From Parapedobacter composti (lineage in GTDB: Bacteria > Bacteroidota > Bacteroidia > Sphingobacteriales > Sphingobacteriaceae): a DNA stretch of 64,000 bases. Shown here piece by piece: positions 1 to 64,000 of the stretch (position 1 is the first letter of the stretch; each line of letters opens with the position of its first letter). Position numbers and translations under genes: made by a program. The stretch spans positions 62,001-126,000 of the forward strand of contig NZ_FOLL01000001.1 of assembly GCF_900112315.1 (NCBI RefSeq), given 5' to 3'. The notes beneath the pieces are model-generated. The model searched no databases, was not told where the DNA came from, and was given only the letters and a program-made list of their open reading frames with translations.

Positions 1-326
1 GCGGTGCACAAACCGAACTGTCACCCGGCATGGCGGCTCAGCTCCGTCCCGATGGCTCCCTCGAAAATACCCCATTCGACGCCGAGACGGTATTGGGTTG
101 GCAGGAGGGCGTCTATTTTTTTCATAACGAGCCACTCGAACATATCATGACGATGGTCAACCGAGCTTCCGGTACCGAGTTTATCATCGCCAATCCCCAA
201 CTAACCAAACTGCGGTTCAGCGGTGCCTTTGAAACGGCCAAGCCTGTTTCCGTGTTGATGCACAACCTGGCCGGCAGTTCTACGCTGCGTTACCGCATTA
301 CAGGTAACAAGGTTGTGTTATTTTAG
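1..326 (+). CDS. FecR-family anti-sigma factor, C-terminal fragment (5' end outside window)
   Basis: Open from the first codon (frame beginning at base 3) to a TAA at 324-326, so about 107 residues of the C-terminus are visible. The text shows the end of the FecR domain (a 'TELSPGMAAQL' strand, which in the family reads as a 'L.PGQ.A.L' turn) and then a DUF4974-like domain with the typical 'W.eG...F.nepLe.im..v.R' pattern. FecR proteins are inner-membrane regulators that take a signal from an STN-type TonB receptor and control a FecI sigma factor. The next gene is such a receptor, so this is its likely partner; the sigma gene should lie upstream. Family call is firm, the exact partner is inference. 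Confidence 0.85.
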   Translation, partial: GAQTELSPGMAAQLRPDGSLENTPFDAETVLGWQEGVYFFHNEPLEHIMTMVNRASGTEFIIANPQLTKLRFSGAFETAKPVSVLMHNLAGSSTLRYRITGNKVVLF

Positions 327-400
327 TTGTTAAAGACATGAAAAAGACCGTTAATAGTCGGTTGTAGCTTTTTTTTCAAAAAAAAGTGATTTCCTTGTCG

Positions 401-418
401 CCCTTTTTTAGAAAAGGG
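401..418. promoter_or_regulatory. Inverted repeat in the leader upstream of the first susC-like gene
   Basis: CCCTTTT at 401-407 pairs with AAAAGGG at 412-418 around a four-base loop, about 40 bases before the susC start. It follows a T8/A8 palindromic tract at 370-388. It could be a weak terminator for the fecR transcript or an mRNA leader hairpin. No clear TAnnTTTG promoter is seen in this 129-base gap. Confidence 0.35.
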
Positions 419-455
419 AAGTCTATTTTATTGAACTAACAATTATTTCTTGTCC

Positions 456-3400
456 ATGGGTTTAAAATTAATTACCAAATGCTTGGTGTGGCTGTTATTT
501 TTTTGTTTTTATGCGATGGCCAGCGTAAGTGCAGGACAGCAGCGGCAATTTTCGATGACGGCCAAGCAAATTTCATTAAAAGCATTGTTTAATGAAATTA
601 AAAAGCAAACGAATTTGGTCGTATTTTACAATAACGACCTGCTCGATGATGAGGAAAAAGTCGATGTTGCTTTCACGAGGGCTCCGCTTAAAGACGTGAT
701 GCAGACGGTGCTTCGCGGAAAGGCATTGTCCTTCCGATTCACCGACAGCTACATTATCCTGGCTCGGTCGGTCGCCGATTCCACGCGTACACCGCCAGTA
801 AGTAACGGTACCCTGAGCCAGCAAGACAGTATCGTAACCTTATCCGGCAAAGTGGTCGAGGGTGAGGCTGAAAACCCGCTGGCGGGTGTGACCATCCAAT
901 TCGCAGACGGCACAGGCACTACCATCTCCGATGAAGAGGGACGTTTCCGCATCACAGGTAAGAAAGGTACCCGCATGACGTTCCAATACGTGGGATACGC
1001 TCCCTTGGAGCTTCGGCTGGGCGTGGATAACCTTTCCCCCGTGCGCCTGACACCCAGAATGGAAACCTTAGAAGATGTGGTGGTTACCGGTTATCAAGTG
1101 ATTGACAAGCGTACCTTCACCGGATCAGTCGGCAAAGTAGACCCTGAAGGGTTGGCTACGGCCGGTATCTCCGATGTAGGCAAAGCACTGCAAGGAATGG
1201 TAGCCGGCGTGGCGGTAGAAAACACCAGTGGCACGTTCGGCACCAAATCAAAAATCCGTATCCGTGGCAACTCATCCATCAGTGGTAATCAGGAGCCGCT
1301 CTGGGTAGTGGATGGCGTGGTGCTGGATGATCCTGTTAACGTGAACCCCAATCAACTCTATTCCGGCGATGCCGCTACCATGCTCAGTTCGGCAATCAGT
1401 GGTATCAACCCGGATGACATAGAAGACATTCAGGTTTTGAAAGACGCGTCAGCTACAGCAATGTACGGTACACAGGCGGTCAATGGCGTGATTGTGGTAA
1501 CGACGAAAAAGGGCAGGGCTGGGCAAACCAACGTGAGCTATAAGAATAACTTCAGCATGGCCTTAAAACCGTCTATCACCAGCTTTAACGTCATGAATTC
1601 AAAGCAACGGATGGAGTTCTCGGAAGAATTGTATGAGAAGAACATCATGGACTTCACCAACCTTAACAGTACATACGGAGCGTTCGGCAAGCTATTGCAT
1701 CAGCTATCGCGCAAAGAAATCACTTGGGAACAATATTATGACGAGATTCAGCGGGCCAAAACATACAATACAGATTGGTTCGACGTGCTGTTCCGCAACT
1801 CGATCAATCAGGAGCATAGCGTCAGCCTAAGTACGGGCACAGAAAAAGCACAGTACTACATGTCCGGGAGCTATTTTCGGGACGATGGGCAGACGCGCAA
1901 TCAATATGTCGACCGTTTCAGTGGAAACCTTAAAGGGAATTTCAACCTGTCGGACAAATTCTCCATCACCGGCACATTGTACGGTTCCGTCCGTAACCAA
2001 CGTTCGTTCGGTGCATTTGATGAACACGTTTCGGGGGGGCTGCCTCAGCGCGACTATGACATCAATCCCTACACCTATGCCCGTACCACCAGCCGAGCCA
2101 TGCGTCCTTATAACGACAGTGGAGAGCTGGAATTTTACCAAGCTCATTTCGCGCCCTTCAACATCCTCCACGAAATGGACAATAATTTCGTGGACATCAA
2201 GCTCAAGGAAATCCGCTTCCAGTTAGACGGGCTGTGGAAAATCACCAGTAACCTGAACTATTCATTCATCCTGTCAGCGCGCGGTACCTCGGCAATGTCG
2301 GAACACATCTCCACCGAGCTATCCAATGTGGCCCAAAGCTATCGTGCAATGCAGTCTGTTGCCATCCGTTCCGCAAACGACCGGTTGTATGACGATCCTT
2401 ACGACGATAGCGAATATCGGATTTCCGTGCTGCCACGGGGCGGTATCGCCATGGTAGACAACAATCAGGGTGAATTTTACACTGTGAGAAACATGCTGAA
2501 CTACAAACCGGTATTCAACAATGTGCATATACTGGATTTGATGGCGGGTACCGAAATCAAGCAACGCAAGTACAACAACTATCATTTTACCGCCTATGGA
2601 CTGGAGTACTACCGTGGATTAACGGCAAGCCCCGATTATCGGGCCATCCAGCGCGACCAGTTGTCGGCCACCGGATCGCCGTATTACAACCTCGGGCTCA
2701 ATACCTACCGGGAAGCCTCATTCTTTGCTAACCTCGCATACTCATACGATAACAAGTACAACGTCACCCTGTCTACCCGTGCCGATGGATCCAATCGGCT
2801 GGGCGCTTCAGAGCGGTTCCGATTTCTGCCGATATGGGTAGCCGGCGTCAGTTGGAACGTTGATAACGAAGCGTTTCTTCAGGATGTGCAATGGCTTGAC
2901 TTCCTTAAAGTGAGAGGGTCGTATGGTACGCGCGGGAATATCAGCGGGCTGGGCAGTCCTGAGCTGCTGGCGTATTATGGTACCACCACGCGGTTCAACC
3001 CCAATGAAGTAGAAAACATTATTTCCATAGAAGCACCGGATAACCCTACCATGCAGTGGGAAAAAGAAAAAATGGCCAATGCCGCTATTGAATTCGGCCT
3101 CTTCTCCCGGGTTTCCGCTACGTTGGAATGGTACCACCGCGACAATTACGACCTGATTGGGGCAATCCAGGTATCGCGTGCTAGCGGCTTCACCCAGCGT
3201 ACAATGAACTGGGCAGACATGAGAAACGAAGGGTTCGAAGTAACGCTGAGCATGCAGCAAATCAAGCGGCATAACTTTCAATGGAGCACCATCTTCACAT
3301 ATGGCTATAACAAAAACGAAGTGACTCGCCTGCAAACGTCAAACGGTGTTATCCGCCAGACGCATGACCGTGGCGCGCCCATGCTGGGGAGGCCTGTCGC

Positions 3401-4052
3401 CGGACTCTATTCCTTCCGTTTTGCCACATTGGATGAAAACGGACTGCCCCTGTTTTATACGGCGGATAGCCGCCTGTCCAACTCATTTTCCAGATATACT
3501 ACCAATCTGGATATGCTAAAGTACGAAGGCAGTCGCGAGCCGCTCGGTTCAGGGGGGCTGACCAACCAATTCCAGTACAAAAACATCAGCCTATCGTTCC
3601 TATTTACTTTTTCCTATGGTAACAAGATTCGCTTGAACCCGCTGCTGAACCGGTATTTTTCAGACGTGGACGCACTTGATGCTGCCTTGGCCAACCGGTG
3701 GACCACCCCCGGCGATGAGCGGTATACCAATGTTCCCCGGATTATCGAGGAGGAAACACGGGCGCAGCTACTACAGGCCAATGCTGAACCGTTCATGGCC
3801 TACAACAGGAGCGACATCCGGGTGGCCGATGGGTCATTTATCCGGTTTAAAAACGTCATGATAGCTTATGATATTCCCCATGTGTTGGCCGACCGGTTGC
3901 GGGTAAAGAACTTGAAGATTACTGCGCAGGCACAAAACTTAGCTTTGTGGGCCGATCCCAGCCTGAACGGGCAAGACCCCGAAGCCATTGTGTCAGGTAT
4001 TTTCATACCGGCAGCCACCAGCTATACATTGGGGCTTAATTTAAACTTTTAA
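456..4052 (+). CDS. SusC/RagA-family TonB-dependent outer-membrane receptor with STN signalling domain
   Basis: A 1198-residue outer-membrane transporter for a bulky nutrient, energised by TonB. Order: signal peptide (about 1-28), STN/secretin N domain (about 30-85), carboxypeptidase-regulatory-like beta-sandwich (about 126-190), TonB plug starting at 'EDVVVTGYQV' (about 205) with the SusC signatures 'IRIRGNSS' and 'PLWVVDG', then a long beta-barrel ending in an aromatic 'LGLNLNF', normal for insertion by BAM. The STN domain means it probably signals to the FecR encoded just upstream. ATG 456 is preferred to the TTG two codons earlier. The SusD-like partner follows after 13 bases. The substrate cannot be read from the sequence. 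Confidence 0.96.
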   Translation: MGLKLITKCLVWLLFFCFYAMASVSAGQQRQFSMTAKQISLKALFNEIKKQTNLVVFYNNDLLDDEEKVDVAFTRAPLKDVMQTVLRGKALSFRFTDSYIILARSVADSTRTPPVSNGTLSQQDSIVTLSGKVVEGEAENPLAGVTIQFADGTGTTISDEEGRFRITGKKGTRMTFQYVGYAPLELRLGVDNLSPVRLTPRMETLEDVVVTGYQVIDKRTFTGSVGKVDPEGLATAGISDVGKALQGMVAGVAVENTSGTFGTKSKIRIRGNSSISGNQEPLWVVDGVVLDDPVNVNPNQLYSGDAATMLSSAISGINPDDIEDIQVLKDASATAMYGTQAVNGVIVVTTKKGRAGQTNVSYKNNFSMALKPSITSFNVMNSKQRMEFSEELYEKNIMDFTNLNSTYGAFGKLLHQLSRKEITWEQYYDEIQRAKTYNTDWFDVLFRNSINQEHSVSLSTGTEKAQYYMSGSYFRDDGQTRNQYVDRFSGNLKGNFNLSDKFSITGTLYGSVRNQRSFGAFDEHVSGGLPQRDYDINPYTYARTTSRAMRPYNDSGELEFYQAHFAPFNILHEMDNNFVDIKLKEIRFQLDGLWKITSNLNYSFILSARGTSAMSEHISTELSNVAQSYRAMQSVAIRSANDRLYDDPYDDSEYRISVLPRGGIAMVDNNQGEFYTVRNMLNYKPVFNNVHILDLMAGTEIKQRKYNNYHFTAYGLEYYRGLTASPDYRAIQRDQLSATGSPYYNLGLNTYREASFFANLAYSYDNKYNVTLSTRADGSNRLGASERFRFLPIWVAGVSWNVDNEAFLQDVQWLDFLKVRGSYGTRGNISGLGSPELLAYYGTTTRFNPNEVENIISIEAPDNPTMQWEKEKMANAAIEFGLFSRVSATLEWYHRDNYDLIGAIQVSRASGFTQRTMNWADMRNEGFEVTLSMQQIKRHNFQWSTIFTYGYNKNEVTRLQTSNGVIRQTHDRGAPMLGRPVAGLYSFRFATLDENGLPLFYTADSRLSNSFSRYTTNLDMLKYEGSREPLGSGGLTNQFQYKNISLSFLFTFSYGNKIRLNPLLNRYFSDVDALDAALANRWTTPGDERYTNVPRIIEEETRAQLLQANAEPFMAYNRSDIRVADGSFIRFKNVMIAYDIPHVLADRLRVKNLKITAQAQNLALWADPSLNGQDPEAIVSGIFIPAATSYTLGLNLNF

Positions 4053-4065
4053 AGGGCAAAGGGCT

Positions 4066-5481
4066 ATGAAACAAACAAAACATATCATCATTCTTCTTTC
4101 AACCTTGGTGGCCGTATTGACCGGTTGCGAAAAATACCTGGCCGTGAATCCGGACAACCGCGTCCGTTTATCCACCGTAGAAGATTATCAAGCCGTCATT
4201 ACCGGCGCTTACCCGCAGGCCTATCACCTCTTTACCGAACTGTATACGGAAAATGTACGTTACTACCATTATCCAGACTACAACCACGCGAACATCACGT
4301 CGTGGCTTAGGCCGCTTTATCTTTGGTCAGATAATTATATTCTGAATAACGCCATCACGCCGGAGGCGGCGTGGCGCAAATATTATAACAACATCTACGA
4401 AGCAAATGTTGTTCTGGAAGGAGTTGACCAAGCCAGTGGTGACGATGCCCTGCGGCGGTCTGTGAAAGGCGAAGCTTACATGAACCGCGCCTACTGCCAC
4501 TTCATGTTGGTTAACATTTTCGCCAAACATTACCATTCGGCCACGGCAGCGACCGATTTGGGCATCCCTTATGTAGCCGAAACGGAAAAGGAGCCGGGAC
4601 GGTCGTATAAGCGCGACAATGTGCAATTTGTGTATGATCACATTGAAGCGGATGCCAAAAAAGGTCTGGAACTGATCAATGAAGGTTTCATGAAGGCGCC
4701 CAAGTTCCATTGGTCACGAGCATCAATACACGCGTTTCTTTCCCGCTTTTACCTGTTCAAGGGCGACTGGGAGCAATCGCTCTTCCACAGTGAGGAGGTT
4801 TTCAAGCTCAACAATAGCATCAGGGATTTGTTCTCGGATTACGACCAATATTTTGCTGTAGGGGATTACACAACGTTCGCACGGCGTTACTTCGAAACGC
4901 ATAACACCAACATTCTGTTGGTCAACTACACATTGGAGTGGAATTCCTATTTTAGGGGTAGCCTGTATGCCAATGCATTCAGGGAAACGTTTCACCCCAA
5001 TGACGTGCGCGGAAAGATATATACCCGCTGGAATAATCAAACCCCCAATTACATGGCCCGGAAGTTCCGTGGTCAGCTGCCGTCGGACGGGCAATCGTAT
5101 TCTGATGTGGCGCTTTTTGTGGTAGAAGAGGTGATGTACAATGCGGCAGAAGCCGCCGTTCGGAAAGAAAACCCCGACTTTCAATATGCGATAGACCTGT
5201 TAAACCAGATTCTCCAAAGGCGCTGGCGGCCATACGTTGCGTTGGACCTGGCCGATTATCCCACGGAACAAGCCTTACTGGATAAAATACTGGATGAGAA
5301 AAACTGGGAGCTTTGCTACGAGGGCCATCGTTGGTTTGATGTAAAGCGGTATGATATTCCGGTAACCCACTGGGACGGCACCCGGGAGATCCACCTTCCG
5401 CCGGGCGATCCACGGCGGGTGGTACAGATTCCTTTTGCCGAATTGGACGCCAATCCAGAAATGGAACCCAATCCGCGTTAG
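4066..5481 (+). CDS. SusD/RagB-family nutrient-binding outer-membrane lipoprotein
   Basis: 471 residues with a lipoprotein signal (lipobox LTGC, lipidated Cys21) and the helical TPR-like SusD fold: N-terminal 'Y.A.iTGAYP' region and a C-terminal 'ELCYEGHRWFDVKRYDIP', the hallmark 'E...EG.RwfDL.R' of SusD/RagB. SusD proteins sit as a lid on their SusC partner and bind substrate at the cell surface. Only 13 bases follow the susC-like gene, so the two are one operon and probably one complex. Confidence 0.95.
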   Translation: MKQTKHIIILLSTLVAVLTGCEKYLAVNPDNRVRLSTVEDYQAVITGAYPQAYHLFTELYTENVRYYHYPDYNHANITSWLRPLYLWSDNYILNNAITPEAAWRKYYNNIYEANVVLEGVDQASGDDALRRSVKGEAYMNRAYCHFMLVNIFAKHYHSATAATDLGIPYVAETEKEPGRSYKRDNVQFVYDHIEADAKKGLELINEGFMKAPKFHWSRASIHAFLSRFYLFKGDWEQSLFHSEEVFKLNNSIRDLFSDYDQYFAVGDYTTFARRYFETHNTNILLVNYTLEWNSYFRGSLYANAFRETFHPNDVRGKIYTRWNNQTPNYMARKFRGQLPSDGQSYSDVALFVVEEVMYNAAEAAVRKENPDFQYAIDLLNQILQRRWRPYVALDLADYPTEQALLDKILDEKNWELCYEGHRWFDVKRYDIPVTHWDGTREIHLPPGDPRRVVQIPFAELDANPEMEPNPR

Positions 5482-5529
5482 GGCAATTTAATATCTCCCG
5501 TTGTTGAAAACTCACAAAATGAAACAATT

Positions 5530-6381
5530 ATGACAGCATATCAAGACTTCAGTAAGATTGCAGCCATTGTTTTGGCCAGCCTGCTCTTTTTCGCTGGGGG
5601 GTGCCAGCCCGAAGCCCCCATCCCTTATGAACCGTATGAAGAAACTCCACCGCCGGATGACCCTACTGATTTGGCCATCTATCAGTTACAGAAGGAGTAC
5701 CAGACCAAAATCATTTATCGCTACGATCGGCGGTATAAATCGGCCGACGCGTTCGCCGTGCCCCCCCGGCAAGAGTTGGTGCTTCCCTATATCGAAAACG
5801 TAATCCGGAAACTGTTCATCGCTCCTTATGATCGGCAGCGAACCGATTTCATGCGGGAACATATGCCCATTGAAATGATAATGTTCGGAACCAGCATGGA
5901 TTACGTGGAGGGCGGCGAACGAAACTTCAGCGCCTCGGGGCTGGCCTATGGCTTGAGTCGGGTCATCATTACCGGCGTGAATGATTATGATATGGCCAAC
6001 GCGTCGTGGCTGCGCGGCCAATATGCCACCCTGCACCATGAATTTGCGCATGTGCTGGACAAGATTTACGGCCGTCCGATAGGCTTCGATGAAGTATCAA
6101 AAGGCTTGTATGCGGGTGGCACGGCATACGGCGCATTCAGCCAGGCGGAAGCCCGGTCTCGCGGATTCTGGCGCAATTACGGAATGACTAATGAGTCGGA
6201 AGACTTTGCCACTTGGGTAGACGGCCTGATGACCACCCCAAAAGAAGAAGTTATGGAAATCGTTGAAGCCAACGACTACCTGAAACAGAAATATCTACTG
6301 GTTTATAACTTCTATCTGGATAAGGGGATTGACATCCATGTGCTGCAGGAGTATTTGCAGGACATCTTAACTAATTTATAA
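5530..6381 (+). CDS. Substrate import-associated zinc metallohydrolase lipoprotein
   Basis: 283 residues, lipoprotein signal with Cys25 (AGGC). The zinc motif HEFAH is at residues 170-174, inside 'LHHEFAHVLD', and a downstream acidic stretch 'NESEDFATW' could give the third ligand. This matches the putative zinc-binding peptidase family found in SusC/SusD operons (substrate import-associated zinc metallohydrolase lipoproteins). It probably cuts a peptide or other bond in the substrate at the cell surface. The 48-base spacing to the SusD gene supports co-transcription. The family is confident; the substrate and the peptidase activity are not demonstrated. Confidence 0.88.
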   Translation: MTAYQDFSKIAAIVLASLLFFAGGCQPEAPIPYEPYEETPPPDDPTDLAIYQLQKEYQTKIIYRYDRRYKSADAFAVPPRQELVLPYIENVIRKLFIAPYDRQRTDFMREHMPIEMIMFGTSMDYVEGGERNFSASGLAYGLSRVIITGVNDYDMANASWLRGQYATLHHEFAHVLDKIYGRPIGFDEVSKGLYAGGTAYGAFSQAEARSRGFWRNYGMTNESEDFATWVDGLMTTPKEEVMEIVEANDYLKQKYLLVYNFYLDKGIDIHVLQEYLQDILTNL

Positions 6382-6390
6382 CGTATACTG

Positions 6391-7830
6391 ATGAACAAGA
6401 AAATAATTCCGGCTATCGCCCTCTTGGCGTTTATGGTATTGGGCTGCGAGAAAAAAGCTACGGTACTGCCGCCCAGGCCTGTGTCCGAAGAAGTGAGCCA
6501 AATCGCGGCACGTTATACCGAGCTGCTGGCCTCGTCGTCCAACGGATGGATACTGGCTTACAAACCTGAGCAATACGACGATACCGTTTATATGCAATTA
6601 CGTTTCCAGGGCGTGCAAACAATGAGCATTCTGTCTGGATACAGGGGCTTCCATACCGTTCAGGAAGCCGTAACATACGATTTTGAAGGTAACTATGTGC
6701 CCATTATCGTATTTCCGGGAGAAAGTGTATTCGGTGAGCTGGCCGCTCGGTTCAATGGATCGCAGAAATTCAAAATGACCTATGTAGAAAATGGCGGTTA
6801 CTTTAACCTGGTCCGTTCAGACGGCTATGATAACGAGGCATTCCGTCTGGATCCGGCCGGTGCGGCCAACCAAGCCAAACTGGATGCCCAAGTGGACGCC
6901 GTACTTGCCCAAATAGCTCATGAGGAAGAGCAGGCCCGATTGGCAGAAGAAACCCGCTTGAAAGTCAAAGCCTTTGCCGAAATATCCACTGATTTCTATT
7001 TCTACAACCTGATTACGGAGCGCTTTTCAGCACGTATCGATGCGTTGGATACCCTTGCCAAAACCATCTCGCTGACCTATAAGGAGACCCCTGCGTCAGT
7101 CCCTACATCCGCCACGGTAACATATTCCATTTATCCGAAGGGCATAGTCATCAGTCCGGTAATTTCTTACGGTTCCGTGGTGGTAGATTCTATTGAGCTG
7201 GGCGAAGTGCAGGAGCCAACCCTGCAAATCGTTAAGGCCGGAAATGCGGGCACCGGAACCATGGGATATATGCATGAAGCGCCGTATGATTTTACCCTTA
7301 CCACAGACCGGGGCACCAGTATCACCGATTGGGTGACGGCACCAGCGCAACAGGTCGGGCTTTTTGCTTATACACAAAATGCGGAAGACTATTACAGCGA
7401 GGTGGTCAACCAGCACCGGCAGGTGTTTGGCACCTACCTGGAACAACATGGTAGTGACGTCAAAACAGACACCCGGCTGGTGCACCAGCTTTACTTCCCG
7501 GCAACGTCACCGACCAACCTGCAAATATCCACACATCGGCAGTCGGCTTCCGGAAATCTTTTTTTCCTCTACCGCTTTGCAATGGAGAAGTCTGAGGCAG
7601 CCGCCAGCGCGCTGACGATCACCTTTACCGAGCCAGCGGGTGCTACAGTGCCCTTAAAAGCCGGTTTTGACGAATACTTCTCTCATGTGTTTCCTGAAGA
7701 GGGCGTTACGGTGGTTCCTGTCATCGTGGGCACCACGCTGCGGCTCAGGCTGGTCAGTGTAAAAGATAGCCGCATTTGGGTGGAGTATATCTTACAGACC
7801 GCGGCGCACCGATCGTTGCGGTTCGATTAA
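6391..7830 (+). CDS. DUF4302-family lipoprotein (first of a tandem pair)
   Basis: 479 residues, lipoprotein with Cys19 (VLGC). The N-terminal 'YTELLASSSNGWILAYKPE' segment and the C-terminal 'EEGVTVVPVIVGTTLRLRLVS.KDSR' segment match the DUF4302 architecture. A charged helical stretch lies at about residues 165-195 (EEEQARLAEETRLKVKAF). DUF4302 proteins have no known reaction; they occur with SusC/SusD and the zinc lipoprotein as here. Starts nine bases after the metallohydrolase. Possible role: surface binding protein of the uptake complex (inference). Confidence 0.85.
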   Translation: MNKKIIPAIALLAFMVLGCEKKATVLPPRPVSEEVSQIAARYTELLASSSNGWILAYKPEQYDDTVYMQLRFQGVQTMSILSGYRGFHTVQEAVTYDFEGNYVPIIVFPGESVFGELAARFNGSQKFKMTYVENGGYFNLVRSDGYDNEAFRLDPAGAANQAKLDAQVDAVLAQIAHEEEQARLAEETRLKVKAFAEISTDFYFYNLITERFSARIDALDTLAKTISLTYKETPASVPTSATVTYSIYPKGIVISPVISYGSVVVDSIELGEVQEPTLQIVKAGNAGTGTMGYMHEAPYDFTLTTDRGTSITDWVTAPAQQVGLFAYTQNAEDYYSEVVNQHRQVFGTYLEQHGSDVKTDTRLVHQLYFPATSPTNLQISTHRQSASGNLFFLYRFAMEKSEAAASALTITFTEPAGATVPLKAGFDEYFSHVFPEEGVTVVPVIVGTTLRLRLVSVKDSRIWVEYILQTAAHRSLRFD

Positions 7831-7863
7831 GGGAAACGTATCCGGTAGATTAATAAGACCAAG

Positions 7864-9195
7864 ATGAAACATAATGTAATAATAGCCTTACTGGCACTGC
7901 TTCTCGCTTCCTGCGAAAAAACGACACAAGACAACCTGATACCACCTGATGCGGCCCGACTGTCCGAACTGCAACAGCAGTATGCGGACCTGTTGATCGC
8001 TTCAGAAGCAGGGTGGTACATGGAATACGCTGCCACAGAAGAGAATGGAGCAATATCGATATGGCTGCGCTTTTTTGAGGATGGCAAAGTGACCATGCAG
8101 TCCGATTTATACAATTTTACGGAGGAACGTACGTCCACTTTCCGGGTAGGCGGCATAAACCATCCAGAACTGGTTTTTGATACCTATTCTGTGCTGAGCG
8201 TGATGGCAGAGCGCATGGGGGGCGCCTTCGAGTTTTATCTGCAGCCCCGGGAAGACGGCACCATGGCCCTGAAGCCAATTGTTGCAAACGCAGAACACGA
8301 ATATACACTGCGTCCGGCCCTGCCTACCGATAAGGAGTTAATAGCGGCTAAAACCCAGACGTCCCAGTTGCTGTCGGCCTTTAACGAAAACGCTTCAGCT
8401 TACTTTAAAAATCTGATTCTGGAGCAGATATCGGCATTCTGTGAAATCGATGTCGCCGCCCAAGTGATCACGTTTACTTGGGCAAATGATCAGCAAGAAG
8501 TCGTCACCCAAGCTTTTTCATACACCAACTTGGCCAATGGTATCAAGTTGGCTGGAACCTGGCGTGCGGGCAATGTTTCCATAAATGAGCTGCATTTCGG
8601 GACCGCCACGGCAAACGAGTTGGAAGTGGTGGACGCCGGAGAAGCCGGTAGCGGGCAGATAGCAGTGTCCCATGTACCGGCCTTTCCATATAACGGAGCG
8701 GCTGACCTGTTTATATGGGCGGGTAGTGATGTCACCGTTCGCTTCTTTGCCTATACCTCAGACGATGTTGAAAACCATTACAGCGCCTCGCTTATTGATG
8801 ATTACGCGGTTCTTAAAGCAGCTTTGGGGGCTGAATTACTGCGTGTTCAGCTCTACAACAATAATCCGGCAGGCAGTGGCAGCAACTCCCTTCAACTGCT
8901 GACCCGTTTGCCGGGCAGTGACAGCAATGTATGGCTGCCTTATTATTATGCGTTGGAGAAATTGGACGAAAGCCACGTCATTGTTACGCCTACCGGCGTT
9001 ACAAACACCAACGGGGCACCATATTTGGCCGACGCCCTGCGGTTTATGGAAAACCTGTTTCCGCCAGAAGGCGTCACGGTGGTTCCCTACGGCAGATCCG
9101 GCACTCAGCAACGGTTACGTCTGGTAAGCCGTAAGGACAGTCGTTACCATATTACAGTTAATGTAAGCACGCCGTCCGGAGTATATATCGATTAG
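7864..9195 (+). CDS. DUF4302-family lipoprotein (second of a tandem pair)
   Basis: 443 residues, lipoprotein with Cys17 (LASC). It is a diverged paralogue of the gene before it: compare 'YADLLIASEAGWYMEYA' near the N-terminus and 'PPEGVTVVPYGRSGTQQRLRLVS' then 'KDSR' near the C-terminus, with a conserved order of segments between. The pair probably arose by tandem duplication and then diverged strongly. No catalytic motif is visible. A surface-exposed, substrate-binding lipoprotein is the most likely role. Gap of 33 bases from the first copy, same operon. Confidence 0.83.
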   Translation: MKHNVIIALLALLLASCEKTTQDNLIPPDAARLSELQQQYADLLIASEAGWYMEYAATEENGAISIWLRFFEDGKVTMQSDLYNFTEERTSTFRVGGINHPELVFDTYSVLSVMAERMGGAFEFYLQPREDGTMALKPIVANAEHEYTLRPALPTDKELIAAKTQTSQLLSAFNENASAYFKNLILEQISAFCEIDVAAQVITFTWANDQQEVVTQAFSYTNLANGIKLAGTWRAGNVSINELHFGTATANELEVVDAGEAGSGQIAVSHVPAFPYNGAADLFIWAGSDVTVRFFAYTSDDVENHYSASLIDDYAVLKAALGAELLRVQLYNNNPAGSGSNSLQLLTRLPGSDSNVWLPYYYALEKLDESHVIVTPTGVTNTNGAPYLADALRFMENLFPPEGVTVVPYGRSGTQQRLRLVSRKDSRYHITVNVSTPSGVYID

Positions 9196-9258
9196 TTTAC
9201 AGCATGCTATGGCGCTTTTCCAGGTGTCCAGCCAACCGATAGCTGGGCACCCGGCCTG

Positions 9259-9432
9259 CTATTCATCACGCTCGCCGTGTCCTGGCTGTGAATAGGAAGG
9301 AGGATCGCTGGCCGGGAAGGTCTGCTCCACCTCTTCGTCCATCCGGCGATCCCGTTTTTCCTTGTCATCCTTTCTCTTTTTTTCAGCTTCCTCCTTATTT
9401 TCCGGAGGTGTCGGTTTCTTGTTGTTGTTCAT
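9259..9432 (-). CDS. Small charged protein with conserved TFPASDPP motif
   Basis: A 57-residue reading frame on the strand opposite to the surrounding operons, from ATG at 9432 to TAG at 9259. The first half is very charged and lysine-rich (KEEAEKKRKDDKEKRDRR). The second half has 'MDEEVEQTFPASDPPSYS', which matches a motif shared by many small bacterial proteins of unknown function (pattern D..v.eTFPASDPP.w). It is soluble with no signal peptide and is probably disordered. The recognisable motif makes this a real gene although it is under 60 residues. Function unknown; such proteins are sometimes stress-associated, which is only a loose hint. Confidence 0.75.
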   Translation of the reverse strand: MNNNKKPTPPENKEEAEKKRKDDKEKRDRRMDEEVEQTFPASDPPSYSQPGHGERDE

Positions 9433-9693
9433 GGCTATTACTTGTTTGCTTTGCGGGGTATTCCGCTATGTCAATAACAAACAGAAATCGGCGATGTTTG
9501 CCGGAAGCAAGGCGGGTGTGGAGCAATTTATAACTATTATTAAAAAAAATACATTTTCATGAGTATCAAACAGCATGTTTGCACTCTATAACGAATATAA
9601 GCCAATTTGTATCTGTATTATCTTGATGGGCGGATAATCCCTGCGCACCCTCTTGGTGAGCTGGGTAACACAGTTTTTCAAAAAAACATGTAT

Positions 9694-11295
9694 ATGAAGC
9701 GTTATTATACAAAACCAACCCGATGTTTTTTGGCAATCTTTTTTTGTTGGCTGATTTGCGGCTGCCAGAAGGAGACTTTTAATACCGTAAATGAAGAGCG
9801 GCCTGCTCCGTTTATTACCTTGCCGGCCACTGGAGACGGTATGGAGGCGTATGCGGGTATGACGGTAAATGCCGTGCTTCTGCTGGAAGCGCAGGCGGGT
9901 ATTGCCCAGATCCGCGTAGCAAGAAATGGCGAGCTTATTGAAACCATCGAGGGAATATCCGGACAGGTCAGCAGGGAATACCGGATTGAACAGTCCATTG
10001 CTGAAGATGCCGAGGTAGGCAGCACCATTGTCTACCATTTGGTATTGGAAGACAGGCAGCACAGACTGGTAGAACAACACTTCACAATAAGCGTCATCGA
10101 GGCACCTCCCATTCCTGATTTTGAGTTCGAGGATGTTACGATTGGGGGGCACCCTTACAAGCTTATCCAGCAGGATATCAACGTTGACGTTACACTATCA
10201 AGTGATTATGATTACCTGTTGCGCGGCAGGGTTGCCCTCACTCAGGGTGCTACACTGACTATCGAGGCCGGCACACACATCTATGCCGAATCCGAAGCCG
10301 CTTTAATCGTGTCTACAGGGACCAAATTGATGGCAACGGGAACACCGCAGGAGCCGATCCGGTTTACCAGCTTGGCCGAACGTTTAGGAAGCCCTAACAG
10401 CGGTGATTGGGTTGGGATATTTATTCACGGTCTTGCTCCGGTCACGACTGTCAATCGTGTTGTTGCCGATAACATAGGCGCATACGGAGGAAGTAATAAT
10501 GCGGATGATTCAGGTACGTTGAGTTATGTGGAAATATCTTATGCCGGAGCGCTTGCGGTATCAGGCGGTGGGCAAGAACTGAACGCAGCACTTAACTTGA
10601 ACGGTGTAGGCAATGCAACGCGGCTCGAGTACATTTATGTTAACGAAGCGGGACTAAGCCGAACCGGTGTTTTGGCGGCCGGCGGAACGGTTGGTATCAA
10701 ATACCTGTTTATCAATAATCCAAATGGAAGAGCGTTCGTATGGAAAAATGGGTATGCCGGCTTTATTCAGTTTCTGGTGGCAACGTATACCTCCAATCCT
10801 ACCAATGCTTTTACAGCTATCGATGGGTTTGGCGAAACCGGTACGGCGTCAGGCCCTATCATCAGTAACGTGAGTATCCGAAGCCTGGGGGGAACAACAT
10901 TTGGCAATACCCGGGGGATCCGCTTCAGGGAAAATGCCGTAGGTAAAATTTACAACTGTTGGATTACCAATGTGCGAGACGGTGTACGTGCCGATGCTGG
11001 AAATTTACCGTTGATTAATAGTGGGCGTATGGTGTTTGCTAACAGCAGGCAGTGGGGTAATAGCAACAATAATTATATTAATGATGCTAACCCCGCTTTT
11101 GCAGCGGCTTCTTTCCATAACAGTGAAGTGGCGCCGGCCGCTCCGTGGGCTGGCTATGTGGGGATATTTACCGCTACGGATAGCACACCGCTGGATCCAA
11201 CGGCTTTGGATCCTTGGTTCAACAATGCCGCATATATCGGGGCTGTAGATCCGGACAATAACTGGACTGCCGGATGGATTAACGTAACTTTTTAA
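9694..11295 (+). CDS. Hypothetical secreted lipoprotein, predicted right-handed beta-helix
   Basis: 533 residues from ATG 9694 (ATG 9688 also possible; a TTG further upstream is less likely because it would put 29 polar residues before the signal peptide). Signal peptide ends at a lipobox-like ICGC (Cys24). After an Ig-like region (about 35-150) comes 'ATLTIEAGTHIYAESEAALIVSTGT', typical of Bacteroidota proteins that begin a parallel beta-helix with 'TLTIEPGT'. Repeated Gly/Asn/Ala-rich turns continue to the end. No catalytic motif was recognised. It lies 498 bases after the DUF4302 pair and seven bases before a hydrolase gene, so it may bind or present the same polymer. Confidence 0.7.
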   Translation: MKRYYTKPTRCFLAIFFCWLICGCQKETFNTVNEERPAPFITLPATGDGMEAYAGMTVNAVLLLEAQAGIAQIRVARNGELIETIEGISGQVSREYRIEQSIAEDAEVGSTIVYHLVLEDRQHRLVEQHFTISVIEAPPIPDFEFEDVTIGGHPYKLIQQDINVDVTLSSDYDYLLRGRVALTQGATLTIEAGTHIYAESEAALIVSTGTKLMATGTPQEPIRFTSLAERLGSPNSGDWVGIFIHGLAPVTTVNRVVADNIGAYGGSNNADDSGTLSYVEISYAGALAVSGGGQELNAALNLNGVGNATRLEYIYVNEAGLSRTGVLAAGGTVGIKYLFINNPNGRAFVWKNGYAGFIQFLVATYTSNPTNAFTAIDGFGETGTASGPIISNVSIRSLGGTTFGNTRGIRFRENAVGKIYNCWITNVRDGVRADAGNLPLINSGRMVFANSRQWGNSNNNYINDANPAFAAASFHNSEVAPAAPWAGYVGIFTATDSTPLDPTALDPWFNNAAYIGAVDPDNNWTAGWINVTF

Positions 11296-11301
11296 ACCAA
11301 G

Positions 11302-12216
11302 ATGATGTGTAAACGATTAGTTGTCGTATTAATGGTGGCCGGCACAATGATGACTGCCTGTCAAGAGGATCGGACTATTTTGCCAGATTTGGGCATGGTG
11401 GCGGTTAATGACCTGAATGTTGCAGGGGGCGGTGTTTTTGACTATGCAGACTATGCTCCTTTGGCAAACAGGCCATTGAAGGTTTGGTACTTTACGCCCC
11501 ATGACAATCCCAAAGATGCGCCTATCCTTTTCGTGATGCATGGCGTAGATCGGAACGGGCAGACTTACCGAAATAATTGGGTGAATCTTGCTCGCCAGCA
11601 TAATGTCTTGCTGATTGTGCCTGAATTTTCGACAGCCCATTACCCCGGAAGCCGGATGTACAATCAGGGAAATATGTTTACCAGCGGTGGTACACCGATA
11701 CCGGAAGAAGAGTGGTCATTCTCGGTTATCGAGCCTTTGTTTGACCACGTTGTGTCGGAAATCGGAGGTAATCAAACGCAATACCATATTTTTGGGCATT
11801 CAGCAGGCTCGCAGTTTGTTTCCCGCTTTCTTACGTTCAAATCTGATTTGCGCGTGAACAGGGCTATTTGTGCGAATGCCGGAACATACACCCTGTTGGA
11901 TAGGGAAATTGGATTTCCATACGGGCTAAGCAATACTGGCCTGACGGATGAACAGATAGACCGGGTGCTGTCGCGAGATGTGGTTATCCTGTTAGGCGAA
12001 GCGGATACGGTGGTTGATAGCAATCTGGATACTTCACCCCAAGCCAACGCACAGGGGCCACACCGTTTTGCCAGAGGGCAGTTCTTTTATAATCACCTCC
12101 AGGAAGTGGCCGCAGGCAGGAACTTGCCACTTGCTTGGCAATTGGCTACGGTGCCGGGCGTGGGGCATAGCAATCGGTTAATAGCTCCTGCGGCTATGGC
12201 ATTGCTGACGCCATAA
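11302..12216 (+). CDS. Alpha/beta hydrolase lipoprotein (esterase-like)
   Basis: 304 residues, lipoprotein signal with MTAC (Cys20). The alpha/beta hydrolase core is clear: oxyanion strand 'ILFVMHGVDRNG' (about 70-80), nucleophile elbow GHSAG with Ser167, an acid candidate in 'LGEADTVVD' and the histidine in 'VPGVGHSNR'. The family resembles secreted polyester/feruloyl-type esterases; substrate unknown. It is highly similar to the hydrolase at 19024-19905, which lacks the lipid anchor. Seven bases separate it from the beta-helix gene and 15 from the sigma factor, so regulator and hydrolase may be co-transcribed. Confidence 0.88.
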   Translation: MMCKRLVVVLMVAGTMMTACQEDRTILPDLGMVAVNDLNVAGGGVFDYADYAPLANRPLKVWYFTPHDNPKDAPILFVMHGVDRNGQTYRNNWVNLARQHNVLLIVPEFSTAHYPGSRMYNQGNMFTSGGTPIPEEEWSFSVIEPLFDHVVSEIGGNQTQYHIFGHSAGSQFVSRFLTFKSDLRVNRAICANAGTYTLLDREIGFPYGLSNTGLTDEQIDRVLSRDVVILLGEADTVVDSNLDTSPQANAQGPHRFARGQFFYNHLQEVAAGRNLPLAWQLATVPGVGHSNRLIAPAAMALLTP

Positions 12217-12231
12217 GAGAAACCCAGAAAA

Positions 12232-12864
12232 ATGAAATTCTTGAATCGTATAGGGCAGAACCTGAATACCGAATTATCGGAAGAATCCCCCATGATGGAT
12301 GCCGAGCTATGGGAGCTGTTCAAAAAGGGAGATGAAGCAGCATTCAAACGCATTTACTTCAGGAATTATCCAATGCTGCATCAATATGCTCGAAATATTT
12401 GCAAAGACGAACACGTAAGTGACGATGTTATCCAGGACATGTTTTCAGACCTGTGGCATTCCCGCAGGAATCTGGGGGTAGCTGTTTCCATCAAAGCCTA
12501 TCTATTTAGCTCGCTCAGGCGACGTATTTTGCTGAAAATGAAACAAATTCGACGCAAACAGGTGCTCGCTTTGGAATTGTTTACGTTCAACCCCGATATC
12601 GAGTTTTCACCGGAGATGGTCCTGATTAGGGAAGAAGGGAACTATTTCAGGCGTTCAATCGTGAAGGAAGCATTAAACCAGTTAAGCAAACGGCAAAAGG
12701 AGGTAATCTATCTGAGATTTTATCAGGATATCCCTTATAAGGAAGTGGCAAAGATTATGGGAATCAACTATCAATCGGTCCTGAATTATTGCCAAAAAGC
12801 ATTACAGATCTTACGTACGAACGACGCATTATTACGGGTAGTGTCGGAAGACGCCATACGGTAA
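12232..12864 (+). CDS. FecI-like ECF RNA polymerase sigma-70 factor
   Basis: 210 residues with sigma region 2 (about 25-100; 'DEAAFKRIYFRNYPMLHQYAR' and 'DDVIQDMFSDLWHSR') and region 4 (about 140-195; 'LSKRQKEVIYLRFYQDIPYKEVAKIMGINYQSV'). A short N-terminal extension precedes the first helix; the methionines at residues 21-22 are alternative starts. Followed after 41 bases by a FecR gene and then SusC/SusD, the standard Bacteroidota cell-surface signalling order. It should direct transcription of the downstream uptake genes when the SusC is loaded. Confidence 0.94.
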   Translation: MKFLNRIGQNLNTELSEESPMMDAELWELFKKGDEAAFKRIYFRNYPMLHQYARNICKDEHVSDDVIQDMFSDLWHSRRNLGVAVSIKAYLFSSLRRRILLKMKQIRRKQVLALELFTFNPDIEFSPEMVLIREEGNYFRRSIVKEALNQLSKRQKEVIYLRFYQDIPYKEVAKIMGINYQSVLNYCQKALQILRTNDALLRVVSEDAIR

Positions 12865-12905
12865 CGGCTTAAAATCTTTGAGCCGGTACATGGTATTAGT
12901 GATTT

Positions 12906-13913
12906 ATGCTAATGAAAAAATTAGAGAAGTTATTGGCAAGTGAGTCTTTTGTCAATTATGTGCATCGCCGAAACCAAGCGGATATTACGTGGTGGGAACA
13001 ATGGATAAAGGAAAACCCGCAACATGAAGAATTGGTGGAGCGGGCGACGCTTGTGGTATATAGCCTGCGTTTCAACCCCGGGGTATTGGATGAACGGGTT
13101 ACTGCCGAGCAATGGTATAAACTGCAAGCCAGGATACGCAAAGAAGCGTATGCTGTCAACAATACGACCAATTCCGGCAGAAAACAGTTCTATCGCTTTG
13201 CGGCGGCTTGTATGGGGCTGTTGGCCTTGGTGGGAGCGTATTACCTTTTCTGGTATAACCCTAAGATAATTTATGAGACGGGCATCGCCCAAAAAGCTAC
13301 GCTCAAACTTCCGGACGATTCTGAAGTGACCCTGAACCGGAATAGCGCCATCCAATTCCTGAAATCGTGGGAAAAAGATACCGTTAGACAAGTATGGCTG
13401 CAAGGCGAAGCGTATTTCAAGGTGAATAGGGAGAAAGGGGCAGACGGTGGATACAAACGATTTGAGGTTCATACCGATCAATTGATCATCGATGTGGTGG
13501 GTACCGCGTTCAGTGTTAACACGTTTGGAGGCGACTATGTATCATTGGAGTCTGGACGTGTCGATCTGCGATTAAAGGGGATGGACGACGTGTATACCTT
13601 GTTTCCCGGCCAAATGGCCAAAGTGAACGATGCAGGCCATATCGAAATGAGCGAGTTGAAAGTTGGGCCTCACATATCTTGGGTCGATGGGAAAATCACA
13701 CTCAATGACAATTCGCTCGGCGAGGTTATCACATTTATCGAGCACAGCTATGGGTTGACGGTGCATTGCGATGAAAAAGACCTGTTAGGGCGGAAGCTGA
13801 GTGGCCAAATGAGGATTGATAATCTCGATGACCTGCTGGCAGTGCTTGAAAAGGTGCTCGATTTGGTCATCGTAAAGGATCACGGAAACGTTAAAATATT
13901 CGCAATTAAATAA
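12906..13913 (+). CDS. FecR-family anti-sigma factor
   Basis: 335 residues. Cytoplasmic N-terminal part (about 1-90) with helices expected to hold the sigma factor ('WWEQWIKENPQHEELVERA'), one transmembrane helix (about 98-118), periplasmic FecR domain ('ATLKLPDDSEVTLNRNSAI', 'VWLQGEAYFKV', 'FEVHT...VVGTAFSVN') and a C-terminal DUF4974 domain ('EVITFIEHSYGLTVHCDE'). It transmits the state of the downstream STN-type SusC to FecI. Starts at either of two nearby ATGs (12906 or 12912). Seven bases before the susC-like gene. Confidence 0.94.
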   Translation: MLMKKLEKLLASESFVNYVHRRNQADITWWEQWIKENPQHEELVERATLVVYSLRFNPGVLDERVTAEQWYKLQARIRKEAYAVNNTTNSGRKQFYRFAAACMGLLALVGAYYLFWYNPKIIYETGIAQKATLKLPDDSEVTLNRNSAIQFLKSWEKDTVRQVWLQGEAYFKVNREKGADGGYKRFEVHTDQLIIDVVGTAFSVNTFGGDYVSLESGRVDLRLKGMDDVYTLFPGQMAKVNDAGHIEMSELKVGPHISWVDGKITLNDNSLGEVITFIEHSYGLTVHCDEKDLLGRKLSGQMRIDNLDDLLAVLEKVLDLVIVKDHGNVKIFAIK

Positions 13914-13920
13914 TAGTTTC

Positions 13921-16900
13921 ATGGATAAATTTACACAATTTATAGGAATCAGCCTTTCGTTTAAGCAGATAGGGCTGGCCATCGTGCTAATCGGGTTCAG
14001 CGCGACCCAGGCCCAGCCCATGCCTACACGCGGAATTTTTGCCAGCCATCCCACCCAGAAGAAGAACGCAAGCAAATTCATTTCGTTGAAAGAAGGGTTG
14101 GAGCTGCTGATGAAAGAAACCGATATGGGGATTATTTATGAACCGGAAATTATTAAAGGTATCCGGGTAAATGAAGCAGCAATTGCCGCCCATAACTATT
14201 CGCTGCAAGAGGTCCTGCATGTATGGCTGAAAGATAGTCCATTGACGTTCAGTAAGCTGCCAAATAGTCAAAATTACATCATCATGCGTAAGGCTGAACA
14301 GCACGAAATACCTTCCGTTCTGGAGCAGGATGTGGAAACAGGTGAGGCCCGGGCAGGCCGCAGCCCTGATCTAAAGCCTGTGTCTCCGTTGCTTGTCTCT
14401 CAAGAAAGGGTGGTGACCGGCCGTGTCACTTCTTCCGAGGATGGCAAGGCAATTTCTGGTGTTTCGATAACGGTGCCGGGCAATGACGGTGGTGCAGTAA
14501 CCGATGCCTCAGGAGGGTACAGAATAGCGATTCCCCACGGTGGCGATAGGTTGATGTTTAACGCAATGGGATTTGAACGGCAAGAAGAAGTTATCGGCAA
14601 TCGCAGGGTTATCAATGTGGAGCTGGTGGCAGTGACGGCTCACTTGGAGGAAGTGGTTGTCAACGCGTTGGGATTCGAACGTAAAGCAGATGCACTGGGT
14701 TACAGCACTTCCCAGATAGGCGGCAATCAGTTGTCTAATGCTGTGGAAGGCGCTGTCATCAACGGCATGGCCGGCAAAGCATCGGGCGTCAGGATAACCC
14801 GGTCATCCGGAGACCCGGGAGCCGGATCGCATATCCAGATCCGGGGTGCCAGTACCATCGGCGGTATTCAGCCCCTGATTGTTCTGGATGGTATCCCGAT
14901 AGACAACTCTTCGTCGGGAAATTCCAACGGTGGTGTATATCAGCAGTCGCGTTTGAACGATATTAATCCAGATGATATTGAATCCATGGACATTTTGAAA
15001 GGAGCTGCCGCCGCGGCATTGTGGGGTTCCAGGGCGTCAAACGGGGTGATTGTGGTCACGACAAAGAAAGGTAAAGCGAATGAGAAGCTCAACATATCGT
15101 TCAAATCATCTTATTCCTATGATCAGATTTTGAACAGGCATCCGCTGCAAAGCGCCTTTGGCCAGGGGGATAATGGCATTTATTCGCAGACCTCCCTGCG
15201 CTCTTGGGGCGACCTGATCGCCGATCGTTTTGGTGGGCCCGACGTCATCGATGATACGGGGCCTTTCTTCCGTGCGGTAAACGGTAATATTTATTATCCA
15301 ATCTTAGAAAAACGCAACCAGACCATTTACCACGACTCCAATTTTGATCAAGTTATCCGTAACGGATATTTTTTGGATAATTCGCTAAGCTTGAGCGGCG
15401 GAGACAGCCGGTCTACCTATTTCGTGAGTTTGAGCGATTTTAAACAAGATGGCATTATCCAGAACAGCAGCGATTACAGACGGACCACATTCCGCGTAAA
15501 CAGCAGCCGGAAATTCGGAGATAAGATTACCTTAAGTACGAATACAACCTATGCGCTTTCGAGCAATAACAGGATTCGCAAAGGAAATGCCAGTTCAGGT
15601 CTTTATTTAGGGCTGCTGCGGACACCACCGGATTTTAACATCCTGGATTACGAAGGTGAGTACTACAGCTCGGCCGGGGCGGCGCCTTTGCGCCATCGCC
15701 ACCGTGTTTACCGGAATCCACTGGGTGCCAATGCGAATCCGGGTTTTAACAATCCGTTGTGGACAATTAACAATCAGGAAAACTTCAGTAAGGTGAACCG
15801 TTTCATCACCAGCATGCAGCTGAATGCCAAGCCCAGCGACTGGATGGAACTGGTGCTGCGTTCCGGAATAGACACGTATACGGATGAGCGGAATGCCTAT
15901 TTTGCTACAGGGAGCGCCGGGGCCATACAGTCAACAGGCGTTTACGAAGACGCTAAGGAAACGGATTTCGAGTTCAATACGGACCTGATGTCTGTTTTCC
16001 GCCCCAAATTCCACGAGTTATTGAATGCTGAAATGCTGGTTGGTTTCAACTTCAACCAACGCAGTAATCAAGACGTTTGGGGACAGATACAGGGTTTTAT
16101 CGATCCGGCGGCTGACATCCGTAATTTTATCAACGGTCCGCGCGGTAACTTCGACATGTCAAACAGCAGGACGTTACGCCGCAATGCGGCGCTATACGGT
16201 TCGGTCGATCTGTCTTACAACAACTACCTGTTCCTTGTGTTAACCGGACGCTTTGAAAGTGCCTCTACATTTGGCGAATTATCCAAGAGCAGTTTCTTTT
16301 TCCCCTCGGCCACGGTCGCTTGGCAGTTTCATCGTAATGTGGCACTGCCTGAAGCAATCAGTTTTGGTAAACTGAGGGCATCGTTCGCCATGGTCGGTGT
16401 GGAGCCGGCAATGTATCGTACGATTAGCCAATATGTCGCGGCCAGCTATTCGGACGCTAACGGCGGATCGCTCGATGGCTCCAGGTTTGGGAATGGGGCA
16501 TTTGTACCGGCAAACCGCGTAGGGAACCCCTACTTGCGGCCTGAGATCAAAACCGAGTTTGAAACAGGTCTTGACATGCGGTTTCATTCGGATCGCCTGC
16601 GGACCTCATTTACTTATTATAACAATCAGACAACGGATGTGTTGTTCGATGTGCCGATTCCTTCGTCAACAGGATATACGAACATGCAGGATAATGCCGG
16701 TGAAATTAAGAATTGGGGGGTAGAGGTGGATGTAAATTACGACGTATTTGCCAAGCGCGATTTTACGTGGACAGTGGGCGTGCTGTGGGATCGTAACCGG
16801 AATGTCATCTCGAAGCTGCCTGATGCAGAGTCGTTGGACCTGGGAGGATTATCCGGTATTTCGGGACGCGCCGTGCAAGGGTACCAACTGGGCGCCCTGT

Positions 16901-17571
16901 GGGGAAGCCGATGGCTTCGCGACGCGGCAAATTCGCTGGTGTTGAACGAAAATGGGTTCCCGCAGTTGGATGAGAGCCAAGGGGTGATCGGAGACCCCAA
17001 CCCAACGTGGCGGGGTAGTGCACTGACAACGTTGCGATACAAAAACATTGCACTGGATGTGGTGATAGAGACCATGCAAGGCAACCACATCTTCGCCGGT
17101 ACTTATGCCTCGCTTTTAGACTATGGTTTGGCACCTGAGTCTGCGCATATTTCGGTAGCCCCCCGGGACTTGCTGACCTATAATGGACAAGTTATCCCGC
17201 AAGGCACGGAATTCAGGGGAAATATCGCAGATTTTGGAGCCGGAGATGTAGCCCTGGATCAGAGCTGGTACCGTACAGGAGGCGGATATGCCAGTGGTGC
17301 TGCCGAGAGCTTTATCCAGGACGGGTCATGGATACGTATCCAGCAGCTGACCTTTTCCTACGCGTTGAACTCCGAAAGGTTTAGAACCAAAACGAGGTTG
17401 CAAGGAATCGAACTTTCGCTCACTGGACGTAACCTTTTCGTTTGGGCCAAGGAATTCAGGGGAAATGACCCGAATACCAACCTGATGGGCGTTTCTTCGG
17501 TCAGAGGAATTGACTACTTCAATACGCCGGGAACTCGTTCATATGTGCTCACACTTAAGGTTAATTATTAA
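13921..17571 (+). CDS. SusC/RagA-family TonB-dependent receptor with STN domain
   Basis: 1216 residues. Signal peptide (about 1-32), STN domain (about 50-122; 'FISLKEGLELLMKETDMGIIYEPEIIKG'), carboxypeptidase-regulatory-like domain (from about 163, 'VVTGRVTSSEDGKAISGV'), plug from about 243 ('EEVVVNALGFERK') with 'IQIRGASTIGG' and 'PLIVLDGIPIDN', and a barrel ending in an aromatic 'LTLKVNY'. Directly behind fecI-fecR, so it is the sensor-transporter of that system. Its stop codon overlaps the start of the SusD gene by one base, a sign of translational coupling. Substrate unknown. Confidence 0.96.
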   Translation: MDKFTQFIGISLSFKQIGLAIVLIGFSATQAQPMPTRGIFASHPTQKKNASKFISLKEGLELLMKETDMGIIYEPEIIKGIRVNEAAIAAHNYSLQEVLHVWLKDSPLTFSKLPNSQNYIIMRKAEQHEIPSVLEQDVETGEARAGRSPDLKPVSPLLVSQERVVTGRVTSSEDGKAISGVSITVPGNDGGAVTDASGGYRIAIPHGGDRLMFNAMGFERQEEVIGNRRVINVELVAVTAHLEEVVVNALGFERKADALGYSTSQIGGNQLSNAVEGAVINGMAGKASGVRITRSSGDPGAGSHIQIRGASTIGGIQPLIVLDGIPIDNSSSGNSNGGVYQQSRLNDINPDDIESMDILKGAAAAALWGSRASNGVIVVTTKKGKANEKLNISFKSSYSYDQILNRHPLQSAFGQGDNGIYSQTSLRSWGDLIADRFGGPDVIDDTGPFFRAVNGNIYYPILEKRNQTIYHDSNFDQVIRNGYFLDNSLSLSGGDSRSTYFVSLSDFKQDGIIQNSSDYRRTTFRVNSSRKFGDKITLSTNTTYALSSNNRIRKGNASSGLYLGLLRTPPDFNILDYEGEYYSSAGAAPLRHRHRVYRNPLGANANPGFNNPLWTINNQENFSKVNRFITSMQLNAKPSDWMELVLRSGIDTYTDERNAYFATGSAGAIQSTGVYEDAKETDFEFNTDLMSVFRPKFHELLNAEMLVGFNFNQRSNQDVWGQIQGFIDPAADIRNFINGPRGNFDMSNSRTLRRNAALYGSVDLSYNNYLFLVLTGRFESASTFGELSKSSFFFPSATVAWQFHRNVALPEAISFGKLRASFAMVGVEPAMYRTISQYVAASYSDANGGSLDGSRFGNGAFVPANRVGNPYLRPEIKTEFETGLDMRFHSDRLRTSFTYYNNQTTDVLFDVPIPSSTGYTNMQDNAGEIKNWGVEVDVNYDVFAKRDFTWTVGVLWDRNRNVISKLPDAESLDLGGLSGISGRAVQGYQLGALWGSRWLRDAANSLVLNENGFPQLDESQGVIGDPNPTWRGSALTTLRYKNIALDVVIETMQGNHIFAGTYASLLDYGLAPESAHISVAPRDLLTYNGQVIPQGTEFRGNIADFGAGDVALDQSWYRTGGGYASGAAESFIQDGSWIRIQQLTFSYALNSERFRTKTRLQGIELSLTGRNLFVWAKEFRGNDPNTNLMGVSSVRGIDYFNTPGTRSYVLTLKVNY

Positions 17572-18998
17572 TGAAAAGTATGAAAAGAATACTCTATGTT
17601 CCGCTATTGACGATAATCTTCGGTTATATGGCGGCATGCAGCAAAATTGTGGAAGGGCTCAACGAAAACCCTAATCTTCCCTCAAGCGCTTCTTCCGATT
17701 TGATCTTGACCGGTCTTCAGGTTGGTGCCATCACGCTACATTCTGGCGAATTGACGCGTGATGCCGGCTTATGGAGCGGCTATTTCACAGGCGTTGACAG
17801 GCAGTATTTCGGATTTTACAATTACCTGGTTTTGAACAGCGATTTCAATACACATTGGGCCAACGCGTTCAGGGTGATTCGCAATACGGTGGTACTGGAG
17901 GAAACGTTGCAGGAAGAAAACAGAGCGGGAATTATCCTCGGAATCGGTAAGGTAATGCGCGCACATACGTTTGGCATGGCGGCTTCACTGTGGGGCGACA
18001 TTCCTTTTCGTGAAGCAGGTCGCTACGCGGTATACAATAATCCGAGCTACGAAAGTCAGCTCAACGTGTATGCAGGCGTCCAAACCTTACTGGATGAAGC
18101 CATTGCGGAGTTGGCAAGCCCGATAGGGCGGCCTGTAGCCGGAGCTGATATCTTTTTTAACGGCGATCCGGATGCCTGGACCAGGGTAGCACACGCATTG
18201 AAAGCAAGGTTTTACCTGCATACGAAGGAATATGATAAGGCTTACGACCATGCCTTGTTGGGCATCACTTCGCCCGCACATGCATGGGTGGCCAAGTTTA
18301 TGGATGCCAACGGTGCGCAGAATCTCTACTTCCAGTTTTACAATGGTAATCGGGCAGACGATTTGCAGACCAACGGAAGCTATTTCTTCGATATCATGTC
18401 GCCAACCGGTGTATCGTACCGGGGCAATGCCAAAACCAATGAAACCGCCCGTTTCAACTACCTCGTTAGGCAACGGAATCCCGGACAGTTTGTAAACAAC
18501 ACGATGGCCAACGGCGCATTTAGCGTAACGGCGCCCTATCCGCTGATGTCTTATGAGGAAAATATGTTGATTCTGGCGGAGTCTGCGTTCCGCACCACCG
18601 GGTTTGCAGATGGCCTTGCCCACCTTAATGAATTGCGGACGTATTACCGAACCGGCGCCCACATCGGGGCCGCACATCATGCCGCTGGCTTCCAATATGA
18701 CAATTATGTGGCCGCAGATTTCGAGTTAGGCGGTATGGCCAATGTCCAAGGACTCAATCGTGATGAATCGTTGTTGATGAACATCTTGGAAGAAAAATTT
18801 GTGGTGTTGTATTCGCAGCTTGAAAGCTACAACGATTACCGCCGTACATTTAATGAGACAGTTGCGCTGCCCATACCCCCTAATACAGGTAGCCGGGTGC
18901 CGCAACGTTTCATTTATCCGCAGACCGAATTGGATCGCAACCCCAACAAGCCCGAGCATATCCCCGGCATTTATGAGCAGACGCCAGTAAATCAATGA
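17571..18998 (+). CDS. SusD/RagB-like lipoprotein (SusD-like_2 type)
   Basis: 475 residues; lipobox MAAC with Cys23, ATG at 17571 (an ATG three codons later is possible). 'LNENPNLPSSASSDLILTGLQVG' near the N-terminus, 'RAHTFGMAASLWGDIPFREA' and the C-terminal 'E.RNPNKPEHIPGIYEQTPVN' style ending (here 'LDRNPNKPEHIPG') match the SusD-like_2 branch, which often accompanies longer SusC proteins. It overlaps the receptor gene by one base and is its surface partner. Confidence 0.93.
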   Translation: MKSMKRILYVPLLTIIFGYMAACSKIVEGLNENPNLPSSASSDLILTGLQVGAITLHSGELTRDAGLWSGYFTGVDRQYFGFYNYLVLNSDFNTHWANAFRVIRNTVVLEETLQEENRAGIILGIGKVMRAHTFGMAASLWGDIPFREAGRYAVYNNPSYESQLNVYAGVQTLLDEAIAELASPIGRPVAGADIFFNGDPDAWTRVAHALKARFYLHTKEYDKAYDHALLGITSPAHAWVAKFMDANGAQNLYFQFYNGNRADDLQTNGSYFFDIMSPTGVSYRGNAKTNETARFNYLVRQRNPGQFVNNTMANGAFSVTAPYPLMSYEENMLILAESAFRTTGFADGLAHLNELRTYYRTGAHIGAAHHAAGFQYDNYVAADFELGGMANVQGLNRDESLLMNILEEKFVVLYSQLESYNDYRRTFNETVALPIPPNTGSRVPQRFIYPQTELDRNPNKPEHIPGIYEQTPVNQ

Positions 18999-19023
18999 TA
19001 AAAACGGCCGATAAGACAACGTT

Positions 19024-19905
19024 ATGAATCGCAGTAAAAAAAGAAACGCATGTTTGAGTGCGCTGTTGCTGATATATACTTTTCCCGTTTGGGCGCAACT
19101 AACCGAAGGAAGCGGAATGTTTGAGTTTTCAGCGTATCCCGGTTTAGCGGGAAAAACCATGCGTATATTTTACCACAAACCCACAGGTGAGGTCGGAGAC
19201 ATGCCTATATTGTTTGTCATGCACGGTGTGCTACGCAACGCAGAAACCTATCGCGATAACTGGGTAGAACTATCTGATACGTATAAGGTGTTGGTTATTG
19301 TGCCGGAGTTTTCGAATGAGCTATTCCCGGGCAGTCGGTCTTATAATTACGGTAACTTACGGTCCTCATCCGGAACATTGAACGATGAGCAGCATTGGTC
19401 ATTCTCACTGCTCGATCCGATTTTCGATGATGTGGTGAGCCGCAGCGGCAGTAAGCAACAGCGTTACGACTTGTTTGGACATTCGGCGGGATCCCAGTTC
19501 GTACACCGTTTCTTTCTGTTTAAAAGACACTCCAAAGCAAACCGTGTCGTCGCTGCCAATGCCGGTGGCTATACCATGCTCGATTTGGACGTCGATTTCC
19601 CATACGGGTTGAAAGGGATGGGATTTGATAAAGAGCGGCTGAGCCATGTGCTGGGTCGTGAGCTGATAATACAGCTTGGTGAGGAGGATATAGACCCGGC
19701 ACACCGTCATTTAAATGTTTCTGCGGAAGCCATGCGCCAGGGAAGACACCGGCTGGAGCGGGGTATGACCTTTTTCTCAAGCGCTAAGGAATTAGCCAAA
19801 CGACTCAACATAGATTTTAAGTGGAACGTGCGGCTGGTGCCAGGCGTAGCCCATGAAAATGAAAAGATGGCTGTCGACATCGCCCAGTACCTATATGCCC
19901 ATTAG
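19024..19905 (+). CDS. Secreted alpha/beta hydrolase, paralogue of the 11302-12216 lipoprotein
   Basis: 293 residues with a type I signal peptide ending near 'PVWAQ' and no lipobox. Motifs: 'ILFVMHGVLRNAETYRDNW', nucleophile elbow GHSAG with Ser154, acid candidate in 'LGEEDIDPAH', histidine in 'VPGVAHENE'. These align segment by segment with the lipidated hydrolase seven kilobases upstream ('IVPEFS' and 'PGSR' follow at the same places), so the two are paralogues with different destinations. It starts 25 bases after the SusD gene. Probably a periplasmic or released esterase acting on the substrate of this system. Confidence 0.87.
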   Translation: MNRSKKRNACLSALLLIYTFPVWAQLTEGSGMFEFSAYPGLAGKTMRIFYHKPTGEVGDMPILFVMHGVLRNAETYRDNWVELSDTYKVLVIVPEFSNELFPGSRSYNYGNLRSSSGTLNDEQHWSFSLLDPIFDDVVSRSGSKQQRYDLFGHSAGSQFVHRFFLFKRHSKANRVVAANAGGYTMLDLDVDFPYGLKGMGFDKERLSHVLGRELIIQLGEEDIDPAHRHLNVSAEAMRQGRHRLERGMTFFSSAKELAKRLNIDFKWNVRLVPGVAHENEKMAVDIAQYLYAH

Positions 19906-19990
19906 GTTTCCTTGTCCGTGAGTTAACGGACGAGGTTATACCACCCCCCCTACCCGGGCCCTTCGCTCACCTGACCCAAATTATTTTAAA

Positions 19991-20026
19991 AAAAGGCCAA
20001 CTGGACGCAGAAGGGCCTTTATTTTT
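19991..20026 (+). terminator. Rho-independent-like terminator after the uptake operon
   Basis: AAAGGCC at 19992-19998 pairs with GGCCTTT at 20014-20020 across a 15-base loop, followed by ATTTTT. It lies 86 bases after the hydrolase stop and would end the fecI-fecR-susCD-hydrolase transcript. Nothing else is recognised between 19906 and 20134. Confidence 0.6.
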
Positions 20027-20134
20027 ACGGCTATTAAATCAAGCTTAACTGAATGTAGCTTTTTCTTTAATTAATCTTTACGTTCTACACATGCAATTTC
20101 TGATCGACGCACTTGCTGCTTTGCGGTACCTTAA

Positions 20135-20650
20135 ATCATTGATAAACCGTTCGAAAACATAGAAAAACATGCCCACTTCTTTGGTGTGCTATATTACCAA
20201 TTTGTAAACCCGGAATTCAATCCTCCTAAATTTGACGAGCTCCTCGCCTCCAACTGTCGGAAAATCGCCCAACTTGAAAAAGCTAAGCAAGCCGCAACAG
20301 CCAAAATGCTTAAAGCAAAAGCTGAGCAAAAGGAAAAAGGATTACCGGGCAGGGCGGCTCAATTACATGCATTGATTAGTAACGGCCTTTTCAAGAAACC
20401 GAAAACAGCCAGGCAAGCCTTTGCTAGACTGAACCCAGGCATCCCCGAATCTGCTTTTGGGAACTACACCGAAGAGCTGACCAAAATCACCGGTACGCTT
20501 AGTAAGGGTAAGTTTGCCAAGTTGCTGGATAAGCTGGAACCGAAGGAGAAGAGTACCACCGTAAGGTTCGTGGTGAAGGCAGCAGATCAAACCGGTTATG
20601 GAAACCCGGACAGTAGTATTAATATCGCGGCAGAGAAGGAGAGGAAGTAG
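20135..20650 (+). CDS. Hypothetical basic protein, start uncertain
   Basis: Not recognised. From GTG at 20186 it encodes 154 residues, but the frame stays open back to 20135 (after a TAA at 20132-20134) and that part reads like protein ('FENIEKHAHFFG'), with ATT or ATC the only starts there. A lysine/alanine-rich helix (about 30-55, 'KIAQLEKAKQAATAKMLKAK', probably coiled coil) is followed by 'TARQAFARLNPGIPESAFGNYTEELTKI'. No signal peptide or membrane segment. The missing ATG suggests either a rare start codon or a gene that has lost its 5' end. Confidence 0.45.
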   Translation: MIDKPFENIEKHAHFFGVLYYQFVNPEFNPPKFDELLASNCRKIAQLEKAKQAATAKMLKAKAEQKEKGLPGRAAQLHALISNGLFKKPKTARQAFARLNPGIPESAFGNYTEELTKITGTLSKGKFAKLLDKLEPKEKSTTVRFVVKAADQTGYGNPDSSINIAAEKERK

Positions 20651-20743
20651 TGGAAAGCCATGCCGACAAAGGATCGGTAGTAAATCTGTTAGCTTTCGTC
20701 GTTATCCCGCCTACGCTACAACTTCTCCACTTCTTCAACGGAT

Positions 20744-20762
20744 AGCTGCTAAAATAGCAGCT
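20744..20762. terminator. Stem-loop spanning the stop codon of the ogt-like gene
   Basis: AGCTGCTA and TAGCAGCT form a perfect eight-base stem with an AAA loop. It includes the stop codon of the minus-strand methyltransferase gene at 20749-20751. There is no following U-run on the minus strand, so termination is uncertain. Confidence 0.35.
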
Positions 20763-21234
20763 GCTGCTTATAGGGGTTTTCGTGTTCGAGCAGCCACTTT
20801 TTGCGCCAAAGGCCTCCGGCGTAGCCGGTGAGGGAACCGTCGCTGCCCACGATGCGGTGGCAGGGCACCACAATCCAAAACGGGTTTTGCCCATTGGCTG
20901 CGGCCACCGCCCGGATGGCCTTTACATCGCCCAGCTTCCTCGCCAGCTCCAGGTAAGAGCAGGTTTTTCCGAAGGGAATGTCAAGCAACGCCTGCCAGAC
21001 CCGCTGCTGGAAAGCCGTGCCCCGGAAATCCAGTCGCAGTTGGAAGGTTGTGCGTTCACCGGCGAAATATTCCTGTAGTTGCTCCGCCGCCACAGCCAGC
21101 GCCGCTGGAATCGTTGCCGAAGGTGCCGCCGCAGCATCGGCATCAACGACGGTAATGGAAACCAAGCCACGGGCATGGCCTTTGATGGCGGCCGTGCCAA
21201 GGGGTGTTTGAAGGAAAGCTTCTTGGTAATCCAT
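20749..21234 (-). CDS. ogt: Methylated-DNA--protein-cysteine methyltransferase
   Basis: 161 residues from ATG 21234. It removes methyl groups from O6-methylguanine in DNA by transfer to its own cysteine. The active-site motif PCHR has the acceptor Cys at residue 125 ('IVVPCHRIVGSDG'), preceded by the DNA-binding helix region ('FGKTCSYLELARKLGD.KAIRAVA', with the arginine finger) and the 'FQQRVWQALLDIPFG' segment. Length and order are those of Ogt/AdaB-type enzymes without an Ada regulatory domain. A longer frame to 21315 would overlap the divergent MFS gene and is not preferred. A TATCATTG (21245-21238, one mismatch to TAnnTTTG) lies right before the start. Confidence 0.94.
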   Translation of the reverse strand: MDYQEAFLQTPLGTAAIKGHARGLVSITVVDADAAAAPSATIPAALAVAAEQLQEYFAGERTTFQLRLDFRGTAFQQRVWQALLDIPFGKTCSYLELARKLGDVKAIRAVAAANGQNPFWIVVPCHRIVGSDGSLTGYAGGLWRKKWLLEHENPYKQQLLF

Positions 21235-21276
21235 AGGCAATGATACGGATTTTTTAGCGCTTATGGAAGATTTCCG

Positions 21277-21284
21277 TACCTTTG
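21277..21284 (+). promoter_or_regulatory. -7 promoter element of the MFS gene
   Basis: TACCTTTG fits TAnnTTTG exactly and ends eight bases before ATG 21293. The position decides the start: the longer frame from 21263 would put the promoter inside the gene. The -33 region is only a T-run (21251-21255). Confidence 0.55.
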
Positions 21285-21292
21285 CCGCCACC

Positions 21293-22486
21293 ATGCAGCG
21301 CTCCCCGCACCCCATCTACAATGTCCCGTTTGCCTTGCTTTGCCTAAGCTCCCTGTTGTTTTCAGCCAGTTTTAACATGCTGATTCCGGAATTGTCGGCA
21401 TATTTAAGCAGCCTGGGCGGTGGGGAATACAAGGGACTTATCATTGCACTGTTTACACTTACGGCCGGCATTTCCCGGCCGTTCAGTGGCAAACTGACGG
21501 ACACGGTGGGCCGTGTGCCGGTGATGGCCGTGGGTTCCATCGTGTGCTTTGTGTGCGGGTTCCTGTATCCGGTGCTGGGCAGTGTAGCGGGATTTTTGCT
21601 CCTCCGGCTCATCCACGGTTTTTCTACCGGGTTCAAACCCACGGCTACGGCCGCCTACGTGGCAGATGTGGTGCCCCGCGAGCGGTGGGGCGAAGCGGCG
21701 GGCATACATGGGCTCAGCTTTAGTATGGGCATGGCGATTGGTCCGGCGGTGGGTAGTGCCATCAGCCAGCGGTATTCCATGGATGCGCTGTTTTACTGTT
21801 CTTCGGCGTTCGCGCTGCTTTCTATCGTCATTTTGATGAACATGAAGGAAACGTTGCCCCGTGAGCGGCGGCAAGGGCTGCGGTGGTCGTCGTTCCGCAT
21901 TGCGCGCACCGACATCATTGATGGCCGGGTGATGCCGGCTGCCCTGGTGACACTGTTATCCTACATGGCATATGGGGTTATCCTGACGCTGATACCGGAT
22001 TGGACGGGGCACCTGGGCGTATCGAACCGGGGACTGTTTTTCGTGGCTTTTACCGCAGCATCGCTGTTGGTCCGCTTTGTGGCGGGGCGATTATCTGACC
22101 GATATGGACGGGTGGTGGTAATCAAATGCGGTTTGGCGATGCTGGTCCTGTCGCTATGCCTGCTGGGCTGGGGAGATACCGTAGTTGGATTGATGGTGGG
22201 GGCGGTGGTTTACGGATTTGCCACGGGGATCTTGTCGCCGGCGGTTAATGCGTGGACGATAGATCTGAGCCATCCCCAGCACCGCGGCAAGGCCATGGCT
22301 ACGATGTACATCGCGCTGGAGGCGGGTATTGGTCTCGGAGCACTGATGGGGGGTTGGATATACCACGATGTGATGACGCGCATACCGTTTATCTTGTACG
22401 GTACTGCGGGTATGGCTGTGATGGCGTGGTTATACGTTTGGCGATACCGGAAAGATAACAGCAGAACGGAAGTTATCACCCCGTGA
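21293..22486 (+). CDS. Major facilitator superfamily transporter
   Basis: 397 residues from ATG 21293, with about 12 hydrophobic segments. Motif A between helices 2 and 3 is clear ('GKLTDTVGRVPVM'), repeated in the second half ('GRLSDRYGRVVVI'). The closest general type is the small-molecule/drug exporter group of the MFS, 12-helix branch. Substrate unknown. It is divergent from ogt and convergent with lipA and does not look like part of an operon. Confidence 0.88.
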   Translation: MQRSPHPIYNVPFALLCLSSLLFSASFNMLIPELSAYLSSLGGGEYKGLIIALFTLTAGISRPFSGKLTDTVGRVPVMAVGSIVCFVCGFLYPVLGSVAGFLLLRLIHGFSTGFKPTATAAYVADVVPRERWGEAAGIHGLSFSMGMAIGPAVGSAISQRYSMDALFYCSSAFALLSIVILMNMKETLPRERRQGLRWSSFRIARTDIIDGRVMPAALVTLLSYMAYGVILTLIPDWTGHLGVSNRGLFFVAFTAASLLVRFVAGRLSDRYGRVVVIKCGLAMLVLSLCLLGWGDTVVGLMVGAVVYGFATGILSPAVNAWTIDLSHPQHRGKAMATMYIALEAGIGLGALMGGWIYHDVMTRIPFILYGTAGMAVMAWLYVWRYRKDNSRTEVITP

Positions 22487-22536
22487 TTTCTGCCGGTTCG
22501 CTATGTTTGTTCCAGCCGGACGATCTGAAGTACGTA

Positions 22537-23418
22537 CTACTGCATATCAAACAAATGCTTCTCGGCATGGTAGGACGAGCGGACGAGCGGACCACTCTCG
22601 ACATATTTGAAGCCCATCCGTAACCCGATTTCTTGGTAATACTTGAACTGATCGGGGGTGATCCACTCCACCACGGGATGGTGCGCCTTGGTGGGCTGCA
22701 GGTATTGGCCGAGGGTGAGGATGTGCACGCCGGCTTCGTAAAGATCGGTCATTGCTTCAATGACATCAGCCTCGGTTTCGCCAAAGCCGAGCATGATGCC
22801 GGATTTTGTACGCAGTCCTGCTGCCGAGATACGGCGCAGGCATTCCAGGCTGCGGTCGTATTTAGCTTGTATCCGCACTTCGCGCGTGAGGCGGCGCACG
22901 GTTTCCAGATTGTGCGATACCACTTCAGGGCGTACGGCGAGCACGCGTTCCAGGTTTTCCCAGTTGCCTTTGAAGTCTGGAATCAGGGTTTCCAGCGTAG
23001 TGCCGGGGCTTTCGCGGCGGATAGCGTTGACCGTTTCGGCCCAGATGATGGAGCCTCCGTCTTTGAGGTCGTCGCGATCTACGGAAGTGATTACGCAATG
23101 CTTTACCTCCATGAGCTTGACCGACTGGGCCACCCGGTTGGGCTCGTCCCAGTCGACTGCCAAAGGTCGTCCCGTGGCTACCGCGCAGAAAGAACAGGAG
23201 CGCGTGCAGATGTTGCCCAGTATCATGAAGGTGGCCGTGCCGGCCCCCCAACACTCGCCCATGTTCGGGCAATTGCCGCTCTCGCAGATGGTATGAAGCT
23301 TGTGTTCATCAACCAATCCGCGCACGTGCCGATATTCTTTGCCTACGGGCAATTTTACGCGCAGCCAATCGGGCTTGCGCTGCAATTGATGTGCCGGGAT
23401 GACGGGGAGTTCAATCAT
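22537..23418 (-). CDS. lipA: Lipoyl synthase
   Basis: 293 residues from ATG 23418 (a GTG two codons earlier is in frame but lies in the promoter). A radical-SAM enzyme that inserts two sulfurs into octanoyl groups on lipoate-dependent enzymes. It has both iron-sulfur signatures: the auxiliary cluster '[12 protein letters not shown]' and the radical-SAM 'CTRSCSFC'. The C-terminal 'LVRSSYHAE' carries the conserved serine that ligates the auxiliary cluster. Normal length for LipA. Single gene, cytoplasmic. Confidence 0.97.
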
Positions 23419-23423
23419 AGGCA

Positions 23424-23431
23424 CAAAGTTA
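23424..23431 (-). promoter_or_regulatory. -7 promoter element of lipA, abutting the start codon
   Basis: TAACTTTG on the minus strand fits TAnnTTTG exactly and ends five bases before the ATG. The transcript would have almost no leader. No good -33 TTG is seen. Confidence 0.55.
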
Positions 23432-23459
23432 GCGATTAATATTGAATTTTGTGGCGTGA

Positions 23460-24317
23460 CTAATTTTCAATGAGGTCATACACACGTACGTAGTCGATCT
23501 CCATGCTGGCCGGGAAGGCTTCTTCATCTACTCCTTGCTGACCACCCCAGTTACCACCCACAGCGATATTGATGAGCCAATGGAACCGTTTGTCAAAGGG
23601 CCAGGCCTGGAAGCCGGTGCGCTCGTTGGGAAAGTCAAATATTTTGACGTTATCTACAAACCCGCGGATATAGTCGGGCGTCCAATCCACCCGGTAAAGA
23701 TGAAATTCGGTAGTAGCGTTTTCGATTTTCCTGGTACCGGTTTTGTGCGTATTGATGGCGTGGTTGTAGGCCTGCGTATGTACGCTGATGTGCACAACGT
23801 CTTGGTCATGCCCTACGTGTTCAAGGATATCTATTTCGCCGGAGGCGGGCCATCCACCATAAGCCCAGTCGGTGGGAAGCATCCATACGGCAGGCCATGT
23901 GCCCCGGCCGGGTGGCACTTTGGCCCTTACCTCGAACCGGCCGTAGAGAAAGTCGGCCTTGCCGCGGCTTACCAGGCGGGCAGAGGTGTAATCAAAGCCT
24001 TCGTATTCTTCCTTGATGGCCGTGACGGTCAGTACACCGTTAGCCACCTGCGCATTATTCAGTCGTTTTTCTGTGTAATATTGCAGCTCGTTATTGCCCC
24101 AGCCGTTGTTTTGCGACCCCACATCGTAGCCCCACTTCGACTCATCGGGAAGCCCATCGTAGTCAAATTCGTCTGCCCATGAAGGTGTGGCCGCAAACGT
24201 GTATTCTTTGGGCTGGGGCGGCTGGGGCATGGGGATGTTGGGTTTCTTGGGCTCTTTGCTGCAAGCAAGGAGCAGCAGGGGAATGAAGATGAAGTTCGAC
24301 ATGTGATTGATGTTCAT
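23460..24317 (-). CDS. Glycoside hydrolase family 16 lipoprotein (beta-glucanase/laminarinase)
   Basis: 285 residues, lipoprotein signal (LLAC, Cys19; a start at 24302 would leave a very short signal). GH16 catalytic motif '[10 protein letters not shown]' with nucleophile and acid/base glutamates either side of the aspartate, preceded by '[12 protein letters not shown]' and '[11 protein letters not shown]'. '[14 protein letters not shown]' near the C-terminus is typical of the endo-1,3-beta-glucanase branch. It cuts beta-1,3(-1,4)-glucan at the cell surface for the SusC/SusD pair of this locus. Last gene of the operon. Confidence 0.93.
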
Positions 24318-24355
24318 GAGTATGTTTAATCGTTATTTTTTCAGCGTTGATTAAC

Positions 24356-25285
24356 CTAATTGACGGAACGCAGCGTATACGTCCACCAGCCCGGGCCGCC
24401 GATGTTTACACCGATTTTCAGGATATCGTACCCTTGGCCATTGACGTTCTGTTCCATCGCTATGATATCATATGTGATGGTGTTGCCTACGGGGCCTGTG
24501 TTCGTTTCGCCGCCATTGTGCGCCTTTTTGACGCCGATATGGGCGCCCCGTCCGTTTAGCCGCAGCTGGCCGAGGCCATTGACACCCCCGCCTTCTATGA
24601 CGGTGAAGCTGAACGTTCCGGAGTTCCACGCGGCTTGGTCGCCTGTGAGGTTACTTGCCGGCTCGCAGCCGCTGGAACCGTTGCCCAGGTAACCGTCTGC
24701 GTAGAAATCACCTTTGTTATCATAGATAAAAGTGCCTTCGGGGTTAAAGACAAAGGTGAATTCGTCATTGAATTCACAGGCGCGGAGCGTTAAATCGGCT
24801 GCGCCAAGCGACCACCAGTTGCCATTGTCAGGCCCTTCACCTACTTTAAATGCACCGGCTTCTGGGTTGATGCGCCATACTTTTTGCGTACATCCTGCAA
24901 TAAAGCCCAATAGCCGATCAGGATTACAGGCGGTTGGATCGTTCTGGGCGATGGTGACCTGTTTAGTGACCGTAGCTGTGCCTCCTTTGGCCACCGCCAA
25001 TAATGTGATATTGTAGGTGCCGGCAAAGGTGAGCCGAAGGGTGGCGGTGTTGCCTTCCAGTTTTTGCCCTGTGGTTTCCACTTCCCAATAGGCAATAGAG
25101 GGTTCTGATGTCCGGTTCACTAAAATTACCGTATTGGCATCATTGCCTTCTTGGATCTCAAAGTCAGCCGCAGGAAGCGCACCCAATGTAAGGTCGTTAT
25201 CCGAAGTGGTGCAGGCATGGGTAGTTATCAGCAGGGCCAATAGCTTGATTCCATAATGGACGTTTTTCAATGTTATGGTTTTCAT
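24356..25285 (-). CDS. PKD-like surface lipoprotein, probable glycan-binding protein
   Basis: 309 residues from ATG 25285; lipoprotein with Cys25 (THAC). The N-terminal part (about 35-115) looks like a PKD/Ig fold ('YWEVETTGQKLEGNTATLRLTFAGTYNITLLAV' split by strands). The C-terminal 190 residues are rich in Trp, Gly and Asn ('GNWWSLG', 'GPGWWTYTL'), as expected for a beta-sandwich carbohydrate-binding domain. It sits between SusD and GH16, the place of SusE-like glycan-binding proteins in laminarin loci. No catalytic residues seen. Role is inference from position and composition. Confidence 0.78.
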   Translation of the reverse strand: MKTITLKNVHYGIKLLALLITTHACTTSDNDLTLGALPAADFEIQEGNDANTVILVNRTSEPSIAYWEVETTGQKLEGNTATLRLTFAGTYNITLLAVAKGGTATVTKQVTIAQNDPTACNPDRLLGFIAGCTQKVWRINPEAGAFKVGEGPDNGNWWSLGAADLTLRACEFNDEFTFVFNPEGTFIYDNKGDFYADGYLGNGSSGCEPASNLTGDQAAWNSGTFSFTVIEGGGVNGLGQLRLNGRGAHIGVKKAHNGGETNTGPVGNTITYDIIAMEQNVNGQGYDILKIGVNIGGPGWWTYTLRSVN

Positions 25286-25314
25286 GTTGTTGAAAAGTTT
25301 GAAGCCAATGAATA

Positions 25315-26838
25315 TCATTTTGTACCTCCCCATTCGCGGCTTTGCTCAAGCGCAGTGTTTTCCAATTCCAACAGCGGTATGGGTAAGATTTCGTGTTTGC
25401 CGTCCACAAATCCTTTCCATCCCAAAGCCGCGGGCGCGTCGCCCCAACGGATAAGGTCAAACCAGCGTTGCCCTTCGCCCACCAGCTCTATGCGACGCTC
25501 GCGCTTGATGTTGTCCATGGTTGCCGCCACGGGACCCAGGCCGACCCGATCGCGCACAGCATTCAGCAGATTCGCGGCGCGGGTGATGTTGCCGCCGCCG
25601 CGCACCAAGGCTTCTGCTTCCATCAAATAGGTGTCGGCGAGCCTTATCTCGTAGGTGTTCTGCGGAAAGTTCAATTCCGGGCTTCCGGCTCCGGTCCACC
25701 GGTCTTTTTCGCGCCCGGCATATTTTTCGATAAAATAGCCCGTATTCATGTGCCCGCTTTCGTAATTGGCGATGATGCCGTTTTCCAGCAGGCTGTTCAT
25801 GTCGGCCACCGTGTGCGGATAGCGCGGGTCGTCACGCATAAGATCCACCAGGTTGGTTGTCAGTGGGAAAAAGCCCCAGCCTGAAACATAGTCGGGCGCA
25901 CCGGGATTAGGGGTATATCCCCGTGGGCCCGACATGATGTTCAGGATGTTGCCCTCGGTACAGGGAATGCAGGCCCAATCGCCGATGGACGTGTTGGTAT
26001 GTGAAATTTCAAAGATGGACTCGCTGTTGAATTTGTTGTCAACTTCAAAGAGGTCGCCGAAATTATCCAGCAGGCGGTATCCGTATTGACTGGTGCCGCC
26101 GGGTTCGCCGTTGACTTCGGCCAGTTGCTGCGCGGCCGGCTCAAACCGTTCCAGTTGGAGGTATACGCGGCCCAGCAATGCCCTTGCTGCACCCTGTGTG
26201 AGGCGCCCGCCTTCAGTTGCCACCGGAATGGTGGGAGGGAGGTCCGGAATGGCTTCGGTAAGGTCTTGCTCAATCCGGGCATAGACGTCTTCGGGTGGCG
26301 CTTGCAGCACGTTGTACATTTGATCGGCAGGCACGGGTTCGGTCAACAGCGGAATGTTTTTAAAGAAGCGCACCAAATCAAAGTAAAAATAGGCCCTCAA
26401 TGCCTTTGCTTCTGCGGTATATCTCCTTTTCAGGCCCTCATCCATAGGGATGTCAGGCAATTTCTGCAACAGGATGTTAGCCCGGAAAATGCCGGAATAG
26501 CCTTTTCGCCATAACTCTTCCTGTGGCCCCAGGTCTGGTGTGAGTGTATAGTCCGAGACCACTTGAAGCTGTGGCTGGTCGGTTCCGCCGGGACCGCCAC
26601 CGGCATAATGGTCGTCAGAAGCAGGCATCAGAAAGGTGAGTTTGGAGACATAGTTGGCGCTTTGCCAGCCGACCACGTCATAGATGGCTACTAACCCGTT
26701 AAAGGCCTCTTGCTGGTTCTGGTAGTAATTGGCTTCCAAATCCGTGCCCCGGGGTTTAATGTCCAGGAACGAATCGCTGCACGCACCGGCTGCCACGGTC
26801 ACGGCGAGCAGAAAAAGATGATTGCTATATTTTTTCAT
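25315..26838 (-). CDS. SusD/RagB-family lipoprotein of the beta-glucan locus
   Basis: 507 residues from ATG 26838; lipobox AGAC (Cys20) followed by 'SDSFLDIKPRGT', the usual SusD N-terminus. TPR-like helices carry 'EAKALRAYFYFDLVRFFKNIPLL', and the C-terminal 'IKRERRIELVGEGQRWFDLIRW' is the family hallmark. It starts 13 bases after the SusC stop. It binds the oligosaccharide at the cell surface and closes the SusC channel. Confidence 0.96.
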   Translation of the reverse strand: MKKYSNHLFLLAVTVAAGACSDSFLDIKPRGTDLEANYYQNQQEAFNGLVAIYDVVGWQSANYVSKLTFLMPASDDHYAGGGPGGTDQPQLQVVSDYTLTPDLGPQEELWRKGYSGIFRANILLQKLPDIPMDEGLKRRYTAEAKALRAYFYFDLVRFFKNIPLLTEPVPADQMYNVLQAPPEDVYARIEQDLTEAIPDLPPTIPVATEGGRLTQGAARALLGRVYLQLERFEPAAQQLAEVNGEPGGTSQYGYRLLDNFGDLFEVDNKFNSESIFEISHTNTSIGDWACIPCTEGNILNIMSGPRGYTPNPGAPDYVSGWGFFPLTTNLVDLMRDDPRYPHTVADMNSLLENGIIANYESGHMNTGYFIEKYAGREKDRWTGAGSPELNFPQNTYEIRLADTYLMEAEALVRGGGNITRAANLLNAVRDRVGLGPVAATMDNIKRERRIELVGEGQRWFDLIRWGDAPAALGWKGFVDGKHEILPIPLLELENTALEQSREWGGTK

Positions 26839-26851
26839 GGTTGTTTTCAAC

Positions 26852-29800
26852 TTAAAATCCAACATTCAGTCCGATCATAAAAGAACGCGCCTGCGGGTAG
26901 ATTCCGCGGTCGATGCTCATCACACCTCCACCGATTTCGGGGTCGTATCCCGTATACCGGGTGAACGTCAGCAGGTTTTCGCTCATCAGGTAGATCCGGA
27001 TTTTTTGGAGTCCGATCCGCTGGGTCATGTCATTGGGGAGGGAATAGCCTAACTGTACGGTTTTAAACCGGAAGTAGGATCCGTCTTCCAGATAGAAATT
27101 CGAAGGATTGCCGAAATTCCGGTTGGTATCGTCGTCGGTAAGCCGTGGGTAGGAATTGGTCGATCCCGGCCCGGTCCATCGGCCCAGCGCCGCCCGTTGG
27201 TAATTGGCTGCTGCGATTTCCAGCCGCCTCAATCCCTGGAATATTTTATTGCCTGCGACACCCTGGCCAAAAACGACCGCGTCAAAGCCATTCCAGGCAA
27301 CATTCAGCGTGAAGCCGAACGACCAGCTTGGCGTAGGATTGCCGATGACCATCCGGTCGTTTTCCGTGATTTGCCCATCGTCGTCTATATCGGCCCATTT
27401 GAAATCTCCCGGCCGGGCGTTAGGCTGGATAATGGTTCCTTCGCTGTTGCGGTATTGGTTCACTTCTTCTTCCGTCTGGAACACGCCGAGTGTTCTGAAG
27501 CCGAAGAAGGAATTAAAGGGTTGCCCGATGGTGGTACGGGTGATGGGATAGGTAGACGCCTGGAATCCTTCACCTCCGGATAGGAAACCGATATTCGGCC
27601 CTAAGTTTGTAACCTCGTTCTGCATGTAAGACGCATTGCCCGCGAGGGAGAAATCTACCTGCCCCAGTTTGTTGGAATACCCGAGCTCCAGTTCCACCCC
27701 GCTGTTCTTCATGTCGGCGACGTTGGCTGCCGGATTGGAAATGGCGCCTACATAGCCGGGAATGCGCGGGTTTTGCAGAATCCCGGTGGTAATTTTCTGG
27801 TACCAGTCGAACGTGGCGGTGAAGTTACCGAGGAAAACAGCATCGAAACCGATATTGGTTTGGCTGGTTTCCTCCCAGCGGAGGTCGGGGTTCGCCGGCG
27901 CATTGGGACTGTACCCCACGAAGTAGCTGCCCGATGTGCCGATGGCGTAATTCCGGCCGCTGCCGATGGTAGACATGTAGGCGAAATCGCCGATGTTGTC
28001 ATTCCCTACAACGCCGTACCCACCGCGGATTTTCAGCAGATTGACAATGTCGTTCTTCGGAAAAAAGGTCTCGTTAGTGACATTCCACCCCAGGGAGAAC
28101 GAGGGGAAGACACCGTAGCGATTGTTCGTGCCAAACCGGGATGAACCGTCTCTTCTTACTAAAGCCTCTACAATATAACGTTCTTGGTAGTTGTAGTTTA
28201 TACGCGCAAACAGTGAACTGACCGCATGGCCCGGTGCTTCAGAGCCGGACGCTATCCGTTGGTCGGGCGGCACATTGAAATTGAGCGATGCGTCTTCAAA
28301 GTTCGTGGCAGGAATGTTGTCATACCCCACGCTGAGGCCTCTGGCCCGGTTATCCAGATAAGCCCCTTGCCCCAACAGTACGGTAAAGTTGTGGTCGCTG
28401 AGGTTTTTCGTATAAGCGATGGTGTTTTCCAGGTTCCAGTCGAACCCACTGTTCATGCCGCGGGTAAAGTTGGTCTGCGTGCTGTTTTGGGCGGTGTTGG
28501 TGCTTACATAATAAATCGGGCGGAAGGTCTCCGAACCCCAATATGATAGTTTTGCGCCGAAGGTTGACCGGATGGTCAGCCCTTCAATGGGTTTGATTTC
28601 GGTATAGACGTTTCCGATGATGTTATCAGACCATCCGTGATTTCCGAGCCGGGTGGCGATATAGGCCAATGGGTTCACCATTTCTTGGGTGACGCGGCGC
28701 GATATGCCATAGGGACGGCCGTTGGCATCGCGGACCACAGGATTGTCGGTATAGAGGCCATCCGCGGCTGCTTCCGGATCGGTAACGATGGCGGGAGTTA
28801 GGGGATCGAGGTGAATCGCTGAGCTGAGCGGGCCACCGTATTCGCTGTTCGTGTTGCCGATACCCACTGACTTGTCCCTTGCGTATCCCAGGTTCTGTCC
28901 GATCGTGAGCCATTTGGCGATGCGATGCTCGGAGTTGAGCCGGATGTTCGTGCGGTTGTACCGCGAAATATCCGTGGCCACAATGCCTTCTTGATCCCAA
29001 TAACCGAAAGAGGCGTAAAACGTTGAACGCTCATTGCCACCGCTGACGCTGAACTCATGGTTATGGCGCTGCGCATTGTTGTTAAACAGGTGCGACTGCC
29101 AGTCGGTTCCTTCACCCAGCGCTTGGGGGTCGTTGAATACGATGCCGTTTCCGGCGGCCAGGGACGCCTCGTTACGCAACGTGGCGTATTCGGTGGCGTT
29201 GAGCAGGCTCAGTTTTCTCGCTGGGGCAGATGTGCCGTAGAACGCGTTGTAGTTCATCCGTATTGCGCCTGCCTGGCCTTTTTTAGTGGTGATCAGAATA
29301 ACGCCCGCGGCCGCGCGGGCGCCGTAGATGGCTTGCGAAGCGGCATCTTTGAGCACTTCAATGGATTCGATGTCCGACTGGTTGAGGTAGCCGATGCCAC
29401 CTGCGTCAACCACCACACCGTCTACCACCCAGAGGGGGTTGTTGTTGCCGAACGTGGTGATGCCGCGGACGCGGACGGTGGCGGCTGATCCCGGCTGTCC
29501 TGAGTTAGAAGCAATGGTGAGGCCGGAAGTTCTGCCTTGTAGCGCCTGCTCAACCCGGTATACCGGCATGGTTTCCAGGTCGGCCGCCTTCACGCTGCTG
29601 ATAGCACCGGTGACCACGCTTTTCTTTTGCGTGCCGTAACCCACAACGACGACTTCATCGAGTGTGCCTGTGTCTTCGTCCAACGCTACATTGATGGTGC
29701 CACTTTCATTGATCACCCGGTGTTGGGTAGCCATGCCCAACTGTGTAAAGACCAATACCGATCCGGCACCGGGTACCGTGATGGTGTAATGTCCTAAGTC

Positions 29801-29974
29801 GTTGGTGCTGGTCGCAATGGTTGTGCCCTCTACCGTCACCGTAACGCCCGGCAGACTACTGCCATCCTTTGCTGCGGTGACCTTTCCCGTTACCTGCAAC
29901 GACTGGGCAGCAAGTGTAAACGGCGAGAGGTACATACACAGCATCACGAATGCATGTAAAGCTCCTTTTTTCAT
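26852..29974 (-). CDS. SusC/RagA-family TonB-dependent receptor of the beta-glucan locus (no STN domain)
   Basis: 1040 residues. Signal peptide (about 1-23), carboxypeptidase-regulatory-like domain (about 26-100, 'VTGKVTAAKDGSSLPGVTV'), plug from about 106 ('DEVVVVGYGTQKK', then 'VRVRGITTFGNNNPLWVVDG') and a barrel ending 'FMIGLNVGF'. There is no STN domain, so it does not signal through FecR; the local propeller/LuxR regulator takes that role. Followed closely by SusD, a PKD-like lipoprotein and GH16, which predicts uptake of beta-1,3-glucan (laminarin-type) oligosaccharides. Confidence 0.96.
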   Translation of the reverse strand: MKKGALHAFVMLCMYLSPFTLAAQSLQVTGKVTAAKDGSSLPGVTVTVEGTTIATSTNDLGHYTITVPGAGSVLVFTQLGMATQHRVINESGTINVALDEDTGTLDEVVVVGYGTQKKSVVTGAISSVKAADLETMPVYRVEQALQGRTSGLTIASNSGQPGSAATVRVRGITTFGNNNPLWVVDGVVVDAGGIGYLNQSDIESIEVLKDAASQAIYGARAAAGVILITTKKGQAGAIRMNYNAFYGTSAPARKLSLLNATEYATLRNEASLAAGNGIVFNDPQALGEGTDWQSHLFNNNAQRHNHEFSVSGGNERSTFYASFGYWDQEGIVATDISRYNRTNIRLNSEHRIAKWLTIGQNLGYARDKSVGIGNTNSEYGGPLSSAIHLDPLTPAIVTDPEAAADGLYTDNPVVRDANGRPYGISRRVTQEMVNPLAYIATRLGNHGWSDNIIGNVYTEIKPIEGLTIRSTFGAKLSYWGSETFRPIYYVSTNTAQNSTQTNFTRGMNSGFDWNLENTIAYTKNLSDHNFTVLLGQGAYLDNRARGLSVGYDNIPATNFEDASLNFNVPPDQRIASGSEAPGHAVSSLFARINYNYQERYIVEALVRRDGSSRFGTNNRYGVFPSFSLGWNVTNETFFPKNDIVNLLKIRGGYGVVGNDNIGDFAYMSTIGSGRNYAIGTSGSYFVGYSPNAPANPDLRWEETSQTNIGFDAVFLGNFTATFDWYQKITTGILQNPRIPGYVGAISNPAANVADMKNSGVELELGYSNKLGQVDFSLAGNASYMQNEVTNLGPNIGFLSGGEGFQASTYPITRTTIGQPFNSFFGFRTLGVFQTEEEVNQYRNSEGTIIQPNARPGDFKWADIDDDGQITENDRMVIGNPTPSWSFGFTLNVAWNGFDAVVFGQGVAGNKIFQGLRRLEIAAANYQRAALGRWTGPGSTNSYPRLTDDDTNRNFGNPSNFYLEDGSYFRFKTVQLGYSLPNDMTQRIGLQKIRIYLMSENLLTFTRYTGYDPEIGGGVMSIDRGIYPQARSFMIGLNVGF

Positions 29975-30049
29975 AATGGCAATTTATTAATAGGGTTAAA
30001 AAAATTGGTTCTACGCTTTTAACGCATCAAGACGCGATGAAGCATTGAA

Positions 30050-30057
30050 CAAAGCTA
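30050..30057 (-). promoter_or_regulatory. -7 promoter element of the beta-glucan operon
   Basis: TAGCTTTG on the minus strand, an exact TAnnTTTG, 75 bases before the susC start. No good TTG is found 19-21 bases upstream, which fits a promoter needing an activator. Confidence 0.5.
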
Positions 30058-30092
30058 TAAGGATTGGTCGGAAAAACGTGTTTTCAGGCCAT

Positions 30093-30161
30093 CTACATCT
30101 CCCCTACAAAACCAAAGGGATAATGGTAATGCACCTATAATACACCTACATGACCACTACA
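30093..30161 (-). promoter_or_regulatory. Array of helically phased CTACA/TGTAG direct repeats upstream of susC
   Basis: CTACA occurs at 30093, 30104, 30146 and 30157, and CTATA at 30135. The steps are 11, 31, 11 and 11 bases, so all lie on nearly one face of the helix. On the minus strand the units read TGTAG or TATAG. They end 35 bases upstream of the -7 element, where an activator would bind. The regulator gene next door is the natural candidate. Confidence 0.5.
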
Positions 30162-30200
30162 CGTAAGTTATAACATATTGGTTTTAAATGGATAACGATT

Positions 30201-33110
30201 TTATTGTTTTTTGGTGAATTGCAATAGGAATTCATAGAGGTTTTGCTCGGGATTGAGCTTCAATTTTTTGCGAAGCCGATAGCGACCCACCTCTACCGCT
30301 TTGATGGTAATATTCATTAATTGCGCAATTTCTTTAGAAGATAGGTTCATGTGCAGGAAGGCACATAGTTTCAGTTCATTCGGCGTAAGCTCGGGATATT
30401 CTTCCTTAAGCGTGGTAAAGAAGCCCTCGTTGACGTGGTTAAAATGTTTGCTGAACTGCTCCCAGTCTTCATCGGCGCGCTCTGCAGATCGGATAAGCCG
30501 GATTAGCTGCCGGAAATTAATGGTGCTGTCGTTGAAATGGTGTTTCTTGATGACTGCCAATATGGTTTCTTTGATTTTAGCCAATGCTTCGCCTCGTTGA
30601 ATGAGGTGCATGGTCATATTAGCCAATTCTTTATTTTTGAATGCTATTTCTGCCTCCAGTTTTTCATTCCGCAGCCGGACGACTTCCTTCTCGCTCCGGT
30701 CAAGTTCCAGTTGGCTCAGATACAACTGATGTTGATGCTTCCGTTGGAGCTTCTTTTTCTGCCACTTGAATAACAGGTAAATAAGCACTGCGGTTAGGAT
30801 AACATAAACCGTATAACTCACCGGATTGGCGTACCAGGGCGGAGCGATGAAAAAAGGGTATTTGCGTACAGTAGACTCGTTGCCGTTACTGTTTCTGGAT
30901 TTTACGTTGAAGACGTATTGGCCGGGAGGGAGGTTGGTATACTCTTTTTCGCTCCGGTTGCTCCAACCTGACCAAGCTTTATCTATCCCGTCCAACAAGT
31001 AACTGAATTCTACATTGCTTTGTTGATCGTATAACGTGCTGGAAAAAGAAAAATGGAACGAATTAGATTGATAATGGAGCCGTTGTGATTTAATTTCAGG
31101 AGGAAGATGGCCGCCGAACAGTATGTGCTCTTTTTTTTCACGGTCTATTACCTTAACGAGATTGAGCAATACATCGGGTTTGCTGATGTCTTCCTTATAT
31201 CGCTTATAGTTGAGGTGTATAGCGCCTTTATTAGCCCCAATGAGAATGTTTTCGTCATTCAACGGATAGATGCTTTCGAACCCGCCGAGCAGTTTGCCGT
31301 TCAGTTCAGGAAAATATGTAACGGTAAACGGGGTTTTGGTATTTGATTGCCCGAAATCGATTACGCCCAATTTCTTATGGCTGGTAAACCATACATTGCC
31401 CTCCTGGTCTTCTTTGAGGTACTGGATGGGAACACCTTGGAGTTGCTGGTGGAACAAGGAAGAAGGCACAAAGCGGTTTGCTGCTGCATCGTATTCATAA
31501 ATGCCGTCAATGGTGGCCACGCTGATTTTGTTTTTAATCAGGAATAGGTGGTTATATAGGGCCGAGGGCAAGCCGTCTTTATCCGTATATATTTTTTGGT
31601 CGGTTACGCTGCCCATGTCATCAGAAAGGAAAAGTTTGAACACACCGCGATAGGGATGGGATGCCCATATGGCGTGCTCATTATCATCGTAATGGATAAA
31701 ACGCAGCGACTCATAGGGGCCGTCTGTTCGCCCACCGTCATAAAACGTTCCATTGCTGAACGTCAGGTGTTGCAAACCGAGGTAAGTGCCTGCAATGATT
31801 TTTTGCGAAGGAAACACGCGCGATACCGGCTGGAACATCCAGGTGCCCGGAACGGCGTAAATCCGGCGCGCGGTGGTGCCCGCTACGTCAAATGCACCGT
31901 CTTCATGCCCCATCAAGAGCCGCCCGTTGATTTCCGTGAGGTTCCAAACTTGGCCTTCGGTGTGGGGTACTTCTGAAAAAGCGGCGGTTGAAAGGCTCAA
32001 GTCGCGCCATTTCGCATCAATGGGCGTGGTGTATAGACCGTTAGATGTGCCGATATACAAGCGCCCGCCATGCAACTGGATGGCGTAGGTACTTACCGGA
32101 TTGGTCTTGTTGGGCTGGATGTATTTGATGGCGCGGTTAATGCCGATGAAATCAATGCCGTCGTCCAGTGCTAACCACAGATTTTGATTCCGGTCGATGA
32201 AGACATTACGGATGTTGTTATTCTGAAGCCCTTCGCCATATACATATTGCTGCACCAGGTTGCCCTGTTTATCCACAATCAGTATGCCCGCTGAGGTGGT
32301 GCCGAATACGAACCAATCGGCATTCAAAGGCCGGCCGGCATAAATCCGATCGATGGCGAAAACTTCATCCAGTGGAGTACGCTTGGCGATGAGCCTGTGG
32401 TCCGTAAGGAAAAACAGGCCATGCTTCAGCGTAGCCACCAACAGGGTGTCCTTGCCGTAGGGCATTATGGCGGTTATCGTGGCATGGTCAAGGTCAGGAT
32501 GCCGGGCTACAGGTTTCCAAAAGCCGTTTTCATATCGCAGGATGCCTTGTTGCTGTGCTTGGGCATACACGTATCCTTCAGCTGCACCCATGAATTTCCA
32601 TTCAACAATAGGTTTGTCAACCTTGATTTGTCCATCTTTATAATGCAGTAATTTGGTGTTGGTTCTGAAAAAAATGTGGCTATCCATAATGGCGATATCC
32701 CAGACATCCGCAAACTGCCGCTCTTGTGGCGGAATTAAATGAACCAGCGAATGATAACGGAGTATGCCAATACTGTCCGTCTCAAAATATCCCAGTTCAT
32801 CCTGCCCGCCGACATACACACGGTTATGTGCGTCTATGGCAATGGAGCGCACTACAGTGGCGTTTGGTAAGGGGTAAATATTCCAATACCGGCCATTGAA
32901 GGTAAGCAACCCTTCGTTGTTGCCGAAATACATGATACCGTGGGTATCTTGAGCGGCTTCCCAATTCTGCAACCCACCCCTGTACTGGTCGTTATTATAA
33001 TTAATAATTTGGGGAATGGCCACCCGATGTTGAGCGAGGGACGTTGCCCCCAGCAGCATACAGCAATACAGCAGGAGTAAGGGGCGGGTAGGATTTTTAT
33101 GCAGGATCAT
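30201..33110 (-). CDS. Membrane-anchored beta-propeller sensor with LuxR-type HTH (Y_Y_Y domain, no kinase)
   Basis: 969 residues from ATG 33110. Signal peptide or N-terminal anchor (about 1-26), a long two-component-regulator-type propeller region (about 35-640; repeated 'YVGGQDELGYFETDS'-like blades), Y_Y_Y domain (about 665-740; 'FSYLLDGIDKAWSGWS' and 'YTNLPPGQYVFNVKSRN'), one transmembrane helix (about 748-768), a charged coiled coil and a C-terminal LuxR-like helix-turn-helix (about 907-965; 'LTPNELKLCAFLHMNLSSKEIAQLM'). Histidine-kinase and receiver domains of classical hybrid regulators are absent, so it may control transcription directly from the membrane. Longer in-frame starts would overlap the divergent GH20 gene. 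It probably controls the SusC operon next to it. Confidence 0.88.
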   Translation of the reverse strand: MILHKNPTRPLLLLYCCMLLGATSLAQHRVAIPQIINYNNDQYRGGLQNWEAAQDTHGIMYFGNNEGLLTFNGRYWNIYPLPNATVVRSIAIDAHNRVYVGGQDELGYFETDSIGILRYHSLVHLIPPQERQFADVWDIAIMDSHIFFRTNTKLLHYKDGQIKVDKPIVEWKFMGAAEGYVYAQAQQQGILRYENGFWKPVARHPDLDHATITAIMPYGKDTLLVATLKHGLFFLTDHRLIAKRTPLDEVFAIDRIYAGRPLNADWFVFGTTSAGILIVDKQGNLVQQYVYGEGLQNNNIRNVFIDRNQNLWLALDDGIDFIGINRAIKYIQPNKTNPVSTYAIQLHGGRLYIGTSNGLYTTPIDAKWRDLSLSTAAFSEVPHTEGQVWNLTEINGRLLMGHEDGAFDVAGTTARRIYAVPGTWMFQPVSRVFPSQKIIAGTYLGLQHLTFSNGTFYDGGRTDGPYESLRFIHYDDNEHAIWASHPYRGVFKLFLSDDMGSVTDQKIYTDKDGLPSALYNHLFLIKNKISVATIDGIYEYDAAANRFVPSSLFHQQLQGVPIQYLKEDQEGNVWFTSHKKLGVIDFGQSNTKTPFTVTYFPELNGKLLGGFESIYPLNDENILIGANKGAIHLNYKRYKEDISKPDVLLNLVKVIDREKKEHILFGGHLPPEIKSQRLHYQSNSFHFSFSSTLYDQQSNVEFSYLLDGIDKAWSGWSNRSEKEYTNLPPGQYVFNVKSRNSNGNESTVRKYPFFIAPPWYANPVSYTVYVILTAVLIYLLFKWQKKKLQRKHQHQLYLSQLELDRSEKEVVRLRNEKLEAEIAFKNKELANMTMHLIQRGEALAKIKETILAVIKKHHFNDSTINFRQLIRLIRSAERADEDWEQFSKHFNHVNEGFFTTLKEEYPELTPNELKLCAFLHMNLSSKEIAQLMNITIKAVEVGRYRLRKKLKLNPEQNLYEFLLQFTKKQ

Positions 33111-33142
33111 GAACTGGCGGCAATTGGTCATCTCACTGCAAG

Positions 33143-33174
33143 CAAATGTAACGATAATTGTATAATTTAAGCAT
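33143..33174 (-). promoter_or_regulatory. Probable promoter of the propeller regulator gene
   Basis: TACATTTG at 33150-33143 (exact TAnnTTTG) with ATG instead of TTG at 33174-33172, 21 bases upstream. It overlaps the divergent GH20 promoter, so the two may compete. Confidence 0.45.
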
Positions 33175-33188
33175 TTTGAGTAGGTTTG
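33158..33188 (+). promoter_or_regulatory. Promoter of the GH20 gene
   Basis: TTG at 33158-33160, 20 bases, then TAGGTTTG at 33181-33188: a full match to the Bacteroidota -33/-7 consensus, 30 bases before the ATG. Confidence 0.7.
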
Positions 33189-33218
33189 TAACAGATACAT
33201 CATAAAACAAACAGTGAT

Positions 33219-35486
33219 ATGGCTCAATATGCTCTCCGGCTCATGTTGGGTTTCTTGGTCATGCCGTCCGTCTGGGTAGTACCCGCTTTTGCCCAGGATG
33301 AGGTAGCCATCATTCCCCAACCCAACGTATTGGAGCTTCGCGAAGGGAAATATGTGTTTCCTGCAGCTACTCCCGTCTATGCATTCGAGCCGTTTGTGGA
33401 AGCGGCGTCACTCCTAACCGATCACCCATCGGCACACTTCCTGGAAGTACAGCGGATACGATCGCACAGGCGGCTACCGGAAACCGGAGTGCGCCTTGTA
33501 CAGGCCCGTGACGCGGATAAATTACCGGCCGATGGCTACCGTCTGGTGGTTGACACCAGCGGCATTGTATTGACCGCCCATCATGCACCGGCGATGGTCA
33601 ACGGGATATTAACCCTGTTGCAATTGGCCTACACGCTGCCAAACGATCGCGAATTGCCCGCCATGCATATAGAGGATAGACCCCGCTTCGGGTACCGGGG
33701 GCTGCACCTTGATGTGGCCCGGCACTATTATCCGCTGCCTTTCCTTAAGAAGTTTGTCGACCTCATGGCGCTGTATAAATTCAACAGGTTCCATTGGCAC
33801 CTTACGGACGGACCAGGGTGGCGGCTGGAAATCAAACGTTATCCTGAACTCACGGAGAAGGCCGCCTGGCGTACCCACGCTAATTGGAAAGATTGGAACC
33901 AGTATGGCAGGCGTTACCTGCAAGCCGGCCACCCGAACGCCAGCGGCGGATATTATACGCAGGAAGAGGCGCGAGAGCTGGTTGCTTACGCTGCACGGAA
34001 AGGTGTCACTGTCATCCCTGAAATCGAAATGCCGGGGCACTCTGACGCCGTGTTGGCCGTTTATCCGCAGCTTTCCTGCACCGGACAGCCATACCGCCAT
34101 GCTGAGTTTTGTGTGGGCAACGAGGAGACCTTTGCGTTTCTCACCCACGTATTGGACGAAGTATTGGATATCTTTCCCTCGGAATACATTCATATCGGCG
34201 GCGACGAAGTAAATAAAGCAGCCTGGGCAGCTTGCCCTAAATGCAAGGCATTAATGGAAAAAGAGGGATTGAAAGATGTGGATGAATTGCAACGCTACGC
34301 AGTTGAGCGTATCAATGGCTACCTAACATCGCGCGGGCGCAAACTTATCGGTTGGGATGAAATCATGGCGGGCGGATTGCCTAAAGGGGCCACCGTGATG
34401 AGCTGGCGCGGTGAAGAAGGCGGTATAAACGCCGCCAACGCGGGCCACGATATCATTATGACACCGAATACCCACCTTTATTTTGACTACTACCAGCAAG
34501 ACCCGCGTTCGCAGCCGGAAGCTATAGGCGGATATATCCCGTTACAACAGGTGTATGCATACGAACCCGTTTCTGAGGGGATTGAAAAGGATAAAGCCAA
34601 ACATGTGCTGGGTGCGCAGGGCAATGTTTGGACGGAATACATGCCTACGACGGAACACGTGGAATATATGACGTTTCCCCGGGCGTTGGCGTTGGCGGAA
34701 GTGGTGTGGTCCGATCCATCGCAGCGCGACTGGAAAAGTTTTTCGGAGCGGCTACGGCGCCATTACCGTTTGCTGCAACGCTGGAAGGTAAATTACTGCC
34801 GTCCGTCTTATGCTGTAAATATTGCTGTTGATTTCAATGCCGATACGCTTACCAACACCATTTCGATGACGACTGAACAGTTTGAGCCGGGCATCCGCTA
34901 TACCACGGATGGGGAAGAGCCCAACGCACAGTCGGCACTGTATACCAAGCCCATTGAATTGGCGGTGCCGGCCACGGTCAAGGCGGCCTACTTTGTCGAT
35001 TCGGGCCGTGCCGGCCCGGTGGCCATGGCTAAAGCCGACATCCATAAAGCCATAGGAAAGACCCTCACTTACCAAACCCCTTGGGATACCGCCTACGCGG
35101 CAACAAAGTCGGACGCGCTGGTTAATGGACGGAAGGGTAGCCAGTATCCGGATGATGGACAATGGCAAGGCTTTAAGGGTAATGTGGATGTTGTTTTGGA
35201 TTTTGAACGTAGGGAGCCGGTGACCTCCATCGCCATCAATTTTTTGCATGCTCCGTCGGCGGAAGCCTGTCTGCCCGGCGAAGTGACGGTCTTGGTTTCA
35301 GATAATGGCAAGAATTTCCGGGAGGTGGGGGTAGTAAAAGGCGGAGCCCAGCCATCAACAGGCTACAGCGAAGTTAAGGCCTATGAGTTCCGCTTTGATA
35401 AGCCTCAAACGGCAAGATATATCCGCATTGTAGCCACCCGTGTTCACGGTGAACGGCTGCTTGCCGATGAGTTAGTGGTATATTAA
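33219..35486 (+). CDS. Glycoside hydrolase family 20 beta-N-acetylhexosaminidase
   Basis: 755 residues with a signal peptide ending at 'PAFAQ'. Order: GH20b N-terminal domain (about 30-140), catalytic TIM barrel (about 145-500) with 'HIGGDEVNKAAW' carrying the Asp329-Glu330 pair (acid/base Glu and substrate-positioning Asp), a chitobiase/hexosaminidase C-terminal-type segment ('IRYTTDGEEPNAQSALYTKP', about 560-605) and an F5/8 C-like domain (about 625-755). It releases terminal GlcNAc or GalNAc in the periplasm or at the surface. It is divergent from the beta-glucan regulator, but its chemistry does not match glucan, so shared regulation is not certain. Confidence 0.95.
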   Translation: MAQYALRLMLGFLVMPSVWVVPAFAQDEVAIIPQPNVLELREGKYVFPAATPVYAFEPFVEAASLLTDHPSAHFLEVQRIRSHRRLPETGVRLVQARDADKLPADGYRLVVDTSGIVLTAHHAPAMVNGILTLLQLAYTLPNDRELPAMHIEDRPRFGYRGLHLDVARHYYPLPFLKKFVDLMALYKFNRFHWHLTDGPGWRLEIKRYPELTEKAAWRTHANWKDWNQYGRRYLQAGHPNASGGYYTQEEARELVAYAARKGVTVIPEIEMPGHSDAVLAVYPQLSCTGQPYRHAEFCVGNEETFAFLTHVLDEVLDIFPSEYIHIGGDEVNKAAWAACPKCKALMEKEGLKDVDELQRYAVERINGYLTSRGRKLIGWDEIMAGGLPKGATVMSWRGEEGGINAANAGHDIIMTPNTHLYFDYYQQDPRSQPEAIGGYIPLQQVYAYEPVSEGIEKDKAKHVLGAQGNVWTEYMPTTEHVEYMTFPRALALAEVVWSDPSQRDWKSFSERLRRHYRLLQRWKVNYCRPSYAVNIAVDFNADTLTNTISMTTEQFEPGIRYTTDGEEPNAQSALYTKPIELAVPATVKAAYFVDSGRAGPVAMAKADIHKAIGKTLTYQTPWDTAYAATKSDALVNGRKGSQYPDDGQWQGFKGNVDVVLDFERREPVTSIAINFLHAPSAEACLPGEVTVLVSDNGKNFREVGVVKGGAQPSTGYSEVKAYEFRFDKPQTARYIRIVATRVHGERLLADELVVY

Positions 35487-35503
35487 CAGGTTAGCAAAGC
35501 AAT

Positions 35504-35977
35504 TTACTGTACCACTTTGTTGGCGCAGGCGGAACTGGCAAACGCTTCGGGTTTAGCCTTGAACACAAACCCCATGCTGAGAATGTAACCCATAGCATCG
35601 TGCAACGCTTGGTTGGATTTAAACATCGGGTTGGTGTTAATGTCCGCGTGCACCTCGAGGTCCACGTCATAGCGATCCAACAGGTCGCAGAGGGAGTAAG
35701 CTGTTTCAATGGAGCGCTGCACTTCTGCAAGCATGCGTTCCTTGATGCTCATCTTCTGGACGGTGCGGTCTTGATGGATATACATGAAGCCGCCTTTTTT
35801 CTCACGGACGAATACGATGACCGTGGCGAATTCGGTAACAGCGCCTTTCACCTGCGAGTCAGTGCCGATGCAGACTTTAAGTTTATTGCCCAAGGCGTCT
35901 TCACGGGCAATGGTGGAGGATACTTCGTCCAGAATGGGTTGGCGGATGGGCTCGCCACTGAATTTTTTCCAAGTCAT
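35504..35977 (-). CDS. YkuK-like (DUF458) ribonuclease H-like protein
   Basis: 157 residues from ATG 35977. 'KVCIGTDSQVKG' near residue 37 matches the acidic first strand of the RNase H-like fold in the YkuK family, with 'LEVHADINTNPMFKSN' giving a second acidic site and 'DAMGYILSMGFVFKAKP' a conserved helix. The family is widespread with no proven role. Cytoplasmic. It is convergent with GH20, ending 18 bases after that stop. Confidence 0.85.
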   Translation of the reverse strand: MTWKKFSGEPIRQPILDEVSSTIAREDALGNKLKVCIGTDSQVKGAVTEFATVIVFVREKKGGFMYIHQDRTVQKMSIKERMLAEVQRSIETAYSLCDLLDRYDVDLEVHADINTNPMFKSNQALHDAMGYILSMGFVFKAKPEAFASSACANKVVQ

Positions 35978-36107
35978 AAGGATGGGATTAACAGATACGG
36001 AAAAGAACACAATTGAATGCGATATAAAGTTATCGATAAAAGCGGCTTATTACCAATAACTTATTGTGAAGTTTTTATTAACATTCACATCGTTTTCAAC
36101 ACGCGGG

Positions 36108-36752
36108 CTAATCCTTCGTTCCGTAAGCCAAATCCCCGGCATCGCCCAATCCGGGTACAATAAACGCTTTGCTGGTAAGTTCGCTGTCTATGGCGCCCGT
36201 CCATAACGTTGCCTGTGGAAGGAACGCCCGAACGTGTGCGATGCCTTCTTCACTGGCGATAGCAGACACAATATGCAAGTGTTTAATCTGGAAATCGTCC
36301 AGCAGTTCCTTGCAGGTGAGTACGACCGTACGTCCGGTGGCCAGCATCGGGTCAATCAGAATCACGGTCCGGCCGTCAAGGTTAACGGTGCTTACATATT
36401 CCTTGCGGATCTCAAACACCCCGCTTTTCTTGGTCTTGCGGTATGCACCGATGAATGCACATTCTGCCTGGTCAAACACATTGAGCATGCCCTGATGCAT
36501 TGGGATACCGGCCCGGAGGACGACCGCCAATACGGGTTGCTCAGTGATAAGCTCGGTTTCGGCAATGCCCAAGGGCGTTTCAACTTCCAGGGGCTCGTAG
36601 GTTAACGTCTTACTGATTTCATAGGCGAAGATTTCGCCCAAACGCTCCATGTTGCGGCGGAAGCGCATGCGATCCTGCTGTACTTCCACGTTGCGCAATT
36701 CGGCAAGGAAGTGGTTGGCCACACTGTTTTGTTTGGTCAATACGTTCACCAT
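36108..36752 (-). CDS. upp: Uracil phosphoribosyltransferase
   Basis: 214 residues from ATG 36752; the ATG immediately before it (36755) is equally possible. It makes UMP from uracil and PRPP in pyrimidine salvage. The PRPP-binding motif 'VILIDPMLATGRT' and the C-terminal uracil-binding 'FIVPGLGDAGDLAYGT' are intact. Normal length. It is divergent from uvrB in a 119-base gap that holds a promoter for each. Confidence 0.96.
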   Translation of the reverse strand: MVNVLTKQNSVANHFLAELRNVEVQQDRMRFRRNMERLGEIFAYEISKTLTYEPLEVETPLGIAETELITEQPVLAVVLRAGIPMHQGMLNVFDQAECAFIGAYRKTKKSGVFEIRKEYVSTVNLDGRTVILIDPMLATGRTVVLTCKELLDDFQIKHLHIVSAIASEEGIAHVRAFLPQATLWTGAIDSELTSKAFIVPGLGDAGDLAYGTKD

Positions 36753-36756
36753 CATT

Positions 36757-36787
36757 CAAACATAAGCAAATTCCGCGGGATATTCAA
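36757..36787 (-). promoter_or_regulatory. Promoter of upp, almost without leader
   Basis: TTG at 36787-36785, 20 bases, TATGTTTG at 36764-36757: a full consensus match. It ends one or four bases before the two possible ATGs, so the mRNA should start at or near the AUG. Confidence 0.72.
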
Positions 36788-36793
36788 CCATCC

Positions 36794-36824
36794 TTCCTGC
36801 CGTCCGGGGTTTTTCGTATCTTTG
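36794..36824 (+). promoter_or_regulatory. Promoter of uvrB
   Basis: TATCTTTG at 36817-36824 with TTC (one mismatch to TTG) 20 bases upstream at 36794-36796, 50 bases before the ATG. Confidence 0.55.
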
Positions 36825-36874
36825 CCCTCTTGCGCTAAAACAATCGGGGTTTTCCTTGGTTTTAAAGTCATCTC

Positions 36875-38926
36875 ATGAAGTTTAAACTCACGTCGGCATA
36901 TACACCTACAGGCGATCAGCCGGAGGCTATCCGTCAATTGGTTGAGGGGGTTAATACAGGCGAAAAGTACCAGACCTTGTTGGGCGTTACCGGATCGGGA
37001 AAGACGTTTACCATCGCCAACGTCATTGAACAGACGCAGCGCCCCACCTTGGTCCTGAGCCATAATAAAACCTTGGCGGCCCAGCTTTACGGTGAGTTCA
37101 AGCAGTTTTTCCCCGAGAATGCGGTCAATTATTTTGTCTCGTATTACGACTATTACCAGCCGGAAGCCTATATCGCGACGACAAATACCTATATCGAGAA
37201 GGATTTGGCCATCAATGATGAAATCGAAAAGCTGCGTTTGCGGACAACTTCGGCATTGATGTCGGGCCGTCGCGATGTTATCGTGGTATCTTCGGTGTCG
37301 TGTATTTACGGTATGGGCAATCCGGAGGATTTTTCACGTTCGGTATTCCGCTTCGGGGTGGGCACGGTAATTAGCCGTAATGCTTTCCTGCACCGGTTGG
37401 TGGAAATTCTGTATGCTCGTACCACGGCAGATTTCAAACGCGGTACATTCCGCGTAAAAGGCGATACGGTGGATATATTCCCCGCATATATGGACGAAGC
37501 TTACCGTATTTCGTTCTTTGGTGATGAAATTGACGAGCTTAGTGTTATTGATCCGATTTCGGGGAAAACGCTGGAAAAGATGGAAACCCTGGCATTGTAT
37601 CCGGCCAACCTGTTTGTGACTCCCCGTGAAAAATTCACGCAGTCGTTATGGGCCATCGGCGAAGAACTGGAACTCCGCAAAGAACAATTGCTCGGCGAAG
37701 GCAAGCCGCTGGAAGCGAAACGGCTGGAAGAGCGGGTAAACTATGATTTGGAAATGATGCGGGAGCTGGGGTATTGCAGCGGCATTGAAAACTATTCGCG
37801 GTTTTTTGACGGTCGCCAGCCCGGCATGCGTCCGTTCTGTTTGCTGGACTATTTTCCGGACGACTACCTGATGGTTATTGATGAAAGCCACGTGACCATC
37901 CCCCAGATACGGGCGATGTACGGGGGCGACCGATCGCGTAAACTGTCGTTGGTGGAGTATGGGTTCCGACTACCTGCGGCACTGGACAACCGCCCGTTGA
38001 ATTTTCCTGAGTTTGAATCGCTGGTGGGACAAACCATCTATGTGAGTGCCACACCGGGCGATTATGAATTGCAGCAGACCGGTGGTGTGGTGGTGGAGCA
38101 GGTGATACGGCCCACCGGACTGCTGGATCCGATGATTGAAATACGCCCGGTAATCAACCAGGTGGACGACCTGTTGGATGAGGTGGATCGCGTAACCAAG
38201 GAAGGGGGCAGGGTGCTTGTGACCACGCTTACCAAACGGATGGCCGAGGAGCTGACGAAATACATGGCCAAATTGGGCATCCGCGTGCGGTATATCCATT
38301 CAGAAATCAAGACCTTGGAACGGGTAGAAATTCTCCGCGGCCTGCGCCTGGGCGAGTTTGATGTGCTGGTGGGCATCAACCTGCTTCGCGAGGGGCTGGA
38401 CCTGCCGGAGGTGACGCTGGTTGCCATCCTCGATGCGGATAAAGAAGGATTCCTCCGCTCGGAGCGGTCACTTATCCAGACCATCGGCCGTGCTGCGCGG
38501 AACGACAGGGGGCGGGTGATTATGTATGCCGACACCATTACGGAAAGCATGCGGGTTACAATTGATGAAACCAACCGCCGCAGGGAAAAGCAAATCCGTT
38601 ATAACGAGGAACATGGTATTGTGCCGCGTACGGTGGGCAAGTCGCGCGAGGCCATCCTGGAACAGACCTCCGTGGCTGATTTCCGCGGTGTGGACGGCAA
38701 ACGTGGCGAGGCGAAGGTATATGTTGAACCTGAGCTGTCCAATAGCGTAGCGGCAGACCCCTTGTTGCCTTACATGAGCAAGCCGCAGTTGAAGCAGGCG
38801 ATTGACAAGGTGCGCAAAGACATGGAGAAGGCGGCCAAGGAGATGGATTTCCTGCAGGCCGCCAAACTGCGCGACGAGATGTTTGCACTGGAGAAGGCTT
38901 ATGCGGAACAGTTTGGCAATCCGTAG
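36875..38926 (+). CDS. uvrB: Excinuclease ABC subunit B
   Basis: 683 residues. UvrB is the helicase-like damage-verifying subunit of nucleotide excision repair; it loads with UvrA and recruits UvrC. Walker A 'GVTGSGKT' (about residue 40), the beta-hairpin segment '[11 protein letters not shown]' (about 92), 'VIDESHV' DEAD-like motif (about 335), motif VI '[17 protein letters not shown]' and the C-terminal UvrC-binding UVR helix ('[20 protein letters not shown]') are all present. Full length, cytoplasmic, single gene. Confidence 0.98.
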
Positions 38927-39012
38927 CCACAAGTTGTGTAACGAGTTGTGCAGATTCCCCACCGATAATAAACCAAAAAATGCCGGGCCGCGAAATATCA
39001 ACCTGAATTCGT

Positions 39013-39086
39013 TACTTTTGTGCAGTGCACCTATGAAATTTTTCAGGAAGAGTAGCGTTGTCTCGGCGATTTTCGTTTCATGTTAA
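39013..39086 (+). other. Promoter-like element followed by a 17-codon open frame
   Basis: TACTTTTG (39013-39020, exact -7 consensus) stands 12 bases before an ATG at 39033 that opens a 17-codon frame (MKFFRKSSVVSAIFVSC). It looks like the start of a secreted-protein gene cut short, or a leader peptide for the glycosyltransferase gene at 39155. No -33 element is seen. The rest of 38927-39154 holds nothing recognised. Confidence 0.25.
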
Positions 39087-39154
39087 GAAAAAGTTAAAAA
39101 GCAGGCACGCGAATTGATGGGTGGTGCAGCAAGTAGTGACATAACATTAACTGA

Positions 39155-40177
39155 ATGACTTTATTTAGCGGGAAAACTATTATTTTAGGAGCTCCCAAGC
39201 ACTATAATTTAGATCGGGTAATTGAAACTGAATTGAGAAATTTAGGGTTAAATACGATCAATATATCGTTTCATAATAACCAATTTCGTTACAAGCACAT
39301 GATCCAACGGATAGAATGTTTCTTGTGCAGGGATTTCTTAGGGATAAGAGATTATAAAACAAAGATAAATTTTGATGCGAGTAAGCAAGGCCTTGAGACG
39401 GCATTGGAACAAGTGCAGGCTGCTGATTACGCATTAATCATCAGGCCGGACGTTTACCCGATAAGTTTTATTAAGACATTACGGGGGAAGACCCGAAAAT
39501 TAATTGCCTATCAATGGGACGGCTTAAGCCGTTTCCCAAGGGTGTATGATTACATTAGTTTGTTTGATCGCTTCTTTGTTTTCGACGGGAATGACCTTAC
39601 CGTGCCATCGGTGCTGCCAATCACCAATTATTACCCATTGACACTGGGAGAAGATTTGTATGACGAAAAATTACAGTCCGATGTGTTTTATGCGGGTTCT
39701 TATTCAAAGTCCCGTATCGATAAATTAGGGCAGATTATCTTGGATTTCAGATCGTTTGGACTCGATACCAAGTATATGCTGTATCATAGAAAGGCACGCT
39801 ACCTGCCGTCGTATGATTTACGCACTACAAATAGCCCGATAGACTACGGCTTAAACATCCGGTATACTTATAATACGAAAATTGTTTTGGATTTGGTCAA
39901 TCCGGACCACGATGGCCTTTCGTTCCGTTTTTTTGAAGCGATGCGCTTTGATAAAAAGGTGGTAACGACCAATCCACGAGTTACAGGGTATGACTTTTAT
40001 CACCCGGATAATATTTTTGTGTGGGACGAAAACCGAAACCCTAACGAGTTTTACGACTTTGTGCAACGGCCTCAGGTGCCGCTTTCATCAGAAATTAAGG
40101 AAAAATACAGTTTCCGGAACTGGCTTCAATATGCATTGGATGAAGGCGAGTATGCCCGGCTTTCTATACCATGTTAA
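39155..40177 (+). CDS. CgeB-like glycosyltransferase (first of two paralogues)
   Basis: 340 residues, cytoplasmic. The layout (N-terminal 'IILGAPKHYNLDRVIETELRNLGLNTINISF' Rossmann strand, 'YALIIRPDVYP', 'AYQWDGLSRFPRVYDYISLFDRFFVFDGND', then 'DGLSFRFFEAMRFDKKVVTTNPRV') is that of the CgeB/RfaS-like GT-B family seen in Bacteroidota surface-glycan clusters. The conserved acid in 'FRFFEAM' matches the nucleotide-sugar site of GT4-type enzymes. It is paralogous to 43279-44292: both carry 'DRFFVFD' and 'FRVFEAL/FRFFEAM'. Sugar and acceptor unknown. Confidence 0.78.
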   Translation: MTLFSGKTIILGAPKHYNLDRVIETELRNLGLNTINISFHNNQFRYKHMIQRIECFLCRDFLGIRDYKTKINFDASKQGLETALEQVQAADYALIIRPDVYPISFIKTLRGKTRKLIAYQWDGLSRFPRVYDYISLFDRFFVFDGNDLTVPSVLPITNYYPLTLGEDLYDEKLQSDVFYAGSYSKSRIDKLGQIILDFRSFGLDTKYMLYHRKARYLPSYDLRTTNSPIDYGLNIRYTYNTKIVLDLVNPDHDGLSFRFFEAMRFDKKVVTTNPRVTGYDFYHPDNIFVWDENRNPNEFYDFVQRPQVPLSSEIKEKYSFRNWLQYALDEGEYARLSIPC

Positions 40178-40198
40178 TCACCGCGGTACGTAAGTAAG

Positions 40199-42433
40199 AT
40201 GGGTAATAAATTGACCCGATGGATTGACAATAAAAGTCATAGTGTCTGTCTTATTATTTCACGTATTTATTATAGCCACAAAGAACGAGGACAACCGGTT
40301 CCCATTTTTAAGATTTCGTTTCTTGTTGCGGCGAGACTTTTTCTGGTGATCCTTTGTCTGTTTCGCTTTAATAAAAGTTTCTACCTTAATTATCGGAACA
40401 GAACATTATATGAGTTTTGGATGCGATTAATAGGTGTCAACAAATTTGAGATACGCGAATTGCTTCCGTTGACTACTAACTACCGATCTTTTTCTCTTCC
40501 GGTATGGGATGATCCACACGTGAGTATTATTGTCTGTGCATATAATCACATCGCCTATACGTATAACTGTATACAAACGGTATATCATCATACTCAAAAC
40601 GTAAGCTATGAAGTGTTGGTCGTTAACGATTGCTCGACCGATGACACTTCTGAAATATTAGCGTCCATCAAAAATTTGAGGGTTTTGAACAATGAAACTA
40701 ATATAGGCTTTCTCAGATCATGCAATAAGGCGTTGCGTTATGCGAAGGGCGCATATGTTTGCTTTCTTAATAATGATGTGCAAGTGCGGCCCGGCTGGCT
40801 GTATAACTTGCTGGTTCCGTTTCGAACTGTGGAGGGAACGGGTTTAGTAGGGGCCAGATTAGTTTATCCTTATGGACTTCTGCAAGAGGCTGGGGGTATT
40901 GTGGATTACGAAGGGCAGCCGGCAAATTTCGGTAGGTTTAGCGACCCGAATCACCCTTACTATATTTATCTACGCGAAACGGACTATTGTTCCGGCGCCT
41001 GTATCGTCTTGCCCAGGGCGGATTTAGAAACTTTGCATGGTTTCGACGAGAAGTTCTCTCCGGCTTACTACGAAGATACTGATCTCGCGTTTCGTGTGCG
41101 ATATCAACTGAACAAAAAAGTCGTGTATCAACCGTTGGCCGAAGTCATCCATTTTGAAGGGGTCAGTTCGGGCAAGACGCCTAACGGTAATAATGTAAAG
41201 CGTTATCAGTCTAGTAACGCGGCACTGTTTTTGGAAAAATGGGGCGCAGTTTTCAGGACGTTTCCGTCTTCCAACAACTTGTTGGTTAATGCCAGAAAAT
41301 GGTTACGCAACCGGAAAACCATTCTCGTCATTGAGGAAACATTGCCTACCTATGATCAGGACTCGGGGTCAAGAAGGATGTTCGAATTAATCAAACTGTT
41401 CTTTCGCTTAAACTATGAAGTAATCTTTTTGGCTGACTCAAAATTCGAGCAAGAGCCTTACCGTACTGTATTAATAAATATGGGTGTCTGGGTGCTTCAC
41501 AGGCCTGCGTTCAAAAAGTCATTTGACGACGAACTTCGTTTGCTGGCTCCGATGATAGATCTTGCATGGATATGCCGGCCGAGTATGAACAGAAAATACG
41601 GAAAATTAATCAAGCGTCTCGGTATTGCATGGATTAATGATACGATAGATTTACATTTTTTACGGGAGGAAAGGGCCTTACGTGTTGTTGGTGGAGGCAA
41701 AGCGGATGAGAAGAAAATGCTGCGTGCCAAACAGGAAGAGTTATCCTTAATCCGATCTGCGGACACTGCTATAGCGATTACGCCCACAGAAGCAGGATTG
41801 CTGAATGAATATGGGATTAAACATATTTCAGTAATTCCAAATATTCATCGTCTTTCCGAAACGGTGATCCCTGGCTTCCACGACAGGCGCGGTATTTGCT
41901 TTATAGGTGGGTATCGCCATATACCCAATATTGACGCAGCACGTTGGCTGGTCAACGATATCATGCCTTTGGTATGGCAGAAGCGGCCGGATATAAACGT
42001 GTATTTATTGGGAAGTGCACCGCCGCCCGAAATTCTAAAGTTGCAGTCCAAGAACGTATTTGTTCCTGGGTATTTGGATGACGTATCTCCTTACTTTCTG
42101 TCAAGCAAGGTGTTTGCGGCACCGTTACGTTTCGGAGCGGGGATGAAAGGGAAGATCGGTCAAAGTTTTGAATATCGGTTGCCCGTTGTGACAACTAATA
42201 TTGGGGCTGAAGGAATGGGGCTCAAGGTCGGGAAAAACTACTTGCTTGCTGAGACAGCTCCCGATTTTGCCAATGCGATATTGGCGCTTTATGAAAATGA
42301 AGCGTTATGGGTTGAGCTCGCTAAAGGTGGAGCGGAAGCATTGGAGCCTTACTTGCCTGACACAGTCATGCATAAGCTTAGCGATGTATTGGATAGCGTA
42401 CAACAAATGAACCGTAGGGCGCATTGTAGCTGA
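40199..42433 (+). CDS. Bifunctional GT2-GT4 glycosyltransferase
   Basis: 744 residues with two domains. The GT2 (GT-A) domain (about 105-330) has 'VSIIVCAYNHIAYTYNCI', 'VVNDCSTDDT', the metal-binding-type 'CFLNNDVQVRPGW' and 'YYEDTDLAFRVR'. The GT-B/GT4-like domain (about 375-735) has 'FIGGYRHIPNIDAARWLVNDIMP' and 'RFGAGMKGKIGQSFEYRLPVVTT', where the glutamate region binds the donor. A hydrophobic helix (about 40-58) may tether it to the membrane. Such fusions add two successive sugars. Starts 21 bases after the CgeB-like gene, same operon. Confidence 0.9.
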   Translation: MGNKLTRWIDNKSHSVCLIISRIYYSHKERGQPVPIFKISFLVAARLFLVILCLFRFNKSFYLNYRNRTLYEFWMRLIGVNKFEIRELLPLTTNYRSFSLPVWDDPHVSIIVCAYNHIAYTYNCIQTVYHHTQNVSYEVLVVNDCSTDDTSEILASIKNLRVLNNETNIGFLRSCNKALRYAKGAYVCFLNNDVQVRPGWLYNLLVPFRTVEGTGLVGARLVYPYGLLQEAGGIVDYEGQPANFGRFSDPNHPYYIYLRETDYCSGACIVLPRADLETLHGFDEKFSPAYYEDTDLAFRVRYQLNKKVVYQPLAEVIHFEGVSSGKTPNGNNVKRYQSSNAALFLEKWGAVFRTFPSSNNLLVNARKWLRNRKTILVIEETLPTYDQDSGSRRMFELIKLFFRLNYEVIFLADSKFEQEPYRTVLINMGVWVLHRPAFKKSFDDELRLLAPMIDLAWICRPSMNRKYGKLIKRLGIAWINDTIDLHFLREERALRVVGGGKADEKKMLRAKQEELSLIRSADTAIAITPTEAGLLNEYGIKHISVIPNIHRLSETVIPGFHDRRGICFIGGYRHIPNIDAARWLVNDIMPLVWQKRPDINVYLLGSAPPPEILKLQSKNVFVPGYLDDVSPYFLSSKVFAAPLRFGAGMKGKIGQSFEYRLPVVTTNIGAEGMGLKVGKNYLLAETAPDFANAILALYENEALWVELAKGGAEALEPYLPDTVMHKLSDVLDSVQQMNRRAHCS

Positions 42434-42441
42434 GATGATGG

Positions 42442-43275
42442 TTATCTTTGGTATTTTCTCTTGTATTTTGTCGGCTTGAATATCCGGTAAAATAGCTTTC
42501 TGTACCATTTTTGTTCGTAATCGTCTTTATATTTTTTTGCTTCAAACAAATCATAGATAGACCCCCGGCTTGCCTTATAAAGCGGGTAGTGCTTTTGATA
42601 CATGTAGATAACAGCATCGTCCCACGCGTTGCTACTATACCGCAGGTCGGTAAGCGATTGCCCGGTGCCGCTTTTCCGGTAATAGTACAGCTCGCGATCT
42701 ATCCGGTGCACTTTCGGGCCATATTTGTCTACAATCCTTATCCAAAGTTCCCAATCTTCCGCTAAACGCATATTTTCATCAAACATGCCAACTGCTTTAA
42801 AGGTGCTGGCACGAATCATGGCGAATATTGGGATGGCGTTCTTGAATAGTAATGTGTCTTGTTCGAACGGTTTAATTTTCCATTCTCCACGCGTGGAGCC
42901 GAAAAAGCGCGCCCGGGTGTAGACGATTTGAAGGTCAGGCGCGTTGATGTATGCCGCTAAACATTCTTGCACGAAATCCGGATGTAATTTGTCATCACCG
43001 TCCAGAAAAAGCAGAAACTGACCTTTCGCATGCATGAACCCTGTGTTGCGCGCTTTGGCCGGGCCGGAATTTTCCTGCTGGATAATTTTGATGTTTGCCT
43101 GCTCACTTACATACATGTTTATTGTATGGAAGGAACTGTCCGTTGACCCGTCATCTACCACAATGATCTCAATATATCCATAGCTTTGATTGCGTGCGGA
43201 TTCAACGGCTTCGATGATGGTGCTCGCACAATTATAGCACGGGATGACGATTGAAACTAACGGTGTGGTAATCAT
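42442..43275 (-). CDS. Family 2 glycosyltransferase
   Basis: 277 residues of GT-A fold: 'VSIVIPCYNCASTIIEAVESA', 'IIVVDDGSTDSS', 'FLLFLDGDDKLHPDF' (DXD-type metal site) and 'MRLAEDWELWIRIV' with the catalytic-base region. C-terminal basic tail ('KPTKYKRKYQR'). It transfers a sugar from a nucleotide donor to a growing glycan on the cytoplasmic side of the inner membrane. Three bases after the CgeB-like gene 43279-44292, so the two are co-transcribed. Acceptor unknown. Confidence 0.9.
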   Translation of the reverse strand: MITTPLVSIVIPCYNCASTIIEAVESARNQSYGYIEIIVVDDGSTDSSFHTINMYVSEQANIKIIQQENSGPAKARNTGFMHAKGQFLLFLDGDDKLHPDFVQECLAAYINAPDLQIVYTRARFFGSTRGEWKIKPFEQDTLLFKNAIPIFAMIRASTFKAVGMFDENMRLAEDWELWIRIVDKYGPKVHRIDRELYYYRKSGTGQSLTDLRYSSNAWDDAVIYMYQKHYPLYKASRGSIYDLFEAKKYKDDYEQKWYRKLFYRIFKPTKYKRKYQR

Positions 43276-43278
43276 AAA

Positions 43279-44292
43279 TTAGATAGCGAACATGCGGTTA
43301 ACCCATTGTGAGAAACTATACTTTGCCACTAATTCTTGGGGCAAATCTACATAGGGCTTGCGCAGAAACTCCGGTATACCCGCTGTGCCCTGGTCCAACA
43401 AATAGATATTATGGGGATGATAAAACTCCGCCCGAATGATGTGGGGGTTGGTAGTGATGAGCTTCTTTTTATATTTCAATGCTTCAAATACCCTGAATGA
43501 GTAGCCCCGGTGCGCCGATATACTGAAATCAAGGATGACGGACGAGTGTTTGATGCGTTCCAAATGTTGTTCAAACGGAATTTGGTCCCGATGGATAATC
43601 ATATTCTCCTTAATGTAACGGGGGATTTTCTTCCGGTCTTTCCTGCTCACGACCATTTCGAACGTCACCAGATCAAAGACTTCTTTGGCGTATCGATGGA
43701 AGGCGACGACCTGCTCATTCCTGGATTCATGGAAAGAGGCAAGGTAATAGATTGTTGATTTGCCGTCTGGGGACGGAGCAGCGGCCGGCTCGGGATAATC
43801 AAAATAGAAATTTGTCGCATACCCCAGGTCATATTGACGGGCATCTGATGGGTCAAATACAAAAAAGCGGTCAAAAAAAGGAATCCGTTCAAACACTCCC
43901 GGGCTAACACCTAAGCCGTCGTAATGATAGGCCACCAATGTTTCAACGCTTTTACGGGCCTGTTGAAGTACGTCTGGGTCAAAAAAGTCGCACCGGAAAA
44001 CCAACCCGTAGTCATACGGGGCATGGGCTTGTATTGCCGTAAGCTGCCTATCTTTATTGAAACGCCTCATTAAGTGCGCTTTGACCTCCCTGTCATTGAA
44101 GCATACCTTGCGGATAAAATGGTGGATGGGCTCCCAGAAATTCGCATACCTGAACCGGTCAAAAGGTGTCAGTACAAGTGTAACCTCATATCCCAGGTAT
44201 TCCAGGTTTTTTACAACCAGGGTGTATAGCTGGTAATCCTTGGGCATGAGCAACAATATTCTTGCCTTATTTTTTTTTGCATTATCCGTCAT
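43279..44292 (-). CDS. CgeB-like glycosyltransferase (second paralogue)
   Basis: 337 residues. Same plan as the gene at 39155: 'ARILLLMPKDYQLYTLVVKNLEYLGYEVTLVL' (start strand), 'YDYGLVFRCDFFDPDV', 'YHYDGLGVSPGVFERIPFFDRFFVFDPSD', 'GYSFRVFEALKYKKKLITTNPHI'. The two belong to one family but have diverged and lie on opposite strands either side of the GT2-GT4 fusion. Soluble. First gene of a two-gene minus-strand operon. Confidence 0.78.
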   Translation of the reverse strand: MTDNAKKNKARILLLMPKDYQLYTLVVKNLEYLGYEVTLVLTPFDRFRYANFWEPIHHFIRKVCFNDREVKAHLMRRFNKDRQLTAIQAHAPYDYGLVFRCDFFDPDVLQQARKSVETLVAYHYDGLGVSPGVFERIPFFDRFFVFDPSDARQYDLGYATNFYFDYPEPAAAPSPDGKSTIYYLASFHESRNEQVVAFHRYAKEVFDLVTFEMVVSRKDRKKIPRYIKENMIIHRDQIPFEQHLERIKHSSVILDFSISAHRGYSFRVFEALKYKKKLITTNPHIIRAEFYHPHNIYLLDQGTAGIPEFLRKPYVDLPQELVAKYSFSQWVNRMFAI

Positions 44293-44343
44293 AAGGCTAC
44301 CTAAAGGTCGGCAACAGCGTTTTCAACATGAACGGGCGATTCA

Positions 44344-44359
44344 TAGCTTCGCAAAGCTA
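44344..44359. promoter_or_regulatory. Palindrome overlapping the -7 element of the CgeB-like gene
   Basis: TAGCTT, four bases, AAGCTA. Its minus-strand arm lies in TAGCTTTG (44359-44352), an exact -7 element for the gene starting at 44292, so a bound protein could block it. No -33 TTG is evident. Confidence 0.4.
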
Positions 44360-44367
44360 ATAGATAT

Positions 44368-44399
44368 TTGTGTATTTCTTTTAGCTTGTGGTATTTTTG
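44368..44399 (+). promoter_or_regulatory. Promoter of the GT2 gene at 44416
   Basis: TTG at 44368-44370, 21 bases, TATTTTTG at 44392-44399: a full -33/-7 consensus, 16 bases before the ATG. It rules out the longer frame that would start with TTG inside this promoter. Confidence 0.65.
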
Positions 44400-44415
44400 G
44401 CAAAAAGTAAATCGC

Positions 44416-45348
44416 ATGGATAGACCACATCACGATAAAGTTGCCACGATAATCGCCACGTATAACGGCAGCCGTTGGATCAGAAAGTGTTTAACCCATC
44501 TGCTCAGCAGCGATTATCCGTCAACTGTAATCGTGGTAGACAATCAATCTACCGATAACACGCTGGAGGTGCTTCGCGCATTCACGGACAGCATTGTTCT
44601 TATCCAGAACAGCGATAATCTGGGGTTTGGGGCAGCAAACAATATCGGCATAAAGGCGGCTATCGAGCTTGGGGCGGATTACGTGTTTTTGCTTAACCAG
44701 GACGTGTATGTAGGAAGCCATTGTATCGGCGCCTTGCTTCAGGCTGCTAAGGCATTTCCCCGCTACGGCATACTCAGTCCGGTACAGGTCAATAGCTCCG
44801 GCAGCGAGTTGGATGCAGCATTCCGTAAGACGTTGCAGCGAACATTAAAAATGTTGCCGGAAGTTTCATTTGAGCCGACAGAGGCGCCCGGTCCGGTACG
44901 TTGTCCGGCTAACGTGAGATTTACCAATGCGGCGTCTTGGTTCATGCCGGTCGGCGTGGTGAAGCGGGTTGGTTTTTTTCATCCCGTTTTTTACCACTAT
45001 GGCGAAGACAACCACTACGCCGCGAGGGTGCAGTATTTCGGTTATCAAATCGGGGTGCTCACGGATGTGGTGGTGATGCACGACCGGGAGCAGAGAGGGA
45101 TGACCGAGAAAGACCTCGTGCGCGCGCTACGGGTGGTGCCGTTGTATACCTTGTTGGATGTCAGAAAGCCCTTTCCCATCGCCTATTTGTTAGGCCTGAA
45201 TAAGCTGTATCGCTTTCGGAACAAACTACGTAAAAGAGCAGGTAACCGGTACGAACCGTTATATGCCGAACAACGGAAATGGTTTTTCAGTCGTATAGGC
45301 GAAGCGATACGGATTCGTAGGAATACCAAACAGGGAGCCGGTGTTTGA
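44416..45348 (+). CDS. Family 2 glycosyltransferase (rhamnosyltransferase-like)
   Basis: 310 residues from ATG 44416. GT-A motifs 'VATIIATYNGSRWIRKCLTHLL', 'VIVVDNQSTDNT', 'YVFLLNQDVYVG' (metal site) and 'VFYHYGEDNHYAARVQYFGY', the WbbL-like pattern of enzymes that often add rhamnose. Soluble with a basic C-terminus. Alone on its strand between two minus-strand runs. The donor sugar is a guess from the family. Confidence 0.88.
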   Translation: MDRPHHDKVATIIATYNGSRWIRKCLTHLLSSDYPSTVIVVDNQSTDNTLEVLRAFTDSIVLIQNSDNLGFGAANNIGIKAAIELGADYVFLLNQDVYVGSHCIGALLQAAKAFPRYGILSPVQVNSSGSELDAAFRKTLQRTLKMLPEVSFEPTEAPGPVRCPANVRFTNAASWFMPVGVVKRVGFFHPVFYHYGEDNHYAARVQYFGYQIGVLTDVVVMHDREQRGMTEKDLVRALRVVPLYTLLDVRKPFPIAYLLGLNKLYRFRNKLRKRAGNRYEPLYAEQRKWFFSRIGEAIRIRRNTKQGAGV

Positions 45349-45349
45349 T

Positions 45350-46342
45350 TTATTGCGCATCCAGGTTGACGTCCAGGATGGTTTTCAGCCAGTTTAATAA
45401 TACCGAGCGGTCCGTTTCCGTAGCCAGATCCAGCGATCCAATGCAGCAGAACCGGATATCCGGGTTGGCCGTGTAGGTCGCAATTTTTCGTTTAACATAC
45501 TGTTTGCCCCGTTTTACCGGTTTAAGGTATAAAAACTTGTCTTTGGGCGATTCCAGGATTGCTTTGCCCGCCCTGAACATCAGCAGGTAGTACATCTCCT
45601 GGGTGTTAAACTGTTTGGCGCTCCGGAATTTGTGCGAAATGTTCGAACGCAGAAATTCCGGATGGCTGGCAAAATGCCGCGCCAAAACGCTTCTATTTAA
45701 AGGATGCGGCATGTGTTCCAGGTGGAAATATCGCCATCGGTAACCCAGCCGGCGTGCGGCGGCGATCATCCCGTCCTTGAACCCGATTGGTTTATGTCCA
45801 TTTTTGAGCGGTTTTATCAACCACAACAGTCTGTCCAACGGCATATTACGCCAGTGCCCGTATGCGACGATGTTGTCATCCCGGTACCAGTCGCTGTACT
45901 GAACCGGACGCACCAAGAAAAAATCGTCATTAAAATATACATAACGCTCACTTAGCCCTGGTATACGGTGGTGGCAGGTTTCGATCGCCCGGCTGTTGAA
46001 TACCGGAAGGTAAGCCTCGTAACCGCTGAACAGCACACTATGATCCACGATTTCTAACTGGATGGGGCTGTCTGGGAAATTGTGGCGGATGAAGGCGTCT
46101 AAGTTCGGGTTTTGATTATCGGTAATGATGAATATTTTCCTCACGAACGGCGCGAACCTAAAGATAGAGGCCACGCAATAGAAAATTTCACCCGAGGAGC
46201 GGTAACGGGTAGGGCCGGCGATGTCATTGGATTGGCGGGCTCTCCTGCTCAGGTAAGGGGCAATTTTTTGCTGGTGCGCGGGGTCGTTCCCGTCTACCCA
46301 GGAGATAACGACGTCTATCGGTGCTTGTTCACTGCTTGGCAT
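45350..46342 (-). CDS. Stealth-family sugar-phosphate transferase
   Basis: 330 residues. CR1 'DVVISWVDGNDP' (about 9-20), CR2 'RSSGEIFYCVASIFRFAP' to 'IFIITDNQ' (about 47-76) and 'RYVYFNDDFFLVRPV' (about 130-145), CR3-like 'MPHPLNRSVLARHFASHPEF'. Stealth proteins transfer hexose-1-phosphate and link capsule or teichoic-acid-like repeats through phosphodiester bonds; the relatives include CpsY, SacB and the catalytic part of GlcNAc-phosphotransferase. Implies a phosphodiester in the glycan made here. It follows the GT gene upstream by one base, so the two are an operon. Confidence 0.9.
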   Translation of the reverse strand: MPSSEQAPIDVVISWVDGNDPAHQQKIAPYLSRRARQSNDIAGPTRYRSSGEIFYCVASIFRFAPFVRKIFIITDNQNPNLDAFIRHNFPDSPIQLEIVDHSVLFSGYEAYLPVFNSRAIETCHHRIPGLSERYVYFNDDFFLVRPVQYSDWYRDDNIVAYGHWRNMPLDRLLWLIKPLKNGHKPIGFKDGMIAAARRLGYRWRYFHLEHMPHPLNRSVLARHFASHPEFLRSNISHKFRSAKQFNTQEMYYLLMFRAGKAILESPKDKFLYLKPVKRGKQYVKRKIATYTANPDIRFCCIGSLDLATETDRSVLLNWLKTILDVNLDAQ

Positions 46343-46343
46343 G

Positions 46344-47177
46344 TTAGACGATACTTTTGAAACGATCGGGGATTTTTACTACCAGTTTCCAGTCGGCCAT
46401 AGCGGGTTTGTTCAACGCGTAAATGGGTCTTATCCAGGTTTGTATGAAGCGGGCCAAGGAGAGCCATTTGTCGCCGGTACGGGCTCTTTTATTTGTGATG
46501 ATATCAATTGTTCTTGCGCGTTTTCTGATGTGCCTTTCACGGCCGGTAGCCATGCGGTCTTTGTCAAGGAAACGTGCTTGAATCATGTCGTAATCCACCG
46601 ATCCGAAATGAAATAGAAATAAATTGGAATCGATGCGGAAATTGTGCCCCCTGATTCGGTGAAATCCGGAACCCCACCGTACTGGCCGCGATATCACGGA
46701 TGGTTTAGTATACCTTGACGACAGCAGCGCATATTCCCGTTGCGAAAGGAAAGGCTGTGAACCATCGAGCTTAGCTTCCGTTTGTAGGTGCTGGCCTACA
46801 TCCATCCCTAAACCAGAAACCGAGGGGCTGATAGTAATTTCGCTGAGGTAGGCTGCCAACGATTTGCCGCAACGGGGGTCGGCAACCAAAAATTCATCCG
46901 CGTCTACGCCAATTACGATATCATACCGCTGAAGTAGTTCGGCAGCTACGTCCGACAGAAAGCCTAATCGGCGTTTCTCCGCGGCGACGACGTGCTCCAC
47001 CACGCGTTTCCGGTGCTGCACGTTAGCCTTCCCGGCGTTCTTGGGAATGGGTTGGTCCTCGCCGTCGAGAAATATAAAAAGGTTTTCTTCACCCAGTTGT
47101 TTGCCGTAATAATCAATCCAGCGGGTTAAGAAAAAATCATCATTGCGGGCCATTGTTAAGGCACAGATTTTTTTCAT
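46344..47177 (-). CDS. Glycosyltransferase, GT2-like (Glyco_tranf_2_4 type)
   Basis: 277 residues from ATG 47177. 'ICALTMARNDDFFLTRWIDYYGKQLG' at the start, 'NLFIFLDGEDQP' and 'YDIVIGVDADEFLVAD' (DxD metal site, residues about 97-103) fit the GT2-like group related to GT92. C-terminal 'HIRGHNFRIDSNLFLFHFGSVDYDMI' is also typical. Acceptor unknown. A basic C-terminal region may contact the membrane. One base separates it from the Stealth gene. Confidence 0.82.
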   Translation of the reverse strand: MKKICALTMARNDDFFLTRWIDYYGKQLGEENLFIFLDGEDQPIPKNAGKANVQHRKRVVEHVVAAEKRRLGFLSDVAAELLQRYDIVIGVDADEFLVADPRCGKSLAAYLSEITISPSVSGLGMDVGQHLQTEAKLDGSQPFLSQREYALLSSRYTKPSVISRPVRWGSGFHRIRGHNFRIDSNLFLFHFGSVDYDMIQARFLDKDRMATGRERHIRKRARTIDIITNKRARTGDKWLSLARFIQTWIRPIYALNKPAMADWKLVVKIPDRFKSIV

Positions 47178-47316
47178 TAGCGCAATTGCTTTTAAGTGGC
47201 TATGAAGCTTGCATGAACTATTCACTTATTGTCTGCTTCTTCGGCGTTCAAGAGCCGGCTTCGCTCCGTTCATATCCTTGCGGATACGGCAATTCATGCA
47301 GGTTTATTTTCCGTAG

Positions 47317-47324
47317 CAAAAATA
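47317..47324 (-). promoter_or_regulatory. -7 promoter element upstream of the GT2-like/Stealth operon
   Basis: TATTTTTG on the minus strand, an exact TAnnTTTG, 140 bases before the ATG at 47177. No -33 TTG is evident. The region 47178-47377 holds no other recognised feature. Confidence 0.4.
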
Positions 47325-47377
47325 TAATAATTATCAGTCTCTTGATGATTTTCTTTGTTTTGGCGAGTTTGGAAGGG

Positions 47378-48072
47378 CTAACCGGTTTGTTGGCTTTCTC
47401 GCATCATAAACTTTAATACCCCCCAAGTTCGTGCGATCTCGTCATCCACTAAATGTTTATTCCCTTCGTGATGGAAATATAATATAACGCTGAATCCCGT
47501 ATAATCCTTGTGCATGACAACGGACTTGCAGTGAGTGTATTTTCCCTGGAAAGCGCGATCCTCATCTATTTTAACATGGAAAATGACAACGGTATCAGCA
47601 TTTAATGCCTCGATTTGGCCATCGGTAACAGGCAGGTAAACCGGACTGGCCGTTGTATCCACCAGCGGCTTGGTCGAGTCTTTCCAAGAGTTGTTAGGAG
47701 AAAATTCCCCGGTAACCGTCGTATTCGGATCTGCCGCCTTGGCGAAGGCCAATAAAAAATCCTTTTCTTTCTTGCTATACTCGGACCCTTTAATCCGGAG
47801 GCTATACATACCGATCATGATGTCGTTCTCCGGATTGACAACGGTATAAGGATAGCTGTTAAGGTCTACCCCTTTGGAAGGCGAATACCGCTTATCATAC
47901 AAGGTTTCAACTTCTTCTACCCTTCGGGCATCGAAAACTCGACGCCCGAGAGTTCATTAAGTTCGATAAAGAGTGGACGCGGATCGAATTGTTGCCCACA
48001 TAGCGTTACCGTAAATCCAATGCAAAAAATAAAAAAGCTTATCGCATGGCAAAGTATACGTCGAAAATCCAT
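47378..48072 (-). pseudogene. Frameshifted gene for a secreted protein of unknown function
   Basis: Two overlapping frames make one protein. From ATG 48072 a signal peptide (hydrophobic 'ISFFIFCIGFTVTLCGQ') and about 20 mature residues run to a TAG at 47919-47917. The neighbouring frame, open through the overlap, continues as 'FDARRVEEVETLYDKRY' to a stop at 47378. One extra A in the AAAA run at 47934-47937 (T on the coding strand) would join them into about 231 residues. The downstream part alone has no signal peptide and only a TTG start, so it is not a natural gene. No family recognised; 'VVIFHVKIDEDRAF' and 'SVILYFHHEG' suggest beta strands. Confidence 0.65.
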
Positions 48073-48227
48073 TTACACTAATTATTAAAAGGTTTACCCA
48101 TTTGATCATGGATAGCTACTTGGTTAGACCGTCACAATATAGCAATTTTCGATTTCCGTAAAAAATTTAAATATAGCTACAGGGCAATCGGGCCGCACTA
48201 AACATGATCTCGCTGGGCATATTGATG

Positions 48228-48260
48228 TTGTCGTCGTTTGAATCGGAAAATGTATCTTTG
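48228..48260 (+). promoter_or_regulatory. Promoter of the WbsX-like gene, nearly leaderless
   Basis: TATCTTTG at 48253-48260, TTG at 48228-48230 with 22 bases between. It ends six bases before ATG 48267 and makes the longer upstream frame unlikely. Confidence 0.5.
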
Positions 48261-48266
48261 GAACGT

Positions 48267-49376
48267 ATGCAATCAAATGTGAAGCCATTGGCGATTTATT
48301 TGCCACAATACCATCCTATTCCGGAGAACGACATGTGGTGGGGTAAAGGGTTTACGGAATGGACAAATGTGGCCAAAGCTAAACCGAAGTTTCCGGGACA
48401 TTACCAACCTCATCTTCCTAAAGACCTCGGTTTCTATGATCTTCGCCTTTTGGAGGTGATGGAGGCTCAGGCCGATTTAGCCAAACGCTTCGGTGTTTAT
48501 GGTTTTTGTTATTATCATTATTGGTTTGGGGGGCGGCTTCTGCTCGAACGTCCGTTACATCAAATGCTTGAATCGGGGCGTCCAGCGATGCCGTATTGCC
48601 TCTGCTGGGCAAATGAAAATTGGTCCAGAAGATGGGATGGATCGGAAATGGATATTTTGATGGAACAACGATACTCTCCAGAAGACGACTTAGCGCACAT
48701 CCGTTATTTGATCCGGTTTTTCAAAGATGATCGGTATATCAAAATTGCTGGTAAGCCGGTGTTATTGATGTATCGCACGGAGTTACATCCGCGAATGAAT
48801 GAAACATCAGAACGCTGGAGAGAGGAGGCTCGGAAGGAGGGATTCCCGGATTTATATTTGGTTCGGGTAGAGAATTTCCTGCGGGACGTGGACCCGGCGG
48901 TGTATGGATTTGACGCGGGAATGGAGTTCGCTCCTGACTTCAACTGTGCCGGCAGGAAATATCTTAAACAATACCCAGTAAAGTATGCGGCGACTAAGTG
49001 GATGCACAGGTTGAATATTCAAAAAAGTGGTTATTTTGATAATCAGGTGTTTCAGTACGATGAACTGGTCGAGAATATGCTGCGCAAACCTCCGGCTGGG
49101 TATAAACGATTCAGAACTGTATGCCCTTCATGGGACAATTCGGCAAGGAGGGCATCCAACGCTGTTGTTTTCCATAAATCAACACCTGAGAAATTCAAGA
49201 GCTGGGTAAGCGATATCGCGAAGTATACAGAAAGAAGCTTTGACGGGGACGAGCAGATATTCTTTATTAATGCATGGAATGAATGGGGAGAAGGGTGTCA
49301 TTTGGAGCCTGATCAGCGCTTTGGGTTGGGATACCTTGAGGCGTTTAAGGCCGGATTGGGGGGGGATAGTGTATGA
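48267..49376 (+). CDS. WbsX-like glycosyltransferase
   Basis: 369 residues from ATG 48267. 'IYLPQYHPIPENDMWWGKGFTEWTNVAKA' at the N-terminus, 'FGVYGFCYYHYWFGGRLLLERP', 'CWANENWSRRWDG' and 'FINAWNEWGEGCHLEPD' match the WbsX family, whose fold resembles GH99 enzymes. Members occur in O-antigen and surface-glycan clusters and are classed as glycosyltransferases, though the mechanism is not settled. The gene ends four bases into the next GT2 gene, so they are translationally coupled. Confidence 0.92.
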   Translation: MQSNVKPLAIYLPQYHPIPENDMWWGKGFTEWTNVAKAKPKFPGHYQPHLPKDLGFYDLRLLEVMEAQADLAKRFGVYGFCYYHYWFGGRLLLERPLHQMLESGRPAMPYCLCWANENWSRRWDGSEMDILMEQRYSPEDDLAHIRYLIRFFKDDRYIKIAGKPVLLMYRTELHPRMNETSERWREEARKEGFPDLYLVRVENFLRDVDPAVYGFDAGMEFAPDFNCAGRKYLKQYPVKYAATKWMHRLNIQKSGYFDNQVFQYDELVENMLRKPPAGYKRFRTVCPSWDNSARRASNAVVFHKSTPEKFKSWVSDIAKYTERSFDGDEQIFFINAWNEWGEGCHLEPDQRFGLGYLEAFKAGLGGDSV

Positions 49377-50164
49377 AAAGATATATACTCTCGATTATAA
49401 CTGTCAACCTCAACAACCGGGAAGGGCTTGAACGGACGATAGCATCCGTTGTATCGCAGAATACCAATGTTGATTACGAATATATTGTTATTGACGGTCA
49501 ATCTGATGACGGTAGTTTGGCCGTCATCAAGAAATATAGCGATCGGCTTACGTATTGGGTGAGTGAGTCGGATGAGGGGGTGTATGATGCTATGAATAAA
49601 GGTATTCGCGCAGCGTCGGGAGATTACTTGTTGTTTTTGAACAGCGGCGACATATTGACGGATACGACGGTGCTTGGAGATGTGTTCAAGAAACTTGATG
49701 GTACTGATGTCGTTTACGGTGATATTTATTTTAATTATGGAACATATCAAGAGCGCTATTATTATCCCCGCGAGCTTTCCTTTCAATTTTTTTGCGAAAA
49801 ATCGTTAGGGCATCCAGCAACCTTTATCCGGCGGGAGCTGTTCTTCAAATATGGGTTGTACGACTTAAGTTACCCTATCGCTGCCGATTGGGTGTTTTTT
49901 AGTCGCGTCATTTGCAAGTACAATGTCACAACGAAGCATGTTCCGGTGGCGATTTCCATATTTGATATGAAGGGGATGAGCAATGATCCCTCAAATAAGC
50001 AGCGGATAGCTGACGAACGCAATCGGTTTTTGTCAGCTGAATTTTCAGTGTTTATGGTCGATTATCGGGCGTATAAACGGATTCAAGACGAACTATCCCG
50101 TATCAAGTCATCGAAAGCATACCGTTGGTTGCGTACTTTGGGCGTCAAGAAGTTCAAGGATTGA
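49373..50164 (+). CDS. Family 2 glycosyltransferase, coupled to the WbsX-like gene
   Basis: 263 residues. GT-A motifs 'LSIITVNLNNREGLERTIASV', 'YIVIDGQSDDGS', 'DEGVYDAMNKGIRAASGDYLLFLNSGD' are the WcaE/WbbD-like pattern, where the 'NSGD' motif takes the DXD place. 'PAATFIRRELFFKYGLYD'-type acceptor region follows (here 'HPATFIRRELFFKYG'). Start overlaps the WbsX-like stop as ATGA. The last 11 bases overlap the convergent GT2 gene end. Confidence 0.9.
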   Translation: MKRYILSIITVNLNNREGLERTIASVVSQNTNVDYEYIVIDGQSDDGSLAVIKKYSDRLTYWVSESDEGVYDAMNKGIRAASGDYLLFLNSGDILTDTTVLGDVFKKLDGTDVVYGDIYFNYGTYQERYYYPRELSFQFFCEKSLGHPATFIRRELFFKYGLYDLSYPIAADWVFFSRVICKYNVTTKHVPVAISIFDMKGMSNDPSNKQRIADERNRFLSAEFSVFMVDYRAYKRIQDELSRIKSSKAYRWLRTLGVKKFKD

Positions 50165-51113
50165 AGCTGAAAATCCGTTTGCGTGCCACGTTAAGTTCTT
50201 TTAGGTAAAGCCTCAGGGTGCGCCGCCATCCCAACAGTTTGGCTAATGATAGGGTTTTCTCAGCGTTGGATAGCCCGTGCCGTCTCAAAAAATGCCGCCC
50301 GTTGTAGTTGATTTGTTCGGTGGGTAAAGGACAAGGCAGGTTTCGTGAGCGTATACCACGTTCGATTTCAAGCATCATCTTCATATAATGGAAAGCCATT
50401 TCTTTGCCCTGATAGCTCATGCTATCTTTATGGATACGCACTTTTGCGTAAGCGTGGTTATCCCTAAAATAGGTGAAACGGGTGCCATGTAAAGCCGCCC
50501 GCGAGAAAAAGTGCCAGTCTTCTAATAGAGAAAATGATTCGTCAAATAAGCCAACAGCCTCAAACACATCTTTTCGTATCAACATGCTGTTGACCGGGGC
50601 TAGGTTCCGATGATACAGGTGTGCGAGAAGTTTACACCTGTCAGTCCAATCGACTTGCGGAATCCATTGCGTGTCGTTCAGTTTGAATTCGCCTACGTCT
50701 ATGTACTCAAAATTTCTGATCTTTTCGTCTGGGTTACCGTGTCGGAAGTAAAAAGCTTCGGTATATGAAATGCCAATCTCCGGTCGGGATTCCATATAGG
50801 GTACCTGCCGCTCCAGCTTAAAAGGTGAAAGAAGGTCATCGGCATCTAATAACTGTATAAAAATTCCGTTAGCTATGCGGATGGCACTATTCCGCGCTGC
50901 CGATAACCCCTTATTCTCTTGCCTGTGATACCGGATACGCGGATCTTTTTTGATGAACTGATGGACGATATCGGCCGTGCTATCCGTCGAACCATCGTCC
51001 AACACAACGCATTCCCAGTTATGGAATGTTTGTTTCCGCACGTTCTCCAATGTGTCACCGATATAGCTTCCGTAATTGAAGGTAGGAATAATAATGGAAA
51101 CAATCGGTCGCAT
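50154..51113 (-). CDS. Family 2 glycosyltransferase
   Basis: 319 residues from ATG 51113. 'VSIIIPTFNYGSYIGDTLENV', 'CVVLDDGSTDST', 'FIQLLDADDLLSPFKLE' (metal site) and 'FSLLEDWHFFSRAAL' are standard GT2 motifs. A basic C-terminal helix ('LLGWRRTLRLYLKELNVARKR') may bind the membrane. It runs tail-to-tail into 49373-50164 with an 11-base overlap, so read-through from either side would produce antisense RNA. Confidence 0.9.
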   Translation of the reverse strand: MRPIVSIIIPTFNYGSYIGDTLENVRKQTFHNWECVVLDDGSTDSTADIVHQFIKKDPRIRYHRQENKGLSAARNSAIRIANGIFIQLLDADDLLSPFKLERQVPYMESRPEIGISYTEAFYFRHGNPDEKIRNFEYIDVGEFKLNDTQWIPQVDWTDRCKLLAHLYHRNLAPVNSMLIRKDVFEAVGLFDESFSLLEDWHFFSRAALHGTRFTYFRDNHAYAKVRIHKDSMSYQGKEMAFHYMKMMLEIERGIRSRNLPCPLPTEQINYNGRHFLRRHGLSNAEKTLSLAKLLGWRRTLRLYLKELNVARKRIFSFNP

Positions 51114-51120
51114 AGTTTTA

Positions 51121-51150
51121 CAAAGGTAATGATTTGAACGCTCCGTACAA
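51121..51150 (-). promoter_or_regulatory. Promoter of the GT2 gene at 50154-51113, nearly leaderless
   Basis: TTG at 51150-51148, 19 bases, TACCTTTG at 51128-51121: full consensus, ending seven bases before the ATG. Confidence 0.68.
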
Positions 51151-51211
51151 AAATTGGAGGCATGCAAAGCCTCTTTTTGGTCACCATTGAGGGGTTTGTA
51201 AGCCGCTTGGT

Positions 51212-51242
51212 TTGCTCCTTAAGCCTGATATTCCTATATTTG
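51212..51242 (+). promoter_or_regulatory. Promoter of the glycosyltransferase gene at 51278
   Basis: TTG at 51212-51214 (within TTTG), 20 bases, TATATTTG at 51235-51242: full consensus, 35 bases before the TTG start codon. Confidence 0.68.
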
Positions 51243-51277
51243 GCCGAATTCACCAGATTGTTTTGTGAGGACGTATA

Positions 51278-52309
51278 TTGAACGATGAAAAATCAATATT
51301 GGTGGGTATCTACTCATTAGACCGTGTTGGTGGTGCCGAGTTGTATACCTGTGATCTCATCAGGCAGCTAAAGCAGAAAGATAATATAGCCGTTGAGTTC
51401 TATGCCATGGTGCAGGGCAAGTTAGCTGACTATGTCAGCGAAGAACTTCAGGTGCGCTACATGAGCAAAGAACGTTATGATTTGATTTTGGTGACCCACA
51501 ATGCTGCTGTGGAGGCACTATATGGAAAGGGGCCTATTATCCAAATCTGTCACGGTGCGATCCTTGATCTGGAGTTCCCATCGGTATATGCGGACTACCA
51601 CGTAGGGATTTCAAAAGAAATATGTGACAGCTTGGACAGCAAGGGGTTTCCGAACTGCTTGGTACTTAACGGGCTTGACCTAAACCAAAAGTATCCCATC
51701 CGTCCTCCAAATGAAACATTGAAAAGGGTGCTTTCGCTATGCCAGAGCGAAGAAGCAAATGCCATGCTCCAAAACGCATGCAATCGGCTGGAAGTCGAAT
51801 TCGTGTCGTTCAATAAACATGAAAATCCGGTTTTTAACATCGAACAGGAAATTAATAAGGCCGACTTGGTGGTTGGGATAGGCCGCTCTATTTATGACGC
51901 TATGGCGTGTGGGCGGCCGTGTGTGGTGTTTGATAGCCGGGGCTACAACGGCAATAAAGGGGATGGGTACTTGCATCCTGAATTATTTGACACATTCGTG
52001 CGGAATAATTGCTCCGGCCGATTCCGTAACCGTGCCTATACAGAAGAGGAGTTGGTACTGGAGATACAAAAATATAATGCTGCCGACGGAGCCCGGTTGC
52101 GACAAATTGCGGAAAAGCAGTTGAATGTAGTGAATACGGCGGAGGCATTGTTGGACACTGTTCGTTGCATTTCGCCTGAGACGCGGCGTAAAAAGCGATA
52201 CCGTATTGTAAGAGACCGTCTAACACGGTTGCGTACATCCTTTAGGCACTTACGCAGATCTTTTAAACGGAAACTGAAGCAGATGATGGGGATTGAACGT
52301 GCTCATTGA
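51278..52309 (+). CDS. GT4-like glycosyltransferase
   Basis: 343 residues from a TTG start. A TGA at 51266-51268 leaves no ATG in frame upstream, and 'ILVGIYSLDRVGGAELYTCDLIRQL' follows at once, so TTG (51278) is chosen. 'ICHGAILDLEFPSVYADYHVGISKEICDSL' and 'ADLVVGIGRSIYDAMACGRPCVVFDSRG' match the GT-B acceptor and donor sides of GT4 enzymes, though the usual E-x7-E motif is weak. A very basic C-terminal tail (about 300-343) suggests membrane contact. Confidence 0.78.
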   Translation: MNDEKSILVGIYSLDRVGGAELYTCDLIRQLKQKDNIAVEFYAMVQGKLADYVSEELQVRYMSKERYDLILVTHNAAVEALYGKGPIIQICHGAILDLEFPSVYADYHVGISKEICDSLDSKGFPNCLVLNGLDLNQKYPIRPPNETLKRVLSLCQSEEANAMLQNACNRLEVEFVSFNKHENPVFNIEQEINKADLVVGIGRSIYDAMACGRPCVVFDSRGYNGNKGDGYLHPELFDTFVRNNCSGRFRNRAYTEEELVLEIQKYNAADGARLRQIAEKQLNVVNTAEALLDTVRCISPETRRKKRYRIVRDRLTRLRTSFRHLRRSFKRKLKQMMGIERAH

Positions 52310-52359
52310 TACAGGCTAATCGTGCCGTTGGTAGGGCATGATTCTTGCTGCTCAACAAT

Positions 52360-52863
52360 ATGGCTAAGCATTTATTCATCATCAGACATGCCAAATCGGA
52401 TTGGTCGTTTAACGTAGACGACATCGACAGACCGCTCAATACGCGCGGCTTGAGTAATGCGCCCGAAATGGCGCGACGCCTGGCTGCTTATGTTATACAG
52501 CCGGGGCAGCTTGTCAGTAGTCCGGCCAAACGCGCCTTTGCCACCGCTGAAATCTTCGCGCAGGGACTGGAAATGGCTAATCAAGCGATTGTGGTAGACG
52601 ACCGGATTTACGAAGCGCATCCCGATGTGTTGCTGCAGGTGGTAAACGGTCTGGACGATCATTACCAAAGCATAGCTCTTTTTGGGCACAACCCCGGCAT
52701 GGCGTTGTTTGCCAGCTACCTTACAGGCCAGCAGTGTGATCATTTCCCCACCTGTGCGATCATGCACATTGGGTTTGACGATACAGACCAATGGGCGGCC
52801 GTAAGCGGCGGATCCGGCGTAAACCGTTGGTTTGTTTATCCTAAGGGTGGGGATTGGGCATAA
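52360..52863 (+). CDS. sixA: SixA-like histidine phosphatase
   Basis: 167 residues from ATG 52360. '[11 protein letters not shown]' carries the catalytic RHAK motif with His10, and '[12 protein letters not shown]' the second catalytic His of the branch that includes phosphohistidine phosphatase SixA. In Escherichia coli SixA removes phosphate from a phosphotransferase-system protein; the target here is unknown. Cytoplasmic. 20 bases before the next gene. Confidence 0.85.
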
Positions 52864-52883
52864 TTTACTTATCTTTACGGCAG

Positions 52884-54902
52884 ATGCCTAATAAGCTCCA
52901 TAGCGAAACATCGCCCTACCTACGGCAGCACCAGCACAACCCGGTTGAATGGTACCCTTGGGGAGCGGAAGCGTTGAACAAAGCGCAGGCCGAAAATAAG
53001 CTCATCGTCGTCAGTATCGGTTATTCCGCATGCCATTGGTGCCACGTGATGGAACGCGAGAGTTTTGAGAATGAAGATGTGGCCGCCGTGATGAACCAGC
53101 ATTTTATATCCATCAAGGTAGACCGTGAAGAGCGGCCTGACATCGACCAGATTTATATGATTGCTGTGCAGCTGATGACCGGGCAGGGGGGATGGCCGCT
53201 CAACTGCATCTGCCTGCCCGATGGCCGGCCCATATATGGGGGCACATATTTCCGGCCTGCCGACTGGAAAAATGTGCTGCTGCAACTGGCCGAGATGTGG
53301 AGCAATACGCCGGAGGTGGCGCTTGACTATGCCGAACGGCTTACCGCCGGTATTCAACAGAGTGAACAACTGCCTGTCAACCGGATACCGGAAACTTATA
53401 CAGATAAAGATATCACCGCCATTGTGGAACCTTGGAAACGCTTATTTGATAAGCAAGAGGGGGGCTATACGCGGGCACCTAAGTTTCCGCTGCCGAACAA
53501 TTGGTTGTTTCTGCTCCGTTATGCGGTGCTGGCGGATGATACCGCGGTACTGGAGCATGTACATTTCACGCTTCGGAAAATAGCGTCCGGAGGGATCTAT
53601 GACCATGTAGGCGGAGGTTTTGCCCGCTATTCGGTAGACGGTAGGTGGCATATTCCGCATTTTGAAAAAATGCTGTATGATAACGCCCAACTGGTGAGCC
53701 TGTATGCCGAGGCTTGGCAGCAACGCCCCACTGAACAGTATAAACGGGTGGTGACGGAAACATTGGCGTGGGTGCGCCGTGAGATGACAAGCCCCGAAGG
53801 GGGATTTTATTGTGCGTTGGATGCCGACAGTGAAGGCGTAGAAGGTAAGTTCTATACATTTCACCGGTCAGAAATTGAACAGGTGCTCGGCGATGATGCG
53901 GCATTGTTTATCCAATATTTTGGCGTTACCGCTGAAGGCAACTGGGAAGAAGAGCAAACCAATGTTTTGTATGTGGATGCTGATGCCGACCCGCTTGCGC
54001 GGGAGGCCGGGTTTTCGGCAGCGGAGTGGGAGCTGTACCTGGCTGATGCCAAGCAAAAACTATTGGACTACCGGGAGCAGCGCGTACGGCCGGGACTGGA
54101 TGATAAACAGCTTACTTCGTGGAATGCCATGATGCTTAAAGGGTTTCTGGACGCTTACCGGATATTTGATGAGCCGGAGTACCTGCAAGCGGCGTTGGAC
54201 AATGCCGGGTTTATCCGGCAGAAGCTATACGCCGGAGATGGCGGACTGCTGCATCAACCTGAAGGGGGGGGTAAAGCCATTCCGGGTTTCCTTGATGACT
54301 ATGCCTTTTGTATTGAGGCTTATACGGCACTGTACGAAGCCACATTCGATGAGGCGTGGTTGCAGGAGGCGGAGCGGCTGGCAGCGTATGTGCTGCACCA
54401 TTTTTACGATAATGAACAGCATGCGTTTTTTTATACAGCAGACACGGCCGAGCCGCTCATCGCCCGTAAGCAGGAGGTGATGGACAATGTTATCCCATCA
54501 TCGACGTCTGCCGTTGTGCGGCAGTTCCATAGGCTGGGACGTTATTTCGACCGACAGCAGTACTTTGATATTGTGGCGCAGTCGCTCGCCAACGTGGTGC
54601 CGCAAATGGCGCGATACGGCTCTGCTTATTCCAACTGGGCAATTTTGCTGCTGGAGGTGGTACACGGTTGCCACGAAGTCATCCTTACAGGCCCCGAATG
54701 GCAGGCCTTCCGCAAGGTGGTAGACGGGCAGTACGTTCCCAATAAAATCATTTTGGGCGGAACAAATGGCACGCTCCCATTGTTAGCCAAGAGGATAGAT
54801 AACCGGCAGACAAGGGCATACGTGTGCAGGAATAAGACATGCAGCCTGCCCGTAACCGATAAAACGGAACTGATAAACTTATTAATTAACCCGGATGCTT
54901 GA
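52884..54902 (+). CDS. YyaL-like thioredoxin-domain protein (DUF255)
   Basis: 672 residues from ATG 52884. The N-terminal thioredoxin-like DUF255 domain (about 1-165) starts '[25 protein letters not shown]' and has '[14 protein letters not shown]' with a CxxC pair. The rest is an alpha/alpha toroid like glucosamine-epimerase-type proteins ('[17 protein letters not shown]', '[12 protein letters not shown]', '[17 protein letters not shown]'). Homologues are found from bacteria to human SPATA20. The reaction is unknown. TATCTTTA (one mismatch to -7) lies seven bases before the start. Confidence 0.93.
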
Positions 54903-54921
54903 CATCCATAATTCCAATCCA

Positions 54922-55419
54922 ATGACTATAGTACCCAACAGCGTGGTAACGCTGACCTACAAGCTCCACACCGTGGAGAATGGAACCAAAACCTTTGTTG
55001 AAGAAGCCGATAAGAACAATCCTTTGGATTTTCTATACGGAGTGGGCATGATGCTTCCTAAGTTTGAGGAAAACATCGCGGGGCTGAAAGCCGGCGATAC
55101 CACCGATTTCCTGCTTGCTGCTGAAGATGCTTATGGCGAGGTAAATGAACAGGCTATCGCATCGCTCCCCATTGATATGTTTGCTGAGAGTGGCATCCCC
55201 GCAGTGGGGCAAGTGTTGCCGTTACAGGATAACCAGGGCAATCAGTTCCGCGGTAAGGTAACGGAAGTGAGTCCTGAGGTGGTGGTGGTTGACCTCAATC
55301 ATCCCATGGCCGGGCAGGATTTGCATTTTTCCATCGAAGTACTTTCTGTTAGGGAAGCAACCCCGGAAGAACTGGCTCATGGGCATTCACATGGGCCGGA
55401 TGGAACGCACCAACATTAA
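54922..55419 (+). CDS. slyD: SlyD-type FKBP peptidyl-prolyl isomerase
   Basis: 165 residues from ATG 54922. FKBP fold with an inserted chaperone (IF) domain: 'VVTLTYKLHTVENGTKTFVEEADK', 'PLDFLYGVGMMLPKFEENIAGLKAGDTTDF', 'EDAYGEVNEQAI' and 'VTEVSPEVVVVDLNHPMAGQDLHF'. The C-terminus is short and histidine-rich ('HGHSHGPDGTHQH'), a possible nickel site as in SlyD. It acts on proline bonds in folding cytoplasmic proteins and may aid metal delivery. 19 bases after the YyaL-like stop. Confidence 0.92.
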   Translation: MTIVPNSVVTLTYKLHTVENGTKTFVEEADKNNPLDFLYGVGMMLPKFEENIAGLKAGDTTDFLLAAEDAYGEVNEQAIASLPIDMFAESGIPAVGQVLPLQDNQGNQFRGKVTEVSPEVVVVDLNHPMAGQDLHFSIEVLSVREATPEELAHGHSHGPDGTHQH

Positions 55420-56084
55420 GCGTTTACTGCCCGGAGCATCTCCCGTTTGCCAGGTGCTCCGGGTACTTTTTCGATACGGAACCCCAAGGAACGCATCACA
55501 CGTTTGAGTTGGCCTGTGATGGCGTAGGTTACAAACACGCCGCCGGGCTTCAGAAAGCGGCATACATGTTCCAACGTTTCTGCCGTCCACATCTCTGGTT
55601 GGTGCACTGCCGCAAAGGCATCGAAATATAATACATCAAACCGTTTTTCTGTAGTAAACCGCATTGCCTCCGTCGGCACGATTTCAAGTGTACCGCCGCG
55701 GATAATGGGCTGTGGTGCGTGCTGACTGAGGGCATATTGCCGGAGAAAAGGCTCCCAGACCTCGGTGGCCACGTATGCGCCATATCCGGTTTGGGCAAGG
55801 GTTTCTTCGGGCAGGGGACAGGCTTCTACGCCTGTATAGTGCAGTGAAACGTCTTGCCTGAAGCAATGGTCGGCACTTAGCACGAAGTTCAGACCCGTGC
55901 CGAACCCGATTTCCAAGATGGATACGGTGGAGGATGGTTGTATGGCGAGCCGGTGCTGCAGGCCCATGCCCAGGAATACGTGCCGGCTTTCCTGCACCGC
56001 GCCGTGGCGGGAGTGGTAGTGCTCGCCCACTCCGGGATGATAGAGTGTTCTGGAGCCGTCTGCCGTGGTAACAAATGTTATCAT
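55416..56084 (-). CDS. mnmD: tRNA 5-methylaminomethyl-2-thiouridine methyltransferase MnmD
   Basis: 222 residues from ATG 56084. Stand-alone MnmD (DUF752), the methyltransferase half of MnmC, which finishes the mnm5s2U34 wobble base in tRNA. 'GEHYHSRHGAVQESRHVFL' at the N-terminus, SAM-binding 'ILEIGFGTGLNFVL', 'FDVLYFDAFAAVHQPEMWT' and the ending 'PGAPGKREMLRA' are family signatures. No FAD-dependent MnmC2 domain is attached. The first ATG (56093) lies in the promoter element. Tail overlaps the SlyD stop by four bases. Confidence 0.94.
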   Translation of the reverse strand: MITFVTTADGSRTLYHPGVGEHYHSRHGAVQESRHVFLGMGLQHRLAIQPSSTVSILEIGFGTGLNFVLSADHCFRQDVSLHYTGVEACPLPEETLAQTGYGAYVATEVWEPFLRQYALSQHAPQPIIRGGTLEIVPTEAMRFTTEKRFDVLYFDAFAAVHQPEMWTAETLEHVCRFLKPGGVFVTYAITGQLKRVMRSLGFRIEKVPGAPGKREMLRAVNA

Positions 56085-56090
56085 GTTGTG

Positions 56091-56098
56091 CAAACTTA
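56091..56098 (-). promoter_or_regulatory. -7 promoter element of mnmD, abutting the start
   Basis: TAAGTTTG on the minus strand, exact TAnnTTTG, six bases before ATG 56084. It covers the more upstream ATG, which is why the shorter frame is chosen. Confidence 0.55.
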
Positions 56099-56110
56099 AA
56101 ATATTTCCGC

Positions 56111-56118
56111 TACTTTCG
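56111..56118 (+). promoter_or_regulatory. -7 promoter element of the DAACS symporter gene
   Basis: TACTTTCG, one mismatch to TAnnTTTG, 13 bases before ATG 56132. TTG at 56086-56088 is 22 bases upstream, a slightly long spacing. Confidence 0.4.
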
Positions 56119-56131
56119 TGTTTTGTAACGT

Positions 56132-57397
56132 ATGGAAAGGCGAGCGACTGGCTTTTTGAAGAACTATGGGGATATCCTGCTCCTGCTGTTGGGTATTGCT
56201 GTTGGCAGTGTTGTGGGGATGTTTTTTCCCGGCACCGTGGAGTGGCTGAAGCCCGTAGGCGATGTTTTTCTTAACCTGCTGTTTGCCTCGGTGGTTCCCT
56301 TGTTGTTTTTTGCCATAGCATCGGCCGTGGCCAATATTGATGGGTCGCAGCGGCTGGGGCGTATCATCTCGGTCATGGTGGCGGTTTTCCTCGGTACCGT
56401 CGTCATTGCGGCAGTGTGTACCATCGTGGCATTGTGGCTGTTCCCGGTGGAAGCGCCGTCAACCGTTGGCGGACCGGGTACGACCCGCGAGTTGTTGCAA
56501 GGCGATCCCAATGATACCTGGGGCGCTAAGCTGGTGCGCTTCGTAACGGTTGACGAATTTTATCGGCTGCTCTCACGCGAGAACATGCTGGCCTTTGTGA
56601 TTTTTTCTTTTCTGGTGGGAATTGCCGCCATGCGCTCCGGTGGGCCGGGCGCAGCCTTCAGGGGATTCCTCGCGTCAGGCAACGAGGTGATGAAGCACTT
56701 GCTGATACTGATTATGAAAGTGGCCCCCATTGGACTGGGTGCGTATTTTGCTTATCAGGTAGGCACTATCGGGCCGGAACTGTTCGGGTTTTATGCTAAG
56801 CCCCTTGGCTTGTACTATGTGTTGGGCGTATGCTATTTCGCCGTATTTTTCTCGTTATATGCCTACATGGCCGGTGGCCGGCAAGGGGTATCCCGGTATT
56901 GGAGAAACAATATCCTGCCCTCGGCAACGGCCATCAGTACCTGCAGCAGTATTGCAACCATGCCCGTAAATCTGGTGGCGGCGCAGCGAATGGGAATTCC
57001 GGCGGCCGTGGCCAATGTGGTGATTCCGCTGGGCATGACGTTGCACAAAAACGGGTCTTCCATGTCCAGCATTGTTAAGATATACGTGGCTTTTGTGCTG
57101 ATTGGCCGTGATTTTTTTGAGCCGATGACGTTGCTCACTGCGGTCGGCATCACCGTATTGGTGAGCATTGTGGCAGGGGGTATTCCCAATGGTGGGTATA
57201 TCGGCGAGATGTTGATGATTTCTGTGTATGGCCTGCCTACGGAAGCCATACCGGCAGTCTTGATTATCGGTACGTTGGTCGACCCGATTGCGACGGTGCT
57301 GAATGCCACCGGCGATACCGTGGCCGCGATGCTGGTAAGCCGGTTTGCGCTGGGGCGTAACAAACGAAACAGGGATGGCATTAATGGAACGGATTGA
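56132..57397 (+). CDS. Dicarboxylate/amino acid:cation symporter family transporter (DAACS)
   Basis: 421 residues, eight transmembrane helices with two hairpins. HP1 'STCSSIATMPVN' (family: SSSAATLPV) and helix 8 'DPIATVLNATGD' (residues 384-395) mark the glutamate-transporter fold. Compared with archaeal GltPh, the substrate Asp, Asn and Na+-binding Asp of helix 8 are kept (Asp384, Asn391, Asp395), but the arginine that holds acidic side chains is Ala387. The helix 7 NMDGT motif reads HKNGS (305-309). A neutral or other substrate is therefore more likely than aspartate. Its end overlaps the arfB start by 23 bases. Confidence 0.92.
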   Translation: MERRATGFLKNYGDILLLLLGIAVGSVVGMFFPGTVEWLKPVGDVFLNLLFASVVPLLFFAIASAVANIDGSQRLGRIISVMVAVFLGTVVIAAVCTIVALWLFPVEAPSTVGGPGTTRELLQGDPNDTWGAKLVRFVTVDEFYRLLSRENMLAFVIFSFLVGIAAMRSGGPGAAFRGFLASGNEVMKHLLILIMKVAPIGLGAYFAYQVGTIGPELFGFYAKPLGLYYVLGVCYFAVFFSLYAYMAGGRQGVSRYWRNNILPSATAISTCSSIATMPVNLVAAQRMGIPAAVANVVIPLGMTLHKNGSSMSSIVKIYVAFVLIGRDFFEPMTLLTAVGITVLVSIVAGGIPNGGYIGEMLMISVYGLPTEAIPAVLIIGTLVDPIATVLNATGDTVAAMLVSRFALGRNKRNRDGINGTD

Positions 57398-57794
57398 TTT
57401 GGATGCGTTGCGGCCTTTTGTGCAATTCCAGACCTCACGTAGCGGGGGCAGCGGCGGACAGCACGTCAATAAAGTGGAAACCAAGGTGACATTGGTGTTT
57501 GACCTGGAGGCTGCCACGGTCTTTTCTCACGAGGAAAAGGCGCGCATCAGGGAACGGCTGCGGAACCGCCTGCAAGCCGATGGCAACGTGCAGGTGAGTA
57601 GCCAACAGCACCGGAGTCAGCTGCAGAATAAGGAGGCGGCGCTTGAAAAGCTGTTGACACTTCTGGCCGGAGCGCTCAAAACCGAAAAGCCCCGTAAGGC
57701 CACCAAACCCTCCAAAGCGGCCGTGCAGAGACGGCTCGATGCCAAACGGCAGCAGGCACTGCGGAAAATCAACCGCCGGAAAGATTGGCTTTAA
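57375..57794 (+). CDS. arfB: Peptidyl-tRNA hydrolase ArfB (ribosome rescue)
   Basis: 139 residues from ATG 57375 (ATG 57384 also fits). ArfB releases peptides from ribosomes stalled without a stop codon. The release-factor GGQ motif is in 'SGGSGGQHVNKVETKV' (about residues 24-39), and the C-terminal tail is highly basic ('KPSKAAVQRRLDAKRQQALRKINRRK') to enter the empty mRNA channel. There is no stop-codon recognition domain, as usual. It overlaps the symporter gene by 23 bases, suggesting coupled translation, and ends four bases into the convergent LpxR-like gene. Confidence 0.94.
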   Translation: MALMERIDLDALRPFVQFQTSRSGGSGGQHVNKVETKVTLVFDLEAATVFSHEEKARIRERLRNRLQADGNVQVSSQQHRSQLQNKEAALEKLLTLLAGALKTEKPRKATKPSKAAVQRRLDAKRQQALRKINRRKDWL

Positions 57795-58747
57795 AACCGG
57801 TAACCTGCCCCGATGGAACCATAGCGGTGGCGGAAAAACATGCCCGGCACTTCCTTGGAATAGAACATGTATTGCATGCGCAGGGTTAACGCCTGTTTGG
57901 CATACACGAAGCCAAACTGATGATAGGACATCCAACGGGAAGGTGTATGGGTAACGGGGCCTTTGTCGCGAAGGAATATTCCGCCCTGGAGCGTGGCATC
58001 GTAACCGACAAGTTTCAACTGGGGCTGGTAGAAAAAGAAAAATTCATTGTCTACGGCCTCGCCCCGGGCTTGCAGGCGGCTGGAGGTGTAAGCCGATTGG
58101 TGGAGCGGATTGATCCGGCCGAACCGAAAGACAGATGCTATGGATGCATCCGTGTGGTTAAGCCCCAAGGTTACCCGGCCCTGTGCCGATAAATCAAACC
58201 ATTGCGCATCATTACGGAATAATAGGCCGCCGTATTGGACGGCGGCATTTACCCCAACAGCGTTGTTCAATTGGTATTCCCATCCGGCAATTTCATAAAG
58301 ATTCAATGCCCGGTGCACGCCTTCCTGAAACTGGCGTCCCAACGCCCGCCGCCCAATGGTTCCTAACTCGCCTATCAAGGAGACGAATGTCTCGTTGGCA
58401 AAAAAACGATCCATGTTGAAACGAAGAAACAGATAGGCCGTGATGGGGCGGTCTACTTCTTCTATATAGTGGATCTGGGCCGTGTATGCGTTGTACATCT
58501 GCTGTGCCACGGTAATCCCCCATAACCGGTTGGCTTCAGTGCTGGTGAGCAATGCGCTATCCGCCGTTTTCCGGATGCTGAAGAAGATGCCATTGGTATA
58601 ATACTGGTCTTGTTTGTTTAGTAAGTAAAGGTCGTTGTCGTTCTGGAAATTCAGTTCAGATTGTTGGGCGAAACTGAAAAGGCTAAACGATAGTAGTAAA
58701 GCCAGGGTTAGGTATAACCTGTGGGTACGATATAGGTTTTTGGCCAT
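57791..58747 (-). CDS. LpxR-like outer-membrane lipid A deacylase family protein
   Basis: 318 residues from ATG 58747. Signal peptide ends at 'SFAQQ', then 'LNFQNDNDLYLLNKQDQYYTNGIFFSIRK', matching the LpxR/DUF2219 start ('ENDx..TD..YTNG'). The rest alternates like a 12-strand beta-barrel and ends 'YGSIGAGYRF', a proper outer-membrane C-terminus. LpxR removes the 3'-acyl chains of lipid A; activity here is inferred only from the family. Monocistronic, convergent with arfB. Confidence 0.85.
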   Translation of the reverse strand: MAKNLYRTHRLYLTLALLLSFSLFSFAQQSELNFQNDNDLYLLNKQDQYYTNGIFFSIRKTADSALLTSTEANRLWGITVAQQMYNAYTAQIHYIEEVDRPITAYLFLRFNMDRFFANETFVSLIGELGTIGRRALGRQFQEGVHRALNLYEIAGWEYQLNNAVGVNAAVQYGGLLFRNDAQWFDLSAQGRVTLGLNHTDASIASVFRFGRINPLHQSAYTSSRLQARGEAVDNEFFFFYQPQLKLVGYDATLQGGIFLRDKGPVTHTPSRWMSYHQFGFVYAKQALTLRMQYMFYSKEVPGMFFRHRYGSIGAGYRF

Positions 58748-58774
58748 CAGGATATGCTGTTGCGCGCTCGTAGG

Positions 58775-58782
58775 CAAACATA
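58775..58782 (-). promoter_or_regulatory. -7 promoter element of the LpxR-like gene
   Basis: TATGTTTG on the minus strand, exact consensus, 27 bases before ATG 58747. No -33 TTG at normal spacing. Confidence 0.5.
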
Positions 58783-58872
58783 GTGATTTTTTGGCTTTTT
58801 AGAAAGGGCAAGTAGTCTGCCCCGCCACGCATCCGGAACCGCCCCCCTAATCACAGCGGTTCCTCGCTATTG

Positions 58873-58889
58873 TTTAGAATGATTCTAAA
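58873..58889. promoter_or_regulatory. 7-1-7 palindrome, candidate Fur/PerR-family operator, upstream of ccmE
   Basis: TTTAGAATGATTCTAAA is a perfect 17-base palindrome with one central base. Its core TTAGAATnATTCTAA has the 7-1-7 plan of Fur-family boxes (PerR box TTATAATnATTATAA). It lies 45 bases before the ccmE -7 element, in a 228-base divergent gap, next to genes that handle heme. Confidence 0.5.
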
Positions 58890-58934
58890 AATCAGCAAAT
58901 ACTTGCAGGATGCTGGGCTTGCTGTTTCGTTTCG

Positions 58935-58942
58935 TAATTTTG
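58935..58942 (+). promoter_or_regulatory. -7 promoter element of ccmE
   Basis: TAATTTTG, exact TAnnTTTG, 33 bases before ATG 58976. No TTG lies 19-21 bases upstream; the palindrome is further up, where an activator or repressor could act. Confidence 0.5.
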
Positions 58943-58975
58943 TACACTGGTTTTAATTCGTTGAGGGATAATGAA

Positions 58976-59413
58976 ATGAAGAAGAGTTCGGTAATAGGTA
59001 TTATTATTATTGCGATAGCTATTGCAATGATTATTGTAATATATACGGATTCAAGCACGTATTCGACATTCACGGAAGCAAAGGAGAAGCAAACCGAATT
59101 GTATGTGGTTGGGATACTTAACAAAGAGAAAGCGTTGTATTATGACCCGACCCAAGATGCTAATCATTTTTCGTTTTACATGTATGATAATGATAGCACC
59201 GAATGCAAAGTTGTTTTCCGGGGCGCCAAGCCACAAGACATCGAGCGGTCCGAACAGATTGTGCTGACAGGCAAGATGGTGGGCGATGAATTTCATGCAA
59301 GCAAGATTCTGATGAAATGTCCATCGAAGTATGAGCAGGACGAAGTGGAAGTGATTGAAGCGTCAACGGCCCGCACCTTGGGGTTTGTTGAAACACCAAC
59401 CGATAATCGATAG
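58976..59413 (+). CDS. ccmE: Cytochrome c maturation heme chaperone CcmE, CxxxY type
   Basis: 145 residues from ATG 58976 (58971 is out of frame). One N-terminal membrane anchor (about 5-22, very Ile-rich), then an OB-fold periplasmic domain ('ELYVVGILNK', 'FSFYMYDNDSTECKVVFRGAKPQD', 'QIVLTGKMVGDEFHASKILMKCPSKYEQ'). The usual heme-binding His of 'HDENY' is Cys115 in 'CPSKY', giving the CxxxY variant known from some anaerobes and archaea. It binds heme covalently and hands it to CcmF. One base before the ccmF gene. Confidence 0.9.
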   Translation: MKKSSVIGIIIIAIAIAMIIVIYTDSSTYSTFTEAKEKQTELYVVGILNKEKALYYDPTQDANHFSFYMYDNDSTECKVVFRGAKPQDIERSEQIVLTGKMVGDEFHASKILMKCPSKYEQDEVEVIEASTARTLGFVETPTDNR

Positions 59414-59414
59414 C

Positions 59415-61865
59415 ATGGATATACAATATGTAGGTGAAAACCTGCTGCCCGGCAAAATCGGGCAGTTTTTTGTTATTCTTTCATTTGGCGCAGCGCTGTT
59501 GTCATGTGTAAGTTATTACTTTGCTGCGCAATATAAGGATGACCGTTCCTGGCTGCGGATAGCCCGCAGTGCGTTTTGGTTGAACGTACTGGCAATAGTG
59601 GGCATCGGTAGCTGTCTGTATTATATCATATACAACCACTTGTTTGAATATCATTATGCTTGGGCACATTCATCCCGGTCACTGCCCACGCACTATATCA
59701 TTTCCAGTTTCTGGGAAGGGCAGGAAGGCAGCTTTTGGCTCTGGATGTTTTGGCAGTCGCTGCTGGGCATGGTGCTGCTTTTCAAAGCCGGAAGCTGGGA
59801 GCGCCCGGTGATGGCGGTGGTAATGCTTTGCCAGGCCATTTTGGCATCCATGCTTATTGGTGTAGAAATCTTCGGAGTGCGGGTAGGCAGTTCGCCGTTT
59901 ATCCTGCTGAGGGAAGCCATGCAGGCACCTATTTTTTCAAACCCGGATTACCTGGGTATGATTCCCGACGGCAGGGGATTGAATCCCCTGTTGCAGAATT
60001 ATTGGATGGTTATCCATCCGCCAACACTTTTCCTTGGCTTCGGGGCCATGATTGTGCCTTTTGCTTATGCCACTGCTGGTCTTTGGCAGCGGCGTTACCG
60101 CGAATGGATAACACCTGGTATTCCGTGGGCGCTTTTTGCGGTGATGACTTTGGGTGCAGGTATCATCATGGGATCGTTCTGGGCGTATGAGGCGCTTAAC
60201 TTCGGGGGGTTCTGGGCGTGGGATCCGGTAGAAAACGCTTCCATCATCCCCTGGTTTACGCTCATTGCCGCCGTGCATGTGATGATTGCCTATAAAAATT
60301 CCGGACATTCTTATTTCGCCGCCACGTTGCTGGCTATGGTGAGTTTCGTGTTGGTTATTTATGCTTCGTTCCTGACGCGGAGCGGCGTGCTGGGCGAAAC
60401 CTCGGTGCACTCCTTTACAGACTTGGGGCTGTATTGGCAATTGGTTGCGTTTAACTTGGTGTTCCTCGTTATCATGGTGTACCTGCTGGTGAAACGTAAA
60501 AAGGAAATGCCGTCCCATCCCAAAGAGGAAGAAAGTTATTCGCGCGAGTTTTGGTTGTTTATTGGTGCGTTGGTGCTTACCGTGGCTTGTGTACAGATAA
60601 TCGCTTCGACGTCCATCCCGGTATTTAATCAGCTGTTTGGAACGAATGTGGCACCCCCGATTGATCCCGTGCAGCACTATAACAAATGGCAGGCAGGATT
60701 CGCCGTGGTGGTGGGATTATTGTCGGCATTCACGCAATTCATGAAATACAAGCGTACAGATATCCGTAAATTTTACGCGGCGGCTATCGCTTCGTTGATT
60801 ATCGCGGTGTTGGTAGCGGCGATAGTGGTTTACGTTACCAAGGTATATACCAACTTCATGTATGTACTACTGGTGTTTTCTGCGGCTTATACTATTGTGG
60901 CGAACGGAAAAATATTGGGCGATGCCTTTAAGGGCAAGTGGAAGCTGGCGGGGGCTGCCGTGGCGCATATCGGTTTCGGCCTGTTGCTCATCGGTGGACT
61001 GGTAGCCGCGGCGACCAATGAAGTGATTTCGGTAAACAGCAGCGGTTACATTGCTGTGGCTGGGTTTGACCAAGTGGAGAAGCCCGGCGAAAATTTATTC
61101 CTCACCGAAGGGGAACCTGTTCAGATGGGCGATTACCGCATCACGTACGTGGGGGATAGCGTAGCGCCTCCCAACGTTTACTATAAGATCAATTATGAAA
61201 AGATAGACGAAGAAACGGGCCGGGTTATCGAGCGCTTCCAGTTACAGCCTTTTGCACAGAACAATCCACAGATGGGTGGCTTGATAGGTACCCCGGATAC
61301 CCGGCACTACCTGACGCATGATATTTACACGCTCATCACGGCAGCGATGTCTGATACGCAGCAACAGGCCCAGGGTGAGGATGGCCAGACTGGATTCGAC
61401 GATTATGAAGAACCGGCGGTATACGAGACCAATATCGGGGATACGCTTCGATACCGGAACGGATATATCGTGGTGGAGGGTATTAACCGCGATGCCACGG
61501 TACAGAACATCCCGCGTAGGGACGATGATGTTATCGTAGGATTGAAACTGAAGGTTTATGCGGCGACCGGAGAGACGTATGACGTAGAACCCGTATTTCT
61601 TATCCGCGGAGGAAATACGTTCGATTTGTTTAAAGATGTGGCAGAGCAGGGTCTCCGGTTCCGTTTTAGCAATATCATGCCGCAAAAGGATAAACTTGAA
61701 CTCATGGTATACCAGAAACCCCTCCCGGAAAAGCGGTGGGTGGTATTCAAGGCTATCAAGTTTCCGTATATCAATTTCTTCTGGTGCGGAGCTATTGTGA
61801 TGACCATCGGGTTTTTCCTTTCCATCCTGCGCCGTAACAAAGAGGTTAGAACCACGAGTGACTGA
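59415..61865 (+). CDS. ccmF: Cytochrome c heme lyase CcmF
   Basis: 816 residues from ATG 59415, many transmembrane helices. The WWD heme-handling motif is 'WAYEALNFGGFWAWDPVENASIIPW' (split here; about residues 258-283), flanked by conserved histidines ('MVIHPPTLFLGFG' and 'AAVHVMIAY'). A large periplasmic domain (about 530-780) follows, with an extra helix at the C-terminus. CcmF attaches heme to CXXCH of apocytochromes. Starts two bases after ccmE's stop; its own stop overlaps the next gene by one base. The long C-terminal periplasmic part is usual for CcmF. Confidence 0.94.
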   Translation: MDIQYVGENLLPGKIGQFFVILSFGAALLSCVSYYFAAQYKDDRSWLRIARSAFWLNVLAIVGIGSCLYYIIYNHLFEYHYAWAHSSRSLPTHYIISSFWEGQEGSFWLWMFWQSLLGMVLLFKAGSWERPVMAVVMLCQAILASMLIGVEIFGVRVGSSPFILLREAMQAPIFSNPDYLGMIPDGRGLNPLLQNYWMVIHPPTLFLGFGAMIVPFAYATAGLWQRRYREWITPGIPWALFAVMTLGAGIIMGSFWAYEALNFGGFWAWDPVENASIIPWFTLIAAVHVMIAYKNSGHSYFAATLLAMVSFVLVIYASFLTRSGVLGETSVHSFTDLGLYWQLVAFNLVFLVIMVYLLVKRKKEMPSHPKEEESYSREFWLFIGALVLTVACVQIIASTSIPVFNQLFGTNVAPPIDPVQHYNKWQAGFAVVVGLLSAFTQFMKYKRTDIRKFYAAAIASLIIAVLVAAIVVYVTKVYTNFMYVLLVFSAAYTIVANGKILGDAFKGKWKLAGAAVAHIGFGLLLIGGLVAAATNEVISVNSSGYIAVAGFDQVEKPGENLFLTEGEPVQMGDYRITYVGDSVAPPNVYYKINYEKIDEETGRVIERFQLQPFAQNNPQMGGLIGTPDTRHYLTHDIYTLITAAMSDTQQQAQGEDGQTGFDDYEEPAVYETNIGDTLRYRNGYIVVEGINRDATVQNIPRRDDDVIVGLKLKVYAATGETYDVEPVFLIRGGNTFDLFKDVAEQGLRFRFSNIMPQKDKLELMVYQKPLPEKRWVVFKAIKFPYINFFWCGAIVMTIGFFLSILRRNKEVRTTSD

Positions 61866-62626
61866 TGAACATTGTATTGCTTGGCAGCGGTAATGTGGCC
61901 ACGCATCTGGGGCAAGCGTTGGTAGACGCCGGGCATCGCATAGTGCAGGTATATAGCCGCACGGAACACCATGCCGCATCGTTGGCCAAGCCGCTTGAAG
62001 CCCAAGCCATAAGTGAACTCTCCGCGGTACAGACTGACGCTGATGTTTACCTCATCGCGGTGAAAGACGAGGCCATCGGCGCGGTGGCCGCAGAGCTACC
62101 GCAGAACAGACGTGGTGTGACGGTACATACCGCAGGGAGCGTGGATATCGGTTCGCTTTCGCCGTACGCGGGCCGGTTTGGTGTGCTGTATCCGGTGCAG
62201 ACCTTTTCTAAAGTTAAACCAGTTGATTTCTCGGTTATACCGATAGCGGTGGAAGCGTCTGACGAGCATGCCTATGCCATACTTAAAGGCTTAGCCGATA
62301 GTATATCGGCGCGGGTGTTCCCCTGCAACTCCAAACAACGCTTGTCTCTCCATGTGGCGGCGGTGTTTGCCTGTAATTTTACCAACCACCTCTACGCCAT
62401 CGGCGCGGATATCCTTCGAGGTCATGAACTGGACTTCGATTTGATACGGCCGCTCATTTTGGAAACGGCCGAAAAGGTGATGGTGCATTTACCGCATGAG
62501 GTACAGACGGGCCCAGCGGTACGGGGCGACATCCGCACCATGCAAAGGCATTTGGAACTATTGAAAGGCCAGTCTGAGTTGTCGGATTTATATCAAAGCC
62601 TGAGCAAACAAATCGGCCGGAAGTAA
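61865..62626 (+). CDS. DUF2520 Rossmann-fold protein (F420/NADP oxidoreductase-like)
   Basis: 253 residues. N-terminal Rossmann nucleotide-binding motif 'IVLLGSGNVATHLGQALVDAGH' with GxGxxA-type glycines, then 'DADVYLIAVKDEAIGAVAAEL', 'TVHTAGSVDIGSL' and the DUF2520 helical domain ('HVAAVFACNFTNHLYAIGADIL', 'GPAVRGDIRTMQRHLELL'). Probably an NAD(P)-dependent reductase; substrate unknown. Start ATG overlaps the ccmF stop by one base (TGATG), so coupled translation is likely, though no link to heme is known. Confidence 0.9.
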   Translation: MNIVLLGSGNVATHLGQALVDAGHRIVQVYSRTEHHAASLAKPLEAQAISELSAVQTDADVYLIAVKDEAIGAVAAELPQNRRGVTVHTAGSVDIGSLSPYAGRFGVLYPVQTFSKVKPVDFSVIPIAVEASDEHAYAILKGLADSISARVFPCNSKQRLSLHVAAVFACNFTNHLYAIGADILRGHELDFDLIRPLILETAEKVMVHLPHEVQTGPAVRGDIRTMQRHLELLKGQSELSDLYQSLSKQIGRK

Positions 62627-62633
62627 CTGTGGG

Positions 62634-63233
62634 CTACTCTTCCCTGAATTGGCCGTTTATCCGCTCCAGATTAGTGATCATTTCTTGGATTCGCGCATTC
62701 TCATTACGGATGTATTGCTTCATGAAAACAAAATGGCAAATCAGGAACCAGCATATCATAAACATGACTGTGCTAAGAAACATCCAAAAAGGCAACACGA
62801 AATACATTTCGATGCCGTATAAGACGAAAGCAATAGCGATACAGGCCTCATATATCGTATAATTACGGGTATTGAAACGGTTACGCTTCTGTTGAAAGGC
62901 CTTGAGGTAATTGATGTAATCCTGCGGTTTGGATAAAAGGCAGGCGCTGTTGTTGATCTGCCGGTAATCGTCCAACTGATTGAATAAATAATAGCAGATG
63001 CAGCCCGCCATGATAGCCAGTGCAAGGTATGTAGTCCAGGTCGAAAAGCTAACGGCAATACCTATCCATACCAAAATGATTACCGCAATGGCTACGGCTA
63101 CACTCTGCCAGAGCAACTTTTGGGCAAGTGCGTTTTTGCCGCTTTTGATGCGATTCAGTACCGTTTCAAAGCTAACATTCGGCTCCGGCTTTTGGCCCTG
63201 CCATAGCTGCTGTATCTCGTCAAACCCTTTCAT
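62634..63233 (-). CDS. Four-helix membrane protein paired with an ECF sigma factor
   Basis: 199 residues: soluble N-terminus ('FDEIQQLWQGQKPEPNVSFETVLNRIKSGK' in two parts, about 1-35), four predicted transmembrane helices (about 43-62, 67-85, 128-146 and 150-168) and a cytoplasmic C-terminal helix ('NENARIQEMITNLERINGQF'). Start overlaps the sigma gene's end by 14 bases, so translation is coupled. Position predicts an anti-sigma role, but no zinc-binding or FecR domain is visible. Convergent with the DUF2520 gene across seven bases. Confidence 0.7.
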   Translation of the reverse strand: MKGFDEIQQLWQGQKPEPNVSFETVLNRIKSGKNALAQKLLWQSVAVAIAVIILVWIGIAVSFSTWTTYLALAIMAGCICYYLFNQLDDYRQINNSACLLSKPQDYINYLKAFQQKRNRFNTRNYTIYEACIAIAFVLYGIEMYFVLPFWMFLSTVMFMICWFLICHFVFMKQYIRNENARIQEMITNLERINGQFREE

Positions 63234-63717
63234 TGCTGTTATATATTTCAGTTAGCTTATGCTTTATTCGATGTATCTTTACGCGAAGGTTGCCTTCGGA
63301 TATGCCGGCTACTTCCGCAATTTCGGTATAAGGGACCTCGTCTAATACCATCGTAATGATAATCCGTTCGTTTTCTTCCAGCTGGGCGATAGATTTGTAT
63401 AAAAGCGCAATCTGTTCCTGTTTTTCGGAAGCTTCCTCTGCATAGTTCTCAATGATGTTGTCGTTAAGTTCGTCGGTCGCCCGGCGCTTAGCGGTGCGCA
63501 GATACGAAAGACAGGTGTTTACCGCTATCCGGTAAATCCACGTGGATAGCTGTGATTGATTGCGGAATTTATCAAGGTTCTGCCATACCTTGATAAAGGT
63601 TTCCTGCATCAGATCATTGGCGGAATCCCTATCGCCCGTATAGCCATAACACAGGTGATACACTTTCTTTGAATTATCTTCAAATAGTTGCTGGAACAGT
63701 TGTCGCTGGTTATTCAT
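63220..63717 (-). CDS. ECF RNA polymerase sigma factor
   Basis: 165 residues. Sigma2 ('VYHLCYGYTGDRDSANDLMQETFIKVWQNLDKFRNQSQLSTWIYRIAVNTCL' in parts, about 15-75) and sigma4 ('EENERIIITMVLDEVPYTEIAEVAGISEGNLRVKIHRIKHKL', about 112-155). A compact factor without C-terminal extension, unlike the FecI type at 12232. Followed in a 14-base overlap by its membrane partner. No promoter clearly recognised in the 68-base gap upstream. Confidence 0.93.
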   Translation of the reverse strand: MNNQRQLFQQLFEDNSKKVYHLCYGYTGDRDSANDLMQETFIKVWQNLDKFRNQSQLSTWIYRIAVNTCLSYLRTAKRRATDELNDNIIENYAEEASEKQEQIALLYKSIAQLEENERIIITMVLDEVPYTEIAEVAGISEGNLRVKIHRIKHKLTEIYNSNERV

Positions 63718-63785
63718 CTATGCCGTTACGTTAATTTGACGTGCTTGATGCCAAGATGTTACAATAATTCATTACCTTTATGCCT

Positions 63786-64000
63786 ATGGAAACCATTATT
63801 CCCATACTCATCGCTATCACTGTTTTTGCACTCCAGGCCTATGCCAATTACCAAAAGGAGCAAGAGAAGGCACGGAAAAGGAACTTAGGCCGGCCCCCGC
63901 TGCCGGAAGATAATGCCGATCACCTGCCCCATGGCCCCGATCACCGATCACGGGTCCCCGATCCCCGATCCCCGACCCCCGGTCACCGATCACCGACCCC
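63786..64000 (+). CDS. Small membrane protein, C-terminal end in a repeat array (runs off window)
   Basis: Open frame from ATG 63786 to the end of the window, 71 codons so far. One N-terminal hydrophobic helix (about 4-21) and a charged stretch ('YQKEQEKARKRN'), then Pro/Asp/Arg/Ser-rich residues encoded by the 7-bp repeats from about codon 51. TACCTTTA (63773-63780, one mismatch) lies just before the start. Whether the repeats are part of the natural protein, or the gene continues past the window, cannot be told. Confidence 0.5.
   Translation, partial: METIIPILIAITVFALQAYANYQKEQEKARKRNLGRPPLPEDNADHLPHGPDHRSRVPDPRSPTPGHRSPT
63935..64000 (+). repeat. Seven-base tandem repeat array at the window end
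   Basis: Nine full heptamers and three bases of a tenth, unit C(C/A)CCG(A/G)(T/C) with one divergent copy: CCCCGAT, CACCGAT, CACGGGT, CCCCGAT, CCCCGAT, CCCCGAC, CCCCGGT, CACCGAT, CACCGAC. A single heptamer gain or loss shifts the reading frame of the open frame that spans it. It continues past base 64000. Confidence 0.8.

Follow-up and report, generated by a model that had tools for sequence, protein, structure and literature searches.

Upstream of a susC-like gene in Parapedobacter composti (genome size, 4.6 Mb), short TGTAG repeats recur at 11-bp steps, raising the question of whether they constitute an operator and, if so, which protein reads it. We examined this locus within a window of 64,000 nucleotides, by which we mean the whole stretch of DNA that was analysed. 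On the minus strand the gene order is regulator, array, susC, susD, a 325-aa protein and GH16. The regulator gene (30201-33110) comprises 1039 codons and is predicted to encode a propeller, a Y_Y_Y domain, one apparent membrane helix (judged by eye), a coiled coil and a LuxR/GerE-type helix-turn-helix (HTH). Its start is more likely the ATG at 33110, which is signal-peptide-like, than the TTG at 33320, which gives the longest open reading frame; the frame beginning at this TTG overlaps a divergent GH20 gene (33219-35486, plus strand). Open reading frames and Pfam matches identify a susC-like TonB-dependent transporter (26852-29974) as the first gene of the putative target operon, followed by a susD-like protein (25315-26865), the 325-aa protein (24356-25333), which has a lipoprotein-like start by eye and no match in Pfam or NCBIfam, and a GH16 beta-glucanase-like protein (23460-24317). 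The array sits in the 226-bp gap between the regulator end at 30201 and the susC start at 29974, 40-108 bp 3' of the regulator stop codon.

Four copies of CTACA, equivalent to TGTAG on the minus strand, start at 30093, 30104, 30146 and 30157. The initial annotation had described five CTACA-like elements, these four and one at 30135, with steps of 11, 31, 11 and 11 bases, and its coordinates proved correct in the re-read letters. However, the element at 30135 reads CTATA (TATAG on the minus strand, 30135-30139), one mismatch from CTACA. It lies in phase with the others; a near-TGTAG at this place, 22 bp past the first element, occurs in only two of 44 non-redundant promoters (less than 75% identical to one another), one of which is the window's own. 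A set of five equal elements was thus ruled out, and only four, arranged as two pairs, are conserved. The conserved unit consists of two 16-bp boxes, each of the form TGTAG-N6-TGTAG, that is, an 11-bp direct repeat: a predicted distal operator box, TGTAGTGGTCATGTAG (30146-30161, minus strand), and a predicted proximal operator box, TGTAGGGGAGATGTAG (30093-30108, minus strand), both of which are conserved in relatives. In the window the box starts are 53 bp apart, giving TGTAG steps of 11, 42 and 11. TGTAG alone showed no enrichment within the window (83 occurrences versus 74.7 expected), nor was TGTAGN6TGTAG enriched genome-wide, with 5 matches, 2 of them belonging to this array, versus 17 for a backward control. 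It is the arrangement rather than the abundance of TGTAG that is unusual, and it is far beyond chance. Pairs of TGTAG at a step of 11 occur twice on the minus strand of the window, both times in the array, and not at all on the plus strand. When 200,000 first-order Markov sequences were built from the intergenic region itself, none contained two 11-bp TGTAG pairs on one strand, which the window holds within 69 bp; a single such pair appeared 76 times, and four or more TGTAG per strand 25 times. Thirty of the 301 family genomes contained the strict double-box pattern, a single time each; the backward control gave 0 of 301.

Thirty loci containing regulator orthologues were fetched, and presence of the array was scored after the regulator end. 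The initial annotation had proposed searching for the array upstream of susC genes in relatives, and the two-box layout was indeed present in all 29 loci in which susC or GH16 follows the regulator; in the thirtieth (L018) another gene follows, and the array is absent there. Absence of the array from close relatives with the same locus had been named as evidence that would speak against an operator. Instead, it is carried by all five of the other Parapedobacter genomes that have a regulator 70-73% identical to that of the window. A wider named scan covered the 80 closest of 442 relatives, ranked by HTH similarity. The array, with no more than one of its 20 core bases mismatched, was present in 71 of these best 80 loci, and in 68 of the 71 a susC-like gene lies within 700 bp of the regulator stop. 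In two loci (L176 and L182) a PL14-like gene stands between regulator and array, and the array is still approximately 180 bp from susC; in another of the best 80 (L206) it precedes GH16 instead of susC. Of the nine array-less loci in this set, eight lack a susC-like gene beside the regulator; in the ninth (L224) the contig ends 87 bp past the regulator stop. We also observed that Solitalea-type genomes (L031/L143 and L036/L206) have the array directly before GH16, without susC, and that two further hydrolase-like genes follow GH16 in L143. Six cases came from other genera (Siphonobacter, two Echinicola, two Algoriphagus and Pseudoflavitalea), implying that the arrangement either predates the window's family or has moved between families. 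Among 58 further, more distant regulator ends, the array was present in 9 and absent in 49, most of which appear to have no susC after the regulator in the stretch covered. In a class-wide sample, 3 of 395 genomes matched the strict array (control, 2), all three in the window's family, and none of the 380 genomes sampled from other families of the class did; as the named scan shows the array in some outside genera, it appears to be rare, rather than lacking, outside the family. A separate count of 40 out of 40 was not used as evidence because 11 of those loci had been picked after the array was already seen. The array loci should not be regarded as independent, since co-occurrence follows descent.

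Geometry was analysed in 70 of 74 loci tried, with the box distance allowed to range from 40 to 57. Both distal elements had to be exact, which omitted three loci that do carry arrays (L161, L214 and L221); the fourth locus left out, L164, lacks an array. Box starts lay 43 (2 loci), 44 (2), 52 (1), 53 (27), 54 (37) or 55 (1) bp apart. Two Olivibacter loci (L210 and L032) can be read with a spacing of 43 or, if the fourth element has decayed, of 54. Within the proximal box the step was 11 in 60 loci and 12 in 10; the distal consensus of this set is TGTAGTGnTnATGTAGGG and the proximal one TGTAGGGnTnnTGTAG. In the 44 non-redundant promoters, 166 TGTAG elements point towards susC and 2 away, their spacings peak at 11, 42-44, 53-54 and 64-65, and the box distances are phased (R = 0.94 for a 10.5-bp period). 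This clustering at helical turns indicates that whole turns have been gained or lost, never partial ones.

The initial annotation had also placed an exact -7 element just downstream of the array, and this was borne out: TAGCTTTG, an exact sequence match to TAnnTTTG and the predicted -7 element of the susC promoter, occupies 30057-30050 on the minus strand, 40 bp past the last TGTAG element. In an unconstrained scan, 24 of 29 loci had TAnnTTTG 39-40 bp downstream of the last element; the other five have a near-match at 39-40 bp or, in L032, an exact TAnnTTTG at 51 bp, one turn further (a position set by hand). In the larger set, for which only offsets 39 and 40 were tried, TAnnTTTG was present in 64 of 70 loci. 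No -33 element stands out in the 70-locus promoter set. A poor -33 had been taken as a sign of an activator-dependent promoter, an argument that we do not retain: Flavobacterium johnsoniae is itself described as having no -33 motif identifiable genome-wide (PMC7366714), so a weak -33 is poor evidence for activator dependence. Right after the -7 element, a stem-loop is predicted at the start of the susC leader (30009-30049, minus strand), with its position kept and its sequence variable in relatives. Its mean z was -2.39, with z < -2 in 29 of 44 promoters (-1.5 in the window itself), versus 0 of 44 for both the box spacers and the next 40-base stretches; it possibly serves in mRNA protection or attenuation. 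An AT-rich leader block, AACCAATTTTTTTAACCCTATTAATAA, lies shortly 5' of the susC start codon (window approximately 30009-29977, minus strand) and is similar in relatives.

As judged from these sequence comparisons, the array is very probably the operator of the adjoining kinase-less and apparently membrane-bound one-component regulator, which would act as an activator of a beta-glucan polysaccharide utilization locus (PUL). The regulator might instead bind the array as a repressor, or as an autoregulator from the end of its own gene. The sign of control is not readable from sequence alone, and the short distance of the array from the regulator stop would suit such a role. However, both boxes are entirely 5' of the -7 element, with the proximal one at a nearly fixed distance from it, as in activator sites; the array stays with susC in L176 and L182 despite the intervening gene; and SusR is described as an activator (PMC3878776). 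We consider repression or autoregulation unlikely.

If the array is an operator for the susC operon, its binder could be another protein, such as a hybrid two-component system (HTCS), a second LuxR-type regulator or a nucleoid protein, with the neighbouring regulator acting elsewhere. The initial annotation had proposed the neighbouring regulator. We found that 26 of the 30 strict arrays in the 301 family genomes adjoin an orthologue of this regulator, and that all 71 array loci among the best 80 of 442 carry its HTH, one of them with a swapped sensor. In Hufsiella arboris (G001 = L190; L139 3089-4813) the array is kept before a SusC that is 48% identical to that of the window, and the adjacent regulator is a 574-aa protein composed of 7TMR-DISM, coiled coil and HTH. 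Its similarity to the window's regulator is confined to the part beginning at residue 870 (65% identity over 170 aa). Retention of both HTH and array through this sensor swap indicates that the array tracks the HTH and not the propeller. In Sphingobacterium olei (G216 = L164) regulator and array are on different contigs: no susC accompanies the regulator on its contig, and the array precedes a susC/susD pair that has no gene of regulator size immediately before it; this SusC is only 39% identical to that of the window, and the genome has a second regulator homologue. This unlinked array would fit a different binder, as would two of the 30 pattern matches (G052, L140 approximately 1043; G087, L141 approximately 1010-1059), which have another spacing, with starts at 0, 11, 34 and 45, and are not beside the regulator; one precedes an ankyrin-repeat gene and the other is near a reading frame without a Pfam match. 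Against a different binder stand the adjacency to the orthologue, the constant presence of the HTH even under a swapped sensor, and the absence of strict arrays from the 380 class genomes sampled outside the family. In addition, the repeats bound by Bacteroides HTCSs are described as approximately 21 bp apart (PMC3878776), not 11. We regard another binder as quite unlikely. Taken together, the adjacency in 26 of 30 cases, the Hufsiella sensor swap and the S. olei unlinking point to the HTH as the binder. The earlier proposal of the neighbouring regulator is supported, with the array following its HTH across genera and not the propeller.

A paralogous propeller-LuxR regulator, encoded in the same genome (L048) and in relatives, is not accompanied by this array in L048 or in any of 30 loci. 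A different conserved pair, CACTACATCATTACCTCTCAT and GATGTATTAATGTAGAGG, was noticed before its susC in most of 24 loci (L048 5690-6080, on another contig of the same genome; also L228-L255). The distance between the two parts is commonly 143-144, 152-153 or 164 bp, with 131 and 161 seen once each, and these roughly helical steps suggest that DNA looping may take place at the paralogue's operator. A search for further sites of the present array in its own genome, allowing up to two mismatches, returned 34 matches versus 63 for the backward control, with only the distal box at one mismatch, and an extended regulon was rejected. Exact single boxes numbered 20 across 14 genomes, one of which (G022) has no array; 16 of these boxes are parts of arrays and 4 are found at other places (control, 2). 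One operon seems to be served per genome. Separately, a second 11-bp direct-repeat array, with the core TATAGGG, was observed 1.25 kb past the right end of the window (L288 approximately 3754-3785; G000:C30:127253-127281), with a divergent LacI-type regulator gene on one side and a nitrilase-like gene on the other (both named by eye); exact TATAGGG 11-bp pairs occur in 4 of 9 Parapedobacter genomes, and control matches in 2.

In most loci the array is directly 3' of the regulator stop, as would be expected if the repeats acted at the RNA level, whether in the regulator 3' UTR or in read-through RNA, where they might, for instance, bind a protein or terminate transcription. However, a gene separates array from regulator in L176 and L182, and the S. 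olei array is unlinked altogether; the spacing shifts by DNA helical turns, which an RNA element would not need; the array holds its distance to the promoter element; and the minus strand from 29900 to 30300 contains no terminator-like site. An RNA element is accordingly highly improbable. The elements are short (5 bp) and a local repeat, TAATACACCTA occurring twice, could stem from slippage, but the idea of functionless chance or decaying microsatellite repeats can be dismissed for practical purposes given 0 of 200,000 simulations, 30 of 301 genomes versus 0 of 301 for the control, and conservation among promoters less than 75% identical.

The proposed binder is the C-terminal HTH region of the regulator (30204-30392, minus strand). 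Pfam matched only Y_Y_Y, Reg_prop and GerE in the regulator and found neither kinase nor receiver domains; an AraC-type HTH was found neither by Pfam nor by structure comparison. The closest solved structures to the propeller sensor with its Y_Y_Y domain are HTCS sensor domains. GerE scored 20.2 for the full-length regulator, below the Pfam cut-off of 23.5, and 24.1 for the C-terminal piece alone; 12 of 13 members matched GerE at E <= 0.01, and Sigma70_r4_2 also matches weakly. An AlphaFold2 model of the HTH (mean pLDDT 79.8) gave as its best structural match the C-terminal domain of DosR (Z 10.5, 65 residues, 2.0 A), and the other top rows displayed in this comparison were of the same kind; Foldseek returned no match at E <= 0.001. 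The C-terminal fold is thus predicted to be of the LuxR/NarL kind. A hydrophobic stretch at residues 829-857, picked from the letters by eye, is the candidate membrane helix between sensor and HTH.

From the boxes, their spacings, their conservation and their linkage to the HTH, we infer binding, stoichiometry, activation rather than repression, and ligand as follows. The periplasmic beta-propeller would detect a beta-glucan breakdown product, a ligand proposed on the grounds of the GH16 gene and of what such sensors are known to do. From there the signal would pass via one membrane helix to the coiled coil and alter the pairing of the cytoplasmic LuxR/NarL-type HTHs. The 11-bp direct repeat suggests that every 16-bp box holds two HTHs in head-to-tail orientation, each on a monomer site of approximately TGTAGKGnT, with a step of 11 bp. 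The distance of four or five helical turns between boxes on one face of the DNA suggests that two membrane-anchored dimers may act together at the membrane. Finally, the proximal box ends 24 bp before TAnnTTTG, and this nearly fixed distance suggests that protein bound there touches RNA polymerase directly, a contact that would start transcription of the operon comprising susC, susD, the 325-aa protein gene and GH16.

On the whole we lean towards a broader interpretation, in which the array exemplifies a widespread and undescribed operator code for kinase-less propeller-LuxR PUL regulators. Boxes with 11-bp repeats would each be read by two HTHs, and box pairs four or five turns apart by two membrane-anchored dimers. 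Coiled coil, HTH and operator would form a cassette that is plugged into different sensors (propeller, 7TMR-DISM), and a sister subfamily would use a different operator with parts 143-164 bp apart in roughly helical steps, suggestive of DNA looping at the membrane. Operons of the susC/susD kind are numerous in Bacteroidota, and most of the known or predicted operators belong to the HTCSs and SusR-like regulators of gut Bacteroides. If correct, this interpretation would define, down to single letters and with rules for spacing, the operator of one more regulator class, present in Sphingobacteriaceae and in some genera of the Cytophaga and Chitinophaga types. It would allow the target operon to be named from sequence and would offer a clean system for learning how a promoter is located and activated by a DNA-binding domain held at the membrane. 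The exchange of a sensor in nature suggests that operators and sensors can be recombined.

The initial annotation had called operators of this kind not well described, and this agrees with our searches of the open-licence literature, in which no account of an operator for regulators of the propeller-LuxR type turned up; the texts on Zobellia carrageenan and on beta-1,3-xylan that came up concern other regulators. The C-terminal domain shares its predicted HTH fold with LuxR/NarL (GerE) response regulators that have phased sites, such as DosR, LiaR, VraR, NarL and DegU, and DegU-like proteins have direct-repeat sites. Unlike the present regulator, these are soluble and mostly carry a phosphorylated receiver. 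A membrane-fixed one-component regulator that acts on DNA, as we propose here, is known from ToxR and CadC (PMC10269533), and ToxR recognises a direct repeat according to a title cited there. However, ToxR and CadC have another HTH type and another sensor, and the main text of that article contains no match to LuxR or propeller. For Bacteroides, Ravcheev et al. 2013 (PMC3878776) predicted direct-repeat motifs of HTCSs and SusR-like regulators by phylogenetic footprinting. In both the array and the HTCS operators described there, direct repeats face one side of the DNA ahead of susC/susD, and the presumed binder is a membrane regulator with a COG3292 propeller sensor. HTCSs are, however, described as having a kinase, a receiver, an AraC-type HTH and two sites on average 21 bp apart (PMC3878776), whereas the present system has no kinase, a LuxR/NarL-type HTH and two 11-bp pairs 43-55 bp apart; its steps of 11, 42-44 and 11 depart from the HTCS-type spacing of approximately 21 bp. 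With SusR it would share the role of a kinase-less membrane activator of a susC/susD operon and, as for the SusR operators in PMC3878776, its two sites point the same way, with a long spacer of whole helical turns between them that is not conserved. The described spacing sets the two apart: SusR sites are 67 or 77 bp apart (PMC3878776), whereas here the distance in 70 loci is 43-44 or 52-55 (search range 40-57) and each box is itself an 11-bp direct repeat. With a motif, a spacing and a regulator class of its own, the predicted array operator would work like HTCS and SusR operators and is a member of neither group.
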